Shown here one piece after another: positions 1-64,000 of a stretch of DNA of 64,000 bases. Every line of letters starts with the position of its first letter. Within the stretch, counting starts at the first letter, position 1. The stretch comes from an uncultured Schlesneria sp. (GTDB taxonomy: Bacteria > Planctomycetota > Planctomycetia > Planctomycetales > Planctomycetaceae), in the NCBI GenBank assembly GCA_903904835.1, contig CAIVEI010000011.1, positions 1-64,000 of the forward strand. The letters run 5' to 3'. The notes beneath the pieces are model-generated. The model was not told where the DNA came from. It saw nothing but the letters and a program-made list of their open reading frames with translations, and made no database searches. The position numbers and the translations under genes are program-made.

Positions 1-396
1 CTGAAAGCCTTGTAAGACAAGGTCTTTGCACGGCCAGCAACCGCATCAATACGAACAAAACTGATTCTCAATTCTCTCCAACCGTGTTTTCAAAGATCAA
101 GTTCCCCGCTGCGTTTCCGATTTGGTCGGCGGCGGGGTGGGGCATGTTACAGGGATCGCCGCGAATGTCAATCGCCACGCCAAAGTTTTGTGGCCAAGTT
201 TTTTAGAATCGTTTCCCACCTCCCTTCACTCAACTTCGATTTCATCCTGCTTGCCGTGAGGTGGACGGATGCGTATCCTCAATTATCAGCTCAAAAGTTG
301 TTGGGGTGCCGGGACGCATTTCATGCCTCTGACGGCAAACTGTTTTACCCGACGCTTTTGACGCCACTTTTTTTACCATCCTGAAGGACAACGCAG
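1..396. other. Leading stretch without a convincing gene
   Basis: No complete gene is supported. On the minus strand about 45 codons between roughly 206 and 79 read as a plausible protein tail (containing GVAIDIRGDP and MPHPAADQIG) but begin after an in-frame stop, so they could be a gene relic or chance. A plus-strand frame of 64 codons at 190-384 has no ribosome binding site and no recognisable features. The last 30 bases before 397 carry the AAGGA ribosome binding site of the next gene. Confidence 0.3.
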
Positions 397-645
397 ATGA
401 AAAAGACCTCGATTGCTCTCGTGATCAGCCTCATGGCGATCGGTTGTGAAAACGCTAAGCCCCCAGTGGCATCGCCGCCAATGGATATGTCGAAAATGCA
501 CATGCAAATGACCACACCTGCCGCAGGACACGCACCGACCGCTGGGGAAACCAAAGAGGAAACCAAGCCTGCTGAAGAGAAGCCTGCCGAAGGCGAAGCG
601 AAACCAGCCGAAGCCGAAGCGAAACCAGCCGACCAGTCCAAGTAG
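397..645 (+). CDS. Small Met-rich lipoprotein with Glu/Ala/Lys/Pro-rich tail
   Basis: Predicted lipoprotein of 82 residues. The N-terminus MKKTSIALVISLMAIGC is a lipoprotein signal with the lipobox cysteine at residue 17. The mature part starts with a methionine-rich stretch (MDMSKMHMQM), which could be a metal contact or simply compositional, then a low-complexity region of repeated KPAE/GEAKPAEAEAKPA units. The DNA of the tail is an imperfect tandem repeat of about 18 bases. An AAGGA ribosome binding site lies just upstream. No enzymatic domain is visible. It stands alone, with about 180 bases to the next gene on the same strand. Function unknown; surface or periplasm-facing location is inferred. 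Confidence 0.7.
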   Translation: MKKTSIALVISLMAIGCENAKPPVASPPMDMSKMHMQMTTPAAGHAPTAGETKEETKPAEEKPAEGEAKPAEAEAKPADQSK

Positions 646-825
646 TCTTCATTGGCTGAGTCAAAACAGATGTTGGGGGCAGAGATTCACTCTGTCCCCA
701 ATTTTCGTTTGTGGTCGAAATCGAATTTCAATGTCGAAACATGTGTGCAATGAATCACGTGATTGCGTGGGAACTTTCGTTTCCAACACCTCCATTGACC
801 TGTCCCCATTTCCGAGAGGACCATT

Positions 826-1920
826 GTGGCCTCCCCTGGTGATCGCAAGGCGGACGTAGAGACTCCTTCACTTTGTGTGGATCGTGCCCCATTTGAAGCG
901 AACATCAGACATATCGCCGCGATCACGCGCGATGCAGCAAAAGGCTGGCGTCCGCACTCTGCCGGCCACAAGTCTCCCGATATCGCGAACCTTCAAATTC
1001 GTGAGGGCGCGATTGGCATCACCTGTGCCAAAGTCTCAGAGGCAGAGGTTTTTGCTTCTGCCGGGGTTCACGAAATCCTGTTGGCGTACCCTCCCGTTGG
1101 TGATTCTCGGATTCGCAGAATTGCCAACCTCTGTCGCAATGCCAATCTGATCGTCGCATGTGATCACTATGTACAAGCGGCAGCGCTGTCGGCCGAATGC
1201 GTTCGACAAGGGGTCACCTGCCGCGCCTTGGTCGACATCAATATTGGTATGGATCGAACCGGCGTAAGGCCCGGTCGAGACGCACGCGAATTAGCCCGCG
1301 CAATTGATCAACTGCCCGGCCTGTCGCTTGCCGGCATCATGGGATACGAAGGCCACGTCATACCGATCAAAGACGCTGACGAGAAACGACGACAGACTGA
1401 TGCGGCACTCGGGATTCTGACACAGACTCGCGATATTTTTTGGAAGAATGGCTTGTGTTGCGACATCGTCAGCGCAGCAGGGACGAGTTCCTTACATCAA
1501 GCACTCGGTTGTGGAAGTTTGACTGAAGTTCAGGCGGGCGGGGCAATTTTTGGCGACCCCTTTTACACAACCATGCCCGATATCAGCGGACTTAAGCCGG
1601 CACTCACGGTGCTGACAACGGTTATCAGCCGACCCGCATTCGATCGCGCCGTACTCGATGCTGGCAGATCGGCTATCTCCAGCGAACTCCATACGCCCAT
1701 TGTTAAAGACTGGAGCGACGCCAGTCTGGTCATGCAAAACGCCGAACATCTTGTGTTGAAACTAGGGCCATCCTCACGGGAATTGAGGATCGGTGACCCG
1801 GTTGAACTGATTGTCGGCTACTCAGGCTTTACGACCATACTTCACGACGAATACCTTTGCTTTCGCGATGACCGGCTGGAGACGATCTGGCCAATTCTTG
1901 CACGTGGCAAGCTGTTATAA
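826..1920 (+). CDS. D-threonine aldolase / DSD1-family protein, likely catalytically altered
   Basis: Protein of 364 residues starting at GTG after a GAGAGGA ribosome binding site. It matches the alanine-racemase-fold D-threonine aldolase/D-serine dehydratase family in length and order: N-terminal PLP barrel, then a C-terminal beta domain ending in the family-typical WPILARGKLL. In characterised members the PLP Schiff-base lysine is the first K of an RPHxKxHK motif. Here residues 42-49 read RPHSAGHK, so that position (46) is alanine. The usual His-x-Cys/Asp metal site near the C-terminus also appears as GYSGFTT, without the His. It may therefore be a non-catalytic homologue or use a different lysine. 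The next gene, an aldo/keto reductase, starts 42 bases downstream and is probably co-transcribed. Confidence 0.8.
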   Translation: MASPGDRKADVETPSLCVDRAPFEANIRHIAAITRDAAKGWRPHSAGHKSPDIANLQIREGAIGITCAKVSEAEVFASAGVHEILLAYPPVGDSRIRRIANLCRNANLIVACDHYVQAAALSAECVRQGVTCRALVDINIGMDRTGVRPGRDARELARAIDQLPGLSLAGIMGYEGHVIPIKDADEKRRQTDAALGILTQTRDIFWKNGLCCDIVSAAGTSSLHQALGCGSLTEVQAGGAIFGDPFYTTMPDISGLKPALTVLTTVISRPAFDRAVLDAGRSAISSELHTPIVKDWSDASLVMQNAEHLVLKLGPSSRELRIGDPVELIVGYSGFTTILHDEYLCFRDDRLETIWPILARGKLL

Positions 1921-1962
1921 TTCCACGGAGATGATCGAAAAAGATTTTTTAAGGCTTCCAGG

Positions 1963-2748
1963 ATGGAACGCGGCATTCCAACCAGATCGATTGGCAAATC
2001 AGGGCTTCTCGTACCTCCGCTTGGTTTTGGTGCGTTCAAAATCGGCCGCAATCAGGGAGTAAAGTATCCAGAACCTTACGATCTGCCCGACGAGCTTTCG
2101 GTAGGGCGTCTGCTGAATTCCGTACTCGATCTCGGTTGCACACTGATCGATACGGCTCCGGCGTATGGGCTCAGTGAAGTACGAATCGGCGATGCGATTG
2201 GACACCGTCGAAGCGAGTATGTCCTCTCGACAAAAGCCGGTGAAACATTCACCGACGGAAAATCGGTCTACGATTTTTCACCTGCCGGTATCACAGTCAG
2301 CCTCGAACGAAGTTTGCGAAATCTTCGGACGGATGTGTTGGATATCGTGTTCATACACTCGAATGGAGACGACCTTCAGATCCTGGAAAAGACAGATACC
2401 GTCCCAATTCTGATGGACTTCCAATCTCGCGGCCTGATCCGAGCAATCGGCTTGTCGGGAAAAACGGTCGAAGGAGCACAACTCTCATTGGAATGGGCTG
2501 ACGTGGTAATGGTCGAGTACCACCTTCAAGACAAAAGCCATGATCAGGTGATCGCGCAAGCCTCGGAAAAGAATGTGAGTGTTTTCGTCAAAAAAGGGCT
2601 CGCATCCGGGAAGCTCGCTCCCCACGAATCGATCCGATTCGTACTTGGAAATCCCGGCGTCACCAGTCTGATTGTTGGAGGCCTCAACTTCGATCACTTT
2701 CGCGAGAATTGGCAAACCGCGATTTCATGCTCGTGCGATCACGATTAA
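1963..2748 (+). CDS. Aldo/keto reductase family oxidoreductase
   Basis: Protein of 261 residues, an NAD(P)H-dependent aldo/keto reductase on a TIM barrel. The four catalytic positions are visible: Asp63 and Tyr68 in LIDTAPAYG, Lys91 in LSTKAGE and His132 in IVFIHSNG. The C-terminal cofactor region GNPGVTSLIVGG is also present. It is somewhat shorter than the usual 290-330 residues. It follows the D-threonine-aldolase-like gene by 42 bases, which suggests a two-gene operon, perhaps interconverting a hydroxy or keto compound, but the substrate cannot be read from sequence. Confidence 0.85.
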   Translation: MERGIPTRSIGKSGLLVPPLGFGAFKIGRNQGVKYPEPYDLPDELSVGRLLNSVLDLGCTLIDTAPAYGLSEVRIGDAIGHRRSEYVLSTKAGETFTDGKSVYDFSPAGITVSLERSLRNLRTDVLDIVFIHSNGDDLQILEKTDTVPILMDFQSRGLIRAIGLSGKTVEGAQLSLEWADVVMVEYHLQDKSHDQVIAQASEKNVSVFVKKGLASGKLAPHESIRFVLGNPGVTSLIVGGLNFDHFRENWQTAISCSCDHD

Positions 2749-3040
2749 CTTGTGTTGACCGTGCAAATTTGGCAGCATTTTCGTGCACACATTTCATCAT
2801 CGATTTTTGAACTGACCCGCAGCCGCCCGAGTCTGCTGAATAAGAGATTCCACGACGCTGGGAAAAGTCCAACAATCTCGCGACAAAACGCGGTAACTGA
2901 AAACAACAAACGTACGCCAGGACAGTCAAAAGCGAATCCTTTTGGCGAGCCTTGTATTCGAACCTATGGCCTTTGTGATTTGGTTAAATAAATTTTCAGC
3001 AGAAGATTGGATTTGCCACGCCGTCTCAAGAAAGGAAATT

Positions 3041-4990
3041 ATGCGAACCGAATTTCGACGTTACGCTCGATCCGCGATCGTAATCCTCTTTTGTATTTGC
3101 TGCCTCGAACCGTCGACCGGACTAGCCAAAGATGATTTTCGCTCGTGGGCCGATTCGTCTGGAAAAAACAAAATCAAAGCAAAGTTCGTCAAACTGGACG
3201 AAACTGTCGTCACGCTGGAAAAAGAAGATGGTGAAGAAGTCGAAATTGAGTTGAAAAAACTCAGCACCGCAGATCAGAAATTCGTCGCCGAAGCGATGAA
3301 AGCATCCGAGGATAACCCCTTCAAATCGAAAGGAGACGATCCCTTCAAACCCAAGTCGAAAGGGAAAACTCCTAAAGGGAATTCCAAAAGTTCGATGAAA
3401 GGTTCGAAAGAATCTGACGGTGATTCTGACTCACCAGACTTGATGAAGGTTGATCTCTCATCGGCCGAACACATCGCCTTGGCGTCACCGACAGAAAAAT
3501 GGAGTGTCGACGTACCGAAAGCAGGCAGTCTGCAGGAATCAGGAAAGATGAAGCCGGTTCTGATTCCGAAGAAAAATGACTTCTTCGAAAAACTCACCGG
3601 GATGGAACTCAGTCGTGGTGACAAAAAATCCGCCGTTGTCGGATATCTGCTGGAAAAGCAAGAGGCGGGTACGACTCGGATCGTCCTGTGTGATTTCAGC
3701 ACCGGCAAAGCTTCGACCGCCGCCGTGGCAAACGGAAAAATGATGCCGATGGCACTGCATGATGACGGGAAACAAGTCCTGATGCGGCGTGAGGAATTTG
3801 GTTGGGGCAAGCACGACCGCCTGGAAGTCTGGATTCCGAAGGAAACAAAGGTCTCGAAGACGCTGGCTTGGTGTCCTTACGATGATGAAAAGGATGGCAA
3901 CCGGGATGTGACCTGGGCCCGATTCATCAGCCCTACGAAACTGGTCACGTGCAATAACCCTGGAAAAGTCGTCGTCTGGAAATATCCTGATATTGAGCCG
4001 ATCTGCCAGTTCCTGACCGTCAATGGGTCGATACCGGCACTCAGCCCGGATCGTAAGTTGATCGCCTATGCGACGGACAAGGACATCGGTCTGTTTGATA
4101 CCGAAAAGAATGAAGTCGTCGCCCAACAGGAAGCACCTGCAAAGATGATCAACCCTTTGCTGGCGTTCAGTCCATCGATGACTCGTCTGGCATGCGTGAG
4201 CGCTACTCAACCGGCCTTGATCTGGGATCTGGCGACGGGGGATCTCGAGCGAAGCATTTCTTGTGAGGGAATTCTCGCCAACGGTATTGATTTTCCCGAT
4301 GACAATTTCCTGCTCATTGGAAACAGGTACGTGATCGACCTGGAGAATCAATTGAAGCTTTGGACCTATGACGGTGCTGAGCATGTTCGCTGTGCAAATG
4401 GAGCGACGTTTTTTGCGTTAACCGACGGCGATAAACCGGGCGCGGTTGTCAACACTCAGATCCCCCATCCTGCCGCCAAAGAACTACTCAAGAAGACTCT
4501 CTCAGACCCGGAACTGTTTATCCTCAGAGCGGGAACCAAGGTACGGATTGATGTGAATGGAATTCCCGATGTCACCCAACGAGAACGTGTTATCAAAGGG
4601 CTGACGAAACAGTTAGAAGGGAACAAGTGCACGGTGGGGCAGGACGGAACGATCGATCTGGTGGCCACTGCGGAAGGCCCGAAAGAGACCGAACTGATTG
4701 CTCGACACAGCGGTACTTACAAATTCAAAGAATTCACCACGCGAGTGAAATTCGTGTACAAGGGTCAGCCGGTTTGGGAATCGTCCCAGTCAAACCGTCC
4801 GCACTTCATGGTGATGCTGAAGAAGGGTGAGAATATGGAAACTCATCTCCGCGGTCTCGAGCATCCGAACTATGAGTTCTTCGAGCGCGGGCAATTGCCC
4901 AAATTCCTGCAGAAACCTGCGGCAGGGCAGGGACCAAACCGCTCGCTAACACTGGGCCAGTCCAAGGTCACCGTCAACGGCATGCGCTGA
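3041..4990 (+). CDS. Secreted SHD1-domain protein with WD40-like propeller
   Basis: Protein of 649 residues. The start at 3041 was chosen because an AAGGAA ribosome binding site precedes it and a signal peptide follows (MRTEFRRYARSAIVILFCIC, cleaved near GLAK). Residues about 28-82 form an SHD1 domain (FRSWADSSGKNKIKAKFVKL ... ELKKLSTADQKFV), common in exported planctomycete proteins. A Lys/Ser-rich linker with repeated DNPFKSK/DDPFKPK follows, then about 400 residues of WD40-like beta-propeller character (LSPDRKLIAYATDKDIGLFD, LAFSPSMTRLACVS). The function is not known; SHD1 binds ubiquitin or peptide motifs in eukaryotes, but the bacterial role is unclear. Confidence 0.8.
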   Translation: MRTEFRRYARSAIVILFCICCLEPSTGLAKDDFRSWADSSGKNKIKAKFVKLDETVVTLEKEDGEEVEIELKKLSTADQKFVAEAMKASEDNPFKSKGDDPFKPKSKGKTPKGNSKSSMKGSKESDGDSDSPDLMKVDLSSAEHIALASPTEKWSVDVPKAGSLQESGKMKPVLIPKKNDFFEKLTGMELSRGDKKSAVVGYLLEKQEAGTTRIVLCDFSTGKASTAAVANGKMMPMALHDDGKQVLMRREEFGWGKHDRLEVWIPKETKVSKTLAWCPYDDEKDGNRDVTWARFISPTKLVTCNNPGKVVVWKYPDIEPICQFLTVNGSIPALSPDRKLIAYATDKDIGLFDTEKNEVVAQQEAPAKMINPLLAFSPSMTRLACVSATQPALIWDLATGDLERSISCEGILANGIDFPDDNFLLIGNRYVIDLENQLKLWTYDGAEHVRCANGATFFALTDGDKPGAVVNTQIPHPAAKELLKKTLSDPELFILRAGTKVRIDVNGIPDVTQRERVIKGLTKQLEGNKCTVGQDGTIDLVATAEGPKETELIARHSGTYKFKEFTTRVKFVYKGQPVWESSQSNRPHFMVMLKKGENMETHLRGLEHPNYEFFERGQLPKFLQKPAAGQGPNRSLTLGQSKVTVNGMR

Positions 4991-4993
4991 AGG

Positions 4994-5080
4994 CTAGCCC
5001 GGATGATTCGATAGCGCGGCGCGCAAGCGAGGGATCTTATTGTGTTGAAGACAAGATCCCTCGCTTGCGCGTCGGGCTAA
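4994..5080. repeat. Long hairpin / repeat element after the SHD1 gene
   Basis: A perfect 18-bp inverted repeat (arms 5021-5038 and 5053-5070, 14-base loop) with outer arms TAGCCCG / CGGGCTA. It lies 30 bases after the stop of the SHD1-domain gene and could terminate transcription, although no T-run follows. Size and composition also fit an interspersed palindromic element. Confidence 0.7.
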
Positions 5081-5164
5081 CGTTTCAGGCTGTTTTTTGT
5101 GATAATGGTTTTAACTCTCCATCGAAAAAAATCGATTGTCAAATCGCAGAGTATGCGTGAATAG

Positions 5165-5207
5165 TCCGACGCTAGCAGCGTCGGAACCGATCGGCGTTCA
5201 GCCGATC
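5165..5207. repeat. Two adjacent short hairpins
   Basis: Two perfect small inverted repeats sit side by side: arms 5165-5173 / 5177-5185 (9 bp, 3-base loop) and 5189-5195 / 5201-5207 (7 bp, 5-base loop). The paired layout resembles the element at 27767-27826. Confidence 0.6.
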
Positions 5208-5375
5208 TCTTGGAACGCCATTGAAGTGACAGAAATCTGGTTCGTACGGACCTGCGAGTTCGCATCACCTCATACGCGCCTGTCTTCCAGAGTACTGACA
5301 CCTATCCAGTGAGAAATACGGGCGAAAACTTTGTACTCGGCTCCCGCAATCGGACTGACATACTTCTCAGGCCGT

Positions 5376-5735
5376 TTAGGCTGCTAGAAAAGGTTCCCGT
5401 GCGAGTGACCTGTGACATTCACACCTGGAGGTCGGCAGAATCAATGACTGCATCCGGTCTTCGGTGACCGTTCCGGTGGCGAGTTTTGAAGACAGAATCC
5501 CGCCCAGTGCTTCTTCCAGGGATGTTGCCTCCAAGACCGACTTGTTCAGGAACAAACACAAACACGAACATGCCTGTTCTTCTGCCCTGGCCTCTCGGCG
5601 GATCGCATCCCAGATGGGATCGACGGATTCCTTTTGTTCGTCAGGCTCGGCCACTTGTTTCCCGCTCTTGAGCGGGAACGATGGAGCGCAGCCAATCGAA
5701 TAAAAGACAGCAGAATCAGTTTTCATGCCATTCAA
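5376..5735 (-). pseudogene. N-terminal fragment of serine O-acetyltransferase (cysE remnant)
   Basis: A 119-codon frame whose middle (about residues 37-98) resembles the N-terminal alpha-helical domain of serine acetyltransferase: DPIWDAIRREARAEEQ ... FLNKSVLEATSLEEALGGIL. In CysE this helical region precedes a left-handed beta-helix acetyltransferase domain with hexapeptide repeats; that catalytic domain is missing here and the frame ends after an unrelated tail. No continuation is visible in other frames downstream (toward 5077). It is probably a truncated relic. Its position beside cysteine synthase and an encapsulin/cysteine desulfurase operon makes the identification more likely, as CysE and CysK act sequentially in cysteine synthesis. 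A small functional helical protein cannot be excluded. Confidence 0.6.
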
Positions 5736-5820
5736 TCCCTTAACCGAAGTTTACAGACAGTATTGTAAAGGTACGTCCAACAAGTGAGTCAGTCCTTCGA
5801 TCAACGGCTGAAAACTAGCT

Positions 5821-6120
5821 CTACTTCAATTGCCTCGTATCGGTGATGCGTTCGAATTGATTGACACGGCCATTGGGAGCTTGTCGAATCTTTATCGATT
5901 CTACAACCGTTGTCACCCCGAAAACCCGCTCGGCAATCCCAATGGCAATGGTTTTGTCGTAAAAGTGGGAAACACTTCCATACAACTCGATGATCCCACA
6001 GAAGGCGATCACCGAAACTTGACTAAATCGAGAAGCGTCGAAATCCAGAAGGGCCTCTTTGACACGGGTGCCCGTTTCGAAATTCTGTACAGATTGATAG
6101 AGACCATTTATTGCAACCAT
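5821..6120 (-). CDS. BON-domain protein
   Basis: Protein of 99 residues starting at 6120, where AAAGGTG precedes the ATG by a suitable distance; a longer frame upstream has no such site. Most of the protein is one BON domain (OsmY/nodulation type): RVKEALLDFDASRFSQVSVI, IIELYGSVSHFYDKTIAIGI, FGVTTVVESIKI, with the conserved Gly of the LxGxV strand. BON domains associate with membranes or other envelope components. There is no signal peptide, so it may be cytosolic. It is divergent from the cysK/encapsulin operon and separated from it by an AT-rich spacer. Confidence 0.6.
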   Translation of the reverse strand: MVAINGLYQSVQNFETGTRVKEALLDFDASRFSQVSVIAFCGIIELYGSVSHFYDKTIAIGIAERVFGVTTVVESIKIRQAPNGRVNQFERITDTRQLK

Positions 6121-6761
6121 GAAATCACCTTTTGAAACTCTATTGCGGTTTCCCGGCCATATTCGAGATGTCGAACAGGACGCAGAAAGAAAGAAGAAGT
6201 TCGCGACAGTCTGACTCCAAGGGGTCACTTGGAATCCCCTGATCAATTTGATGTTGGGTCAACAACACCGATTTGTCTTTGCGTCGTCGTCTCTTTCGTT
6301 TTGCATCGTCATTGGCTCGAAAATTGGTGGCTTCAAGTGAGACATCCAAGGCAGTGTCGTCGGCTTTGATACGTTCAGAGGCCCTGACTTTTACTGTGGT
6401 CGAATGCCGTACTTAACATCGACATTAAACTATCACCTTTTTGATAGTTATTTTATTAACGGCGTTTACCAAAACCTTGTCAAGCGAAACCCAGAAAAAC
6501 ATCGATTCACTGATGGACTTGATGTCATCGATGTTTTTCCGGCCTCCACTTATCGCATTAAGTATTTATCCATAAATCGTTTATTGTCGATGAACATTTT
6601 CGGCGTCAGAGGATCGCCTCTTTTTACTGGGGAAAATAATCCCGCTTGGTTGACACTCAGAAAACAATTGATAATATACCACCTACTTGGTTGTTATTTA
6701 TTGTTTTCTATTCGATTTTGCTTGGTTTGACCGGTTGGTGTCACGGATGAAGGCCGTTCTG
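6121..6761. promoter_or_regulatory. AT-rich spacer upstream of cysK with a terminator-like hairpin
   Basis: About 640 bases without a convincing gene. The part from about 6400 to 6730 is visibly richer in A+T than its surroundings. It contains an 8-bp perfect hairpin (arms 6428-6435 and 6442-6449) followed by ATTTTATT, which looks like an intrinsic terminator or attenuator about 310 bases before cysK. A plus-strand frame of 108 codons spans 6404-6730 but shows no domain, no ribosome binding site and poor codon usage. The spacer probably holds the promoter and leader of the cysK-encapsulin operon. Confidence 0.45.
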
Positions 6762-7697
6762 ATGTCGTTGTTCAAAGATAATTCTGCATCGATTGGGCGA
6801 ACGCCGTTGATTCAAATCAACCGGCTGGCGAAGGGACTCGGCGCAACGATTCTTGCGAAAATCGAAGGTCGCAACCCGGCATACAGTGTCAAGTGCCGGA
6901 TCGGGGCGGCCATGATCTGGGATGCCGAGGCCAGAGGCGTGCTTAAACCTGGGGTTCATGTTGTTGAGCCAACCAGTGGAAACACAGGAATTGCTTTGGC
7001 CTTCGTCTGTGCGGCACGCGGCTATCAGCTCACCTTGACCATGCCCGAAACGATGTCGGTCGAACGACGCGCAATGTTGCGGTCGTTCGGTGCCGAGCTT
7101 GTGTTAACGCCAGGTGCGGAAGGAATGAAGGGTGCCATCGCCAAAGCGGAAGAGCTCTCAAAGGAAAATGGGTGGTTCATGCCACAACAATTCAAAAACC
7201 CGGCCAATCCCGATATCCACTTTAAGACAACCGGTCCTGAAATCTTTGACGACACGAATGGAAAGATTGATTACTTTGTCGCCGGGGTCGGTACTGGCGG
7301 AACAATTACGGGTGTGTCGAGGTATCTCAAACAACAAAAACACCTCTCAATCAAATCAATTGCCGTTGAGCCAAAGTCGAGTCCTGTTCTTTCAGGGGGA
7401 CCATCGGGTCGGCACAAAATTCAGGGAATCGGTGCTGGCTTCATCCCGGAAATCCTCGACACCAGCCTGTTAGATGAAATCATCCAGGTCACGGACGATG
7501 AAGCAATCGAAACAGCCAGGCAATTAATGAAGCTCGAAGGGATTTCGTGCGGAATCAGTTGTGGTGCGGCCATGGCTGCGTGTTTAAAGGTCGCTGCCAG
7601 GCCGGAAGCGGCCGGGAAAACAATTGTCACGGTACTGCCCGACAGTGGCGAACGATATCTCTCGACCGCACTGTTTGACAAAGAAGTGACGGGCTAA
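6762..7697 (+). CDS. cysK: Cysteine synthase (O-acetylserine sulfhydrylase)
   Basis: Protein of 311 residues that makes L-cysteine from O-acetylserine and sulfide with PLP. The start at 6762 ([20 protein letters not shown]) fits the CysK family N-terminus and has GAAGG just upstream; ATG at 6747 is the alternative. The PLP lysine is Lys44 in YSVKCRIG, the VKCR form typical of CysK rather than CysM. The substrate loop [10 protein letters not shown], the phosphate-binding [10 protein letters not shown] and the C-terminal [11 protein letters not shown] are all present. It is the first gene of a run with two encapsulin shells and a cysteine desulfurase (151, 64 and 54 bases between genes). Making cysteine next to a cysteine-consuming cargo enzyme suggests a shared sulfur pathway. 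A truncated cysE fragment lies upstream. Confidence 0.93.
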
Positions 7698-7848
7698 TTG
7701 CCGCTCAATTTTCAATATCTTTGTATGGAAACATGAAGGTTGCGTGGCCTTCGGACCTGGGCTTGAGTCTGTATTTGTTGAATTTGTTGATTAGAATTCA
7801 TTTCCGTTGGTGTAGGATTTTCACCTGCTTTTTTGGGGAAGGATCTCG

Positions 7849-9312
7849 GTGTCGGATAATCTTCTACAGCGTAGCGTGACGACAGCGGTCGCCCGGAATC
7901 TGGCAAACACCACGAAGACATCACCCCAGATGATGTCGATTACTCCGCGATGGCTATTACGCCTGTTGCCGTGGGTACAAGTCGCCGGTGGTACGTACCG
8001 TGTGAATCGGACAAAGGTCGAACTTTCAAAAGCCGAACGGATTGATATCGATTTCGTTGGCGGAGTGGCTTCTTTTTCTCCTGAAGCACTCCGTAGTGTC
8101 CCGTTATTTTCGCGATTACCCGTGGATATCACCACGAGGATGGCCAACCGATTCAAAACCGAGGTCGTCTCGCTCGGCAATGAACTGGTCGTCGAAGGTG
8201 AGGACGGCAACAAGTTCTTCATTATCGCTGAAGGACAAGTTGAAGTGTTGAGCAAGGGAGCTCACGGCAGCAACCTGCGAATCGCATTGCTGACCGAAGG
8301 GGAATTCTTCGGTGACGCGGATATCGTTTCCGAACATCGTTCAAACGTGACCATTCGCACGCTAACACCTTGTGTGCTGATGACATTTTCTCGAAAAGAT
8401 CTTGATGCCGTTCTGAATGAAATCCCCAGTGTCAAAGGTGAGTTTCAAAGGGCGATTGAAAAACATCTGGAACTGCTTTCCGCCACCAACCGGTACGGCG
8501 AACGGAATATCGATTTAGTCTCGGGATTTGCCGAGAACGTTGAAATCCCCGAAACGTTCGTTGATTACTCCGAGACGCCGCGAGAGTATTCGCTTTCCGC
8601 CATCCAGACGATCGTTCGCGTTCATACCCGAGTCTCGGATCTCTACAACGGCCCGTACAATCAGCTTGAAGAACAAATGCGGCTGACGATTGAAGGGATT
8701 AAAGAACGCCAGGAATGGGACCTCATCAATAGTAAAAAGTTTGGTCTGCTGCATTCCGCAGATCCCGCGATGCGGCTCAGTACGCGGTATGGGGCTCCGA
8801 CTCCTGACGACCTGGACGAATTGCTTGCTCAGGTCTGGAAGAAGCCTGCATTCTTTCTCGCACACCCACGAGCGATCGCGGCGTTTGAGCGAGAATGTAC
8901 CTGGCGTGGTGTTCCGCCTGATACGACATCGCTTTTCGGGGTACCGATGATTACCTGGCGCGGCATCCCTCTGGTTCCTTGTGACAAACTCGAAATCGGT
9001 AAGAGCAGCCGAAACCAGTCTGGTAAGCAATTTGGGACAACAAACATCTTGCTTTTGCGAGTCGGGGAAGCCGAGCAAGGCGTCGTCGGTCTGCATCAAA
9101 CCGGTATCCCTGGTGAGATCATGCCGAGCCTTTCGGCCCGTCTGATGGCGACCGACAGCATGGGGGTCGCATCCTATCTTTTGTCACTCTATTCATCGTG
9201 TGCCGTCCTGACCGACGATGCGGTGGGTGTTCTCGAAAACGTGGAAGTTGCTTACTACCACGACTATGACCATCGCAACCCATCCGGTTTCGAAGACGGT
9301 CTTGGAATCTGA
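7849..9312 (+). CDS. Family 2B-type encapsulin shell protein, copy 1
   Basis: Protein of 487 residues starting at GTG after GGGGAAGGA. The N- and C-terminal parts match Family 2 encapsulins, HK97-fold shell proteins that self-assemble into closed nanocompartments: an N-terminal arm (LLQRSVTTAVARNLANTT), WKKPAFFLAHPRAIAAFERE, GVPMITWRGIPLVPCDKL and the C-terminal LLRVGEAEQGVVGLHQTGIP. Residues about 78-205 are an inserted cyclic-nucleotide-binding-like domain (SVPLFSRLPVDITTRMANRF ... FFIIAEGQVEVLSKG ... EFFGDADIVSE), which defines the 2B subgroup. In the phosphate-binding cassette the usual FGE is FGD and the conserved Arg is Ser, so nucleotide binding is doubtful. A close paralogue follows after 64 bases, then the cysteine desulfurase cargo. 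A mixed two-component shell is possible. Confidence 0.9.
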   Translation: MSDNLLQRSVTTAVARNLANTTKTSPQMMSITPRWLLRLLPWVQVAGGTYRVNRTKVELSKAERIDIDFVGGVASFSPEALRSVPLFSRLPVDITTRMANRFKTEVVSLGNELVVEGEDGNKFFIIAEGQVEVLSKGAHGSNLRIALLTEGEFFGDADIVSEHRSNVTIRTLTPCVLMTFSRKDLDAVLNEIPSVKGEFQRAIEKHLELLSATNRYGERNIDLVSGFAENVEIPETFVDYSETPREYSLSAIQTIVRVHTRVSDLYNGPYNQLEEQMRLTIEGIKERQEWDLINSKKFGLLHSADPAMRLSTRYGAPTPDDLDELLAQVWKKPAFFLAHPRAIAAFERECTWRGVPPDTTSLFGVPMITWRGIPLVPCDKLEIGKSSRNQSGKQFGTTNILLLRVGEAEQGVVGLHQTGIPGEIMPSLSARLMATDSMGVASYLLSLYSSCAVLTDDAVGVLENVEVAYYHDYDHRNPSGFEDGLGI

Positions 9313-9376
9313 TCGCGAATTCAATCGAATCGAAAATAAAATCCCCCTACCAGCACGATAAAGGAGTTTCTAAGCG

Positions 9377-10816
9377 ATGTCAGACAATTTATTACAGCGA
9401 AGCGTGACGACTTCTGTGGCCCGGAATCTGGCAACCACCACCAAGACATCGCCCAAGATGATGTCGATCACGCCACGGTGGATGCTTAGTCTTCTTCCGT
9501 GGGTTCAGGTCGATGGTGGCACGTTTCGCGTGAACCGAACGAAGGTCGAATTATCAAAGGCCGAACGAATCGGCGTCGAGATCGATGGCGACGTCGTTTC
9601 CTTTACGCCCGAATCGCTTCGTAGCGTTCCTCTATTTTCCCGTCTGCCCGATGCGATCATCGCTCGAATGACAAGTCGGTTCAAAACCGAAGCGGTGTCG
9701 CTGGGTAATAAGCTGATCGTTGAAGGTGAGGACCGCAGCAAGTTCTTTATTATCGCTCAGGGACAGGTCGAAGTCTTGAGTAAGGGCGTCCACGGCAGCA
9801 ACTTGCGGATCGCCTTGTTGAATGAGGGCGAATACTTCGGTGAAACTGATCTCGTTTCGGATAAACCATCCGATGTCACCGTACGAACGATCACTCCGTG
9901 TGTGCTGCTCACCTTTTCTCGCAAAGATCTTGATGCGGTTCTCAAAGAGCTGCCGAATTTGAACGACGATTTCAAAAAGGCGATTAAAGAGCACCTTGAA
10001 CTTCGCTCAACGGTCAATCGATATGGCGAACGAAACATCGACCTGGTTTCTGGCTTTGCCGAAAACATGGAGATCCCGGAAACCTTCGTTGACTACTCTG
10101 CGAATCCTCGCGAATACTCGCTGTCAGCCGTCCAAACGGTGGTTCGCGTTCATACCAGGGTCTCCGACCTTTACAACGGCCCCTTCAATCAGCTTGAAGA
10201 ACAAATGCGATTGACGATTGAGGGGATCAAAGAACGTCAGGAATGGGAACTGATTAACAGCACGAAGTTTGGCCTGATCCATTCGGTCGACCCGGCCATG
10301 CGAATCAGCACTCGCTACGGAGCTCCCACACCGGACGACCTTGACGAATTACTCGCTCTGGTCTGGAAGAAGCCTGCCTTTTTCCTCGCTCATCCCAAGG
10401 CGATCGCAGCATTCGAACGAGAATGTACCTGGCGTGGCGTCCCACCTGTGACCACCGTCTTGTTCGGCACACCCGTGATCACCTGGCGCGGGGTTCCGTT
10501 GGTTCCTTGCGACAAGCTGGAAATGAAGAGTCGCTATCAGTCGAATCAATGGTTCGGCACGACAAGTATCCTGCTGTTGCGAGTTGGCGAAGCAGATCAG
10601 GGTGTGGTTGGATTGCACCAGGCGGGAATTCCCGGTGAGATCATGCCAAGCCTGTCAGCACGACTGATGGGAACAGACAGCCTGGGGGTCGCCTCCTATC
10701 TTCTGACGCTGTATTTCTCTCTGGCCGTGCTGACCGACGATGCGCTGGGTGTGCTTGAAAACGTGGAAGTCGGCTATTACCACGACTACGAAAACCGTAA
10801 GCCCAAGTTGAAGTAA
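9377..10816 (+). CDS. Family 2B-type encapsulin shell protein, copy 2
   Basis: Protein of 479 residues with a clear AAGGAG ribosome binding site. By eye about four-fifths identical to the preceding shell protein and collinear with it throughout: N-terminal arm, cyclic-nucleotide-binding-like insert at about residues 78-205 and HK97-type C-terminal half. Differences cluster in the insert, in a short loop near residues 375-385 (SYQSNQWFG versus SSRNQSGKQFG) and at the C-terminus, where copy 1 has a short extra tail. The cassette reads EYFGETDLVSDKPSDVTV: FGE is kept but the usual Arg is again Ser. Tandem retention of two non-identical shells suggests different roles in one capsid rather than simple redundancy. 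Confidence 0.9.
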   Translation: MSDNLLQRSVTTSVARNLATTTKTSPKMMSITPRWMLSLLPWVQVDGGTFRVNRTKVELSKAERIGVEIDGDVVSFTPESLRSVPLFSRLPDAIIARMTSRFKTEAVSLGNKLIVEGEDRSKFFIIAQGQVEVLSKGVHGSNLRIALLNEGEYFGETDLVSDKPSDVTVRTITPCVLLTFSRKDLDAVLKELPNLNDDFKKAIKEHLELRSTVNRYGERNIDLVSGFAENMEIPETFVDYSANPREYSLSAVQTVVRVHTRVSDLYNGPFNQLEEQMRLTIEGIKERQEWELINSTKFGLIHSVDPAMRISTRYGAPTPDDLDELLALVWKKPAFFLAHPKAIAAFERECTWRGVPPVTTVLFGTPVITWRGVPLVPCDKLEMKSRYQSNQWFGTTSILLLRVGEADQGVVGLHQAGIPGEIMPSLSARLMGTDSLGVASYLLTLYFSLAVLTDDALGVLENVEVGYYHDYENRKPKLK

Positions 10817-10870
10817 TCCGAATGTCTTATTCACTGGCTCTGGCTTGGCGAGTTTTTTAAAGGCGGACTT

Positions 10871-12571
10871 ATGACTGAAGTCACTCCCGATATGATCGCA
10901 CAAATTGCTACGCGGTTGTTGAACGACGTTCCTCAAACCTCACCGGACGGGATTCCAAATTCTCCTGCGGGGTTCGCGGTTCCTCAACAGCCCTCCTATC
11001 CAGGGGCTTCGAATGTTCCGTCAGGCTATATTCCCTCGTCGTCCGTTGCTTCTCCACACGCTCGAGTGTCGCCGGTTGCCCCTGAGCGGTATGCACCTGC
11101 GATTTTGCCTGCTCCTGCTCATCCAAGCTTCACGCCTGACACACCCATTGGGACACCTCATCACGTGGCGGATGTTTCGCCTGATGGGCTGCGCAGTTTT
11201 GTCGAGCAAATCAGAAATCCGACTCCACAACCAGACTGTGGATTTGGTTTCGGGGCGCCAGGGATTGCGTTCCTCAAACAAATTCTTTCGCCAGCTCAAG
11301 TCCCCACGCCTGTCTTATCCGGTGGTTCCCGACCATTAGACATTCCGTCGATCCGTCGTGATTTTCCGGCATTGAACCAGAGGGTTCACGGAAAGCCATT
11401 GATCTGGTTCGACAACGCCGCGACGACTCAAAAGCCGCAGTCGGTGATCGATTCGATTTCTCATTATTACGCCCACGATAATTCAAACATCCATCGTGCC
11501 GCTCATACGCTGGCCGCTCGCTCGACAGATGCATTCGAGGGGGTTCGAGAAAAGGTTCAGCGATTCCTCGGGGCGGGTTCGACCAAAGAAATTATTTTCG
11601 TGCGAGGAACGACTGAAGGGATCAATTTAGTTGCAAAGACTTACGGTCAAAAGTTCTTGCAACCGGGCGATGAGATCCTGCTGTCGACTCTGGAACATCA
11701 CGCGAATATCGTTCCCTGGCAGATGGTTGCCAAAGAAAAAGGGGCGATTATTCGCGTCATTCCGGTGAATGATCGCGGTGAAGTCATGCTTGAAGAATAT
11801 CAGGCACTTCTCGGACCGAGAACCAAAATCGTGGCATTGACTCAGGCCTCCAACAGCCTTGGCACCATTTTGCCGGTCACGGAAATGACTCATCTGGCGA
11901 AACGCTATGGGGCACGCGTTCTGATTGACGGGGCTCAATCCGTTTCTCACATTCCCGTGAATGTTCAGGACATCGGCTGTGATTTCTTCGTGTTTTCCGG
12001 GCACAAGATTTTTGGCCCGACTGGCATCGGCGTGGTTTACGCACGCGAAGAATTGCAGGAAATCATGCCCCCCTGGCAAGGAGGCGGAAACATGATCAAG
12101 AATGTGACGTTTGAAGAAACAACCTATTCTGATCCCCCCAATAAGTTTGAGGCTGGCACCCCAAATATTGCCGACACCGTGGGGCTTGGTGCCGCCTTGG
12201 ATTACGTCCAAAGTCTCGGACTTCCGAATATTGGCAAGTACGAACATCAACTTTTGGAATACGCAACCGAGCGATTGCGGCCGATCGACGGATTGCGTCT
12301 GATCGGGCAGGCACGCGAAAAAGTCAGTGTGATCTCGTTCGTCTTGAAAGATCGTCGTACGGAAGATGTCGGCAAGCTGTTGGATCTTGAGGGGATCGCA
12401 GTCCGAGCGGGTCACCATTGTTCGCAGCCCTCGCTACGTCGTTATGGTGTCGATGCAACGGTTCGCCCTTCCTTTGCCTTCTACAACACGACGGACGAAA
12501 TCGACCATCTCGTAGCGATGGTCAAACGGATCAGCGTCGGGACGTTGAAAGTGCCTGGCTCGTCCACCTGA
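10871..12571 (+). CDS. SufS-like cysteine desulfurase with N-terminal encapsulation extension
   Basis: Protein of 566 residues with AAAGGCGG upstream. Residues from about 155 onward form a class V aminotransferase-type cysteine desulfurase, which removes sulfur from L-cysteine as an enzyme persulfide. Visible are WFDNAATTQKP, the PLP lysine Lys379 in FSGHKIFGPTG and the catalytic cysteine Cys517 in RAGHHCSQPSLRR (SufS group). The first about 155 residues are a Pro/Ser/Ala-rich, probably disordered extension with three non-proline islands: DMIAQIATRLLNDVP (near residue 7), DGLRSFVEQIRN and PGIAFLKQIL. Encapsulated Family 2 cysteine desulfurases carry such extensions for loading into the shell. 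It lies 54 bases after the second shell gene, so it is almost certainly the native cargo. Confidence 0.92.
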   Translation: MTEVTPDMIAQIATRLLNDVPQTSPDGIPNSPAGFAVPQQPSYPGASNVPSGYIPSSSVASPHARVSPVAPERYAPAILPAPAHPSFTPDTPIGTPHHVADVSPDGLRSFVEQIRNPTPQPDCGFGFGAPGIAFLKQILSPAQVPTPVLSGGSRPLDIPSIRRDFPALNQRVHGKPLIWFDNAATTQKPQSVIDSISHYYAHDNSNIHRAAHTLAARSTDAFEGVREKVQRFLGAGSTKEIIFVRGTTEGINLVAKTYGQKFLQPGDEILLSTLEHHANIVPWQMVAKEKGAIIRVIPVNDRGEVMLEEYQALLGPRTKIVALTQASNSLGTILPVTEMTHLAKRYGARVLIDGAQSVSHIPVNVQDIGCDFFVFSGHKIFGPTGIGVVYAREELQEIMPPWQGGGNMIKNVTFEETTYSDPPNKFEAGTPNIADTVGLGAALDYVQSLGLPNIGKYEHQLLEYATERLRPIDGLRLIGQAREKVSVISFVLKDRRTEDVGKLLDLEGIAVRAGHHCSQPSLRRYGVDATVRPSFAFYNTTDEIDHLVAMVKRISVGTLKVPGSST

Positions 12572-12626
12572 GACCGCTCCCCTTTCGCCCAACGCCGTGA
12601 TTTTTCAACAAACGGGATTTACGCAA

Positions 12627-13157
12627 CTATTTCTGCGGTGACTTTATCGGCTGAAATCCTGGCGCGAACTCCATGCAAGCGAAGTCGGATGCCGGGAAGA
12701 AACGTTTTGCGGCAATGAAGTATTCGTCCGAGGGTGGCGACAAACTCTTAAAGCCGATACGGTTCCAGAATCCCGATGATCCTTGAACCGCGATCAACGA
12801 AAAATGAGTTAGACCAAATCTCGACGCCGTCTCGAAGACGGCTTGAACGAGTTCATCGCCAATACCCGAGCCTCGGTATTTCGGGCTTAACGCAAGGTCG
12901 TGGATAAATAGCGAATCGCAATTCGCCGGTAGGCTGGAATAGATCTCGTTCAAAGGAGGGATTTTTCCTCTGATCCAAGGATGGCTCAAGATATATCCAA
13001 CGACTGCTCCTTGAACTTCCGCAACCAGGCAGGTGGATTCGGAAACGTGCCAATGAGACTGGAGTGATTCCAGGGACTCCAGCACTTCACGCGGATACGA
13101 CTCGGCCTGAATTCGCGCGATGCTGGGCCAGTCTGCAGATTGAATACGCCGAATCAT
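12627..13157 (-). CDS. GNAT-family N-acetyltransferase
   Basis: Protein of 176 residues with the GNAT fold: an N-terminal IRRIQSADWPSIARIQAESY, an acidic beta4 strand LFIHDLALSPKYRGSGIGDE carrying the acetyl-CoA pyrophosphate-binding RGSGIG motif, and a C-terminal GFWNRIGFKSL element. The substrate is unknown. It is convergent with the cysteine desulfurase gene, with stop codons about 55 bases apart, and so is not part of that operon. No clear terminator hairpin separates them. Confidence 0.82.
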   Translation of the reverse strand: MIRRIQSADWPSIARIQAESYPREVLESLESLQSHWHVSESTCLVAEVQGAVVGYILSHPWIRGKIPPLNEIYSSLPANCDSLFIHDLALSPKYRGSGIGDELVQAVFETASRFGLTHFSLIAVQGSSGFWNRIGFKSLSPPSDEYFIAAKRFFPASDFACMEFAPGFQPIKSPQK

Positions 13158-13221
13158 GATGGTCCAAAGTGCGGCCTGTTATGCGCGCGTCTCCCAACGT
13201 TATTGTGCTTTGCTGTTTGCA

Positions 13222-13408
13222 GGTCTCCTGACCTCGCACTCCTCGCGACCGAAGGTATCCTCCTCAATTTCTCGCCGGCTTTCCAGTTTCAGCATGAGCC
13301 GGACGGAGTCGGGCGTTCACATTTCAAAATCAGCCGGGTAATCGATATTACGCTGATAATAAGCGAAGACGAGACCTTCGGTCGGAGCCAGTGCGGGGTC
13401 AGGAGACC
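13222..13408. repeat. Imperfect 41-bp inverted repeat pair
   Basis: The stretch 13222-13262 reappears in reverse complement at 13368-13408 with about 33 of 41 positions matching; both begin GGTCTCCTGACC. The 105 bases between hold nothing recognisable. The surrounding gap (13158-13618) has no convincing gene; frames on both strands through the repeats share the peptide PDxALxxTEG merely because the repeat is copied. Confidence 0.6.
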
Positions 13409-13618
13409 CGCTCATAACGAGGTCGGCCCGTTTTCGAAATTTGAACACCCGACCCCAGAATCTCCATCCCGCACTTCGTCGGGCGATTAAAGACTCTGAG
13501 GGCTGACGCCGGTCCAGTCGACCAGTTAACTTACTTGAATGGCCAGACGGACGCATTAGTATGGGCGCAATCCCGAAAAGAACAATTGTTGCGAAGTCAC
13601 GAATAAGGATACGGCGAG

Positions 13619-14386
13619 ATGATCAAGAACTCGGTCAAACACAAAGTGAAATCTGGTGGCGTTGCAATCGGCACGATGATGTTCGAGTTCAATACCACGG
13701 GGATTGGCCGGATTGCCGCGAATGCCGGAGCTGAGTTTGCCGTTTACGACATGGAACATACCGGCTGGGAGATCGAATCGATTCGCATGCTGATCGCGAC
13801 AACACCGTGTCAGAAGCTGGTCCCGATCGTGCGGATTCCGACGACCCAATACCACTTCGTCTCACGCGTCCTCGATATGGGCGCGATGGGAGTTATGTCT
13901 CCGATGGTGGAATCGGCCGAAGAGGCGAAGTTACTTGTCCAGTCAGCCAAGTATCCTCCCATGGGACGTCGAGGAGCGGCTTTTGGAGTGGCTCATGACG
14001 GGTACGGAGCCGAATCGATCACCGATGCGGTTCATTCCGCTAACACCGAATCGTTACTGATCGTTCAGGTGGAAACCGCCAAGGGGCTGGCGAATCTCGA
14101 AGAAATTGCGTCCGTGGCTGAGATCGACGTGTTGTGGATCGGTCTGTACGACATGGCGAATTCTTTGGGGATACCGGGCCAGATGGATCATCCCAAAATT
14201 CAAGCGGCCATCGAGAACGTGCTTGACGCGTGTCGGCGACATGGCAAAGTTCCTGCCGTGCTGGTGAACAGTATCGAAGAAGGGCGGGCACAACTGAAAC
14301 GAGGATTTCGATTGGTGGCCTTCGGAGCTGACAGCGGGATTTATCAGTCTGCGTTGAAACAGGGACTGGCGGCATTACGTGTGTAA
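13619..14386 (+). CDS. HpcH/HpaI-family aldolase
   Basis: Protein of 255 residues, a class II pyruvate-type aldolase of the HpcH/HpaI (RhmA-like) family, which reversibly splits 2-keto-3-deoxy acids into pyruvate and an aldehyde with a divalent metal. Visible motifs are YDMEHTGWE near residue 42, the phosphate/carboxylate loop RIPTTQYHFVSRVLDMGAMG, the metal glutamate in LLIVQVETAKGLANLEEI and the metal aspartate in LWIGLYDMANSLG. Length is normal. An AAGG site lies upstream. It stands alone; the precise substrate cannot be told. Confidence 0.88.
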   Translation: MIKNSVKHKVKSGGVAIGTMMFEFNTTGIGRIAANAGAEFAVYDMEHTGWEIESIRMLIATTPCQKLVPIVRIPTTQYHFVSRVLDMGAMGVMSPMVESAEEAKLLVQSAKYPPMGRRGAAFGVAHDGYGAESITDAVHSANTESLLIVQVETAKGLANLEEIASVAEIDVLWIGLYDMANSLGIPGQMDHPKIQAAIENVLDACRRHGKVPAVLVNSIEEGRAQLKRGFRLVAFGADSGIYQSALKQGLAALRV

Positions 14387-14486
14387 TGGATTGTGACAAG
14401 CACATGATCGGGTTTTGTGCCATGAAGTTCAGGAATTCTTCGAAGTTGAAACCCGACACATCGAGTCAAGTTTCGGAGTTTCTTCC

Positions 14487-14655
14487 AAAGTAGCCATCAT
14501 CGCTTCGCGTGATGAGCATGCGTCGGAACCGATTCAAACGTTGCCGACGCATCGGGACATATATTCCGTTTGAATTTCTGATTTGAGAACATGCTAATTG
14601 GAATTTGGTTGGTTCTCGAACAATGCCCATCACGCGGAGCGATGATGGCTACTTT
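14487..14655. repeat. MITE-like element with 28-bp terminal inverted repeats
   Basis: Arms 14487-14514 and 14628-14655 are inverted copies with one mismatch in 28 bases; both ends read AAAGTAGCCATCATCGC inward. Inside lie a perfect 9-bp hairpin (14518-14526 / 14544-14552) and a 6-bp hairpin (14585-14590 / 14612-14617). No transposase frame fits in the 169 bases. No obvious target-site duplication was seen. It fills most of the 445-base gap between the aldolase and HAD genes, where no gene was recognised. A structured RNA or a long terminator are alternatives. Confidence 0.6.
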
Positions 14656-14831
14656 GAGCACTGCCTGTCGGGGGAGGGTCAAGCAGCGGCACAAGAGGCG
14701 AAGAACTTGTCTTCGTAATCCTGCAATGAATCGTGGACGACGGTCCGAGAGACAACTAGACTTTGGGTCGTGTCTCACTCGATTAAACGACCTCTTAACC
14801 AAAATTCATTTGCGGGAAACTCAAAAACGCC

Positions 14832-15494
14832 ATGACCCAGACGCTTCCGACGATTCAGGCCGTTTGTTTTGACCTGGACGGATTAATGTTCAATACGGAA
14901 GAGGTCTTTTACGTCTCGGCCGACGTGCTGCTGCAACGTCGCGGGATGAGGATGTCTCGCGGTGCCATGGACGCCATGCTGGGTCGACGACCGCTCGAAT
15001 CGCTGACCGCGTTTCGGGATTATATGGGACTCAATGAAGAACCGGCCGATCTGCTGGCGGAGTCGCGTGTGATTTTCCATGAGATGCTGATCGATCACCT
15101 GAAGCCGATGCCGGGTCTGTTCGAACTATTGGATTTGATCGAATCGAAAAACATGCCGAAAGGAGTTGCGACTTCGTCGCCTCGTGATTACCTCAATGAC
15201 ATCTTCGGACGTTTTGACCTGGCTCCTCGTTTTCCAATTCAACTCACGGCCGAAAGCGTGACACAGGGAAAGCCGAATCCCGAAATCTATCTGAAGGCGG
15301 CGGAACACCTGGGTGTGCGGCCTGAGAATATGCTGGTGCTCGAAGACTCGGAAACGGGGACTCGTGCAGCGGCCGCGGCGGGTGCATTTATTGTTTCGGT
15401 TCCGCATGAACATACGGCTGGCCACGATTTTAGCCAGTCGAAATACATTGCCAGCGGATTGAATGACCCGTTTATTCTGAAGATTCTTTCTTAG
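14832..15494 (+). CDS. HAD-superfamily phosphatase/phosphoglucomutase-like hydrolase
   Basis: Protein of 220 residues of HAD subfamily I with the alpha-helical cap of beta-phosphoglucomutase and small-molecule phosphatases. Motif I is FDLDGLMFNTEE (nucleophile Asp14 and acid/base Asp16), motif II is VATSSPRDYL, the motif III lysine is in GKPNPEIYLK and motif IV is LVLEDSETGTRAA. The Asn-Thr-Glu after motif I is typical of the beta-PGM/GS1 group. The substrate is unknown. The next gene begins about 190 bases downstream across two hairpins, so co-transcription is uncertain. Confidence 0.87.
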   Translation: MTQTLPTIQAVCFDLDGLMFNTEEVFYVSADVLLQRRGMRMSRGAMDAMLGRRPLESLTAFRDYMGLNEEPADLLAESRVIFHEMLIDHLKPMPGLFELLDLIESKNMPKGVATSSPRDYLNDIFGRFDLAPRFPIQLTAESVTQGKPNPEIYLKAAEHLGVRPENMLVLEDSETGTRAAAAAGAFIVSVPHEHTAGHDFSQSKYIASGLNDPFILKILS

Positions 15495-15506
15495 GTTTAA
15501 TCCGAT

Positions 15507-15574
15507 GGGACTTCGAAGACTTGTCCCGTACGGCTCCGAAAACAAATTGGTGGGTCTCGAAGACTCGACCCACC
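15507..15574. terminator. Two hairpins between the HAD gene and the large synthase gene
   Basis: A 5-bp hairpin (15507-15511 / 15523-15527) and an 8-bp perfect hairpin (15549-15556 / 15567-15574) share a CGAAGACT loop sequence. Neither is followed by a T-run, so a terminator role is only possible. Confidence 0.35.
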
Positions 15575-15683
15575 GAACGTTATTAACGAACATTGCCGAC
15601 GGCGTGGTTTGGGTTGGGCTGGCTGATTATGATGCTAGCTTGATCTCTCCCCGTTCTCTGCTCAACTTGAAGCCTTTGCCGAT

Positions 15684-18600
15684 ATGTCGACGACTGACCG
15701 AACCGAACGTGTTGCCATTGTCGGCATCGGTGGCATCTTTCCTGGTGCGTCCGACCTGGACACGTTCTGGAAAAACATCGCCAACGGAATCGACTCGGGT
15801 CGCGCCGTCCCACAGGGCCGCTGGTTCCTCAGGCCGGAAACGGCGTTCGATCCTGATGGACCAAAAGCCGATCGAGTCTATTCCACATGGGGCTGCTTTA
15901 TCGAAGGTTTTCAGTTCGATCCGACAGGATTGAATCTGGACCGGAATCTCCTGGAGAAACTCGACCCGCTGTTCCACCTGGGTCTGCATGCGTCTCGCAT
16001 GGCATTTCAGGATGCACGTGGTCTCGGCGGTATCAGTCCGGATCGCGTTGGCGTTATTCTCGGGAATATTGTCCTTCCAACCGAATCGACATCGGCGATG
16101 TGCCGCGACGTGCTGGGACGGACATTCCTGGAACGGATCGTCGAATCGGCTCAGCTCACCTCCGAACGCCGCACTCAATTGATGTCGGAATGTCGTCGCC
16201 ATTTCCCACGTTCGGATTGGCATCCACTGAACCATTATGCGGCCAGTCTTCCGGCGGCGTTGATCGCTGAAGGACTGGGATTGAGAGGACTGGCCTATAC
16301 CTTGGATGCCGCCTGCGCGTCGTCACTTTATGCGTTGAAATTTGCCTGTGAAGAACTGCTGGCTTATGGTGCCGATGCCATGCTGGCAGGAGGGATGTCG
16401 CGACCCGACTGCCAGTACACTCAGATGGGATTCGCGCAGCTCAAGGCCTTGTCGCGACGTGGCCGATGTGCTCCATTGAGTGCCGCCGCTGACGGGCTGG
16501 TAGTTGGCGAAGGAGCAGGAGTTTTCGTTCTTAAGCGATTGACCGATGCCATCAATTCGGGCGACCACATTTACGGAGTGATTGCCGGAATCGGTTTGTC
16601 GAATGATCGAGGTGCGAACCTGTTGGCACCTCATTCTGAAGGCCAGCTTCGTGCGATGCGGTCTGCATACCAGCAGGCAGGCTGGCAACCGAGTGACGTC
16701 GATCTGATCGAATGTCATGCGACAGGGACTCCCGTCGGCGACGGCGTCGAAATTGACAGCCTGCATCAGTTATGGGAACGAGAACAAGCTGTTGCCGGCC
16801 AGTGCGTGATTGGGGGAGTGAAGTCCAACGTCGGTCACCTGCTGACGGGTGCCGGCGCGGCTGGTCTGATGAAGGTGCTGCTGGCAATCAGGAATCAGAC
16901 TCTGCCGCCAACCGCAAATTATGAAAAACCTGCTACGGCGCTGGCTCAACCCGAAAGTCCGTTTCGCGTCCTGCGTCAGGCGGAACCGTGGGGACAACGT
17001 GTTGAGAAATCGGTCACGGACCATGGGACACGATCGGACTTGATTCCTCGTCGTGCCACGATCAATGCTTTTGGATTCGGCGGCATTAACGCGCACGTGT
17101 TGATTGAAGAATTCATTGAAGCAGAGTCACATAAGGACTCACGAAGCGAAAACGGCGGCTTACCGATACGGTTGGAATCCCGACATTCATCACTCCACAA
17201 GCCAAGCCTGAACATTGCCATCGTCGGTCTTGCGGTACAGGTTGGAACGTCATCCTCGGCCATCAATGGGTTGCAACAGCACGGATCAGTAAACGAAAAG
17301 TCTTCGAAGCATGATTGGGGTGTGACACAGACAGAGTGGTATCATGACGAAGTCGGCTCGGCGTTGGAGACCAGCCGATCGTCGAGCGACCCCATTTCGT
17401 CGGTTCATCTGCCGCTTGGCGAATTCCGCATCCCGCCGCTGGAAATGCAGGATATGTTGCCGCAGCAGCAGTTGATGCTGAAGGTTGCTGCTGAAGCATT
17501 GCGTGATGCCCTGCATGCAGACCAGGAACAGACTCTTCGAACGGCAACTGCCGCTTTGGGAAACCGTACTGGCGTGTTCATCGGTATCGAGCTTGATCCG
17601 AATACGACGAACTTTCATCTTCGCTGGTCGATTGAAGAATTGGCACCACAATGGGCTGACGTGCTTGGTCTGGTCCTGAGTCCTGAGGAGATGACTGAAT
17701 GGGTCGCTCAACTGAAGAAATCGGTCGGGCCACCGTTAACAGCCAATCGTGTGATGGGGAACCTGGGTGGCATCGTTGCCAGCCGATTGGCTCGTGAATT
17801 CAATGTCGGTGGTCCCAGCTTCACGATTTCTTCCGGCGAGAATTCTGGTTTACGTGCGTGTGAAATGGCCGCCCACTCACTTCGGCGAGGGGAACTCGAT
17901 CAGGCACTGGTTGGTGCGGTTGACCTGCCGTGCGAAATTCGAAGTCAGTTAGCAGCGTGGGGACTGCCAGCGGGACCGAAAACAGAAAAAACCGTCGATA
18001 GTGCGACGGCGTTTGTGCTGAAGCGTTTCGAAGACGCAATTGCTGACGGTGACCCGATTCATGCTGTCATCACACAGATCGATTCGTCGAATCGAAGCCG
18101 TAACAACCCTGATTCCTCCATCAATGCCGGTGCAGCGACTGGTCTTTTGGAGCTGGCAACCGCCGTGAACTCATTGCGGCACCGCATTCTGCCAGGTTCA
18201 ACTTCTGATCATTGGTTACACAATCGGTCGGATGGAGCAAGGAGACTTCGCGTAACGGGTCGAGGGGTCGACGGGCGAGGGCTCGCTTTTGAACTTGCGG
18301 ATCACCCCGACTCAACCTTCTACCATACTCCAAAATCCAAGGTTCTGGAAACTCTGCGACTGAATGTGGGACTGTTTGTCATCGATGGTGACAGCATCGG
18401 AGAACTCGAATCGGGATTGGAACGGTTGGCGGAGTTGGCTGAGTTGGCTGATTCACGTGAGTCGATCGGACTGCTTGCAAAACGTTGGTTTCGCGAGCGA
18501 CCGCCACGCGAAGAACGGCGATTGGCTGTGTCTCTCGTGATCAAGTCGATCGATGACCTGCCAGAAGTCATTCGCTTGGCGAAGGTTCGCCTCGAGGGAA

Positions 18601-21600
18601 ACTCGGCTGCCGACGGTATTGATCGGCGGATTTTCTTTTCACGTGATCCGCTGGGAAGGACCGGTCGACTGGCCTACGTCTTTCCAGGTTCGGGCAACGC
18701 GTTTCTTGGCATGGGCCGCGAACTGCTTGCGGCGTTTCCCGAGATCCTGCTTCGGCAAGATGCCAAGAACGAACGGTTGAAGGACCAATATCGTCCGGAG
18801 TTAATCTGGTACGGCAAATCGACCACGGAACTATTAGATGATCACAAAGCGATGATCTTTGGCCAGGTTGCCATCGGAACGGCGGTGTGCGATCTGCTGG
18901 CACGCTTCGGTTTCGTCCCTTCCGCCAGTCTTGGATATAGCCTGGGCGAGTCTGCGGCATTATTCGGATTACGAGCTTGGAAAGATCGAGACGAAATGCT
19001 TGGCCGAATGGATGCCGCCACGCTTTTTGGTAGTGATCTGGTCCATCCGTTCAATGCGGCCAGGCGTGCCTGGAGCATTCCTGAAGGGACTGACGTACCG
19101 TGGGTCTCTGGTGTGATCGACCGTTCTGCAGACGAAGTTCGAAAGGCGATAGCTGCGTCAAACACGAACGAGTCCACCGTTGATTCGGTTCGTTCGTCGC
19201 GTGTTTACTTGTTGATCATCAATACACCAAATCAATGCGTCATCGGAGGTGATCGGAGCCAGGTTGAACGGCTGGTCAAGAACTTGTCGGCGACATTCGT
19301 TGCGTTTGCAGCGCCAAGCACGGTTCATTGTGAAGTCCTTCGCCAGGTTGAATCGGCCTATCACGCACTACACGTGATGCGGACGACCGCACCGCGTGTC
19401 GCAGACCCGAATGGTACTTCGATTCAGGCAACGCGACCGATTGCCTTCTATAGTACGGCATGGGGTCGCCCCTACGAGCTGACGCAGGAAAACGCCGCCA
19501 AGGCCATCGTGGCACAAGCGGTCAACACGATCGATTTCCCCCGCCTGATCGAGCAGGCTTACGCCGATGGTGTCAGAATATTTCTTGAGATCGGCCCAGG
19601 TTCATCGTGTAGCCGGATGATTGACGACATTCTCGGCGATCGTCCGCATCTTGCCCGGTCGGCCCTGCCGGCCACGTCGAACCCGATTTCGACGTTCCTC
19701 GAATTGCTGGCAGCGCTGATCGCGGAACGTGTCCCTGCCGACCTGACGTACCTCTACGGCGACGAACACACGCAGCAAAGCCCGTCGACCAAAGTCAGTT
19801 CAAATCGCGAAATCGTGACAGACACGGGCGGGCCACGATTCTCGATTCCGACCCCTCCGCACGGCTGGCGATTTCAATTTAGACCGATCACAAGCAGTCA
19901 TGAATTTGATGAAATTCCCAAGCGGGTTATCGTCGATGATCGCTCATCCCGTCCTTCGATCGACGCGAAGCTTGCTTCGTTAACAAATACAAAACGATTC
20001 ACACCTGAACCTTCTGGACCGAATGTTATGACACAGTTGGACGATCTGCTGGCCGCACGAATGAAGGCACACGAAACGTATCTTCGCGTGTCAGCCGAGG
20101 CGCAGCGGATCATGGCCGATCAACTTGAGTTACTATCGAGACTCGCCGGTGGCGAACCCGTTGAAACGGCGGCTTCATCGAATGAAAACGGAACGCCATC
20201 GCAACAGGCTCGAATTGAATCGGTTGAATCGACTCCCCAGCCGTCGGACACTGTCATCCCTGTTGTTCCGCCCCGATCATTGTCGCGTTCGCAGTGTATG
20301 GAATTTGCGATCGGCAAAATCGGTCGCGTACTGGGGGAAATATTTGCCGAGATTGATCAACATCCCACGCGAGTCAGACTCCCTGACGAACCGTTGATGC
20401 TGGTTGACCGCATTCTTGAAATTGATGGCGAGCCACTTTCCATGACATCCGGACGAGTCGTGACCGAACACGACATTCATCCTGGTGCGTGGTATCTCGA
20501 TTGCAATCGGATTCCGACCTGTATTGCGGTTGAAGCGGGTCAGGCAGACCTGTTCTTGTCGGGATGGCTGGGGATCGATCTTGAAACAAAGGGAATCGCC
20601 AGTTATCGATTGCTGGATGCCGTCGTGACGTTCCACCGCGAATTACCTGGACCGGGCAAGACGATTCATTACGACATTCGAATTAATCACTTCTTCCGCC
20701 AGGGTCAGACTTATCTGTTTCGCTTCGAGTTCGATGCGACGATCAACGGTCAACGACTGTTGACAATGCGGGAAGGATGCGCGGGCTTCTTCACGGAAGC
20801 CGAATTGGCTGGAGGGAAGGGAATTATTCATACGGCGCTGGACCGACAACCACGCCCGGGAAAACGACCAGCCGACTGGACGGAACTGGTTCCGATGGGC
20901 GTCGAGAGTTATGACGATCGACAATTGCTGGCGTTAAGACAGGGGGAGCTTGGTACGTGCTTCGGCCCGGCATTTCAGCGGCTTTCTTTAAAGTGTCCCG
21001 TGACCATCCCGGGTTTGATGAATGATCACGGACCAACATCAGTATCCAGTCAACGGTCGAAGATGTGGTTGATCGATCGTGTACTGAAGCTCGATCCGAG
21101 TGGCGGGAAGTTTGGCTTGGGGATGATCCTGGGTGAATTGGACATTCATCCGAATGACTGGTTCCTGACCTGTCACTTCTGTGACGATCAGGTGATGCCA
21201 GGGACGCTCATGTATGAATGCTGTATGCACACGCTGCGGATCTTCCTGTTGCGCATGGGTTGGGTAGGCGAGTCGGGCCAAACGGCGTATGAGCCGATGC
21301 CGGAAGTTCGCAGTCGGCTGAAGTGTCGCGGCCAGGTTCTCGCCAGTACAAAAAAGGTCTGGTACGAAATTATACTGAAGGAGCTTGGATACACAGAATC
21401 TGAAACCCCTTACTGTCTTGCCGACGCCCTGATGTATGCCGATGGAAAGCCGATTGTCGAGATTACCGATATGTCAGTCCGATTGTCCGGGCTGACACGC
21501 GAGGCGATCGAACGACTGTGGTCGGGACCGTCAACCGCTCGCGGCGTCTCTTCGAGGAAGACACACAGTGTGAATGAGTTCGGTGCGACTCATTCATCGG

Positions 21601-22730
21601 CGTCACGTGAACCGGTCTACGACCGACGTGTGGCTTTGTTTGACACCGATCGCATCACGGCGTACGCCATTGGAAACCCTTCCGATGCGTTTGGCGAACG
21701 ATATCGCGTATTTGATTCGGATCGGATCATTGCGAGACTACCAGGCCCTCCCTTTCAGTTTCTGGATCGGATCGTGGCGATCAGCGGGTGTGAGCAGTGG
21801 GTGTTGAAACCAGGGGGAGAGGTCGTGGCGCAGTACGACGTCCCGCTAGACGCCTGGTACTTTGCATCCAACCGCCAGAAGCGGATGCCGTTTGCGGTCT
21901 TACTTGAGACGGCGCTGCAACCGTGTGGATGGCTGGCCGCGTATGTCGGATCAGCTTTGACCAGCGACATCGATCTGTCGTTCCGCAACCTTGGAGGTAC
22001 TGCAACTCAGTACCGCGACGTCACTGCCACATCGGGAACACTGACAACAACGGTGAAAATGACTCGCGTTTCCACTTCGGGTGGCATGATCATTCAGCAC
22101 TATGACTTTGACCTCAGGTGCAATAACGAACCGGTTTATGTCGGCAACACGTACTTTGGGTTCTTCTCAAAGGCATCGCTGATGAACCAGATCGGCATTC
22201 GCGATGCAAAGCCGTTCGTTCCATCGCCCACTGACGACGAGCGTTGCCTCAACTTTCGTTACATCGACAAACCCCCGTTTGCTGATTCGCAATTCCAGAT
22301 GATCGATGATGTGAAGTTGTCCTTAACGAACGGGCCGTTCGGAAACGGGTTTGTCATCGGAACAACTTCCGTCGACCCGACATCGTGGTTCTTTAAGGCT
22401 CACTTCCACCAGGATCCGGTCGTGCCAGGTTCGCTTGGTCTCGAATCGTTTTTTCAACTGGTAAAGTTCTACGCAGCCCAGCGATGGCGACTCGGCGAAA
22501 ACGCTCAGTTCGCGACACCCATCGTCCACCATCCTGCGGGTCAAATTCACGGGAAGCACGAATGGGTTTATCGAGGCCAGGTGATCCCACGAGACAAGCT
22601 TGTCACTGTCACAGCGGTCATCAAGCAAGTCGATGATGCGACGAAACAATTGACGGCCGAAGGTTTTTTGTCCGTCGATGGACGAATCATTTATCAGATG
22701 AAAGAGTTTTCCGCAGGGATTGAAGCATAG
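15684..22730 (+). CDS. PUFA/polyketide-synthase-like protein: KS - KS0 - AT - four hot-dog dehydratase domains
   Basis: Protein of 2348 residues. Domain 1 (about 5-480) is a complete ketosynthase: active cysteine Cys211 in LDAACASSLY, then CHATGTPVGDG and KSNVGHLLTGAGAAG. Domain 2 (about 509-870) is a second KS fold in which the cysteine position is Glu719 (FTISSGENSGL), like a chain-length factor. Domain 3 (about 995-1340) is an acyltransferase with nucleophile Ser1086 in GYSLGES. After a linker come four FabA-like hot-dog domains starting near 1568, 1792, 2022 and 2202; the second (CHFCDDQVMPG) and fourth (AHFHQDPVVPG) carry the dehydratase HF...D.V.PG motif, the first and third do not, so they form two pseudo-dimers. 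The DH1 stretch IPTCIAVEAGQADLFLSG is characteristic of PUFA synthases. No acyl carrier, ketoreductase or enoylreductase domain is seen, so it must act with partners elsewhere. The product is probably a long or unsaturated acyl chain. Confidence 0.85.
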   Translation: MSTTDRTERVAIVGIGGIFPGASDLDTFWKNIANGIDSGRAVPQGRWFLRPETAFDPDGPKADRVYSTWGCFIEGFQFDPTGLNLDRNLLEKLDPLFHLGLHASRMAFQDARGLGGISPDRVGVILGNIVLPTESTSAMCRDVLGRTFLERIVESAQLTSERRTQLMSECRRHFPRSDWHPLNHYAASLPAALIAEGLGLRGLAYTLDAACASSLYALKFACEELLAYGADAMLAGGMSRPDCQYTQMGFAQLKALSRRGRCAPLSAAADGLVVGEGAGVFVLKRLTDAINSGDHIYGVIAGIGLSNDRGANLLAPHSEGQLRAMRSAYQQAGWQPSDVDLIECHATGTPVGDGVEIDSLHQLWEREQAVAGQCVIGGVKSNVGHLLTGAGAAGLMKVLLAIRNQTLPPTANYEKPATALAQPESPFRVLRQAEPWGQRVEKSVTDHGTRSDLIPRRATINAFGFGGINAHVLIEEFIEAESHKDSRSENGGLPIRLESRHSSLHKPSLNIAIVGLAVQVGTSSSAINGLQQHGSVNEKSSKHDWGVTQTEWYHDEVGSALETSRSSSDPISSVHLPLGEFRIPPLEMQDMLPQQQLMLKVAAEALRDALHADQEQTLRTATAALGNRTGVFIGIELDPNTTNFHLRWSIEELAPQWADVLGLVLSPEEMTEWVAQLKKSVGPPLTANRVMGNLGGIVASRLAREFNVGGPSFTISSGENSGLRACEMAAHSLRRGELDQALVGAVDLPCEIRSQLAAWGLPAGPKTEKTVDSATAFVLKRFEDAIADGDPIHAVITQIDSSNRSRNNPDSSINAGAATGLLELATAVNSLRHRILPGSTSDHWLHNRSDGARRLRVTGRGVDGRGLAFELADHPDSTFYHTPKSKVLETLRLNVGLFVIDGDSIGELESGLERLAELAELADSRESIGLLAKRWFRERPPREERRLAVSLVIKSIDDLPEVIRLAKVRLEGNSAADGIDRRIFFSRDPLGRTGRLAYVFPGSGNAFLGMGRELLAAFPEILLRQDAKNERLKDQYRPELIWYGKSTTELLDDHKAMIFGQVAIGTAVCDLLARFGFVPSASLGYSLGESAALFGLRAWKDRDEMLGRMDAATLFGSDLVHPFNAARRAWSIPEGTDVPWVSGVIDRSADEVRKAIAASNTNESTVDSVRSSRVYLLIINTPNQCVIGGDRSQVERLVKNLSATFVAFAAPSTVHCEVLRQVESAYHALHVMRTTAPRVADPNGTSIQATRPIAFYSTAWGRPYELTQENAAKAIVAQAVNTIDFPRLIEQAYADGVRIFLEIGPGSSCSRMIDDILGDRPHLARSALPATSNPISTFLELLAALIAERVPADLTYLYGDEHTQQSPSTKVSSNREIVTDTGGPRFSIPTPPHGWRFQFRPITSSHEFDEIPKRVIVDDRSSRPSIDAKLASLTNTKRFTPEPSGPNVMTQLDDLLAARMKAHETYLRVSAEAQRIMADQLELLSRLAGGEPVETAASSNENGTPSQQARIESVESTPQPSDTVIPVVPPRSLSRSQCMEFAIGKIGRVLGEIFAEIDQHPTRVRLPDEPLMLVDRILEIDGEPLSMTSGRVVTEHDIHPGAWYLDCNRIPTCIAVEAGQADLFLSGWLGIDLETKGIASYRLLDAVVTFHRELPGPGKTIHYDIRINHFFRQGQTYLFRFEFDATINGQRLLTMREGCAGFFTEAELAGGKGIIHTALDRQPRPGKRPADWTELVPMGVESYDDRQLLALRQGELGTCFGPAFQRLSLKCPVTIPGLMNDHGPTSVSSQRSKMWLIDRVLKLDPSGGKFGLGMILGELDIHPNDWFLTCHFCDDQVMPGTLMYECCMHTLRIFLLRMGWVGESGQTAYEPMPEVRSRLKCRGQVLASTKKVWYEIILKELGYTESETPYCLADALMYADGKPIVEITDMSVRLSGLTREAIERLWSGPSTARGVSSRKTHSVNEFGATHSSASREPVYDRRVALFDTDRITAYAIGNPSDAFGERYRVFDSDRIIARLPGPPFQFLDRIVAISGCEQWVLKPGGEVVAQYDVPLDAWYFASNRQKRMPFAVLLETALQPCGWLAAYVGSALTSDIDLSFRNLGGTATQYRDVTATSGTLTTTVKMTRVSTSGGMIIQHYDFDLRCNNEPVYVGNTYFGFFSKASLMNQIGIRDAKPFVPSPTDDERCLNFRYIDKPPFADSQFQMIDDVKLSLTNGPFGNGFVIGTTSVDPTSWFFKAHFHQDPVVPGSLGLESFFQLVKFYAAQRWRLGENAQFATPIVHHPAGQIHGKHEWVYRGQVIPRDKLVTVTAVIKQVDDATKQLTAEGFLSVDGRIIYQMKEFSAGIEA

Positions 22731-22743
22731 GACGAATTGGTCA

Positions 22744-22784
22744 GCCGGGTTGCGTCATGCCTTTTGGACCTGACGCAACCCGGC
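22744..22784. terminator. 14-bp perfect hairpin after the synthase gene
   Basis: Perfect arms 22744-22757 and 22771-22784 with a 13-base loop lie between convergent genes, 13 bases after the synthase stop. No T-run follows. It probably serves as a bidirectional terminator. Confidence 0.65.
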
Positions 22785-22855
22785 ACGAGTAATGAGAGAC
22801 AAATAGCGCATCCGTCGATCGATGGAAAACAGGCCATTGCATGCTCAGCAACCGA

Positions 22856-23680
22856 CTATCCCAGTTCCTCGACTTTTTCGGCGAGTTGCTCAACCGCTTT
22901 GATGAGGCGTTTACGAACTTTGTCAGGGAGTTCTGCAAATTCTTCGAGGAACTGAGGTGTGATCAGATTCACGCACCGTTCGATGGTTGTCGTAAACCGT
23001 TTGGCGATCTGCTCGGTGCTCAGGACCGGCCGTTCGCCTTGCTCGCGTCCGGGTACCGTCGTTGCATTCGCGTTAAACGGTGCATAGTCCCCTGTGCCAT
23101 TAGAAAGGCGATTGGCGACTGCCAGATTCGGATCGGATTCCCCATCAGCGGGATTGTTGGCCGAAACAGAAAACGACGATTGATGATCGAATGGAGCCGC
23201 TTCGCGGGCGAGGGCCGGTTCCGTCGGGAGACCATCCAGTGCGTCGTCCATCGCAGGGGTATTCAAATCCTCGCCCCGTTGTGCTCGACGCCAGGCTTTC
23301 ATCTCGGCCACACCGGCCTGGACATCATCAGCCCATTGAAGGCATTCGGCGGCATCGTCCCAATTAATCGCGGCGTAAAAGTGCGACCATTTCAATGTCG
23401 AATAGTTTTGATAAACGTCTGCAAATGTCTCCCAAACTCGACGCCGCTGATAAACCTGATCGGCGCTGAGAGAGACGAGAGTGGCAAAATCGGCATCCGT
23501 CCTGCCTCGAGCAAATCGCTTGGTCCAAAGAGCGGCACATTCACCGACTTCCCAATTACAGCGGCTGACCGCGACTTGAGCGCGCGCGATCAAAGAGGCT
23601 TCGGTTTCTTCGCGTACGATTTCCGCAGTACCGGAATTCGACATATCAATTTCCCATGGAGTTGCAGGTGCTTCTGTCAT
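22856..23680 (-). CDS. Protein of unknown function
   Basis: Protein of 274 residues, not recognised. An internal start at 23644 (MSNSGTAEIV) is possible. The N-terminal half is mainly helical and rich in Trp, Arg and Asp (WTKRFARGRTDADFATLVSL, YQRRRVWETF, WSHFYAAINWDDAAECLQWA), resembling a small helical, possibly DNA-related, domain. A polar low-complexity linker (about 150-215) follows, and a C-terminal helical segment (FLEEFAELPDKVRKRLIKAV) could form a coiled coil. No signal peptide or membrane segment is seen. Coding is supported by the long frame and well-behaved codon usage; an opposite-strand frame of similar length looks like its shadow. It is convergent with the synthase gene. Confidence 0.6.
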   Translation of the reverse strand: MTEAPATPWEIDMSNSGTAEIVREETEASLIARAQVAVSRCNWEVGECAALWTKRFARGRTDADFATLVSLSADQVYQRRRVWETFADVYQNYSTLKWSHFYAAINWDDAAECLQWADDVQAGVAEMKAWRRAQRGEDLNTPAMDDALDGLPTEPALAREAAPFDHQSSFSVSANNPADGESDPNLAVANRLSNGTGDYAPFNANATTVPGREQGERPVLSTEQIAKRFTTTIERCVNLITPQFLEEFAELPDKVRKRLIKAVEQLAEKVEELG

Positions 23681-24018
23681 CCGTTGAAGTTCGACCGAGT
23701 CGAACCGTGGCGAAACGCTGTCGCCGACAAAACATCGCCCATCCGTGGAGGCGGAATCGTATCGCTCAGCAAATTGTCTCGCTACTGTTCAACCTCAATT
23801 TGAAAGTCATTGAGCTTAAAATGACTCTCTGTATCACCTTGTGCTCTGCCAATCTTCGAAATGACGTGCCTCTGCTTGACCGCCTTGGGTCAACCCGTGC
23901 TCTTTGTCCTCAGAAGGAGAAGTCACTGCTTCTCCGAAGACGCCGTAGCAGTGGCACAGAATCTTCATTGAAAATTTTGACAAAGTAGTAGTGTCCGGCA
24001 GAAAGGGACTTTTCGGAA
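23681..24018. other. Gap with a small hairpin, no gene
   Basis: About 340 bases between divergent genes. A 7-bp hairpin lies at 23916-23922 / 23929-23935. Nothing else recognisable; it presumably holds the promoters of both flanking genes. Confidence 0.4.
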
Positions 24019-25668
24019 ATGGATTGGCTGACGTCGCTTCGAGACCAGTTGCCACTGTTGCTCGTGTTGTCGCCCCTGATCGGGTTTTTCGTGACGCTGG
24101 TTGCGTCGGGATTTGAACCGGGATTGGTACGCACGCTCGCCATTTCCAACGCACTTTGCAGTCTGTGTATCCTTGCTGGGCTTGAGTGGCGGTTTGAGTT
24201 GGATCTTGCAGCAGACGCAGACATTATCCGGCTTGCTGAGCGTGAAATCGCAAAATCCGATACGGAAACTGGTTCGATCAGCGAAGTCCGCCGCACATTG
24301 GATCGACGTCGTGTTGAACGGCTTCGTCATCAATGGTTTGCCGTTGATGGAACAAATTTGTTTCCGGTGTTGCTACTGGTGGTCATGACGATCATCGTGA
24401 TCCAGAGAACCGATTCGTCATCTGACAGCACTCGCTGGTTTATTCCTTTTGTCCTGTTGTTTGAGACCGCGTCGCTGGGTGTCATGACCACTTACGATCT
24501 GCGGGCATACCTGATTTTGACGGCGGCCAGTACTGTCATCATCAGTCATTTGATTGGCCAATGCGGCAACTCAGAACGTCGCGCAAACGCCGAACAATTC
24601 TTGTTGACTCAATATTGCGGGGGTGCGTTTGTTGCGATGGGGTTTGCGATGCTGGTCGTCGCTGTCCCGTGGATGAAAATTCAGGATTCGACGAATCATC
24701 AATCGATTTCATGGAACATCGCCAGTATCACTCTGGAGATCCAGAAATGGGCGACGCGGAACGAATTGGCTTACCATTATGTTTACGAATGTTTCCCGTG
24801 GATGTTGCTCGTGTTATCGGTGGGGTTCGCAATTCAAGCGGGATTGTTTCCGTTTCATTCCACGCAAATCAGTGTGATGAGCAATGCTCAACCTGAGATT
24901 GCCGTACTTTTTCTCGCCGGAACGTTATCCGCCAGTCGCATCGGCTGGCTCAGGTTTGTCATGCCACTGGCTCCTGACCTGATGGTTTCGTTTGATGGCT
25001 GGATGTTGATTCCCTCATTAGGTGGTGCCGTTTGGGGTGCACTTCGTGCGATTGCTCCGGCCGAATCGCGACAACGCACCGCGTACTTCTTTATGAGTAT
25101 TTCCGGTTTCCTGCTGTTGGGCTGCTATTGCTTTACTCGAATCGGAATGAGCGGAGCATGGCTGATGCAACAACAACTGACTGTGATCGTCTGCTCGATC
25201 CTTTTGATGACGGGTGATCGACAAACTTCTTCGGACGACATTGGCCAGCGCGGGGAATCAGCAGATGGAATGAGGTTCAGTACTCGGGGACTGTTGTTGT
25301 TAGCCTGCTTTCCCATCCTTGGATTCTTTGCCAGCAGTTTTCTGATCGTCTCGGAATTGCTAAACGAAAGCCTGCTTCTCGCGGCAACCGTATTTGTCAT
25401 TTCGGCAATGATTTTCATCGTTCTCAAACTGGCGATCGATCAACATGACCGATTGGAAAAAGGGGTCAGTTCAAACGTTAACCGCCAGTGGCGATTTCCG
25501 GTGTGGTATCTGGTGATGCTTTCGCTGATGATCGCGTCAACCGTATTTCCGGGATGGTTGCTCCACCAGTGCGAACCGGAGATTGCCCGCGTTTTCCGTC
25601 GATATGAGCAAACGTCATCTGCAGATTTCGCCGAACCTGCAAAAAAAGACCGGCAATCAGCACCGTAA
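24019..25668 (+). CDS. Divergent NuoM/antiporter-like membrane protein
   Basis: Protein of 549 residues with about 12 hydrophobic segments. It aligns with the proton-conducting NuoM/MrpD family: FETASLGVMTTYDLRAYLIL corresponds to the NuoM helix that ends in the FWE glutamate, FAIQAGLFPFHSTQISVM corresponds to the VKMPMxPxHxWLPDAH loop, and GTLSASRIGWLRFVMPLAP to the next lysine-bearing helix. The residues needed for proton pumping in complex I appear replaced: the Glu by Ala, the first Lys by Gln and the second Lys by Ser/Ala. No other nuo genes are near. It may be a structural or regulatory membrane subunit instead of a pump; its partners are unknown. Confidence 0.65.
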   Translation: MDWLTSLRDQLPLLLVLSPLIGFFVTLVASGFEPGLVRTLAISNALCSLCILAGLEWRFELDLAADADIIRLAEREIAKSDTETGSISEVRRTLDRRRVERLRHQWFAVDGTNLFPVLLLVVMTIIVIQRTDSSSDSTRWFIPFVLLFETASLGVMTTYDLRAYLILTAASTVIISHLIGQCGNSERRANAEQFLLTQYCGGAFVAMGFAMLVVAVPWMKIQDSTNHQSISWNIASITLEIQKWATRNELAYHYVYECFPWMLLVLSVGFAIQAGLFPFHSTQISVMSNAQPEIAVLFLAGTLSASRIGWLRFVMPLAPDLMVSFDGWMLIPSLGGAVWGALRAIAPAESRQRTAYFFMSISGFLLLGCYCFTRIGMSGAWLMQQQLTVIVCSILLMTGDRQTSSDDIGQRGESADGMRFSTRGLLLLACFPILGFFASSFLIVSELLNESLLLAATVFVISAMIFIVLKLAIDQHDRLEKGVSSNVNRQWRFPVWYLVMLSLMIASTVFPGWLLHQCEPEIARVFRRYEQTSSADFAEPAKKDRQSAP

Positions 25669-25848
25669 CGGGCTGAAAACAGGCATATTCTAGGTGATCT
25701 AACCTGACTTTTAGGATTATAACTTCAGCCGTCAGGATTGGTCTGCCGATGAGACGAATGAGGGGGTCCCGAAAATAAGGCTCCCGCTTCTGCAGACTTT
25801 AATCCAATTTGATCATTTCGACCGTTGCGAACATGAGGAGCATCATCC

Positions 25849-26727
25849 ATGAACCGCACACTTCTTAACTGTTTGGCCCTGGCGGGTCTGGCGAGCATGA
25901 TTCCAGCGAACGTGGATGCTCAATGTCGTAAATGTGCATCTCAACAAGCGATGTTACCTCCCGTCGTCCCAATGGCTGCAGCACCAGCCAATTGTACGAT
26001 CTCTCAGACGCGTCCTGTGGTGACGACTCAGCTTCGTCCACAAGCGGTCACGACATTTCGCGATGTGACCGAGACACAGATGCAACAAAAACAAGTCGTC
26101 GAAAACGTCCCGGTGACGACCACGAAAAATGTCACGGTCGATGAGGGTGGCTTTCAGACCGTTTGGGTCCCAAAACCTGTGACCAGGCAAGTTGCTGAAA
26201 CGACCGTGCAGCAGCAGGTCAAGACCGTTTCTGTTCCGGTTCAGGTGACTCGCCGAGTTCCCCAGATGGCGACTCAGATGGTTCCCGTACAATCGGTTCA
26301 ATACGTGACCGAGCATGTTCCGGTACAAGCGATGGCCATCGCTCGGCCTGCCTGCTCGTCGTGTGGCAATGGCCAGGCGTTCGGCATGCCGCTATTCGCA
26401 CCTCAAATGGGATACGCACCGGCTTATCAGGCTGTCCCCTATGCGACGGCTGTAATTCCTCAGACGCCGATCAACGCCGTTCCTGCGCAGCAGACGGCTT
26501 CGATCTCTGTCCCCGCTTACCAGCCAACAACTCCAGCACAACAAGAGACGGTCCCAGCTCGTTCCACCCCTGAACCTTACGAAACAGTACCGCCTCGTGG
26601 CGGTGTACCAATGCCAAAGGACGAGGCAACATCTTCTCCAGTACCGGCCCGTAAGACCTCAATGTTTAACGGAGTTCCATCGGCTGCAGCCGTATGGCAG
26701 TCCCGCAGCAGCACAGTCACTCGCTGA
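25849..26727 (+). CDS. Secreted Val/Thr/Pro-rich repeat protein
   Basis: Protein of 292 residues with a signal peptide (MNRTLLNCLALAGLASMIPA, cleavage near NVDA) followed by a CRKC motif. Residues about 50-165 are low-complexity beta-prone sequence with repeated valine/threonine patterns: VPVTTTKNVTVDE, WVPKPVTRQVAETTVQQQVK, VPVQVTRRVPQ, VPVQSVQYVTEHVPVQ. This recalls the YTV-type repeats of exported planctomycete wall-associated proteins. A CSSCG motif follows near residue 172, then a Pro/Ala/Thr-rich tail. Probably an exported surface protein; no enzymatic function is visible. Confidence 0.7.
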   Translation: MNRTLLNCLALAGLASMIPANVDAQCRKCASQQAMLPPVVPMAAAPANCTISQTRPVVTTQLRPQAVTTFRDVTETQMQQKQVVENVPVTTTKNVTVDEGGFQTVWVPKPVTRQVAETTVQQQVKTVSVPVQVTRRVPQMATQMVPVQSVQYVTEHVPVQAMAIARPACSSCGNGQAFGMPLFAPQMGYAPAYQAVPYATAVIPQTPINAVPAQQTASISVPAYQPTTPAQQETVPARSTPEPYETVPPRGGVPMPKDEATSSPVPARKTSMFNGVPSAAAVWQSRSSTVTR

Positions 26728-26733
26728 ATCCTG

Positions 26734-27738
26734 TTATTGATTGCCTACGGACGCTTTCTTCAGTGATTCCGTCAATCGTCGAAGTCCTTCTTCGATAGTG
26801 ATGCGAGGAACATAACCCAGATCACGTCGAGCGGCATCGAGTCGAAACCAGTGGGCTGTCGAAAGCTGGCGGGCGACGAACCGAGTCATTCTCGGTTCGT
26901 CTGTGCGCCCGGTGAGTTTATAGAGCGTCTCGAGCACCCCGCCGACTGTGTAGGCCGCACTGGCTGAAATGCGACGTGTAATCGGTGCAACGTCAGCACA
27001 GGCGAGCAGCCGATTGATGAGATCCCAAAGTGGCTGCGGCTCCCCGTTGGAGATGAAATAGGCTTTGCCTGCCGCGTTTGAGCCCACTTTCAGCCGCTCT
27101 TCTGCCAGCAGGTGCGCCTCGGCCGCGTTATCAATATAAGTAGTATCAACCAGATTCTTGCCATTTCCAACTTGCCGCAACTGGCCCGCCCGAGCTCGTT
27201 GAATCAGCCTTGGAACCAGGTGGTTATCACCCGGCCCCCAAATCAAATGCGGACGAAGTGAGACTGTGGCTAATTGAGGCCCGTTTGCAGACATGACCAT
27301 CCGTTCGGCGATCGCTTTGGTCAGCGGATAATGGGCCAGGTAGCTGGACGGATAGGAAACCGTTTCGTCGATACCGACTTCGTCCGTTCCATTGAAGACA
27401 ACGCTGGGCGAACTCGTATAAATCAGCTTGCCAATCCCGTGCGATTGACATGCGGCAATCACGTTCTGGGTCCCAATGACGTTTGCTTGATGATAGTCAT
27501 CGTAGCGTCCCCAGAATCCTGCCTTCGCAGCGACGTGAAACACAGCCTGACAACCTGTGGCGGCCTGGTGAACGACCCCCGCATCAGCGACGTCTCCTCG
27601 CACACAGTCGACCCCCAACGTCTCAAGCTCCGGGGACGCGCTGCGCTGCAGGCTTCGAACCAAGTCGCCGCGCGCAAGCAGACGTCGAACAATCGCTTGC
27701 CCGAGAAATCCATTACCACCCGTCACTAAAACATGCAT
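26734..27738 (-). CDS. OleD-like NAD(P)-dependent 3-beta-HSD/epimerase-family reductase
   Basis: Protein of 334 residues, an extended short-chain dehydrogenase. The N-terminal Rossmann motif is VTGGNGFLGQ, the catalytic Tyr-x-x-x-Lys is in LAHYPLTKAIAE, and IYTSSPSVVF holds the catalytic serine. The stretches FHVAAKAGFWGRYDDYHQAN and LRPHLIWGPGDNHLVPRLI look specifically like OleD, which reduces 2-alkyl-3-oxoalkanoic acids in bacterial long-chain olefin synthesis. No oleA, oleB or oleC lies in the window. A fatty-acid-synthase-like gene lies about 4 kb away, so a lipid role is reasonable. The two genes are not adjacent, and a sterol or sugar substrate cannot be excluded. Confidence 0.78.
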   Translation of the reverse strand: MHVLVTGGNGFLGQAIVRRLLARGDLVRSLQRSASPELETLGVDCVRGDVADAGVVHQAATGCQAVFHVAAKAGFWGRYDDYHQANVIGTQNVIAACQSHGIGKLIYTSSPSVVFNGTDEVGIDETVSYPSSYLAHYPLTKAIAERMVMSANGPQLATVSLRPHLIWGPGDNHLVPRLIQRARAGQLRQVGNGKNLVDTTYIDNAAEAHLLAEERLKVGSNAAGKAYFISNGEPQPLWDLINRLLACADVAPITRRISASAAYTVGGVLETLYKLTGRTDEPRMTRFVARQLSTAHWFRLDAARRDLGYVPRITIEEGLRRLTESLKKASVGNQ

Positions 27739-27766
27739 CGGAAGGAGCTTTCAAAACAATTCGCCA

Positions 27767-27826
27767 GTAGCGGAGGCTTCCAGCCTCCGTAAGATGTTGT
27801 ACCGCACGGGCTGAAGCCCATGCTAC
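27767..27826. repeat. Double-hairpin intergenic element
   Basis: Outer arms GTAGC / GCTAC (27767-27771, 27822-27826) enclose an 8-bp hairpin (27771-27778 / 27782-27789) and a 5-bp hairpin (27808-27812 / 27815-27819), a three-way-junction layout. It lies just upstream of the OleD-like gene and recalls the element at 5165-5207. Confidence 0.55.
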
Positions 27827-27923
27827 GGCGTTTGACTTGCCGTTTTCGATTTACAAAAAGGGATAATCTCGACGCGCAAAGAAACGAGGGTCTCGTGCCA
27901 CTCAATGGTTGTTTCAGGTCGGG

Positions 27924-28172
27924 TTAAAACGGCACGACAGACAACACCGTCGTAAGCAGCAGGATCAAAATCATGGCAATCACCCACCATGACAACTGTT
28001 TGCGAGGCCTGTCTTCGCTCGTAATCCAGCGATTACAGGCGGGACAGTGGTCAGCCGCTTCGAGCATCGTTTCTCCGCAATGAGGACAAGGAATATAACC
28101 GTCGTCAGATTCCTCGTCTGTGTCGTCGTGCCAGTCGTCGTCATCACTTTCAAAGTCTTCTGTCTGTCGCAT
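27924..28172 (-). CDS. Zinc-ribbon protein with C-terminal membrane anchor
   Basis: Protein of 82 residues. The first 25 residues are very acidic (DDDDWHDDTDEESDD). Then comes a four-cysteine zinc ribbon, CPHCGETMLEAADHCPAC (two CxxC pairs), and a single hydrophobic segment at the end (WWVIAMILILLLTTVLSVVP). The layout suggests a small tail-anchored membrane protein with a cytosolic zinc finger. Function unknown. It stands alone on this strand between the OleD-like gene and the repeat coiled-coil gene. Confidence 0.7.
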   Translation of the reverse strand: MRQTEDFESDDDDWHDDTDEESDDGYIPCPHCGETMLEAADHCPACNRWITSEDRPRKQLSWWVIAMILILLLTTVLSVVPF

Positions 28173-28456
28173 GCAATTCCTCTCGACGTCATGGTGTCAC
28201 TGTCAATCCACGAACGTCGTGTAAAACATCTTGGCTCGCAATCGTAATCCACACAATCGATCCATTTTCCACAATCGTTTGTCTCGAAGCGGCAACTCTT
28301 AGTCAATCGGCAAAGTTTGCCGTATCGGTTGGCGATACTCTTCAACGAGAGTGAATTGAATGTGGGGTCATTCGCTTGTCAGGGACGTTTTTTCAGGTCC
28401 CGGATGACCCAAGGAACCATTATCTTTCCGTTTCGGCGGGATCAGGAGAATGACTT

Positions 28457-30082
28457 ATGTTTACGACCGGACATTCGAGCACACGTACAATAGAGAATCA
28501 GTTGGCTGAACAACTCAAACAAACCTGGTTAATGCTTTTTATGGGAGTGACAATTGGATTTGTCGGACTCTATTTCCTTGTGACCCGTCCGACAGCGAAT
28601 GAATTGGCGAAAATGAAAGCCAGCCTGACTTCTGTTGAAGAACGGATGCAAGATCTGGCTGCGACCAGCGACAACGTATGGGAAGCAAACAGTCTGCTGA
28701 CAGGCTTGCGCGCCCAACACGATCAGGTCGCCGACGCACGTGTCGCACTGCAGGCGATTCGCGAACTGAGAACCGAACTGCTCAACGTCGCATCGAAGAA
28801 TGACACCGTGTCGAAAGCCATCGGCGGCGTCGACAAGTTGCAGACACGTATCATTGATCAACAAGCGAAAACAGAAGGGGCGGCCCGAGTTTTCGAGTTG
28901 ATTCAGTCGTTTGAGGATCAAATCGTCGGGCAGCAGGATTCGCATGACAACGCGGTCAATTCACTCGACAAGTTGATTGCCCTCAAGGAAATTGCTGCCT
29001 CGCAGTCACAGGAACTTGAACAAGCTCAGTTAGCTCTGAATCAACTTGTCGAATTGAGCAACGGGTTGCAGAAGCAACTCGAAACCATCGAATCAGCTCG
29101 ATCCAGCTTTGAAGGCCTTGCATCGCTCAAGTCTGGCTTGAATGCCGCCTCAGAAAACCTGAAAGCAGCTCAAACGGTTTCAGACCAACTCGTCGCATTG
29201 CAACGTCGCCTTGCTGACGGCGGACAACAGGCCGAACTCGCGACCGAACGAGCCGAACGATTGATCGGACTCAACGGCAAACTTGTGGCAGGCGAGTTGA
29301 ATCTGGCAACATCGGAAAAGGGTTTGGATCGACTGCTCACGATTCAGGGGAAGCTTGGTAACGAGCAGTTGAACATCGGTGCATCCGAGCAGAACCTTGA
29401 AGGACTTCTCACGATCCAGGGCAAGTTGGCGAACGAGCAATTGAATGTCGCTTCGTCGGATCAAAACCTGGATGGACTGCTGAAAATTCAAGCGAAATTG
29501 ACGGACGAATCGTTGAACATCGCCCGTTCGACAGAGAACCTGGATGGACTTCTCACAATCCAGGACAAGTTGGTGAATGACGACTTGAATGTCGCCGCCT
29601 CAGACGAGAACCTCGATGGATTGCTGACAATTCAAGGGAAGTTGATTGACGACAAACTGAACATCGCCGGTTCAGAACAGAATCTGGACGGATTGCTGAC
29701 GATTCAAACGACCCTCGTCGCTCAAACACGTAACCTGGCCGACGCCATTCAGACATTGGAAGTACTCAGCGGCTTCCGAGAAGAATTGAGTGCACAGATT
29801 CAGTCGCTGGCTGGTGTTCGCCATGATCTTGTGGAACTGAGCCTGATGGAAACGTCATTGGCGAAAGTCGCCCGAATCATGAGGCCGCTGGTCGAACTGG
29901 GAAATATTCGCCGACTCAGTGACGAAGAACTGCGTCATGCCGCCCGCAGCATCCTTGACGGACGCACAGCGACTCGCGTCACCAAAAATAGTGCTGAGAA
30001 TCGCCCGACTGCAATCAGTGGAATCTCGGCCGAAACGTCAGCCGAAGAATACGGCGATGTCCCAATGCCAACCAACGAATGA
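28457..30082 (+). CDS. Membrane-anchored coiled-coil protein with six 24-residue repeats
   Basis: Protein of 541 residues with AGGAGA just before the ATG. A hydrophobic segment at about residues 29-48 (LMLFMGVTIGFVGLYFLV) anchors a long helical region rich in Gln, Leu and Glu. Residues 286-429 (bases 29312-29743) are six consecutive 24-residue repeats of the form SEQNLDGLLTIQGKL followed by a variable xDxxLNIAx segment; a partial seventh unit precedes them. The hydrophobic spacing suggests amphipathic helices. The C-terminus is polar. A strong terminator follows at 30110. It may be an envelope spacer or chemoreceptor-like scaffold; function unknown. Confidence 0.72.
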   Translation: MFTTGHSSTRTIENQLAEQLKQTWLMLFMGVTIGFVGLYFLVTRPTANELAKMKASLTSVEERMQDLAATSDNVWEANSLLTGLRAQHDQVADARVALQAIRELRTELLNVASKNDTVSKAIGGVDKLQTRIIDQQAKTEGAARVFELIQSFEDQIVGQQDSHDNAVNSLDKLIALKEIAASQSQELEQAQLALNQLVELSNGLQKQLETIESARSSFEGLASLKSGLNAASENLKAAQTVSDQLVALQRRLADGGQQAELATERAERLIGLNGKLVAGELNLATSEKGLDRLLTIQGKLGNEQLNIGASEQNLEGLLTIQGKLANEQLNVASSDQNLDGLLKIQAKLTDESLNIARSTENLDGLLTIQDKLVNDDLNVAASDENLDGLLTIQGKLIDDKLNIAGSEQNLDGLLTIQTTLVAQTRNLADAIQTLEVLSGFREELSAQIQSLAGVRHDLVELSLMETSLAKVARIMRPLVELGNIRRLSDEELRHAARSILDGRTATRVTKNSAENRPTAISGISAETSAEEYGDVPMPTNE

Positions 30083-30109
30083 TCTGACGAGCGAAATCTC
30101 GAAATGAAC

Positions 30110-30147
30110 AACAACCGGGATGCGATGAGAATCGCGTCCCGGTTGTT
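30110..30147 (+). terminator. Intrinsic terminator of the coiled-coil gene
   Basis: Arms 30110-30126 and 30131-30147 pair over 17 bases with one G-T mismatch and a 4-base loop, followed by TCGTTATC. It lies 28 bases after the coiled-coil gene stop. It overlaps the earliest possible start (30104) of the next frame, which argues for the later start used below. Confidence 0.75.
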
Positions 30148-30214
30148 TCGTTATCGCCAGAGCGTACAATTTATCGAACTATTGAATCGATGCGTTTTTC
30201 CAAGGCAATCTACG

Positions 30215-32461
30215 ATGCGACGAGTGCGAACGGGTGGTGGTTGGCCAGCAGTGCGTTACACCTTCAGCAAGGCGCGAGAAGCGGGTGGGTTGTGGAAACT
30301 TTGGAAGGCCATGCGTTCAAAAAACGCCTGCAAGACATGTGCTCTGGGAATGGGAGGCCAACAAGGTGGGATGGCCAACGAACGGGGTGTCTTTCCCGAG
30401 GTTTGCAAGAAATCGCTGCAAGCGATGGTGTCAGATATGCAAGGGGCCGTAACACCCGACTTCTTTAAAACCTACTCGATCCCGCAACTTCAGGCATTCT
30501 CACCACGGGAACTCGAAAACAGCGGTCGACTCACTCAACCCGTCATTCATCGAAAAGGTGAGAACTACTATCAGCCGATCTCGTGGGACGATGCGTTCAA
30601 AAAAATCATCACGAAACTGACTCCCGCCTCGTCAGACGGTGCCACATTCGATTCGTCGCATCAGGCGAAGCCGAACGAAACTTTCTGGTATTTCAGTGGT
30701 CGCAGTTCCAACGAAGCGGGATTCCTGTTGCAGGTCTTCGCCCGCGTCTTCGGAACCAATAACGTCAACAACTGCTCGTTCTATTGTCACCAGGCGAGCG
30801 GTGTCGGACTCGGCAGCGTCCTGGGGACAGGGACAGCCACACTGGTGCTCGAAGATGTCGAACATGCGGACCTTGTTTTCATCATCGGTGGAAACCCGGC
30901 CAGTAATCATCCCCGCCTGATGTCGACACTGAAAAACCTCCGCCGAAAAGGGGGGCACGTTGTCGTGATCAACCCGATTGTTGAAACCGGGTTGGTCACA
31001 TTCAGCGTACCGAGTGATCCCATCAGTCTGTTGTTCGGAACCAAGATCGCATCGTTATACGTTCAGCCGCATATCGGAGGTGACCTGGCTCTGCTGACAG
31101 GGATCGCCAAGCGGATCGTGGAAATGAACGCCCATGACGTGCATTACCTGGAAACCTACTGCGATCATTGGCCAGAGCTGAAGGCGCAACTCGCCAGCAT
31201 CGACTGGAACGAGATCTACCGCAAATCGGGTGTCGATGCCGAAGCCATTCAGGCGATCGCCACGCGGTATGCGAGTGCCGAAAACGTCGTCTTCACCTGG
31301 ACCATGGGAATCACCCACCATACGTACGGTGTCGAAAACGTCGAAGCGATCGCGAATCTCGCTCTTCTGCGGGGCATGGTTGGACGACCCAACGCTGGGC
31401 TGTTGCCGATTCGAGGTCATTCCAACGTCCAGGGAATCGGTTCAATGGGTGTCACTCCGCAATTGAAAGAGGCGATCTTTGAACGATTGCAAACGAACTT
31501 TGGACTGAAGCTTCCGACAACAGCCGGGCTGGATACGCTCGCCTGCATGGAGGCGGCCAGTCGAAAAGAATTGAAATTCGGCTTCTGTCTCGGTGGAAAC
31601 CTGTATGGTTCGAACCCTGATTCCACATTTGCGGAAAAGGCGCTCGGGGAGCTGGATCTGCTTGTTCATCTCAACACCACGCTGAATACAGGCCATGCCC
31701 ACGGATTGGCCAAAGAGACGCTCATTCTGCCTGTGCTGGCCCGCGATGAAGAGCCTCAGGCGACGACTCAGGAATCGATGTTCAACTACATCCGCTTAAG
31801 TGATGGCGGGCCATCAAGGCACGTCGGGCCAAAAAGCGAAATCGAAGTCATCGCGACAATCGCCAGTGGCGTGCTGGGTAACAAGGGACCAATCGATTGG
31901 GAATCGATGCGAAACACCAATCGAATTCGCGAAGCAATTGCCAAGGTGGTTCCAGGTTTCGAAAAGATCAAAGACATCGGCGCGACGAAGAAAGAGTTTC
32001 AACTGGATGGTCGAACGTTTCATACGCCGGAATTTCCCACGAAGAACGGCAAAGCCCAGTTGCGAATCCATGATCTTCCGGAACTTGTTGGTGGTCCAAA
32101 CGAACTGCGTATGATGACGATTCGAAGTGAAGGTCAGTTCAATACAGTCGTGTATGAGGACTACGATCTCTATCGAGGAATTGAAGGCCGATTTGTCATC
32201 CTGATCCATCCTGACGATCTTGTACGCTTCCGTCTGCTACCGGGCCAAAAGGTGACCGTTCGCAGCGGGACGGGTGAAATGAAAAACATCGCCGCGACAC
32301 CGTTCGAAAAAATCCGACCCGGAAACGCGGCGATGTATTATCCCGAATGCAATGTGCTTGTCCCTCGATTCGTCGACCCCAGATCCCGCACACCGGGTTT
32401 TAAGTTGGTCCTGATCACGATCGAAGCAGAAAAGGCTTCCAGACTGCCGGTACTGCGATAA
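30215..32461 (+). CDS. YdeP/FdhF-like molybdopterin oxidoreductase
   Basis: Protein of 748 residues. The start at 30215 (MRRVRTGGGWPAVRY) has AAGG nine bases upstream and matches the family N-terminus; a longer frame begins inside a terminator hairpin. It belongs to the DMSO-reductase superfamily branch containing E. coli YdeP and related formate-dehydrogenase-like proteins. Visible are RSKNACKTCALGMGGQQGGM, the likely molybdenum ligand cysteine in FYCHQASGVG, the pterin-binding FIIGGNPASNHPRL and a C-terminal molydopterin-binding beta barrel (VILIHPDDLVRFRLLPGQKV). Only a CxxC is seen at the N-terminus, so an iron-sulfur cluster is uncertain. The substrate is unknown; YdeP has been linked to acid resistance. 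No maturation genes are adjacent. Confidence 0.85.
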   Translation: MRRVRTGGGWPAVRYTFSKAREAGGLWKLWKAMRSKNACKTCALGMGGQQGGMANERGVFPEVCKKSLQAMVSDMQGAVTPDFFKTYSIPQLQAFSPRELENSGRLTQPVIHRKGENYYQPISWDDAFKKIITKLTPASSDGATFDSSHQAKPNETFWYFSGRSSNEAGFLLQVFARVFGTNNVNNCSFYCHQASGVGLGSVLGTGTATLVLEDVEHADLVFIIGGNPASNHPRLMSTLKNLRRKGGHVVVINPIVETGLVTFSVPSDPISLLFGTKIASLYVQPHIGGDLALLTGIAKRIVEMNAHDVHYLETYCDHWPELKAQLASIDWNEIYRKSGVDAEAIQAIATRYASAENVVFTWTMGITHHTYGVENVEAIANLALLRGMVGRPNAGLLPIRGHSNVQGIGSMGVTPQLKEAIFERLQTNFGLKLPTTAGLDTLACMEAASRKELKFGFCLGGNLYGSNPDSTFAEKALGELDLLVHLNTTLNTGHAHGLAKETLILPVLARDEEPQATTQESMFNYIRLSDGGPSRHVGPKSEIEVIATIASGVLGNKGPIDWESMRNTNRIREAIAKVVPGFEKIKDIGATKKEFQLDGRTFHTPEFPTKNGKAQLRIHDLPELVGGPNELRMMTIRSEGQFNTVVYEDYDLYRGIEGRFVILIHPDDLVRFRLLPGQKVTVRSGTGEMKNIAATPFEKIRPGNAAMYYPECNVLVPRFVDPRSRTPGFKLVLITIEAEKASRLPVLR

Positions 32462-32509
32462 CTTCGAGGTCTTTCCGTTGAACGTCGTTTCTTCCGCAAT
32501 CTTCAACGA

Positions 32510-32911
32510 TCACGACTTCAATTCGAATTTTAACTCATTTTTTCCGCTGCTGATCTTCGCCGTCAAGTCGGATGTTTTATCGCTCCGATATTTCGTCGGA
32601 ATTTTCGATTCCCGAGGGGCTGGATTCTGCGGGGTCGGACCCTGCGGGGTTAACGTGACTTTATAATCACCCGGAACCATCCCGCTAAGTACAACAAACC
32701 TGCCATCGGGTCCCACCATTGCAATCGCAGCGTTTCCCGTTGAGGGAGACGTAAAGTTCACGGTCCCTCCCTCAGTCAAATCGGCACCGTCCAGGGTAAC
32801 CAGACCTTCAACGGTTGAACTGACCGACGGTGGCGGCGGGCCACCCGCGCATCCACACGCCGCCCAACAGAGACCGACGATGCTTGTCACCAAAACCAAA
32901 CGCGAAACCAC
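32510..32911 (-). CDS. Lipoprotein with carboxypeptidase-regulatory-like (Ig-type) domain
   Basis: Protein of 133 residues starting at GTG 32911 behind AGGAGG; a longer frame upstream has no such site. The signal peptide ends at a lipobox (WAACGCAGG). The rest is one small beta-sandwich: VEGLVTLDGADLTEGGTVNF, GPDGRFVVLSGMVPGDYKVT, then a Pro-rich and a lysine-rich segment with IPTKYRSDKTSDLTAKI. Proteins of this type accompany DUF1559 genes in planctomycetes. The DUF1559 gene lies about 95 bases upstream on the same strand, so the two are probably co-transcribed. Equivalent lipoproteins occur at 42876 and 49621. Confidence 0.75.
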   Translation of the reverse strand: MVSRLVLVTSIVGLCWAACGCAGGPPPPSVSSTVEGLVTLDGADLTEGGTVNFTSPSTGNAAIAMVGPDGRFVVLSGMVPGDYKVTLTPQGPTPQNPAPRESKIPTKYRSDKTSDLTAKISSGKNELKFELKS

Positions 32912-33005
32912 GATTCGTTTCCTCCTCAGAAATTTGTCTTGAATGGTTGTCAAATTTCAGCACTCGGCAGACATCAATGACTTACTCAAGAACTCAATCC
33001 GACAA

Positions 33006-33950
33006 TCAGAAGTCCCCGATCGGCAGATTGTCATCCCGCGAACAGAGTTTAGTAAGCGTCGTAAAATCGACGTTATCGGAAATAAATCGCACGGACCCAT
33101 CGGCCAACAAACCATGAATCCCTCCCGTATGGAACGAATTGATTACGGTATTGGCATCCCATGGATTGTCCGATCCACCTGCAGTGGTCGGCGAATTAAT
33201 TCGGTATTGTACGCCCGTAAGTCCGACACTCCATGAATCCGCATTATTCGGATTCGACGCAGTCACGGGACCGGAGAACGTGGTCCCGCAATATCCACCG
33301 TAATAACCGCTACGGATGTCCTGAAGACCGATACGTCCAGACTGTTCCGCAACCATCATGACGTTCGACGTACCATCGGTTGCGTCACGCATCCGGGTCA
33401 ACTGATTGTGCAGCAACATGCCGTTGTTCGTGTAAAAGCCACCATAATTGCTCGGTGACCCAACCGTCCGCCCTGCCGGATCAGGGTATGCTCCCGAGAT
33501 CCCGACATACATCGGGGTTTGCATATTATCGGCATCATTAAGCAGGTTCGCACAGGGATCAAGAGTGCTGGATGGGCAAACATATCCCGGTATCACCTTT
33601 TTAGACAAAATTGTCGTATTCGTGGTGACTTGATTACCAGCGAACGACACATTATTGAAATTTAAAGCGTTATACAGAGGTGCCTGATCGATATAGGGGA
33701 AGAGATGCAATCGCCAGTTCGGTACGTAATTCCATGAGGCATACGACCCAATTGGCCAACAGGTATATGTCCCTTCATAGTTGTGTAATGCCAGACCAAT
33801 TTGCTTCATGTTGTTTTTACATTGCGTACGTCGAGCCGCTTCTCTTGCCTGTTGAACGGCAGGCAATAACAGCGCAATCAACACCGCGATGATCGCGATG
33901 ACCACCAGCAATTCAATCAAAGTAAAAGCATTGCGTATTTTCGGTTTCAT
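33006..33950 (-). CDS. DUF1559 pseudopilin-like secreted protein
   Basis: Protein of 314 residues. The start at 33950 follows GGAG; a frame extending to 34010 lacks a site. The N-terminus [20 protein letters not shown] is a type IV prepilin-like methylation signal with cleavage before Phe, followed by [35 protein letters not shown] and a C-terminal HTGGIHGLLADGSVRFI, all hallmarks of DUF1559. The family is greatly expanded in planctomycetes and the function is unknown; export through a type II/IV-pilus-like machine is inferred. It forms one cassette with the lipoprotein downstream and the TPR/ASPIC gene upstream. Confidence 0.9.
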   Translation of the reverse strand: MKPKIRNAFTLIELLVVIAIIAVLIALLLPAVQQAREAARRTQCKNNMKQIGLALHNYEGTYTCWPIGSYASWNYVPNWRLHLFPYIDQAPLYNALNFNNVSFAGNQVTTNTTILSKKVIPGYVCPSSTLDPCANLLNDADNMQTPMYVGISGAYPDPAGRTVGSPSNYGGFYTNNGMLLHNQLTRMRDATDGTSNVMMVAEQSGRIGLQDIRSGYYGGYCGTTFSGPVTASNPNNADSWSVGLTGVQYRINSPTTAGGSDNPWDANTVINSFHTGGIHGLLADGSVRFISDNVDFTTLTKLCSRDDNLPIGDF

Positions 33951-34566
33951 CAGAATTCTCCAAAAGAACAGTTCAGGAAAACAAAACAACAAATGTCCAG
34001 TCACCTTCAATTGACTGGTTTAGGGCAACGAATACGTCGCGAACCCCACTTGATATCTGCGAGTAATCACCCTTCCCAACGGCTCATACTAAAGCCGAAG
34101 CGTTGTCATCCGATTACAGAGATCGCATGGGGTAGGGATCCATTCAGAAGGTGTATAAGCAACTCGTGTGCCCGAATGAGTGAGACGAGTCAATCAGCGA
34201 GATTCAAACAACAATTGCAAGAGGTCGACGAGGCTCTACAAAAATCACCTGTGCATGATGAATACAGAGAAATGACGCTTGATTTGTAACGTTTGAAGTC
34301 GTCCGGCGTGACTATCCGAAGAGTCTGCAATTCAATTGAATCGTTCCGAGGACTCCGCGTTGTTCGCGCGAGTCGGATGCGGCAATGTCGTACTGTCGGG
34401 CAGGTGCTAAGTTAGCCATCCAAACCCGGGCGATTCGGATAGACGAAGTGTTCGATTACAAATTCCGACCCATGAATTTAACGCGCTACAACCCATTGTT
34501 TTTAACGGTGTCGGCCTTCCGCATTGGAAGACAGAGCGAACGAACGATCGCATAGTCGATCAGCGA
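33951..34566. other. Gap between TPR/ASPIC and DUF1559 genes
   Basis: About 615 bases with no supported gene. A 37-codon plus-strand frame near 34177-34289 (starting MSETSQSARF) is possible but has no ribosome binding site. The region presumably holds the DUF1559 promoter. No hairpin stood out. Confidence 0.35.
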
Positions 34567-37473
34567 TCACGGCAGCCGATAGAGGCCACGACCTTCTATC
34601 ACGAGCCAGGTCTGGTCGGTTTCGACATTCGTGAAGTTCTCTCGAATTCCCGAAGGCCAGCGAACAGAGACATCGACAGACTTGTCACTTCCGATACCAA
34701 ACACCAGTTGTCGTTGATTGCTGGATTGGTAGCCGTCACCTGCAATCAACTGTTGCATGAGCGTTCTGCCATGTGAAGGAAGAACTTGCACGGTCGCTCC
34801 AATGGGTTCACGTGCAGATGATGTCCCGACGAGCTGTATCGTCAGGGATTTCCCCCGACGCTCCGATTGATTTGTAAGAAGGACTACGGGACTGTCGAGC
34901 AGAGAAATGACGAAGTCTTCTCTTCCATCACGATTCCAGTCGAGCTTCGCGAGACTGCGCCCCAGATATTTTCCTTCGAACCAGGGTCCAAGGGAGGTTG
35001 CTGCGACCTCGACAAAACGTCCCTGCCCGGTGTTTTGAAAAAACTGAGTTGGCATATGGAGTGGGATATTACGGTCCGTCTCGTCTTCGACATGGCCGTT
35101 CGTCACGACCAGATCGTTCCATCCGTCGAGATCGGCATCCAGAAATTGTGCACCGAATCCCAACTGCTTGATGCTCGGTTCACGCAATCCCGCTTCTGCC
35201 GTAGTGTCCAGAAACAGCAGACCCTGTTGCCTTCGATAAAGCGTATTCGGTTCGTCATAGTAATTGGTGACGACCAAGTCCATCCGCTGATCACCGTCGG
35301 CATCACCCGAGGCGATTCCCATACAAGCTTGTGGACGGCCTTCTGAATCAAACGCCAGTCCTGTCACGACGGCCGATTCGCGAAATCGAGGGATACCTCC
35401 CGGTTGCACTGTTTCGTTTTGAAAGAAGAAATTGGCGGTGGTGTCATTCCCGACGAACAGACTTAATTGGCCTGTCTCTTCGAAGTCAGCGGCAACAACT
35501 CCCAAGCCTTTGCCACCCGGCACAATCACACCGGCTTCCTGACTGACATCTTGAAACCGTCCATCGCCAAGATTCAAAAGCAGTTGATCCTCCGCCGCCT
35601 CGAACTCGTGTGGAGTGCAAGCTCGAGGTTGGCCGTTCGATTGTCGGCAGATTCGATCCAGCAGGTGTGGGCCGTTGAGATAATTGACGACAAACAGGTC
35701 AGGAAGTCCGTCCCCATTGAAATCCGCACAGACCGCACTGGTCGACCAGGCGTCATCCGTGATCCGGGCGAGACCAGTAATGTCCTCAAATGTCCCATCG
35801 CCATTGTTGTGAAAAAGACGATTGCCAGCGACGTTTGCGATGAAAATGTCTTCCCAGCCATCCGCATCAATGTCGCCGACCGCAAGACCTTGACTGTAAT
35901 CGAATTCACGGATTCCCGCCGAGATTGTCACCTCGTCGAATGACTCGCCATGTCGATTTCGGAAAAGGGCATCTGACGGCGCTTCAGCTTCAGGAACTGG
36001 CCATCGACCACCCTGAGTGAAGTAAAGATCGGGCCAGCCGTCACGGTCATAGTCAAGGACGCCAACACCGCCCCCCGAAAACTGGAAGATGCGCATCCCT
36101 GGCCCCGGGATGTCGTCACCGTTGGCATATTCAAACCGCAACCCGGTCCGTAAAGAATCTTCAGTAAACCGGATGGCACCGATTTCGGACTTCGGCTGAG
36201 TGGAGGGAGAGTTCAAGTTTTGGCCCCCCGTCTCCATCCATTTTGGCAATAGAAACTGAGAAAGATCAACGTGTGATCCGGGAAACCCGGAATTCATCAC
36301 GCGCGGTGTTCGCGCAGGGGGTCGTTGAACGTCAACCACGGTTGTTGCAAGCGCCGGTGCCCGCTTGCGGATCACTTCCGCCCATCCCCAGGCTTCCCAA
36401 GGTTGGTCACATTCCCGATCCGCTGCGATGGAACGCAAGACGCATACAGACGAGGGATCGCTCGTATATTGCTTGGCGGCGAGTAACTGCTCTTGCAGTC
36501 GCTCGTTTCGACGTTGAAACAATTCGGCGTGTTTCGCGTCTTCAACTGATGCCAGCGCCTGCCCTAATCGATGATGTGCGCGGCGATGCGTCGCATCCAA
36601 CCGTGTCGCTTCCCAGAAGCAGCGGATCGCACCCCGAGTGTCGCCGTGACTGATCGACCAGTCGCCTAGAACGGTCCATGTTTCTGGCAAGACCTTTGCA
36701 GAAGGGGGTAGTTGATTAAACCAGCGTAGAAAGGAGATCTCATCCATTAATTCGCAGTAAATGCGACCGAGTCGCGCCTGGGCATCGTCCAGTTCAGGGC
36801 GCTTGGAAATCACAGTTTCGTAAAGAACTTTTGCCGCAGGTAATTCGTGGTGTTGCCAGGTTTGATGTGCTTGAGCGAGCAGCACCAGCGGATCTTCTGG
36901 ATGTGCACTCACGAATTCGTTCAAAGACAATGCGTTCTCGGCAGCCGTGTCACCTAACGCGAGCAGAAGCAAGTCAACTTCCGCAAAATCTCCTGCGCAA
37001 AGGCGCCGAAAACGGAGATCTGCCGTCAGACTTGTCAAACCACATAAACCATACAGGCCAGCCAAATGGGCTTGAGCTTCATGATGATCGGGATTCCGAA
37101 CAAGCGCTTCTTTCAGGCAACGTTCGGCTTTCGTCATTTCATATATCCTCAGCAGCAGATCTCCCGCCCGAAAACAGGCGTCTGCACGCTTCGGGTCGTT
37201 GATTGGAACCTGTAAAAACAGATCAACAGCCGCATGAAACTCTTTCAGCCGCGCGCACGCTTGTCCGGCAGCAATGCAGGCCGGTCCGTCGGGCGAACGA
37301 CGGATCATCGATTTGAGCAGAGCCAACCCATCCTGGGTTTTACCTTGTAACAACAGTCCTTCGGCTTGCTCAAAGATTTGTTCCCTTGTCGGTTGGGATA
37401 GCCACCATCCGACCACGCCGACAGAGGCGAAAGCGGTAAGAAAAACCAAAACCCACGGAATTCGATTTAGCAT
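34567..37473 (-). CDS. TPR + FG-GAP/VCBS + ASPIC/UnbV (CRTAC1-like) protein
   Basis: Protein of 968 residues (ATG at 37473; a TTG at 37491 is the alternative, and neither has a good ribosome binding site). An N-terminal membrane anchor (IPWVLVFLTAFASVGVVGWW) precedes about 330 residues of TPR-like helices (LLQGKTQDGLALLKSMIRRS). From about residue 430 come FG-GAP/VCBS calcium-binding propeller blades with DxDxDG-type loops (LDYDRDGWPDLYF, GDIDADGWEDIF, ADFNGDGLPDLF, LDADLDGWNDLVV, LDWNRDGREDF). The last 100 residues are an ASPIC/UnbV module (VGTSSAREPIGATVQVL, VSVRWPSGIRENFTNV). Probably exported and anchored. It has a paralogue at 44793. Confidence 0.88.
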   Translation of the reverse strand: MLNRIPWVLVFLTAFASVGVVGWWLSQPTREQIFEQAEGLLLQGKTQDGLALLKSMIRRSPDGPACIAAGQACARLKEFHAAVDLFLQVPINDPKRADACFRAGDLLLRIYEMTKAERCLKEALVRNPDHHEAQAHLAGLYGLCGLTSLTADLRFRRLCAGDFAEVDLLLLALGDTAAENALSLNEFVSAHPEDPLVLLAQAHQTWQHHELPAAKVLYETVISKRPELDDAQARLGRIYCELMDEISFLRWFNQLPPSAKVLPETWTVLGDWSISHGDTRGAIRCFWEATRLDATHRRAHHRLGQALASVEDAKHAELFQRRNERLQEQLLAAKQYTSDPSSVCVLRSIAADRECDQPWEAWGWAEVIRKRAPALATTVVDVQRPPARTPRVMNSGFPGSHVDLSQFLLPKWMETGGQNLNSPSTQPKSEIGAIRFTEDSLRTGLRFEYANGDDIPGPGMRIFQFSGGGVGVLDYDRDGWPDLYFTQGGRWPVPEAEAPSDALFRNRHGESFDEVTISAGIREFDYSQGLAVGDIDADGWEDIFIANVAGNRLFHNNGDGTFEDITGLARITDDAWSTSAVCADFNGDGLPDLFVVNYLNGPHLLDRICRQSNGQPRACTPHEFEAAEDQLLLNLGDGRFQDVSQEAGVIVPGGKGLGVVAADFEETGQLSLFVGNDTTANFFFQNETVQPGGIPRFRESAVVTGLAFDSEGRPQACMGIASGDADGDQRMDLVVTNYYDEPNTLYRRQQGLLFLDTTAEAGLREPSIKQLGFGAQFLDADLDGWNDLVVTNGHVEDETDRNIPLHMPTQFFQNTGQGRFVEVAATSLGPWFEGKYLGRSLAKLDWNRDGREDFVISLLDSPVVLLTNQSERRGKSLTIQLVGTSSAREPIGATVQVLPSHGRTLMQQLIAGDGYQSSNQRQLVFGIGSDKSVDVSVRWPSGIRENFTNVETDQTWLVIEGRGLYRLP

Positions 37474-37976
37474 AGGAAGTAAACTAAGCAACCTTCATGC
37501 CTGAAGTACATATTAAAAGACCGTTTGAACGTTTGGGTAAAATTAAGTGGTCTTCACAGGAATGTGAATGAATCTCGTGACAAGAATGCCTCGCTGTTTC
37601 TGACAAGTCCCAACCCCTGTCCTCCGCATCCTTTTCCATAAACTTGCCTGTATGGTGGGCGAATTCCTTAACCAGCGACAGGAATTCGATGCCTCGATCA
37701 AACACTTCGGAAATTGGAAGATTTCCTTTTTGGTCCTTCAAGCAATCTGGGTGCTCCAAGTCAAACATCAATGATGATGCATGAGTTGTGTTGATTTTCG
37801 GATACTTTTTTTGGCATCCGTTGAGCGGCCCGAAGCTGAAACACGAAGTCGGAAATTTCCGATTGAGGGTCGTCGCTGAGTGGTTGGCACAACAATTGCC
37901 TTGTTATCGAATTAAACCAATAAGTTGCCGACGCTGCTCTCAATCGGAAACTGAACGATTCGTCAGGAGTGAACCG
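37474..37976. other. Gap between divergent genes
   Basis: About 500 bases. A minus-strand frame of 95 codons (37484-37771, MMFDLEHPDCLKDQKGNLPI) begins with ATG and lies directly upstream of the TPR/ASPIC gene, but shows no domain and no clear ribosome binding site; it may be a small gene or chance. Nothing else is seen apart from the AGGAG site of the GYF_2 gene. Confidence 0.3.
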
Positions 37977-39599
37977 ATGTCAGTCGCGGAATCATTGCGG
38001 ACCAACTCTAGTAGTAGTACTACGAAGGGATCTTCTGCACCAACCGTTTCACCGGGTGCCAATGAGTGGTATTACCAGGCTAACGGATCGGAATTCGGAC
38101 CATTAAGTTTTGACGAATTAATCGAGTTTGTCGCTCAAGGTCACCTGGACACGTCAAATGATGTCAAGCTTGGTGCCAATGGAGTGTGGAGGCCGATGGG
38201 TACCGTGGGGCGTCTGGCAACAGTACTTTCTGGCCAGAAGTCTCGGGTGATTGCGATGAGACCGGGTTTGGCGAGCCCGAAACCTGAAGCAGCCGTTCGT
38301 CCAAAACCCCGTCCGACTGAACCGGCTCGAACGATAGTAGCAGAGTCAGCGAAATCGACCCCTGCGACACTTTCGTCACCTCCCCAGCCACTTGTATCGC
38401 CGACACCTGTAACGCCGACACCTGTAACGCCGACACCTGTAACGCCGACACCTGTATCGCCGACACCTGCTTCTCCCGTTTCGGACATGAGCAATGTTAT
38501 CCAGCCTGCAGAATTAGCGTTGATAAAAGCTCAAGCCGCTTTTGACGCAATTGAGCAGGCGGTCACGCAACTCATTGGCTGGACATCGAGTTCGAGTTGC
38601 AATCCCCAGTGGTGGGCTGTGATCGGCGGGGAACCAATTGGTCCCGATAGTTTTTCCAAAATCTTTGAATTAGTCGTGTCGGGGCGGATGCAGCCGACCG
38701 ACTTTGTGCGGAACGGTATTTACGGCCAATTCAGTCCCGTGGGAAATCTGCCAGGTGTCATCAGTGCGGCGATTATACTGAGGCAAGCCAGGGATGCGTT
38801 TGAGCTCGCAAAATCGAGCGCGGCACAACTTGCAGCCATGACGCCCGTCGTCACCGCAAAACCGGCGGCGTTGCCTGTCGCACCCGGCGAAACCACAACG
38901 GCAGTCGTACCGCCGACCTCTGCGAACAAAGCCGAAGCAGTAAAACCGGCTCCCGTTCCAGCAGCGGGTCCAGCGCGATCCACCACGCCTGAAACTGCTG
39001 CTCGAACGACGCCTCAACTCCCCTCGGTGAATGCTCCACAACCGGGCACCTCTTCTTATTCAGCCAGCGGAAGCTTTTCCAGCTCGATGGCGAATAGCTC
39101 ATCGAGCACGCCCAGAACATTGTCCAACCGACCGATCCCATCGATGCCAGCACGTAGCTCATCAGGGACCTCATTTTTCGAATCACTTTCAGAAAAGCTG
39201 CGGGGTATTGGCATTTATGGAGGCATCGCGATCCTGACGGTTGGGTTGCTGATTGCCGGTGCAAAGTATCTTCCTTTGGGTGGAGGCAAGAGTGCCGATA
39301 CACAACGATACAACGAGTTAAAGCAACTACTCGCAGAAATCCGCTCCAAACGAGAGGCAAAGTCGACGGACTTCAGCGATATCAAGTCAAAGGCCCAAAA
39401 GCTGACAACCGAATTCGCGCCGGTTTTAAAGTCTCAAGTCTCCGCTCATAATCCCGCTAAACAACACTTGCTATGGGCCGTCCGCGACGATCTTCCAAAG
39501 TTAATGAAAGAAGAGCTGACCGTCGAAACAAAAGCCGAAAAAAACTTTGTCGACCGCCTCGGTTTTGTCGCGATGCACTTGAAGATCAAACACAACTGA
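37977..39599 (+). CDS. Membrane protein with two GYF_2 domains
   Basis: Protein of 540 residues. The ATG at 37977 follows CAGGAG; a longer frame upstream has no such site. The first GYF_2 domain is at about residues 30-80 (EWYYQANGSEFGPLSFDELI ... TSNDVKLGANGVWRPM); a second lies at about 205-250 (WWAVIGGEPIGPDSFSKIF ... PTDFVRNGIYGQFSPV). GYF_2 domains bind proline-rich peptides. Between them is a Thr/Pro tandem repeat (PVTPTPVTPTP); a Pro/Ala/Ser-rich linker follows the second domain. One transmembrane segment (IYGGIAILTVGLLIAGAKYL, about residue 412) precedes a charged C-terminal domain. The protein thus combines binding domains and a possible self-ligand. Function unknown. Confidence 0.75.
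   Translation: MSVAESLRTNSSSSTTKGSSAPTVSPGANEWYYQANGSEFGPLSFDELIEFVAQGHLDTSNDVKLGANGVWRPMGTVGRLATVLSGQKSRVIAMRPGLASPKPEAAVRPKPRPTEPARTIVAESAKSTPATLSSPPQPLVSPTPVTPTPVTPTPVTPTPVSPTPASPVSDMSNVIQPAELALIKAQAAFDAIEQAVTQLIGWTSSSSCNPQWWAVIGGEPIGPDSFSKIFELVVSGRMQPTDFVRNGIYGQFSPVGNLPGVISAAIILRQARDAFELAKSSAAQLAAMTPVVTAKPAALPVAPGETTTAVVPPTSANKAEAVKPAPVPAAGPARSTTPETAARTTPQLPSVNAPQPGTSSYSASGSFSSSMANSSSSTPRTLSNRPIPSMPARSSSGTSFFESLSEKLRGIGIYGGIAILTVGLLIAGAKYLPLGGGKSADTQRYNELKQLLAEIRSKREAKSTDFSDIKSKAQKLTTEFAPVLKSQVSAHNPAKQHLLWAVRDDLPKLMKEELTVETKAEKNFVDRLGFVAMHLKIKHN
38401..38475 (+). repeat. 15-bp coding tandem repeat
   Basis: Three exact 15-base units (CGACACCTGTAACGC) followed by a fourth with one change and a fifth partial unit. 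They encode repeated PTPVT and lie inside the GYF_2 gene. The repeat number could vary between strains. Confidence 0.85.
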
Positions 39600-39747
39600 T
39601 CTGGTCCGAAATTGATATTGACGGACGAGTCAATTGTATAACCAGCGAATCGACTGTTTGATTTAAGCCTGAATTACGTCATGATCTGAAACAGGAGATC
39701 GAACAGGAAACGACCATGCGGGGTCGGGCTGCGAAGGGTGGGATTGA

Positions 39748-40767
39748 ATGTTACTTCGCTCAATCGTTCTTTTCGTTGTCATTTCGGTCTTACGTAATTC
39801 GTTTCCACTCTTCGCGCAAAACATTGGTCCCGATTGGGTCAAGGTCACGCCCAATGCCGAATGGCGAGCACGTGATTCGAGTGGTGAGTTGGTCTACCAC
39901 GACCAGATGTGGATTTTCGGCGGCTGGTACGATTCGTTTCAGTCGCCTCCCCGCGACGCGTGGAGTTCTTCTGACGGCAAGAACTGGAAACTGGTGACGC
40001 AGGAGGCGCCTTGGAGATACAGCGATCTTCCAATGACGATCGCGTTTCATGACCGGATGTGGTTTATGGGAGGGTGGACTAATGGTCGGCTGGCTGGCCA
40101 TGGTGCCACAAACGAAGTCTGGTCCTCAATTGATGGTGCCAACTGGGATCGAATCTCGAATGCGGGTTGGAGTCCCCGTATCGCTGCTGCGATCGTCGAA
40201 TTTCACGGACGTATGTGGATTCTCGGAGGGACCGAGAATTACTATTTCGGTGACGACAAGAGTCTGAAAAACGACGTCTGGTCTTCGGTCGACGGCAAAG
40301 AATGGCGTCTGGAAACTGAAGCGGCGGGTTGGTCACCAAGAGCTTATCACCAGGCCATTGTTCTTAATGATAAGATTTATGTATTGGGTGGCGGAAACTA
40401 CGTGCCCCAATACGAATCAAAAAACGATGTCTGGTCTTCCAGCGATGGCAAAACATGGACGCGGCTGACGGAACACGCGGAATGGTCGCCACGCCTGTGG
40501 TTCTCGTCCGTTACGTATCGTGACCGGATGTGGGTTCTCGGTGGTTGGTCGAACAATCCCTCGAAGAACTGGGGCGATGTCTGGTGTTCAAAAGATGGAC
40601 GAGACTGGAAGCAACTGAAGTCCAACGTGATCTGGAAAGAGCGGCATGAACATTCCGCTTACGTGTTTAAAGACAAGCTATGGATCGCGGGTGGTCACGC
40701 TCAACCGCTGAGCAACGAGGTCTGGTCAATGGAACTTCCCCCGGACTTCTTTTCCGAGGATCAATGA
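39748..40767 (+). CDS. Secreted Kelch-repeat protein
   Basis: Protein of 339 residues with a signal peptide (MLLRSIVLFVVISVLRNSFP, cleaved near LFAQ). Six Kelch-like beta-propeller repeats follow, each with a hydrophobic strand, Gly-Gly and a WSS-DG motif: MWIFGGWYDSF ... DAWSSSDGKNW, MWFMGGWTNG ... EVWSSIDGANW, MWILGGTENY ... DVWSSVDGKEW, IYVLGGGNYV ... DVWSSSDGKTW, MWVLGGWSN ... DVWCSKDGRDW and a last LWIAGGHAQ ... EVWSMEL. Probably one closed six-bladed propeller. The ligand is unknown. It is convergent with the amidohydrolase gene. Confidence 0.85.
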   Translation: MLLRSIVLFVVISVLRNSFPLFAQNIGPDWVKVTPNAEWRARDSSGELVYHDQMWIFGGWYDSFQSPPRDAWSSSDGKNWKLVTQEAPWRYSDLPMTIAFHDRMWFMGGWTNGRLAGHGATNEVWSSIDGANWDRISNAGWSPRIAAAIVEFHGRMWILGGTENYYFGDDKSLKNDVWSSVDGKEWRLETEAAGWSPRAYHQAIVLNDKIYVLGGGNYVPQYESKNDVWSSSDGKTWTRLTEHAEWSPRLWFSSVTYRDRMWVLGGWSNNPSKNWGDVWCSKDGRDWKQLKSNVIWKERHEHSAYVFKDKLWIAGGHAQPLSNEVWSMELPPDFFSEDQ

Positions 40768-40791
40768 AAAGTCCTAGGGCAAAGGCCCGTT

Positions 40792-40818
40792 AACCACCCC
40801 CTCAGGGGAGGTGGGGTT
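40792..40818. terminator. Imperfect hairpin between convergent genes
   Basis: AACCACCCCCT (from 40792) pairs imperfectly with AGGGGAGGTGGGGTT. It sits between the Kelch and amidohydrolase stop codons and may terminate both transcripts. Confidence 0.4.
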
Positions 40819-40879
40819 TCGGTATCCGCTGCGCGGCTCACCAGAAAGGTCCTTCACAACATTCAGATCCTTTCAATCC

Positions 40880-42223
40880 CTAATTCTTTTTCAAAAGATC
40901 GATCACTGCCGCAGTCATCGCGGTGATTCCGGTTTTGATTGTTTCGCGCGCGTCGGGATAATAAAACGGCGAATGGAGCGACGGGGGCGTTTTGCCGTCC
41001 TTCTTCATTTCCTGAAGACGGTTCGCATTAACGGAACCGAGCCGAAACATGAAGATCGGCACACCTGCCAGTCCATACTGAGAAAAGTCCTCACCCCCCA
41101 TGGATGGTTCCACGGGGATGACGTTGTCTTCACCGAGGACCCGTCGAAAGGTGGGAACAACACGTTCGACCAGGTCCGCGTCATTCTTCGTCGCCGGGGT
41201 CCAGTCGGACAATTCGATCGTCGGCTCGGCTGCACCTGCGCTGGCGGCCGCTGCTTTCGCTTTACGTTTGATCCCTTCGATCAGCTTCTCACGAACTTCC
41301 GGGGAATAACTTCTGACCGTCAACTGTAATCTACAGTTGTCGCCAATAATGTTGTGTTTCGTACCCCCGTGAATTGACCCAACCGTCACCACGGCAGGCT
41401 CGAACGGGCTGTTTTCGCGACTGACCAGAGTTTGCAGATCAACCACCAGATGAGCTGCCTGTACAATCGGATCGATCGTCATGTGCGGGAAGGCTCCGTG
41501 TCCCCCTTTGCCTTTCATCACAATGTCGACACTGTCGACGTTAGCGAGAATATACCCCGCCTTGAATCCAACCTTGCCCGTCGCCAAAGCAGCATCAACA
41601 TGGAGCGCGAGAGCATACGCCGGCTTGGGAAACCGCGTGAACAAGCCATCCTTGAGCATCGCCTCGGCACCACCGCCGACTTCCTCGGCTGGCTGACCCA
41701 CAAACAGGACCGTTCCCCGCCATTCGTCCTTATGGCTGGCCAGGTATCGCGCCGTTCCGATCTGACAGGTGATGTGGATGTCGTGACCACAAGCGTGCAT
41801 CACACCGACATCGTTCCCTTTTGGATCCTTTGTTTTGACCTTCGATGCATAGGACAAACCGGTCGCCTCAACGACTGGGAGTGCATCCAGGTCTGTTCGG
41901 ATCATAATGACCGGTCCTTCGCCATTCTTAATCACCCCGACGACTCCTTGTCGTCCCACTCCCGTTGTGACCTCAGCGCCGACTTTCTTCAGTTCCTCAG
42001 CCAGTTTCGCTGCCGTCCGCTCCTCGCGAAACGAGAGTTCGGGATTCGAATGAAAATCACGGTACAGTTCCAGCAAGTCGCCGACCTGCCCGTCCGACCA
42101 CTTGGGCACGCCGTCCGCAGCAAACAGAGCAGGCGAACTTAGTAAACACAGAAATATTGAGATCAGTACTGAAACACTTCGCACGAGGAATCTCCCTGCA
42201 CTCTGAACGACTCGCCGATCCAT
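40880..42223 (-). CDS. Exported M20-family amidohydrolase
   Basis: Protein of 447 residues starting at 42223 (MDRRVVQSAG) so that a signal peptide follows (SVSVLISIFLCLLSSPALFA). It is a metallopeptidase of family M20, subfamily of N-acyl-amino-acid and IAA-conjugate hydrolases. Metal and catalytic motifs are visible: GVMHACGHDIHIT, the general-base Glu in GQPAEEVGGGAEAM, the metal His in ALALHVDAAL, the dimerisation-domain GKGGHGAFPHMTIDP and the C-terminal MGGEDFSQYG. It probably removes an acyl group from amino-acid conjugates outside the cytoplasm. It stands alone. Confidence 0.9.
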   Translation of the reverse strand: MDRRVVQSAGRFLVRSVSVLISIFLCLLSSPALFAADGVPKWSDGQVGDLLELYRDFHSNPELSFREERTAAKLAEELKKVGAEVTTGVGRQGVVGVIKNGEGPVIMIRTDLDALPVVEATGLSYASKVKTKDPKGNDVGVMHACGHDIHITCQIGTARYLASHKDEWRGTVLFVGQPAEEVGGGAEAMLKDGLFTRFPKPAYALALHVDAALATGKVGFKAGYILANVDSVDIVMKGKGGHGAFPHMTIDPIVQAAHLVVDLQTLVSRENSPFEPAVVTVGSIHGGTKHNIIGDNCRLQLTVRSYSPEVREKLIEGIKRKAKAAAASAGAAEPTIELSDWTPATKNDADLVERVVPTFRRVLGEDNVIPVEPSMGGEDFSQYGLAGVPIFMFRLGSVNANRLQEMKKDGKTPPSLHSPFYYPDARETIKTGITAMTAAVIDLLKKN

Positions 42224-42875
42224 CGCGGTCTCTGTACGAAACGAACACTGGCGAGGGATCATCAACACAACGGCACGCAGCAGGACATTCCCGCCGAGTG
42301 GTGTGTACATTCTCCCGAGCTTGAAGTGCAATGCAAACGTCGTCGCTCAATGTCATTCGTTGACCATTCCGTCGAACGTCGATGGTGTGCCGAACCGTTC
42401 AATACAAACTTCGAAATAATTAGGCCAGCGACCCACGGCATGACATCACGAATGCCTTCAAGTCAACATTCTCCGATACATTTCTGAGCATTGCAGACCG
42501 CCCCAAAACAAGCCACTTGCTCGAGTCAACAGTACTTCGGTTATTAGAAGCGTAACTGCACGCTCGCTGCTATTTCACTTCGATTATTGTGATTTTCACA
42601 CATCGCGTTTCGCCGTCTGCCCGGTTTGTCGTTGACCGTTCCTTCTTTACAAAAATTAGACCTCCCTATTCGGATTCTATTCACATCTTTCGGAACGGCA
42701 CTTGCGTCCTACGCCAATTCGTGAGATCAGGCTTCCAATACCAGCAACATCATCAATTACCTGAGACGGTCTCAAACACACTTAATTGTATCTTACGCCG
42801 TGCGTAAGCAGTTAAGGCGTGTATGAAACACACTTGTTAACCGTTTTGTTTATTTTCGAAGGGAGGGTTTATACC
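42224..42875. other. Gap between divergent genes
   Basis: About 650 bases without a supported gene, becoming AT-richer toward 42875. A perfect 7-bp hairpin with a 3-base loop lies at 42792-42808. The GGGAGGG site of the next gene is at 42861-42867. The region presumably contains two divergent promoters. Confidence 0.4.
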
Positions 42876-43346
42876 GTGATACATTTTAATCGAATTTATC
42901 TATCAACGGCGGTGTTGCTCGCAATTAGCTCGCTTCAGGGTTGTGGTGGGGCTACATCAGCACCCGTCGAAAAACTTGTTCCAGCGTCCGGAATCGTATT
43001 GATCAGTGGCAAGCCCGAAGCAGGAATCCAAGTCCACTTTACTCCGACCAAAGATAATGCCAAGAGTCATGGTGGGAGCGCTGTCACGGATGATACCGGT
43101 GAGTTTCGAATGAGAAACTACATGAATCGAAGTGGAGTACCGGTCGGCGATTACATCGTCACGTTTTCGATGAATGCGGTCGAAGGTGAGGCTCCAATGA
43201 TGGAAGGGCGGCCGATTCCAGGCACGAGTTTCAAAGAGAAGATTCCGGCAAAGTGGAGTGATCCTGCAAAGGCCGGAAAACATAATAAAGTCCTCATTCC
43301 GGATGGTGGGCTCACGGATTTAAGTTTCAAAATTACCGCAAATTGA
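42876..43346 (+). CDS. Lipoprotein with carboxypeptidase-regulatory-like domain
   Basis: Protein of 156 residues starting at GTG 42876 with GGGAGGG eight bases upstream. The signal peptide ends at the lipobox LQGC. The mature domain is a small beta-sandwich: SGIVLISGKPEAGIQVHFTP, DDTGEFRMRNY, GVPVGDYIVTFSM, then IPAKWSDPAKAG and a C-terminal LTDLSFKITAN. It has the same architecture as the lipoproteins at 32510 and 49621. It precedes a DUF1559 gene on the same strand by 270 bases. Confidence 0.78.
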   Translation: MIHFNRIYLSTAVLLAISSLQGCGGATSAPVEKLVPASGIVLISGKPEAGIQVHFTPTKDNAKSHGGSAVTDDTGEFRMRNYMNRSGVPVGDYIVTFSMNAVEGEAPMMEGRPIPGTSFKEKIPAKWSDPAKAGKHNKVLIPDGGLTDLSFKITAN

Positions 43347-43615
43347 CTGATTGTGCTCGTTCCTCCCGAGTGAAATCCATAACGATCAACGGTCTTACAA
43401 AATTCGCTTAGCCATCAATCGCTCTCGCGAATACATGTTGAAGTCAACAAATCAGCCTCGATTATTGACTGATGGAGCTGCTGGTGTTTGTTTCTGTTTT
43501 GAAGTATCGATGAATTCGGCAGTGTCGGGCGAGTTTTTGTCGATGATTCCTGGTGTTTCAGTGCGTCCTTCATTGTCGGGACGTGTGTTTTGTTATCTAT
43601 TATTGGAGTAAACTT

Positions 43616-44635
43616 ATGGGGATTTCAAAGAGGCGGGCATTTACGTTGATCGAATTACTGGTGGTCATTGCGATTATCGCGGTTTTAATTGCGTTGCTGT
43701 TGCCTGCAGTCCAGCAGGCGCGCGAGTCAGCCAGAAGAACCCAATGCAAGAACAACCTCAAGCAGCTTGGACTTTCGTTACACAGTTATCACGACGTGTA
43801 CAATCGGTTTCCGTTTGGGTTTAGCCAGGCGGGATTCAAGAATACGACTGGCATGACCATGCTTCTGCCGTATTTTGATCAGGCGCCATTGTACAACACG
43901 TTAAATTTCAGTTTGCCGATGGGGAAATTTAACCAGCAGACCGCAACTCCAATCCCCACCCCTGGGCCGCCGTCTGCCGCAAATATTGCAGCGAGCCGAG
44001 TCAAACTGCCGTCACTATTATGTCCCACCGATAACGGAAATCCATTCCTCAACGATGATGCCGCCAACTATGGGTGCGGTAGTTCTGGCCAATCCTATCT
44101 GACCAGCTATGGATTCAGCATCTCCGTGAATCCTGGCACCGTCACGGTAACAAAAGATGCGAATGGCAACACTTACAACAGCTATCTCTGGACCACAGCT
44201 CAAGCAGTACACACTCGTCCGTTATTTGGTCCCGATTCAAACTCCGGTCTTCGCGACATCACCGATGGGTCGAGTAACACGGTGGCAATTTCGGAGACAT
44301 GCCTGACCGTTTATAACGGAGATCCTCAGACATGGTCATGTGTGGAATGGGTCGGTGGTGCGGTTGTCTATTTCTATAACGGCGGTACGTCGGGAAATGG
44401 AAGGCTTAATGACTGGTATGCTCCCGCGAGCTGGGCCGCATGGGGCGGTGAGTCGCCGAGTGCAGGGAAGCCAGGTACCTCGATCAGTTGGGCGAGTCCC
44501 TCGAGCTTGCATACCGGTGGGCTGCAGATCCTGCTCGCTGACGGTTCCGTTCGCTTCCTCAGCGAAAACATGAGTATCGTGACGGTGAACAATCTGGCCT
44601 ACATCGCAGACGGCAACGTTCTTGGCGACTTTTAA
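43616..44635 (+). CDS. DUF1559 pseudopilin-like secreted protein
   Basis: Protein of 339 residues starting at 43616 behind GGAG. Prepilin-like N-terminus [20 protein letters not shown], then [38 protein letters not shown] and the C-terminal LHTGGLQILLADGSVRFLSE typical of DUF1559. Middle-cassette member, collinear with the genes at 33006 and 50270. A strong hairpin follows at 44689. The TPR/ASPIC gene starts about 160 bases downstream. Confidence 0.9.
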   Translation: MGISKRRAFTLIELLVVIAIIAVLIALLLPAVQQARESARRTQCKNNLKQLGLSLHSYHDVYNRFPFGFSQAGFKNTTGMTMLLPYFDQAPLYNTLNFSLPMGKFNQQTATPIPTPGPPSAANIAASRVKLPSLLCPTDNGNPFLNDDAANYGCGSSGQSYLTSYGFSISVNPGTVTVTKDANGNTYNSYLWTTAQAVHTRPLFGPDSNSGLRDITDGSSNTVAISETCLTVYNGDPQTWSCVEWVGGAVVYFYNGGTSGNGRLNDWYAPASWAAWGGESPSAGKPGTSISWASPSSLHTGGLQILLADGSVRFLSENMSIVTVNNLAYIADGNVLGDF

Positions 44636-44688
44636 TTGAGACTGCAGAAGTTGACGTGATTTCGTTCGAAAAACATGCGTTACCTACG

Positions 44689-44718
44689 AGGTCGCAGGGG
44701 GATTGCCCCCTGCGACCT
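44689..44718 (+). terminator. Terminator hairpin after the DUF1559 gene
   Basis: Perfect 13-bp arms 44689-44701 and 44706-44718, 4-base loop, followed by TGTTTCTGT. A good candidate for an intrinsic terminator between the DUF1559 and TPR/ASPIC genes, which makes these separate transcripts or a partial read-through. Confidence 0.75.
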
Positions 44719-44792
44719 TGTTTCTGTAGCATGGCTGAAAAGTTTGGCTTACTCATGATTTGCTTATGCGAACAATCTGATGGAGTCGTGAC

Positions 44793-47765
44793 GTGTCGAG
44801 GCGTGTGGTCGCGATGACCAGCAATTTACTGCCCGTGGAACGTCGTGGTTGGACCTTGGCACTGATTTGGATGGGAGGGGGCACTTCGATCGCGGTGTTT
44901 CTGTTTTGGTTTTTCTTAACGGCATCTGCTGCCGAAAAGCTGGTCCAAACAGGGAGGGTTGCGTTGTCCCATCGCGACTTCTCCGCTGCCACCGAGTCTG
45001 CTGAAGCCGCCATCACACAGTCCCAAAAGTTGCCATCCGCCTGGAAATTACTCGCCGAGGCGACTGGACAGGGTGGTCAATTTGATCGGTCACTTGCAGC
45101 GTTGGAAGAATATTCGCGGCTAAGCCCGGACGATGCAGGCGAACTTTGTATTAAGCTTGGCAGTCTCTGGATGAGACGTAATTTCGTACGACCGGCGAAA
45201 AGCGCATTCAGAATCTCAGAAAAACTGGGGATTCGGGTGCGGTTCTCGTTGCAGATGCAAGAACAGATCACGGCGGTAACGGGCCACTCGCGCGAGACCG
45301 CGCGGTGCATCCTCGAATTGGTGAAGCGTGATGAACACACCAGGGGGGACTTGATGCTTCTCACCGCCATGATACCTCGCCTTGCCGATCAGAATCGACT
45401 GGATGCGATTCTACAAGCCGATCCAACGTACAAATCGCCGTTATTGGCCAGAACATTAGATGAGTTGTATTTGAAACACGTTGATGTCGCGGAGCGGCTT
45501 CTCATCGAGATCACCACGGCGCATCCTGACGATCTTGAAGCACAAGCAGCCCTCGCCGAATTTTACGCCCGGTTCTTGCCCGGGAAATTTCTTGATTGGC
45601 ATTCACGTTTAATGCCGGAAGCGATCGACGATGCCCGTATCTGGTCCGCGCGCGGGAAATGGTTGTCCACGTCTGGAAAAACGGCATCGGCGATCCGCTG
45701 TTTATATGAGGCTCTGATTCGTGAGCCAGAGCAACTTTCGACCACGGTTCTCATCGGGCAACTGTTGAAAACAGTCGATGAATTGGAACTGGGCAATGCC
45801 TTCACAGAACGTGGTCGACGGATGCAGAGGATCGTCGATTTGAACGAGCGATTAAGTGAACCACGTGCGGCCGAATCGATTCTGCCGATGATTGAGGAAC
45901 TCGAAGCGGTCGGGCGATTATGGGAGGCTTGGGGCTGGTGTGACATTCACGAAGTGACGCTTCCACCCAACAACCCCTCGGTCGTCGCTTGCCGAAAAAG
46001 GATCAAGCCTTTTTTGACTTCGGATCTTCCTCGCACCAAACCGGGCAGCCTTCCGGGAGGTGACTTTTCATGGGAACGATTTCCTTTACCAGACTGGTCA
46101 TTGCAAAAATCTCCGGATCGCACGTCACCCGAAAATCTCAATCAACATCAATCAAAAATCCAATTTGAAGATCAGGCCCATCGGAGCGGACTGGACTTTC
46201 GGTTTGTCAATTCGTATTCACCAGCCAGCGGCCGAAAAATCTTTGAAACGATGGGGGCTGGGGTCGCAGTCCTTGATTTTGACAATGATGGCTGGGCCGA
46301 TCTGTTCTTTCCACAGGGAAGTACATTGCCAGCGGGCATGCCCCAAGGCCCGTCTGATGCGTTATATCGCAATCAAAACGGGGAGAAATTTGTCGATGTC
46401 ACGTTGTGCACAAGAATTCAGGACACATCCTATTCCCATGGCGCTGCTGCGGGTGATTACAACAACGATGGATTTCCAGATATTTACGTTGCCAACTTTG
46501 GACGAAACAGGCTTTACCGGAATAACGGAGACGGTTCATTCACGGATGCGACTGACGAAGCCGGGCTGAAGCAGAGTGTCTGGACTGTCAGTTGTGCCAT
46601 TGCAGATCTTAATGGCGACGGAATGCCAGAGCTGTTTGATGTGAACTACGCTCAAGGCAAAAACCTGCTGACACAAACCTGCCCGGATTCCACAGGCCAT
46701 CAAAAGGTCTGCCGACCAACGTTTTTCGATGCGGTACCAGACACTGTCGCTGACAATCGTGGTGATGGAACATTTCGTGAGCGACAATCCGAAGCCGGTT
46801 TGGATCTGCCGCAGGGAATGGGACTTGGCCTGGTCATCGCCGATTTCAATGACGACGGGCGGCCGGATATCTTTGTGGCCAATGACATGGCGGCCAACTC
46901 TCTGCTGATCAATCAGCAATCGGCCGACGGACAATCCGTTCAGTTTGTCGACGAAGCGCTTGTGCGAGGCGTTGCATTCGACGAATTCGGGCTTGCGCAA
47001 GCTTGCATGGGCGTTGCGTGTGCCGACATCAACCGGGATCGTCAACCGGATCTATTTATCACCAACTTTGCCAGGGAATCCAATACTCTTTACCTTTCGC
47101 AGCCTGAAGGGTTCTATCGCGACGCAACACAATTCGCCGGATTGCGCGAGCCGAGTTATGACCCGCTCGGTTTTGGTGCGCAGTTTCTCGATGCTGACCA
47201 TGATGGCTTTTATGACATTGCTGTCGTGAATGGTCACATTGACGAATTCCCGGGTGAGCAGTTTCAAATGCCGACTCAATTCTTCCACGGGCATCCGGAT
47301 GGACGTTTTACGGAACTGTTTGCCAGGCACGCCGGGAAGCTATTTGATGTACCCCGTTTAGGTCGAGGAATGGCCTTATTGGACTGGAACCGTGACGGTC
47401 GAACCGATTTTGTTGCCACGGACCTGGAGGGCCCCGTGCTACTGGCGGTTAATCAAACGGAATCACCGTTTCAATCACTGCGACTGAGACTCGTCGGTAC
47501 ACAAAGCAGTCGTGATGCCATTGGCGCTAAGGTGAAAATCGTCGAGCCATCCGGTGATGAACGTGTTTACCAACTGACAGCAGGTGACGGCTATGAATCG
47601 AGCAACGAGCGGGTTCTGGAAATCTGTCTGGGTGCTGTCGAACGCGTCAGTCGCGTAGAAATCCGGTGGCCATCAGGAAACGTCTCGGTGACCCGTGATG
47701 TCATCTTAAGCGGCGAATGGATTTCGATCGAAGGCAAACAAGACTGGATTCGCCGAATCGACTGA
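44793..47765 (+). CDS. TPR + FG-GAP/VCBS + ASPIC/UnbV (CRTAC1-like) protein
   Basis: Protein of 990 residues starting at GTG with GGAG upstream (ATG at 44814 is the alternative). Membrane anchor LALIWMGGGTSIAVFLFWFF, then TPR-like helices to about residue 400 (LSHRDFSAATESAEAAITQS), then FG-GAP blades (LDFDNDGWADLFFPQ, GDYNNDGFPDIYV, ADLNGDGMPELFD, ADFNDDGRPDIFV, LDADHDGFYDIAVVN, LDWNRDGRTDF) and an ASPIC/UnbV module (VGTQSSRDAIGAKVKI, VEIRWPSGNVSVTRDV). Collinear paralogue of the gene at 34567. It is convergent with the CxxCH FG-GAP gene, with only 17 bases between stops. Confidence 0.88.
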   Translation: MSRRVVAMTSNLLPVERRGWTLALIWMGGGTSIAVFLFWFFLTASAAEKLVQTGRVALSHRDFSAATESAEAAITQSQKLPSAWKLLAEATGQGGQFDRSLAALEEYSRLSPDDAGELCIKLGSLWMRRNFVRPAKSAFRISEKLGIRVRFSLQMQEQITAVTGHSRETARCILELVKRDEHTRGDLMLLTAMIPRLADQNRLDAILQADPTYKSPLLARTLDELYLKHVDVAERLLIEITTAHPDDLEAQAALAEFYARFLPGKFLDWHSRLMPEAIDDARIWSARGKWLSTSGKTASAIRCLYEALIREPEQLSTTVLIGQLLKTVDELELGNAFTERGRRMQRIVDLNERLSEPRAAESILPMIEELEAVGRLWEAWGWCDIHEVTLPPNNPSVVACRKRIKPFLTSDLPRTKPGSLPGGDFSWERFPLPDWSLQKSPDRTSPENLNQHQSKIQFEDQAHRSGLDFRFVNSYSPASGRKIFETMGAGVAVLDFDNDGWADLFFPQGSTLPAGMPQGPSDALYRNQNGEKFVDVTLCTRIQDTSYSHGAAAGDYNNDGFPDIYVANFGRNRLYRNNGDGSFTDATDEAGLKQSVWTVSCAIADLNGDGMPELFDVNYAQGKNLLTQTCPDSTGHQKVCRPTFFDAVPDTVADNRGDGTFRERQSEAGLDLPQGMGLGLVIADFNDDGRPDIFVANDMAANSLLINQQSADGQSVQFVDEALVRGVAFDEFGLAQACMGVACADINRDRQPDLFITNFARESNTLYLSQPEGFYRDATQFAGLREPSYDPLGFGAQFLDADHDGFYDIAVVNGHIDEFPGEQFQMPTQFFHGHPDGRFTELFARHAGKLFDVPRLGRGMALLDWNRDGRTDFVATDLEGPVLLAVNQTESPFQSLRLRLVGTQSSRDAIGAKVKIVEPSGDERVYQLTAGDGYESSNERVLEICLGAVERVSRVEIRWPSGNVSVTRDVILSGEWISIEGKQDWIRRID

Positions 47766-47782
47766 TGATGCTCGATTTCTGC

Positions 47783-49465
47783 TTATTCGATTTCAACAGT
47801 GGACGGTGAGATGTTGGCGTCCAGAACACTCGCATTCAAAGGGCCGTTTGTTTTCGACTGATTCCAGTGGATTGTCAGCCATCGGCGCTTCTGAGGCTTT
47901 CCTGACACCCCTTGCGGGAGATCATTCAACACGGAAAATTCTCCGACGGCAAGGTCGAGATCGTGGTCGCCATCGAAATCTCCGGCCGCGATGGCCATAT
48001 GTCCGACAGCGACCGCTGAGGACCCAAGCAACGAATGTTCCAGGGAATGTCGTTCGAACTGACCTGGGGCTTTCTGTTCCAACAAGATGATTGTGTCGAG
48101 AACACTTGGACGCATTTGAAAACGTAATAGCCCAGGACAGAAGGCGACGGCAGCAACATCCATATCGCCGTCGCCGTCAAAGTCTCGCGCGATCGCCCGC
48201 ACCGCGCCCGGTAAAGGGGCCAGTTGATGGAACCGATACTTTAAGAAGCCCGTATTTTCGAGCCAATTCACGCCATGAAACGGCTGAATTTGCATTGTGT
48301 CGAGAGTGTCGCCGTTTGTGAAAAGAATATCGAGATCGCCATCTTGATCGAGATCGACCAGTTCCAGCCCCGAACTGCCAAACGAAGGACTGTCCGCCTC
48401 AAACAATGTGTGCCGCTCGAAATGACCGTGACCGTCATTTAAGAACGCAACAATCGCTTCATGTTCCTGGCTGATTAGAACCACCAGATCCAGATCACCA
48501 TCGCCATCGAGGTCGACAACGGGTGTGTGGATTGAACCGTGGCGTTCATCAATCACATGCATTTTGGTCTCGGGACGTCCGTTTGTGGTCGATACCGTTT
48601 CGAGCCACAGCAAACGACCGACATGCTGATGGCCAAATTCCGCCACGACAAAATCGTTGTCACCGTCTCCGTCGAGGTCCGCAAGTTGAGCGTCAGCAAC
48701 ACGGCCCAAGCCAGCGATAATCGTGATCGGAGTCAATGATTGCCCATCCGTTGATCGACGGAACAATGTGACTGAACCTTGCAGTTCATCCGACGGTTTC
48801 AAAACACCGAGATCCGCGACAAGATAATCCTGATCGGCACGCCCATCGAAACTGCATGCAACAATATGATCAGGATGTTTCAGTTTTCCGATCTGCGAAT
48901 TCGATAGCTTTCCGTCATTCCAGGAAAAACGATTCACCGACCCTGACAACATATCGCAAAGCAACAAATCCGAAGCCGGATTATTTTGGCTGGACCCAGA
49001 ATGAGTGACGTTCAGGAATGAGACCGCAGGGGCATCAAATCCATCGGGAAGATCAATCGCTTCAGAGCGAAACTCGACAGGACTTGGCGAGCTTTCCGAA
49101 GCGCTCGGAACGTGAACCATCGAGCTGGCCAGGCGGGTATAGTACTCTTTCATAACCACCTGATCGGGAACCTTCAAATCGTGACGACCCGACTCTTGAT
49201 ACCGACGGTATCCCCTGGCGATTTCATCCGGCCACGCATTGCGAGGCAAGAGGTCCGGTCTCGGAACGACGTGGCACGCACCGCAGAACTCCTGCGCGTG
49301 CAGGGCCGTGACCTTATCATCGACGACGGATCTTGCCAGCGAACGGGACGGATCGATATCCAAGACGCACAAGAAAACGGCACCGATCGCCGTCGCGAAG
49401 AAAATCACCCCGCTAGTGATGAAAACAAACCGAAAAATTGATCCGAGGCTCACGTTGGCCACCAC
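47783..49465 (-). CDS. FG-GAP/VCBS protein with a c-type haem motif
   Basis: Protein of 560 residues starting at GTG. A membrane anchor (FRFVFITSGVIFFATAIGAV) is followed at about residue 60 by HAQEFCGACHVVPRPDLLPR, a CxxCH haem-attachment motif, so a covalent c-type haem on the outer side of the membrane is likely. From about residue 130 the chain is a VCBS/FG-GAP beta-propeller with repeated calcium loops (DLDGDGDNDFVVAEF, DLDGDGDLDLVV, DLDQDGDLDILF, DFDGDGDMDVAAV, DFDGDHDLDLAVGEF). It lies downstream of a lipoprotein and a DUF1559 gene on the same strand, taking the place that a TPR/ASPIC protein holds in the other two cassettes. Confidence 0.82.
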   Translation of the reverse strand: MVANVSLGSIFRFVFITSGVIFFATAIGAVFLCVLDIDPSRSLARSVVDDKVTALHAQEFCGACHVVPRPDLLPRNAWPDEIARGYRRYQESGRHDLKVPDQVVMKEYYTRLASSMVHVPSASESSPSPVEFRSEAIDLPDGFDAPAVSFLNVTHSGSSQNNPASDLLLCDMLSGSVNRFSWNDGKLSNSQIGKLKHPDHIVACSFDGRADQDYLVADLGVLKPSDELQGSVTLFRRSTDGQSLTPITIIAGLGRVADAQLADLDGDGDNDFVVAEFGHQHVGRLLWLETVSTTNGRPETKMHVIDERHGSIHTPVVDLDGDGDLDLVVLISQEHEAIVAFLNDGHGHFERHTLFEADSPSFGSSGLELVDLDQDGDLDILFTNGDTLDTMQIQPFHGVNWLENTGFLKYRFHQLAPLPGAVRAIARDFDGDGDMDVAAVAFCPGLLRFQMRPSVLDTIILLEQKAPGQFERHSLEHSLLGSSAVAVGHMAIAAGDFDGDHDLDLAVGEFSVLNDLPQGVSGKPQKRRWLTIHWNQSKTNGPLNASVLDANISPSTVEIE

Positions 49466-49620
49466 CGCTGACGACTCTTCATTAGCTGTACATTAAGCAT
49501 GTAGGAAATCCTGGCGCTTCCTCACGGGCTTCACAGATCCGGGTCACCGAATAAAGCATGATACAACTGAGCAACTAATCACTTTTTTGTTCAGTTCGCT
49601 CTGAAGCGTCTGTCATTCCG

Positions 49621-50112
49621 TCATAGATTGAAATCTGCATCTTTCACACCACCCTCCGGAACATCGAACGTCAGCTTAGTTGTTTTTTCGCTGCTGAATT
49701 GCGGCGGAATAAGCTGTTTAGGTCCTTTTTTCCCAGAGGCAGCTTGCGATTGATTTGCGATCTCCGTTTGCGTCGGATCGTTAAGCTCTAGTGTCGGATC
49801 TGCGGCGGCGGCGACCGCCGTCCCACCCTCAAACTTGGAAATGTAAACTTTGTTGGCTCCGATCGCGGCACCCTGTGCGAGGATATATTTTCCTTCTTCA
49901 TCTGTTTTTGCGAAGCCAGTGAATTTTTCGGTGAAAAAATAGACTTCTGCGTCTACGAGTGGTTTGCCACTCAGTGTCACAGTTCCTGAAACTGGAGCCT
50001 TCTTCACAGCACTCGGCGATGACGGCGGTTTACCAGCGCATCCAAGGGCGAAGCAACAAATCAAAAGGAACGCGGCACAAGGTATTCCCCGATTGAATTG
50101 TCGAATATCCAT
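49621..50112 (-). CDS. Lipoprotein with carboxypeptidase-regulatory-like domain
   Basis: Protein of 163 residues with GGTGGGAG before the ATG. Signal peptide with lipobox FALGCAGK. The beta-sandwich reads VSGTVTLSGKPLVDAEVYFF, TDEEGKYILAQGAAIGANKV, then an Ala/Gln-rich loop and IPPQFSSEKTTKLTFDVPEG at the end. Same architecture as the lipoproteins at 32510 and 42876. About 155 bases after the DUF1559 gene and probably co-transcribed with it. Confidence 0.8.
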   Translation of the reverse strand: MDIRQFNRGIPCAAFLLICCFALGCAGKPPSSPSAVKKAPVSGTVTLSGKPLVDAEVYFFTEKFTGFAKTDEEGKYILAQGAAIGANKVYISKFEGGTAVAAAADPTLELNDPTQTEIANQSQAASGKKGPKQLIPPQFSSEKTTKLTFDVPEGGVKDADFNL

Positions 50113-50269
50113 ATTGAAACTCCCACCTTATTTTCTGAATAGTCTGCAGACGAAATACATTGTTGTAATGAGAAAGAAAACAGCAACTCAAAGAGAACTT
50201 TGAGCTGCTGTAGTTAGCTTCAGAGGGTTCAGTGTCACACCTTACGCAACATATTCTTGGTAGATCGAC

Positions 50270-51304
50270 TTAAAAATCACCGACCACGGACCCGTCATGA
50301 ATATAAGCTAATTGACAAAGCGTCAAGTAGTTAATGTTTTCACTGATGAAACGCACTCCTCCGTCACCGAGAAGGAAGTGTGCACCTCCCGTATGACCGC
50401 TATTGAAGACCCAGGCATACGTTTGTTTTAACGGATCACCTGCCGTGTAGACCGCATTAATATTCCATTGAGCCGTATACGCAGCTACGGTTGCTGAGGT
50501 CAAAGCGGTCGTGGAGCCAGACGGCGTGTAACCGTGGACAGAAGTGTGTGTCCCGTCGAGGCCCCATGGTCCGTACGAAGTACTGGTCTTATAGTGACCT
50601 CCGCCCCAAGCTTCACCAACGAGGATTGTGTTACTTGTGCCGTCGACCATATCCCGCATTTTGGCCGCACCGTCGTTACCGAATGCACCTTGACGAATGT
50701 CACTGCTATTTGTTGCGTAGGGAGTACTGTAATCAGTGAAACACCCCGTCGAAAACAGATAGCTCGAACGTCGTGCCTGATTTCGACTGTAGAAGTCGGT
50801 CGACACACCTGCGTTCGACGTGACGACTTCTCCACCGTTGGGATGAGAAGGACAGAGAAGCATCGGCAGCTTCATACCAACGATGTTCACGTTTGTCGCA
50901 TCGGTACCACTGACTGGCAGCGAATATGGAGACGACATGCTGGAGCAGACATTGAAATTGTAGCTGTTGTACGCGGGTGATTGATCGACATATGGCAACA
51001 AGAACACCCAGCCTGTTGTATTCAGCACGGGATTCGTCGCTGTGATATAGGTCGAAGCGTTGTATCGGCCTGAGTTCAATAACGCCGGCGGCATTGTGTT
51101 CATTGTGTCGTGATAATTATGGAGCGCCAACCCCATTTGCTTCATATTATTCTTGCACTGCGTACGACGGGCGGCTTCACGTGCCTGCTGCACGGCCGGC
51201 AACAGCAGCGCGATCAAGACTGCGATGATCGCAATCACAACCAGCAGTTCGATCAATGTAAACCCTCGAGATCTCAAACTGAATCGTCTTCGACTACTAA
51301 GCAT
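50270..51304 (-). CDS. DUF1559 pseudopilin-like secreted protein
   Basis: Protein of 344 residues. Prepilin-like N-terminus [20 protein letters not shown] with [40 protein letters not shown] and a C-terminal [19 protein letters not shown] typical of DUF1559. Third copy in the window; the first 60 mature residues are nearly identical in all three while the middle differs in sequence and length. Confidence 0.9.
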
Positions 51305-51841
51305 GGCTGCACCTTATTTCAAGAAATGAAACGGAAAACCAAGGGAACGCAAGTGTCTACCTGCCTTTGTGCGATATTCAAGAAAATTACCGACAAAAAA
51401 TCGCAGAGCGCATTACGAGAGTTCGATTACTGTGCTCGAAATGCCTGAATAGCAAACATTGTGCCCGCGTTGTGCGGATATGTTCACGAATCGAAAACGG
51501 AAGCTGCGCTGCGGCATTGAGACATCAAGAAACGGAATAATCTCAGCGAAAGAAATACCCGAACCCTCGCGAAGTTCACGAGAAGGATTGATTTATCGGG
51601 TTACCTTGAAGCGATCAGTTCCACGGATTTCCAATATCCGAAGGTCCTTCGCGTTACCCTTCATACGCATGTGTGAAAATTGAAGACGATCATTGATCCA
51701 TCTGCAATGTTGGATTGATAAGCAGGCGTGGTGATTTTTAAGGCACAGTTGAATCACTGCTGAAACACGAGTCCCGCCCAATCTCGTTGCTTCATCGATG
51801 ACGAAGTCGTTGCCTGAGGCGCCGCGAAGAATCGGAATAGT
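51305..51841. other. Gap without a recognised gene
   Basis: About 540 bases upstream of the DUF1559 gene and downstream of the TolB-like gene. Short frames on both strands show no ribosome binding sites, domains or conserved patterns. No hairpin stood out. It presumably holds the DUF1559 promoter. Confidence 0.4.
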
Positions 51842-52873
51842 TTAGTTTGCCGTTTTTCCTCGTAACCAATCGGCAATCCACAGTTGGCTTGTGCCATCGG
51901 GAGTGCGCGTTGATGTCCACATCAAACTTGTTCCGTCGGGGCTGAAAACCGGCAGGACATCCTGAGCCGAGCTGTGCGTAATCTGCGTGACGGCGCCTCC
52001 CTTGAGTGAATTTTCCGTCCAGTCGAGTTCCATTGTAAACAGATGGAATGGGGCGTTGGCAGGCCCCTTGCTGTAGTCAGCGCCGGCCCAGACCAGGTAT
52101 CTGCCGCTGGGATGAAAGTAAGGGCACCAGTTGACCTGATCGAGATTATTCGTCAGTTGCACTTCGGTCTTTCCATCCACCGAGATGGCAAACAGTTGCA
52201 ACATATGTTCCTTCTGGCGGTCCGAACGGAAAATCACCCATTTATTGTCGGGTGAGAAGAATGGTCCGCCGTCGTAACCTGGTGTGTTGGTGAGCTGCCG
52301 AACGTTCGAGCCGTCCGCGTCCATCACGTAGAGGTCCGGATCTCCGTCACGTGACGAGGTGAATACAATTTGCTTTCCGTCTGAAGAATAACTTCCCTCA
52401 GCGTCATAACCAGGACTGTCTGTCAGCCTCTTCATTCCCGTTCCATCAAAATTGACGACGTAAATGTCCATGTTCGGGTCGAAGTCCCATAAATACCGCC
52501 GCCGGCCTCCTTTGGCCGCCTCTTCCCTGGCCTTCAGTTCTGTTTCGTCGATTTTCGGATCGGTATGACTCGACGCAAATAGTACTTTTGTTCCGTCAGG
52601 CGAGAAATAGGCGCAAGTCGTTCGTCCTCGTCCCGTGCTCAATAGTCGCGGCGTTTTTTCGTCCAGTTTCTGCACGTAGATCTGATAGAACGGGTAGCCG
52701 ATCGGATAGGCCTGGTAAACGATCCAGTCACCTTTCGGAGAAAAGTAGCCTTCGCCCGCTCGCGGCAGCCCGAAAGTTACCTGCCTCTGATTCGCCACAT
52801 ATTTCGCCTCAGCGGCATCATCGGTCACAACAGGCGGCGCACCGAGAAGCACAAACAGCAATGACGACAGCAT
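51842..52873 (-). CDS. Exported TolB-like WD40 (PD40) propeller protein
   Basis: Protein of 343 residues with a short signal-like N-terminus (MLSSLLFVLLGAPPVVTDDA). PD40/TolB-type repeats follow: YFSPKGDWIVYQAY, YFSPDGTKVLFASSHTD, SYSSDGKQIVFTSSRDGDPD, FFSPDNKWVIFRSDRQ, YFHPSGRYLVWAG and VFSPDGTSLMWTSTRTP, giving a six-bladed propeller. No protease domain is attached. It starts 33 bases after the ABC ATPase gene on the same strand, and so is probably the last gene of a DUF1854-ABC-TolB operon. Confidence 0.82.
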   Translation of the reverse strand: MLSSLLFVLLGAPPVVTDDAAEAKYVANQRQVTFGLPRAGEGYFSPKGDWIVYQAYPIGYPFYQIYVQKLDEKTPRLLSTGRGRTTCAYFSPDGTKVLFASSHTDPKIDETELKAREEAAKGGRRRYLWDFDPNMDIYVVNFDGTGMKRLTDSPGYDAEGSYSSDGKQIVFTSSRDGDPDLYVMDADGSNVRQLTNTPGYDGGPFFSPDNKWVIFRSDRQKEHMLQLFAISVDGKTEVQLTNNLDQVNWCPYFHPSGRYLVWAGADYSKGPANAPFHLFTMELDWTENSLKGGAVTQITHSSAQDVLPVFSPDGTSLMWTSTRTPDGTSQLWIADWLRGKTAN

Positions 52874-52906
52874 GGATGAGGTCTCTCAGAAATATGACTA
52901 ATGACT

Positions 52907-53602
52907 TTACGACGATGTTGATACTGACTTAGGCCCGTCTTGTTCTACGATCCGTCCATCCCGGATTCGAATCACGTGATCGCCGGGTTGAATGTATTCG
53001 TGTTCGTGCGTCACCACAACGACTGTGGACTTTTGTTCCATGCAAAGCGTCCGCAAGTCGCCCAGGATTGCCAGAGAATTGGCCGTATCAAGTTCTCCGG
53101 TTGGTTCATCGGCCAGCACCAGTTTGGGACGTTTGAGCAAGGCGCGTGCAATCGCCACTCGTTGCTGTTCTCCACCTGACAATTGATTGGGCCGATGTTC
53201 GCTGCGGCTTCCCAAACCAAGTCGTTCCAGCAATTGTGACGCTTTATCCCGTTGTTCGCGCGATACGCCGGTTGGCAGGAATGGGACAAGGACGTTTTCC
53301 AGGGCGGTCAGATTGGCGAGCAAATTAAAGTTCTGGAAGATGAAACCCGCGTCTTTACGGCGAAAGTGGTCTCGCTCGCTTGCCGTCATCGTCTGAAGCG
53401 ATTTTCCGTGGACGGTGATTGTGCCAGTTGTCGGTTCGTCCAGAGCACCGAGAAGATACAACAAGGTACTCTTGCCACTCCCGGACGGGCCAAGAATAAA
53501 CGTGAACGAACCGGTCGGTATCTGACAGGTAATCTCTTTCAGCGCCGGAACTTCCAGGCGGCCACGTAAGTGAACTTTGGAGACATGCTGCACGTCAATC
53601 AT
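52907..53602 (-). CDS. ABC transporter ATP-binding protein (LolD/MacB-like)
   Basis: Protein of 231 residues starting at 53602 (MIDVQHVSKVHLRGRLEVPA). Walker A is GPSGSGKST near residue 39, the Q-loop is FIFQNFNLLANLTALENVLV, the signature is LSGGEQQRVAIARALLKRP, Walker B is LVLADEPTGELD and the H-loop His is in VVVVTHEHEY. The short form and LolD/MacB-type sequence suggest lipoprotein release or efflux coupling. No permease gene of this family is adjacent, so its partner is elsewhere or this is an orphan ATPase. Neighbours on the same strand are a DUF1854 protein and a TolB-like protein. Confidence 0.88.
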   Translation of the reverse strand: MIDVQHVSKVHLRGRLEVPALKEITCQIPTGSFTFILGPSGSGKSTLLYLLGALDEPTTGTITVHGKSLQTMTASERDHFRRKDAGFIFQNFNLLANLTALENVLVPFLPTGVSREQRDKASQLLERLGLGSRSEHRPNQLSGGEQQRVAIARALLKRPKLVLADEPTGELDTANSLAILGDLRTLCMEQKSTVVVVTHEHEYIQPGDHVIRIRDGRIVEQDGPKSVSTSS

Positions 53603-53691
53603 TGATGCTCTTTTGCTGGCTTGGTCTGGAAAGCAATACAACTACCGCGAGGGCCAACCGCTTTAAATGGGTTGGAAATGGCCACGACAGG

Positions 53692-54165
53692 TCATACCAG
53701 TCGGTGAACAATTCGTTGGGAATGCGAGTCAAGTTTTTGGATATCGGGGATCGTATACCGAATTCCATTGGAATCAGCGATCATGACCCGATTCGGCCCA
53801 AGTTTTCGCACGTCATCTTCGCTTTCGAGCAGAAATTTGGTTGCGCCTCGATCGGTTTCGACTGACCATTCGCAGGGGGGGCTCGGATTACTCGCCGAAA
53901 CGACCTTTTGAATTACGGGGATAAAATCTCGTGCGGAAAGTTCAGTTCGAAGCGCTTCTCGTGCGGCAGGATTCAGTGAATCCATGTCGGGCAAAGTGAG
54001 GATTTCTTTCCCTTCCGGATCAAGCAGAGCGATCGCTTTTTCGGGGTCCGATAGCGGGAAACATCGAACCGGATCAACACCCGCATAAGTTTTGCCATCG
54101 CCTGTTTTGAGGACTAAGCGTCCCCATTCATCACGTTCAAAATTCAATGCGTTCATGTCAGTCAT
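53692..54165 (-). CDS. DUF1854-family protein
   Basis: Protein of 157 residues starting at MTDMNALNFERDEWGRLVLK (54165); a frame 8 residues longer exists. It matches DUF1854 by FPLSDPEKAIALLDPEGKEI, DMDSLNPAAREALRTELSAR and RVMIADSNGIRYTIPDIQKL. The family occurs near ABC transporters that have been linked to cyanophycin metabolism, though no cyanophycin gene is in this window. It is the probable first gene of a three-gene operon, with 89 bases to the ABC ATPase. Biochemical function unknown. Confidence 0.75.
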   Translation of the reverse strand: MTDMNALNFERDEWGRLVLKTGDGKTYAGVDPVRCFPLSDPEKAIALLDPEGKEILTLPDMDSLNPAAREALRTELSARDFIPVIQKVVSASNPSPPCEWSVETDRGATKFLLESEDDVRKLGPNRVMIADSNGIRYTIPDIQKLDSHSQRIVHRLV

Positions 54166-54360
54166 CGGGGGCCTCAACAGATCAGACACAGTCAGCGACC
54201 GACAGTGTCGATCATCTGGTTACGTTCGGAATTTGGCTTCTAGGGTATTATACACGTCAATCGATCAGAATCGACACGGCGAATTGACGTGCTTGCGCGC
54301 TTACCCGATGATTCCATTTTGATTGTTTTGCAGGTGACTTTTGACCGTATCGGCGAATTC

Positions 54361-56925
54361 ATGACTTTATCCCCATCACTTCGACCTGAACTACTCGCTC
54401 CTGCCGGCGACCTGGACTGTCTGCGCGCCGCCGTCGAGAATGGAGCCGATGCCGTTTATTTCGGATTGAATTGCGGTTTTAACGCGAGGGCTCGAGCCAC
54501 CAATGTGTCCGCCGACGAACTGACCGAGGTCATGCAATTTCTGCATCATCGTGGCGTCAAAGGCTATGTCACACTGAATACATTGGCGTTTACTGACGAG
54601 TTGCAGGAACTTGAGTCATTGATCCGCTCAATTTCACTTTCAAATGTCGATGCCGTTCTGGTTCAGGATCTGGGGTTGTTGCGGCTGATCCGTGCCACCG
54701 CGCCAGACCTAAGAATTCACGCGTCGACTCAAATGACATTGACGAGTGCCGAATGTATTCGAGTCGCTGAAGAATTGGGAATCGAACGAGTGGTCCTCCC
54801 TCGTGAACTATCGATACAGGAGATCGCTCGCCTGCGCAAGTCGACATCCGTTGCGCTGGAATGTTTCGTCCACGGTGCACTTTGCGTCGCATATTCAGGT
54901 CAATGTTTGACGAGTGAATCACTAGGGGGTCGAAGTGCCAATCGAGGCCAATGTGCTCAGGCATGCCGGTTGCCATACGACCTGATCTGTGATGGCGAGG
55001 ATGTTGATCTGGGTTCTCAGAAATACCTGCTCAGTCCGCAAGATCTTGCCGCTTACGAATTGACGCCTGACTTGATTGCAGCGGGAATTTCGTCGTTCAA
55101 AATTGAAGGACGACTGAAAACACCTGAATATGTTGCCAATATGACCCGTCATTATCGAGAAGCGATCGACACCGCCATGCGAGGTGAGCCGATCGAGTTC
55201 TCGCGAGATGACGTCCGCGAGATGGAGCTGTCGTTTTCACGCGGTTTCTCACCCGGTTGGCTGTTGGGCGATGATCACAAGATGCTGGTTCCGGCGATCT
55301 CATCTGCCAAACGAGGGGTGCTGCTGGGAACGATTTCAAACATTTTCCTTGATTCGGTTGAAATTCACCTTGAAGGGCCGGTCAAGCGGGGTGATGGAGT
55401 CGTCTTCGAGGGGAATCGAGAAGCGGACGCCGAACAGGGGGGACGGATTTACGGGGTGTTCCAGGAAGGACGCTTGCTCGACGAACTGATCGACCATGGG
55501 ACTGTGGAACTCGAATTTCAGCATGGACTAATCGACTTCGAGCAACTGACAATCGGCCAGGCGATCTGGATGACTGACGACCCCCAACTGACTGCCCGAC
55601 TGAAAAAGACCTTCACTGGCCCCGATCCGATCCGTAAACGGCCGTTAACTGTTCGTGTTCGCGCAATCGCTGATAAACCCCTCGAAATTGAAGGGGTCTT
55701 AAGTCCCCTGTTAACGTCCGGTCCCGGCGAAGTAATTTGCGTGAACGTCGTGTCGGCGACACCGCTGGCCAAGGCGACAAAGCATGCGGTGACGCGAGAA
55801 TTTCTTGTAGAACAACTGGGGCGGCTAGGCAACACCCCTTACGAACTACATCAGCTTGATGCCGAAATCGTTGACGGACCGATGATTCCGCTAAGCGTCC
55901 TGTCAAAGCTGCGTCAGGAACTTGTGGCCCGACTCGATCACGCGGCCAGACAGCCTGAGCCGCGAAGGTTGCACTCGGGATCGGCTCTTCAAGAGCTGAA
56001 AGGGAAGATTCCGTCTCAGGCTGCTTTCGAAAACGAACGGACGGGTCAACCTCGCCTTCATCTCTTGTGCCGAACGTTGTCGCAGGTCCGCGCTGTCACG
56101 AATGATGACCTGCCAGGGACGAACGACGGTCGACTGATCTACGCCGATTTTCAAGATCTACGGGAATACCGCGAGGCAGTTGAGATCGCTCATGCAGCAA
56201 ACCTGCCGATCTACCTGGCCCCTCCTCGAATTCAGAAGCCGGATGAAGCGGGTTTGTTTTTGTCGCTTCTGAAATATGATGCGGACGGAATGCTGGTCCG
56301 AAACCTGGCGGGGATGCGTTTCTGTTCTGAACGTCATGTTCCTTTCGTTGCCGATTATTCACTGAACGCCACGAATGAACTGACGGTTGATTATCTGATC
56401 AGTCAGGGTGCTCAGCGCGTGACCGCTTCCTACGATCTGAACCGCGACCAGTTGCTGAATCTCGTTTCGTCGGTTCCCGCCCCGTGGCTCGAAATCGTGA
56501 TTCACCAGCACATGCCAATGTTCCACATGGAGCATTGCGTTTTCTGCGCCGTCCTGTCACCCGGAACGAATAAGACAAACTGTGGTCGGCCGTGCGACAC
56601 ACACCTTGTTCAACTTCGCGACCGGGTTGGTAGTGAGCACCCGCTGAAGGCTGATGTCGGCTGTCGTAACACGTTATATAACGCCGTTCCTCAAAGCGCA
56701 GCCGAGGTCGTTTCGACCCTGCTCGAAAAAGATGTGTCTGATCTTCGTATCGAATTCCTGGACGAAGAGCCGGCCGAGGTGAATCGCATACTTAATCTTT
56801 ACCGCGATCTGCTTTCCAATCGCATTCGGGGTGAAGAGGTCTGGAGACGGCTGAACGCCGCCAATCGGGTTGGCGTAACACGAGGAACCCTCGAAGAACG
56901 CCGCAATCCATTAGCGATTCTGTAG
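54361..56925 (+). CDS. Long U32-family peptidase-like / RlhA-type protein
   Basis: Protein of 854 residues starting at 54361 (MTLSPSLRPELLAPAGDLDC). The N-terminal third is the U32 barrel: AAVENGADAVYFGLN, VQDLGLLRLIRATAPDLRIH, STQMTLTSAECIRVAEELG, and the four-cysteine iron-sulfur-type cluster site in ALCVAYSGQC and RGQCAQACRLP, then FKIEGRLKTPEYVA. A DUF3656-like middle follows. The last 280 residues form a second U32-like module with HMEHCVFCAVLS, CGRPCDTHLVQLRD and DVGCRNTLYNAVPQSA. E. coli RlhA, a 23S rRNA cytidine hydroxylation protein, is the closest known type; it is shorter and lacks the last module. rRNA modification is therefore a likely but unproven role. Confidence 0.83.
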   Translation: MTLSPSLRPELLAPAGDLDCLRAAVENGADAVYFGLNCGFNARARATNVSADELTEVMQFLHHRGVKGYVTLNTLAFTDELQELESLIRSISLSNVDAVLVQDLGLLRLIRATAPDLRIHASTQMTLTSAECIRVAEELGIERVVLPRELSIQEIARLRKSTSVALECFVHGALCVAYSGQCLTSESLGGRSANRGQCAQACRLPYDLICDGEDVDLGSQKYLLSPQDLAAYELTPDLIAAGISSFKIEGRLKTPEYVANMTRHYREAIDTAMRGEPIEFSRDDVREMELSFSRGFSPGWLLGDDHKMLVPAISSAKRGVLLGTISNIFLDSVEIHLEGPVKRGDGVVFEGNREADAEQGGRIYGVFQEGRLLDELIDHGTVELEFQHGLIDFEQLTIGQAIWMTDDPQLTARLKKTFTGPDPIRKRPLTVRVRAIADKPLEIEGVLSPLLTSGPGEVICVNVVSATPLAKATKHAVTREFLVEQLGRLGNTPYELHQLDAEIVDGPMIPLSVLSKLRQELVARLDHAARQPEPRRLHSGSALQELKGKIPSQAAFENERTGQPRLHLLCRTLSQVRAVTNDDLPGTNDGRLIYADFQDLREYREAVEIAHAANLPIYLAPPRIQKPDEAGLFLSLLKYDADGMLVRNLAGMRFCSERHVPFVADYSLNATNELTVDYLISQGAQRVTASYDLNRDQLLNLVSSVPAPWLEIVIHQHMPMFHMEHCVFCAVLSPGTNKTNCGRPCDTHLVQLRDRVGSEHPLKADVGCRNTLYNAVPQSAAEVVSTLLEKDVSDLRIEFLDEEPAEVNRILNLYRDLLSNRIRGEEVWRRLNAANRVGVTRGTLEERRNPLAIL

Positions 56926-56946
56926 CGAACGATTAATCGTCAAAGT

Positions 56947-58581
56947 TCAGACCTTGATTGGTTCTCTGCGTTGGCCTGTTTCTTTACTTCGAATCCAGAT
57001 CGACAGGCGACGTGCCTGATAATCGGTGACGATGGTGCAACATGTGAGAAGAACGACCATCAGAATCGGCACGATCCAACTTTCAAAGTCTTCGGCATAA
57101 TACACAAGGCTAAGGTAACCGGCGATGCAGCCCAAGCCTGCTGTCCAGATCTGGCTGCGGTTCAATGAGAGACCGGAAAGGATCAATACCAGGACGTAGG
57201 CGGTCACATGTGAAATATCGGACTTTTTCCTCGCTTGCAGGACGGATGTCATAAAGATGATATCCGTCAGTAAAAAGGCAAACGGGGTCCACCGTTGGCT
57301 ACCCGGTTTTGTTGCTTGCCATTCCCAGACCAGTGATAGCCCGATCCAAAGACTCAGTTCTGCTATGATCGGTTTGTAATAATCTGAGATGGACGAGATA
57401 TTCGGCGTCGACAGGCAACGCAAGATAACGATCAAAAGTGTCGGTACGAGGGCAAGCAGGCGGTAGGCGGCGTCAGGATATCGGCGGAACGTCCGGGATA
57501 AATGGGTGATGGGCGAGAGGGGCTCGTATGGCGAACTTTCGCCGGTGATCCAGCGTTCAAGATCCTGAGCCAGTTCCAGCGCTGACGGGTAACGTTTCTG
57601 GGGCGACTTCTCCAGGCAGCGCAGGCAAATCTGTTCCAGCTTTTTGGGAACGGTTCGATTCCAGTGCCGCAGCGGCAACGGCTCACGTTCCATCACCTGG
57701 AGGACCGTGTCAAATGCCGAATCCGCCTTAAAAGGAGGGCGACCACAAAGCATCTCGTAAAGGATGGCACCGAGGCTGTAGACGTCTGATCGAATTGTCA
57801 CTTCGCGGATACGACCCGCTGCCTGTTCTGGGGACATGTAACTTGGAGTTCCCAGGATCGTCCCAGTCACAGTCGGGTCGTGGAATTCGTCGAGAGCTCG
57901 CGCAAGACCAAAATCGACAAGGCACGGTTCGTCACATTCATCGAGGAGAACATTTGACGGCTTGAGATCTCGATGGATGATGCCATTGGCATGAAGATGG
58001 TCGACCGCTTTTGCAATCATGATCATCCAATGCACCGCCTGCTCTGTCGAAAGGGGACCATTACGGAGATGCGATGCCACGCTGGTCCCGGTCACAATAT
58101 CCATCGTGAAGTAGGGCTGTCCGCCAAAATCGCCGAAGTCATGGATCGAGACGATATGCGGGTGCCGAATTCGTGAGGCGAGTCGGGCTTCCTGAGCGAA
58201 CCGACGACGCTGATCAGGACTGGAGAACGGGCTTCCCGTGAGCATCTTGAGGGCGACGGTTCGATCGAGTTCGGGGTGATACGCTCGAAAGACAACTCCC
58301 ATTCCGCCACGCCCCAGTTCGCCGCGTAATTCATATTTGCCAAAGCTAATCGATTCGGACGTCTCTGATGTTTGAGTGCAAGTCGCTAATGGATCTGAGA
58401 GGATTGTTGCGAATGCTTCGATGTCCTGCAGATCATCCGCCCACGATGCGAGCCCTGGTTCCAGATTAATCAATCGTCTCTGCTCGATAACGTCACCACG
58501 CTGGATCGCCGTCAAATATGCATCCAGAAGTGAAAACAATTCTCCGTTTGGGGCATCTTCCTCCGAGGCTGAATTTGTCAT
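56947..58581 (-). CDS. Membrane serine/threonine protein kinase
   Basis: Protein of 544 residues; AAGGAGGT just upstream fixes the start at 58581. The kinase domain spans about 83-350: glycine loop LGRGGMGVVF, ATP lysine in VALKML, catalytic IIHRDLKPSNVLLD, LVDFGLARALD, and APE region TPSYMSPEQAAG. The N-terminal 80 residues are a helical region common in planctomycete kinases. The C-terminal 170 residues contain about five or six membrane segments (LLALVPTLLIVILRCL, WTPFAFLLTDIIFMTSVL, WIVPILMVVLLTCCTIVTD). It begins 10 bases after the ECF sigma factor gene stop and is surely in the same operon. Confidence 0.9.
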   Translation of the reverse strand: MTNSASEEDAPNGELFSLLDAYLTAIQRGDVIEQRRLINLEPGLASWADDLQDIEAFATILSDPLATCTQTSETSESISFGKYELRGELGRGGMGVVFRAYHPELDRTVALKMLTGSPFSSPDQRRRFAQEARLASRIRHPHIVSIHDFGDFGGQPYFTMDIVTGTSVASHLRNGPLSTEQAVHWMIMIAKAVDHLHANGIIHRDLKPSNVLLDECDEPCLVDFGLARALDEFHDPTVTGTILGTPSYMSPEQAAGRIREVTIRSDVYSLGAILYEMLCGRPPFKADSAFDTVLQVMEREPLPLRHWNRTVPKKLEQICLRCLEKSPQKRYPSALELAQDLERWITGESSPYEPLSPITHLSRTFRRYPDAAYRLLALVPTLLIVILRCLSTPNISSISDYYKPIIAELSLWIGLSLVWEWQATKPGSQRWTPFAFLLTDIIFMTSVLQARKKSDISHVTAYVLVLILSGLSLNRSQIWTAGLGCIAGYLSLVYYAEDFESWIVPILMVVLLTCCTIVTDYQARRLSIWIRSKETGQRREPIKV

Positions 58582-58591
58582 CGAAACCTCC

Positions 58592-59215
58592 TTATGACAA
58601 AGACAAGTCCTGGCTGAGCTTAGCACGTAATTGCTCGACGGCTCGCATCCATAACATTTGACAGGCACCGCGAGTCCGATTCATTCGCTCGGCGACGTCA
58701 TCGAACGATAACCTTTCGAGATTTCTCAATAAGACGACTTGCCGATAGTCGTCGGGGAGCGACTCAATCGCAACAGCGACCTGCAATTCTCGTTCGGCCT
58801 TTGACAACAATTGACTGGGACTAGGGCCCGGATCGGCCGGTGACCAGTCAGCATGGCTTAATGTTGGATCAGAGATTGTCTGCTCGCGGCGAACGTCCCG
58901 TCGATTGGCTCCTCGGTAATGCTTATCGGCATCAAGAACATTGTGCTGAACGATCTGTTTCAACCAGGCGAGCCATTCCTCCGGTGTTCGACCTCGAAAG
59001 TTTTCGAACCCACGATGAGCTTCGAGCATCGATTGCTGAACAAGATCTGACGGATCGACCTTTGTCTGCAATCGGCGGTGTAATTGCACGCGAGCTGTCA
59101 CGGCGACGAAACTACGACAGGCTTCAAACAGCCTATTTCGTGCCGACTCGTCCCCTTGTCGCGCGAGCGTCAGCCAGCCAGCGAGTTGTGACGATTCTGC
59201 GTTCATTTCACCCAT
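58592..59215 (-). CDS. ECF-type RNA polymerase sigma factor
   Basis: Protein of 207 residues. Region 2 is visible in LFEACRSFVAVTARVQLHRR ... DPSDLVQQSMLEAHRGFENF and EWLAWLKQIVQHNVLD; region 4 is ESLPDDYRQVVLLRNLERLS ... MNRTRGACQMLWMRAVEQLR. A typical planctomycete ECF sigma factor. It is immediately followed by a kinase gene on the same strand, so the kinase may control its activity, a coupling known from planctomycete ECF groups. No anti-sigma factor is nearby. Confidence 0.9.
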   Translation of the reverse strand: MGEMNAESSQLAGWLTLARQGDESARNRLFEACRSFVAVTARVQLHRRLQTKVDPSDLVQQSMLEAHRGFENFRGRTPEEWLAWLKQIVQHNVLDADKHYRGANRRDVRREQTISDPTLSHADWSPADPGPSPSQLLSKAERELQVAVAIESLPDDYRQVVLLRNLERLSFDDVAERMNRTRGACQMLWMRAVEQLRAKLSQDLSLS

Positions 59216-59547
59216 TCAGTATGGAGTCTGAATAACAATGTCTGCCGCCGAGAGAAAACAATCGATGAATGCCTGAAATGGAAAGCGTATTCGACGATAA
59301 CAAACCTTCTGTAAAAAAGCGTGTCAAATCGAATGGGCGATTTCGGGCTTCTTACGAGAGGAAAAATTCCTCGGCCTATTTATGGATAACACATTTATAA
59401 AAAGAGCGATCTTTGGCTTGACACGAATCGTCGCTTTGATATTATTCGATGATCTTGAACAGACCGTGAACGATTCACGGGTGCTGCGCCGGGGTGCATT
59501 TTTGTCACCCTGCCCGTGATCGCGGCGAATCTCGAAAGATTCATTCA
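59216..59547. promoter_or_regulatory. Divergent promoter space between sigma factor and csrA
   Basis: About 330 bases. AT-rich at 59330-59450, with a perfect hairpin CGTGAA-CGA-TTCACG near 59466 and a 5-bp hairpin GGGTG...CACCC (near 59491). These lie 50-80 bases before csrA and could sit in its leader. No gene is seen. Confidence 0.4.
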
Positions 59548-59733
59548 ATGCTGGTTCTCACTCGCAAAATGTCACAGACGATCAAGCTCGGCGACGACAT
59601 CACGATTACGGTTGTCCGAACGTCGAACGGTTCTGTAAAGCTGGGCGTCGAAGCACCTCGAAACATTCGGATTTCACGTGAAGAATGTGGCGAACAAATA
59701 TTGTCCCAGTTGCCAGAGCCGAAGGTCGCCTGA
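59548..59733 (+). CDS. csrA: Carbon storage regulator CsrA
   Basis: Protein of 61 residues, of normal length. Starts MLVLTRKMSQTIKLGDDITI, with the conserved first-strand residues LVLTRK and the RNA-binding GVEAPRNIRISREE. CsrA is a dimeric RNA-binding protein that binds GGA motifs in mRNA leaders to control translation. The start at 59548 is set by the family N-terminus; the ribosome binding site is weak (GAAAGA). No partner such as FliW is in the window. Confidence 0.92.
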   Translation: MLVLTRKMSQTIKLGDDITITVVRTSNGSVKLGVEAPRNIRISREECGEQILSQLPEPKVA

Positions 59734-59788
59734 CCGCATGATCAATCATGAAATACACGGTTTTGGCGCATTGATTTTCGATTGTTAG

Positions 59789-60373
59789 CACAAACCAGAA
59801 AATGGGTATGTCTTCACTGCAATCGACCGTGACTCGAAGCTTCTGCTCTGCTGGCATGCTGCCCAACGATCTCCGCAAGACACTTGGGCATTTGCTGACA
59901 AGTTGTTTGCGTCCGTTTCGGGGTGCCCAACGATCAACACGGACGGATCCAACAGCTATTCGTTCATCATTCCATATTCGTTCTCGAACAATGTGAACTA
60001 CGCTCAGATGATCAAGAATTTCCAGAATTCTGGAAGCGGATCTGCCGCTGCTCGTTATTCTCCTGGATCAATTACTTCAGTTGAAAAACGAATCATTTGT
60101 GGTGACGTTCCAGTTGCTCAGATTGGTACGAGCCGGATGGGACGGTTCAACCTGACAAAGAGAATGCAAGTTCGCCGCTTCACCCGCGTGACGAATGCCC
60201 ACAGCAAGAAGACTCGAAATCATGACGCGATGCTGGGGCTTTACTTCGCTTGGTACACCTTCTGCCGCAATCACTCGACGATCAAGGCAACGCCAGCAGT
60301 TGAGGCTGGCTTGACTGATTCGGTCTGGTCGATGGAAAAACTGCTGACAATGGCCGCTTCCGCGTCAGCGTGA
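59789..60373 (+). pseudogene. N-terminally truncated IS1-type transposase
   Basis: An open frame of about 194 codons from after the in-frame stop at 59786 reads GYVFTAIDRDSKLLLCWH, LFASVSGCPTINTDGSNSYS, AARYSPGSITSVEKRIICGD and TKRMQVRRFTRVTNAHSKKT, then TPAVEAGLTDSVWSMEKLL. This is the DDE part of a common IS1-like transposase. The N-terminal zinc-finger/DNA-binding region is missing and there is no proper start codon with a ribosome binding site, so it is a remnant. It lies between csrA and the restriction-modification genes. Confidence 0.8.
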
Positions 60374-60434
60374 AATGTACGACTTCACATGTTAACTTGT
60401 TTCAACACCGTGACATTTTTAGGACTTCGATATT

Positions 60435-61502
60435 ATGACAAAAGTGAAATCAACAGTTCTTCCGCTCGACGCGATTCATCATGGCGATTGTCTCGATCTA
60501 CTGAAAAAACTCCCCGACGAATGCATTGATCTAATCGTATCATCACCTCCTTACAATCTTGGCAAGGAATATGAGGCGAAACGTGCTCTTCAGGTATACC
60601 TCGACGAACAGACGATCGTCCTTGAACAGTGTTCCCGTGTCCTCAAGTCAACGGGGTCGATTTACTGGCAGGTAGGATGGTTCGCTGAGAAAGGTTTGCT
60701 CATCCCGCTTGATGTGCGATATTTCCCGATTCTAGAATCGTTCGGACTCATTCCTAGAAGCCGTATCGCTTGGGCACGCCAACACGGACTCCATGCCAAA
60801 AATAAATTCTCTGGCAGGTATGAAACGATTCTTTGGTTCACAAAAACTGACGATTATTACTTCGAGCTGGACAAGATCCGAGTGCCGCAGAAATGGCAGA
60901 ACAAAAAACACTTCCGAGGGGATGAGGCAGGAAAGCTTTCCTGCAATCCTGACGGGAAAAATCCCGGCGACATCTGGATGTTTCGCAATGTGAAACACAA
61001 TCACGAAGAACAGACGATCCATCCGTGCCAGTTCCCCGAAGACATGATCGCGCGCATCGTTTTGTCGTCCACTCCAGACGGCGCAACTGTCTTCGACCCA
61101 TACATGGGAACTGGGACAGTTGCCGTTGTCGCTCGGGATCATGGACGGCATTTCATGGGGTCAGAGATTGACCCGAAGTATCATGCTGTCGCTCTTCGTC
61201 GTCTCTCTGGAATGCCAGATGCAAACGGTTCATTCCCGAATCTGAAGACGCTCCGGGACTATTGTGAACGCACGGGGAAAAGCGTCAAGAACTTCCGTTT
61301 CGACGTTCAGGTCGGCAAAACAGCCAGCGATCGATCGATGGCGAAGATTTATCCTGAAGAACACCACCTTCATGAACTGGAAGAACGAATCGGCTATGAA
61401 GAGGCAGCCTTCGGCGCAGACTTACGGGGACACGAACGCCCCGAAGACCACGGGTTAAACGGAAAGAAAAAGACACCTGACCAACAAAAGCTTTTTAGCT
61501 AA
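60435..61502 (+). CDS. Type II DNA methyltransferase, beta class, predicted N4-cytosine
   Basis: Protein of 355 residues. The catalytic motif IV IVSSPPYNLG comes near the N-terminus (about residue 35) and the S-adenosylmethionine motif I FDPYMGTGTVAVVARD near residue 220, the order of beta-class enzymes. SPPY favours N4-cytosine methylation. The target-recognition region lies between them. It is convergent with, and overlaps by the stop codons, a BglII-like endonuclease gene. The pair forms a type II restriction-modification system; the sequence methylated is inferred to be AGATCT from the endonuclease. AGGA precedes the ATG. Confidence 0.9.
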   Translation: MTKVKSTVLPLDAIHHGDCLDLLKKLPDECIDLIVSSPPYNLGKEYEAKRALQVYLDEQTIVLEQCSRVLKSTGSIYWQVGWFAEKGLLIPLDVRYFPILESFGLIPRSRIAWARQHGLHAKNKFSGRYETILWFTKTDDYYFELDKIRVPQKWQNKKHFRGDEAGKLSCNPDGKNPGDIWMFRNVKHNHEEQTIHPCQFPEDMIARIVLSSTPDGATVFDPYMGTGTVAVVARDHGRHFMGSEIDPKYHAVALRRLSGMPDANGSFPNLKTLRDYCERTGKSVKNFRFDVQVGKTASDRSMAKIYPEEHHLHELEERIGYEEAAFGADLRGHERPEDHGLNGKKKTPDQQKLFS

Positions 61503-62158
61503 TCCAGCAGCGTCAGCGCCGCTTTAGTATCGCCCGAGATTCTGCACATGTGTTTTGTGCTGATGCCTTCGCGTGAATATCTGCCGCTGTATTGAGTGAA
61601 AACCACAGGACAGCGTTCCCCCGGCTCGGCAAACAATCCCACAAGACGGATCGGAACGCCGAAGAGTTTGTACTTTGACAGCGATGTCAGTTGCCGTTGT
61701 GCCTGTTCATAGTACAGCGTGCTGTTTGAGGCAGGGAACATATTGGCTTTCGTGACGATGACTGCGACACCAGTCAAGTGTTGATTCAATGGAATCTTGG
61801 CATTGTAGAACAGTTCAGACCGCAACATGTTATTCAACAGAAACGGATAATTCGAGAACTGGATTTCGACAATCATCCCCTTCTTGCCGAAGTCGATATC
61901 CTTTCCGAGAAAATCGAACTCCTGGGGAATCGGAATTCCTCCCATCCAGTGATTTTTCCCACTGACGAGCTTCCGCCCGATATATTTGTTTGTGCCCTTG
62001 GGATCAAAGATGAGATTCCCGACTTTGCCCGCTTGGTCGGATGCTTGCAAGTGAAGCGGCATCGCAGAAAGAACATCACGGATTTCTTGCCATTGCCGGC
62101 CAAACTCTCCAGCAATCGCGGCATCAGCGCCATTGAAATCCTGCCATTGGATTAACAT
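61499..62158 (-). CDS. BglII-like type II restriction endonuclease
   Basis: Protein of 219 residues starting at MLIQWQDFNGADAAIAGEFG (62158; 11 further residues are possible). It closely resembles BglII: MPLHLQASDQAGKVGNLIFD, FDFLGKDIDFGKKGMIVEIQ, QFSNYPFLLNNMLRSELF, MFPASNSTLYYEQAQRQL and GVPIRLVGLF. The active site D-x8-E-x-Q, known in BglII as Asp84-Glu93-Gln95, is present in DFGKKGMIVEIQ. BglII cuts AGATCT; the same or a related site is inferred. It is convergent with its methyltransferase, sharing overlapping stops. No controller gene is seen. Confidence 0.9.
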   Translation of the reverse strand: MLIQWQDFNGADAAIAGEFGRQWQEIRDVLSAMPLHLQASDQAGKVGNLIFDPKGTNKYIGRKLVSGKNHWMGGIPIPQEFDFLGKDIDFGKKGMIVEIQFSNYPFLLNNMLRSELFYNAKIPLNQHLTGVAVIVTKANMFPASNSTLYYEQAQRQLTSLSKYKLFGVPIRLVGLFAEPGERCPVVFTQYSGRYSREGISTKHMCRISGDTKAALTLLD

Positions 62159-62308
62159 GGCGGCACCGATTGACGATGTCCGCGAAGACATTTAGACACA
62201 AGCATCCATGTTCCCTTAATTTCACCGTCCTTGGTGAAGGGCATACGATTATTTGAAAGTTAGAATTTCGTCAACACAGAGTTCACCGAGTACCAGAAAA
62301 TGGAGTGC

Positions 62309-62329
62309 AAGACGCACTTTGCGCGTCTT
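62309..62329 (+). terminator. Terminator-like hairpin before the ISKra4-like transposase
   Basis: Perfect 7-bp arms 62309-62315 and 62323-62329 followed by TT. It could block read-through into the transposase, as seen in several insertion sequences. The left end of the element was not identified. Confidence 0.45.
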
Positions 62330-62398
62330 TTGACTGAGGGTACATTTTGTGATCGGATGTTTATTCATTTAATGGACTTAGCTCAAAGGAGGCCAAGG

Positions 62399-62782
62399 AT
62401 GGCATTCTCGAAGAGGTCTGTGGATCCAGTTGTTCAGGCTCGTTTGCGTGAGATGGCAGCGGAAATGCGTGGATTGTTGTACGGAGAAGCGGGCTGCCCT
62501 GAATGGGGGACAAAATTCATAGAAATCGAGACGGACGGAATGCCTGTTGGCTTGGAACTGGCTCGGCTGGTGATGGAGCAGTCGGTCGACGAGCAGTCCC
62601 ATCAAATGCCAAAGGGGGCGATGGCTGTTGATGACGATGAGGTTACCGCCAACAAGCCAAAATCTCGGAAGTTGGAGACAGAGGCAGGACCAGTCACGTG
62701 GGAAGAACCTTGTGGATACCAGAAGAAAGGCCGCAAGGCTTTTTTTCCCTCAGACCCGAGCGCTGGGGTTAGGCGTCGATGA
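62399..62782 (+). CDS. ISKra4-like transposase, N-terminal part
   Basis: A frame of 127 residues starting at ATG 62399 with a perfect AAAGGAGG six bases before it. It reads MAFSKRSVDPVVQARLREMA ... LEMEQSVDEQS-type sequence, then GYQKKGRKAFFP, the usual run-up to the second domain of ISKra4-family transposases. It ends after an unrelated tail because the frame changes at a run of seven T (62740-62746); the continuation reads one base ahead from 62748. Either the element uses frameshifting or slippage to make the full protein, or it is broken. Confidence 0.75.
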   Translation: MAFSKRSVDPVVQARLREMAAEMRGLLYGEAGCPEWGTKFIEIETDGMPVGLELARLVMEQSVDEQSHQMPKGAMAVDDDEVTANKPKSRKLETEAGPVTWEEPCGYQKKGRKAFFPSDPSAGVRRR

Positions 62783-64000
62783 AGACTTGTCGCCATCAAT
62801 GCTTGAGCGAGTTACGTTTTTGGGAACAAAGCTCCCGTCCTTCCGTGACGCGTTCGAAGCGACGAGTAAACTCTTACGAACGAAGATCTGCGAGAAACGA
62901 GTCGAGCGAATTACGGAACGGATCGGTGGTGAGCGAGTCGCACAACGCGAGGCCGCGATTTCGAACTGGTCCGAACTCAAATTGACCGAAAAAGTGGCCG
63001 CACCGCCTGGGGTAAAAGCGCCAGATGTTGCGAGTGTGATGGGCGACGGCGGTCGATATCAATTGCGGGATTTCGACCCTGATGCGACGTCGCACTGGCA
63101 CGAATACAAAGCGGGGTTATTGCAGAGTTTGTCGAGCGAACTCTCCGCCAGCGACCCGCACCCTCAGATCCCGGATTTCTTTTTGCGACAGGAGCGAATG
63201 GACAAACTCGCTCGAGAAATCACGCAGGTTGCAGCACGTGTCGAGTCGCCCATCGATCAACTCGACCCCAATCAACTTTCGCATTCCGAGATTTCAGCGA
63301 TCGTGCTGGGTTCCGAAGAAGAACGTGGTTCCACTGACTACAAACCGCCAAAGGTGATCGATCGGGATGTGGTGGCATCCCGCCACAATAGCCAACTGTT
63401 CGGGCGACATTTGGCGAGCGTTGCTTGGTCGCTTGGATTCTTTGCCGCCAAGCGCAAAGCCTTCGTAGGCGATGGCCAGAACTGGATCTGGACCGAATGG
63501 GATCGCCATTTCAAACCCTATGGCTTCGTTCCCATCCTGGACTTTATCCATGCGTTGACACACATCTATGCCGCCGCGATGGCGGGTCGACCTGTCGAGC
63601 AAGGCTGGCCTGACTATGTCCGGTGGATTACGGCAATCTGGCAAGGCGATGTGGCGTCCGTGATTGCGGACCTCGCAAAGCGACAACAGGAAATGGGACT
63701 CCCCACTGATGCGGATGGCGATACCAGCCCCCGCATGCTCGTGACAAAAACGTTGACCTATCTCCAAAACCAGAAGTCTCGCATGAATTACCCTGAGTAC
63801 CGTCAGTTGGGACTCCCAATCACATCCGCACACATGGAATCCACCGTGAAACAAATCAATCGACGCATCAAAGGAAGTGAAAAGTTCTGGAGTGACGAGG
63901 GGTCCGAATCGCTGTTGCAACTCGTCGCCGATGAAATCAGCGACACACAACCAATGGACGAGTTTTGGAGAAATCGATCTCAGACCCAGCCTGGGTACCG
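62748..64000 (+). CDS. ISKra4-like transposase, C-terminal catalytic part (runs off window)
   Basis: Open through the end of the window (417 codons seen). It continues the previous gene in the next frame: PQTRALGLGVDEDLSPSMLE, KRVERITERIGGERVA, then likely DDE catalytic residues: first Asp in VMGDGGRYQLRDF, second in AFVGDGQNWIW or VPILDFIHALTH, and Glu in AHMESTVKQINRRIKG. No start codon of its own with a ribosome binding site is seen. The 3' end, and thus the right end of the element, lies beyond the window. Confidence 0.8.

Follow-up and report, generated by a model that had tools for sequence, protein, structure and literature searches.

A PfaBC protein of an uncultured Schlesneria as a probable subunit of a scattered Pfa synthase for polyunsaturated hydrocarbon formation

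The large gene described here lies in a 64,000-nucleotide stretch of DNA (the window) from an uncultured Schlesneria of the family Planctomycetaceae. On its sequence, the encoded protein is a genuine PfaBC of known kind, in which PfaB and PfaC are fused. With a probability that we put at roughly 0.85, it serves as one subunit of a Pfa synthase whose genes are scattered over the genome, and feeds polyunsaturated chains to OleA for the formation of a hydrocarbon. The apparent lack of partners is a consequence of this dispersal. An earlier sequence-only reading of the window had suggested an unusual membrane lipid or a hydrocarbon precursor, made with trans-acting partners; the partners are indeed encoded apart and a hydrocarbon precursor is the best-supported product, but the partners are dedicated PfaA and PfaD homologues.

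The gene is a single open frame of 2348 amino acids, and its domains are listed in Table 1. Searches with Pfam matched the N- and C-terminal KS domains (239.7 and 124.4 bits), an AT, weakly (46.6 bits), and FabA in four stretches (253.7 bits). The AT region scored 64 bits against the NCBIfam PfaB-family model, under the cut-off of 144.3, and its top match in the PDB is PfaB (PDB code: 9ry8; E 3.1e-21). For the KS-KS0 part (residues 8–754), phmmer returned 6riw_A (ORF10) as the second of the PDB matches listed; this entry is the KS-CLF didomain of Moritella marina, according to the excerpt of PMC9138089. The order proposed in the sequence-only reading (KS, second KS, AT and four hot-dogs) is borne out by Pfam and by the residue survey below. 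The same applies to its claim that ACP, KR and ER are absent from the protein itself, as none of these families was matched in Pfam at E ≤ 1 and no ACP serine motif was seen.

Table 1. Position of the PfaBC-type gene, its domains and the nearby OleD-like gene in the window
Feature	Position	Strand	Evidence and remarks
pfaBC-type gene	15684..22730	+	KS-CLF-AT-pseudoDH-DH-pseudoDH-DH; open frame, Pfam, NCBIfam, alignment with relatives
Ketosynthase 1	15705..16925	+	Catalytic C211, H345 and H385 present
Second KS, chain-length-factor-like	17211..18293 (limits approximate)	+	KS match at 17400-17942; E719 at the position matched by eye to the KS Cys
PfaB-type acyltransferase	18663..19745	+	GYSLG (S1086), H1215; without the Gln/Arg pair of malonyl-specific MAT
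Linker, poorly conserved	19776..20246	+	One long helix predicted; ACP/KR not found
Hot-dog 1, pseudo-DH	20379..20765	+	Without catalytic His
Hot-dog 2, FabA-like DH	21054..21464	+	H1831 and E1845
Hot-dog 3, pseudo-DH	21738..22139	+	Without catalytic His
Hot-dog 4, FabA-like DH	22287..22700	+	H2240 and E2254
oleD-like gene (2-alkyl-3-oxoalkanoate reductase)	26734..27738	-	NF042422 461.5 bits, below the cut-off of 580

Catalytic residues were surveyed in 78 near-complete PfaBC sequences, the window protein included; 7 of 85 frames, shorter than 2000 residues, were left out. The KS1 cysteine (Cys211) is kept in 76 of the 78 with two gaps, and the histidines at 345 and 385 in 77 each, with one gap apiece. 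Column 719 of the second KS, which was matched to the KS cysteine position by eye, holds Glu in 65 sequences, Asp in 6, Gly in 3, Gln in 2, Ser in 1 and His in 1, and Cys in none. The AT serine (Ser1086) is found in 77/78 and His1215 in 78/78. In the hot-dog domains, His1831 and His2240 are present in every sequence, while the matching columns of hot-dogs 1 and 3 (1608 and 2063) have histidine in 0/78. The hallmarks of bacterial PfaB, as given in the excerpted text of PMC12895367, are GYSxG and the absence of the malonyl-binding Gln/Arg pair; the window AT has Ile1058 and Ala1111, and the equivalent offsets in the PfaA MAT of the same genome are occupied by Gln and Arg. Across the survey these marks are not universal, with Tyr at 1085 in 64 and Arg at 1111 in 10 of the 78 sequences. 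The window protein itself shows an active KS followed by a CLF that lacks the cysteine, a PfaB-type AT with GYSxG and without the Gln/Arg pair, and two FabA-like DHs, each with a His-less pseudo-DH ahead of it.

The hot-dog pair had been read as doubled to four, which does not hold up: the portion of PMC4882568 consulted describes four contiguous hot-dogs in PfaC, each DH being preceded by a His-less pseudo-DH, and the same histidine pattern is seen here. Doubled hot-dogs as a novelty are ruled out by this published pattern together with the histidine survey, and four hot-dogs without an ACP cease to be an oddity.

The linker between the AT and the first hot-dog was inspected separately, as the sequence-only reading had singled out an ACP or KR at residues 1340–1560 as decisive; neither was found. 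Residues from about 1361 to 1520 are the least conserved of the protein (0.15–0.37 per block of 40), and structure prediction gave low confidence throughout the linker, one helix at about 1448–1488 excepted. A simple pattern search of the linker found no ACP serine motif. Neither Pfam, conservation, the serine-motif pattern nor the structure prediction revealed a hidden ACP or KR, and this possibility was rejected. The model of the whole protein has a mean pLDDT of 81.5 and a pTM of 0.50; local confidence is high in the four hot-dog regions, with their placement relative to each other less sure. The top PDB matches from Foldseek, in a list for the whole model and not for each hot-dog, are FAS DH and FabA chains.

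The source genome (8.18 Mb in 211 contigs) was searched for ACP, KR and PfaD, as had been proposed in the earlier reading, and they were found on contig C33, where pfaD is followed by a PfaA of composition KS-MAT-ACPx4-KR-PS-DH. This PfaA passes TIGR02813 (1666 bits, cut-off 1010) and the PfaD passes TIGR02814 (628 bits, cut-off 449); the PfaA ACPs carry four LGIDSI motifs. An Sfp/HetI-like PPTase is encoded on C155, with 184 bits against a HetI cut-off of 370 and hence below it. The genome thus encodes a PfaA with tandem ACPs and KR, a PfaD-type ER and a putative PPTase. The absence of ACP, KR and ER is true of the protein but not of the system, since PfaA and PfaD sit on C33. None of pfaD, ACP or PPTase was found adjoining pfaBC among the window neighbours scanned, in agreement with the earlier remark that no pfaD or PPTase gene is adjacent. 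The pfaBC gene starts 15.7 kb inside the 108.7-kb contig C11, and on C33 a further 35 kb follow pfaA on its 3' side and 5.1 kb lie beyond pfaD; in linked relatives pfaBC sits on the 3' side of pfaA. Given 15.7 kb and 35 kb of flanking DNA, contig ends do not account for the separation between C11 and C33.

Candidates for all four Ole enzymes were identified by homology to the cluster-borne Ole proteins of relatives. An OleD-like gene, missed in the sequence-only reading, lies 4 kb from pfaBC and is the sole ole gene near it in this genome (Table 1); the runner-up OleD match in the genome scores 77.8 bits. The encoded protein matches at 64% the OleD of an intact BC-A-B-C-D cluster, and the same arrangement of pfaBC and oleD, with the intervening genes conserved, is seen in L068 and L069. 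The OleA on C175 is above the NF006720 cut-off and matches at 81% the OleA of genome G040, which sits directly behind pfaBC. The OleC candidate on C69 matches that of G040 at 61% and scores 698 bits against the olefin beta-lactone synthetase cut-off of 900. The OleB candidate on C190 is an alpha/beta hydrolase that matches the OleB of L105 at 69%; in NCBIfam it hits haloalkane-dehalogenase models only, below their cut-offs.

Several further genes were noted in passing. Around oleD lie a NuoM-like protein (24019-25668, +; TIGR01972 103 bits, below cut-off, with no Pfam match at E ≤ 0.01), a 541-amino acid protein without a Pfam family (28457-30082, +) and a molybdopterin-oxidoreductase-like protein (30104-32461, +), all conserved in both L068 and L069. 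A cysteine desulfurase is encoded at 10871-12571 (+), its best NCBIfam match being family 2A encapsulin cargo (783.8 bits, cut-off 800). On contig C128 of the source genome, at about 91–144 kb, several long open frames (up to 3049 amino acids) were hit weakly and repeatedly by the OleC query, which probably picks up the adenylation domains of an NRPS-type cluster.

The distribution of the genes was examined in a panel of 118 genomes of the class, with pfaD and OleA called at E ≤ 1e-60. PfaD was detected in 50 genomes and OleA in 48. OleA is present in 47 of the 50 genomes with pfaD and in 1 of the remaining 68 (Fisher p 4e-28, kinship ignored); the exceptions at this threshold are G004, G010 and G116, which have pfaD and no OleA match, and G047, which has OleA and no pfaD. 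Among the matches listed, pfaBC occurs in at least 48 of the 118 genomes, a second divergent copy in G027 being left aside from this count, and none is seen in the pfaD-bearing G010 and G116. Outside the window's family, at least 43 genomes have both pfaBC and pfaD among the matches listed, and wherever the two share a contig they are at most 12.3 kb apart (32/32). The other 11 of the 43 have the genes on different contigs and were counted as neither split nor linked, because these are draft assemblies of 30 to 690 contigs.

Within Planctomycetaceae, 5 of the 30 panel genomes carry pfaD, pfaBC and OleA; in the other 25, matches to pfaD and to OleA are both absent at E ≤ 1e-60. In all five genomes with both genes, pfaBC is apart from pfaD, among the matches listed. 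The two are 3.6, 3.7 and 3.8 Mb apart on one contig in G060, G080 and G099, respectively; should these contigs be closed circles, the distances in the opposite direction would be 1.6, 1.7 and 3.5 Mb. In the source genome and G040 the two genes are on separate contigs. In four of the five, oleA follows pfaBC after 51–156 bp, the exception being the source genome, and in G040 pfaBC, oleA, oleB, oleC and oleD stand in a row.

A scan of genome contigs gave a sample of 79 loci, to which the following counts apply. All seven genes (pfaD, pfaA, pfaBC, oleA, oleB, oleC and oleD) are together in 29 of the 79 loci listed. At least 5 kb of DNA upstream of pfaBC is available in 53 of them; PfaA is absent from that position in all eight such loci of the window's clade, and is present in 37 and absent in 8 of the other 45 listed (L078, L082, L097, L100, L103, L114, L125 and L140). 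Unlinked pfaBC genes occur outside the window's family as well. Among these loci, L125 (Candidatus Anammoxibacter) and L119 (Candidatus Brocadiia) hold pfaBC relatives; a separate PfaA and an OleA match are both missing from the locus DNA, there being little DNA upstream in L119. These relatives are possibly of interest for the unusual lipids of anammox bacteria. Two further loci with pfa and ole genes, L073 and L102, come from MAGs labelled Klebsiella pneumoniae and Bordetella parapertussis; they group with Gamma- and Betaproteobacteria and are probably misnamed bins. In G060 and G080, a gene resembling type III PKS is located 1.4 kb upstream of pfaD (L056:14206-15351 and L057:13991-15136, both on the minus strand); no other of the loci compared shows one at E ≤ 1e-10. 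Its homologue in the source genome is unlinked, on C72. Genes of this type occur in 76 of the 118 class genomes, 41 of the 50 with pfaD and 35 of the 68 without, and the type III PKS was dropped as a candidate partner of the pathway.

Aligned with seven relatives (eight sequences in all), the window protein is 50–60% identical to them. Its nearest relatives among the loci listed are from Schlesneria MAGs, with 91% over 2117 columns to L068, and the full-length pfaBC is 88–91% identical to two such relatives. A PfaBC tree, from which the 7 of 85 frames below 2000 residues were likewise omitted, groups the 14 sequences of the family in one clade with 100% support, in a FastTree-only analysis that carries long-branch and composition warnings. 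The sister group of seven rows includes Gemmataceae, Isosphaeraceae and one unclassified planctomycete; PfaA is beside pfaBC in six of the seven, and the seventh, L101, has too little upstream DNA. The simplest reading of the tree and gene order would be a single break-up of the cluster on the stem of the family, followed by more scattering towards Schlesneria.

How the scattered subunits would work together, in which order and to which product, can be outlined from their homologues. The growing chain would be carried on the ACPs of PfaA, with condensation by the KS-CLF pair of PfaBC; its two pseudo-DH/DH units would take care of dehydration, isomerisation and placement of cis double bonds, and PfaD would act as the enoyl reductase. 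In the excerpt of PMC12895367, the MAT of PfaA loads malonyl groups and PfaB-type ATs handle long chains; the AT of PfaBC may accordingly be the one for terminal acyl transfer of the finished chain. OleA would then join two chains, and OleB, OleC and OleD would convert the product to a long, polyunsaturated 31:9-type hydrocarbon. Precedent for these steps is given in the part of PMC6463001 consulted, where OleA draws chains from the Pfa ACPs to give a 31:8 ketone and, with OleBCD, a 31:9 hydrocarbon; the 31:8 ketone was obtained in E. coli with Pfa and OleA.

The same synthase could instead make a polyunsaturated fatty acid (EPA- or ARA-like) for membrane phospholipids and no hydrocarbon. The fused pfaBC order is shared with the Type D makers of ARA and EPA (PMC3098273 and PMC4882568, in excerpt), and in the source genome oleD alone is near pfaBC and OleA is unlinked. 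Against this, OleA is found in all five family panel genomes with pfaBC (matches listed), candidates for the four Ole enzymes are all encoded, and many relatives keep pfa and ole genes together, so that a phospholipid product appears unlikely. The dispersed gene order, together with the 25 of 30 family genomes that lack pfaD and OleA matches at E ≤ 1e-60, might also be taken to mean that the pathway is being lost in the family and that pfaBC is a decaying remnant of a broken cluster. We consider this highly improbable given the intact catalytic residues, the full-length frame with its close Schlesneria relatives, and the retention of pfaBC and OleA in every family genome with pfaD (matches listed). 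In principle, the protein could also be a new stand-alone synthase, making an unusual lipid with unrelated partners recruited in trans. This would agree with the lack of ACP, KR, ER and PPTase genes adjoining pfaBC among the window neighbours scanned, but is hardly credible: it is largely refuted by the dedicated PfaA and PfaD homologues in the genome, and the close linkage of pfaD in the 32 one-contig genomes outside the family (matches listed) speaks against it as well.

A more speculative variant, which we regard as quite unlikely, is that the ancestral pfaD-pfaA-pfaBC-oleABCD cassette was split yet stayed complete because PfaA-PfaD is a switchable core, which would make polyunsaturated chains for OleA when combined with PfaBC and a different chain without it. 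On that view, the Type J arrangement discussed below would be half of a complete synthase, under its own regulation. For the preferred reading, a scattered Pfa synthase supplying OleA, the practical consequence is that inspection of gene neighbourhoods alone misses the pathway in this family, because its parts are far apart. Planctomycetes with a lone pfaD-pfaA pair may hide a distant pfaBC and polyunsaturated hydrocarbons.

The architecture of the window protein is already known. Fusions of the form [KS-CLF-AT-DH2] are described in the excerpt of PMC3098273 for Types C and D, and pfaBC fusions also for Types H and I; the sequence-only reading was right in calling the protein PfaC-like, with an AT that is of PfaB type, and the combination is not new. 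In systems of marine Gammaproteobacteria (Type A/B), PfaC and PfaB share with it the KS-CLF and the GYSxG acyltransferase (PMC4882568 and PMC12895367, in excerpt) and the two DHs, each with a His-less pseudo-DH ahead (PMC4882568, likewise), whereas PfaB and PfaC are separate there and in the window protein they are fused, with the AT between CLF and DHs. Myxobacterial Pfa3 (Aetherobacter and Minicystis; PMC8436480) likewise combines KS, CLF, AT and FabA-like DH in one protein, but has an AGPAT domain. No ending of this type was found in the window protein, in which Pfam gave no AGPAT match and the C-terminus comes right after hot-dog 4.

The closest resemblance is to the Type I secondary lipid synthase, reported from Deltaproteobacteria and Gemmata, with olefin synthesis suggested as the process it supplies (Shulse & Allen 2011, PMC3098273, in excerpt); the same source gives C31H46 as a product of Geobacter bemidjiensis. 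As in Geobacter and Gemmata, a fused pfaBC is present with pfaA, pfaD and ole genes in the genome, and alignments of the window protein to Geobacter and Gemmataceae loci span almost the whole of it, with about 43–49% in the best segment. In contrast to Type I, pfaBC in the window's family is away from pfaD-pfaA (5/5 genomes, matches listed), and OleA, OleB and OleC are also apart in the source genome. As its pfaBC (C11) is not clustered with pfaD-pfaA (C33), the system is filed here as a split relative of Type I. Type J, described as pfaD with a pfaA of [KS-MAT-ACP3-KR] in Planctomyces limnophilus only and as 'apparently partial' (PMC3098273, in excerpt), resembles it in that pfaD and then PfaA stand alone. 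The same pair, with three ACPs, is found in G080, putatively Planctopirus limnophila. In contrast to the partial system described, G080 has, at a separate locus far away, a complete pfaBC together with oleA, and for this reason Type J is better read as a probable split form of the same pathway than as a partial one. This view of Type J was not met in the literature searched, including the excerpted text of PMC3098273. The pfaBC architecture and the four-hot-dog pattern were known; new, in a small way, are the scattering of the genes in this family and the reinterpretation of Type J.
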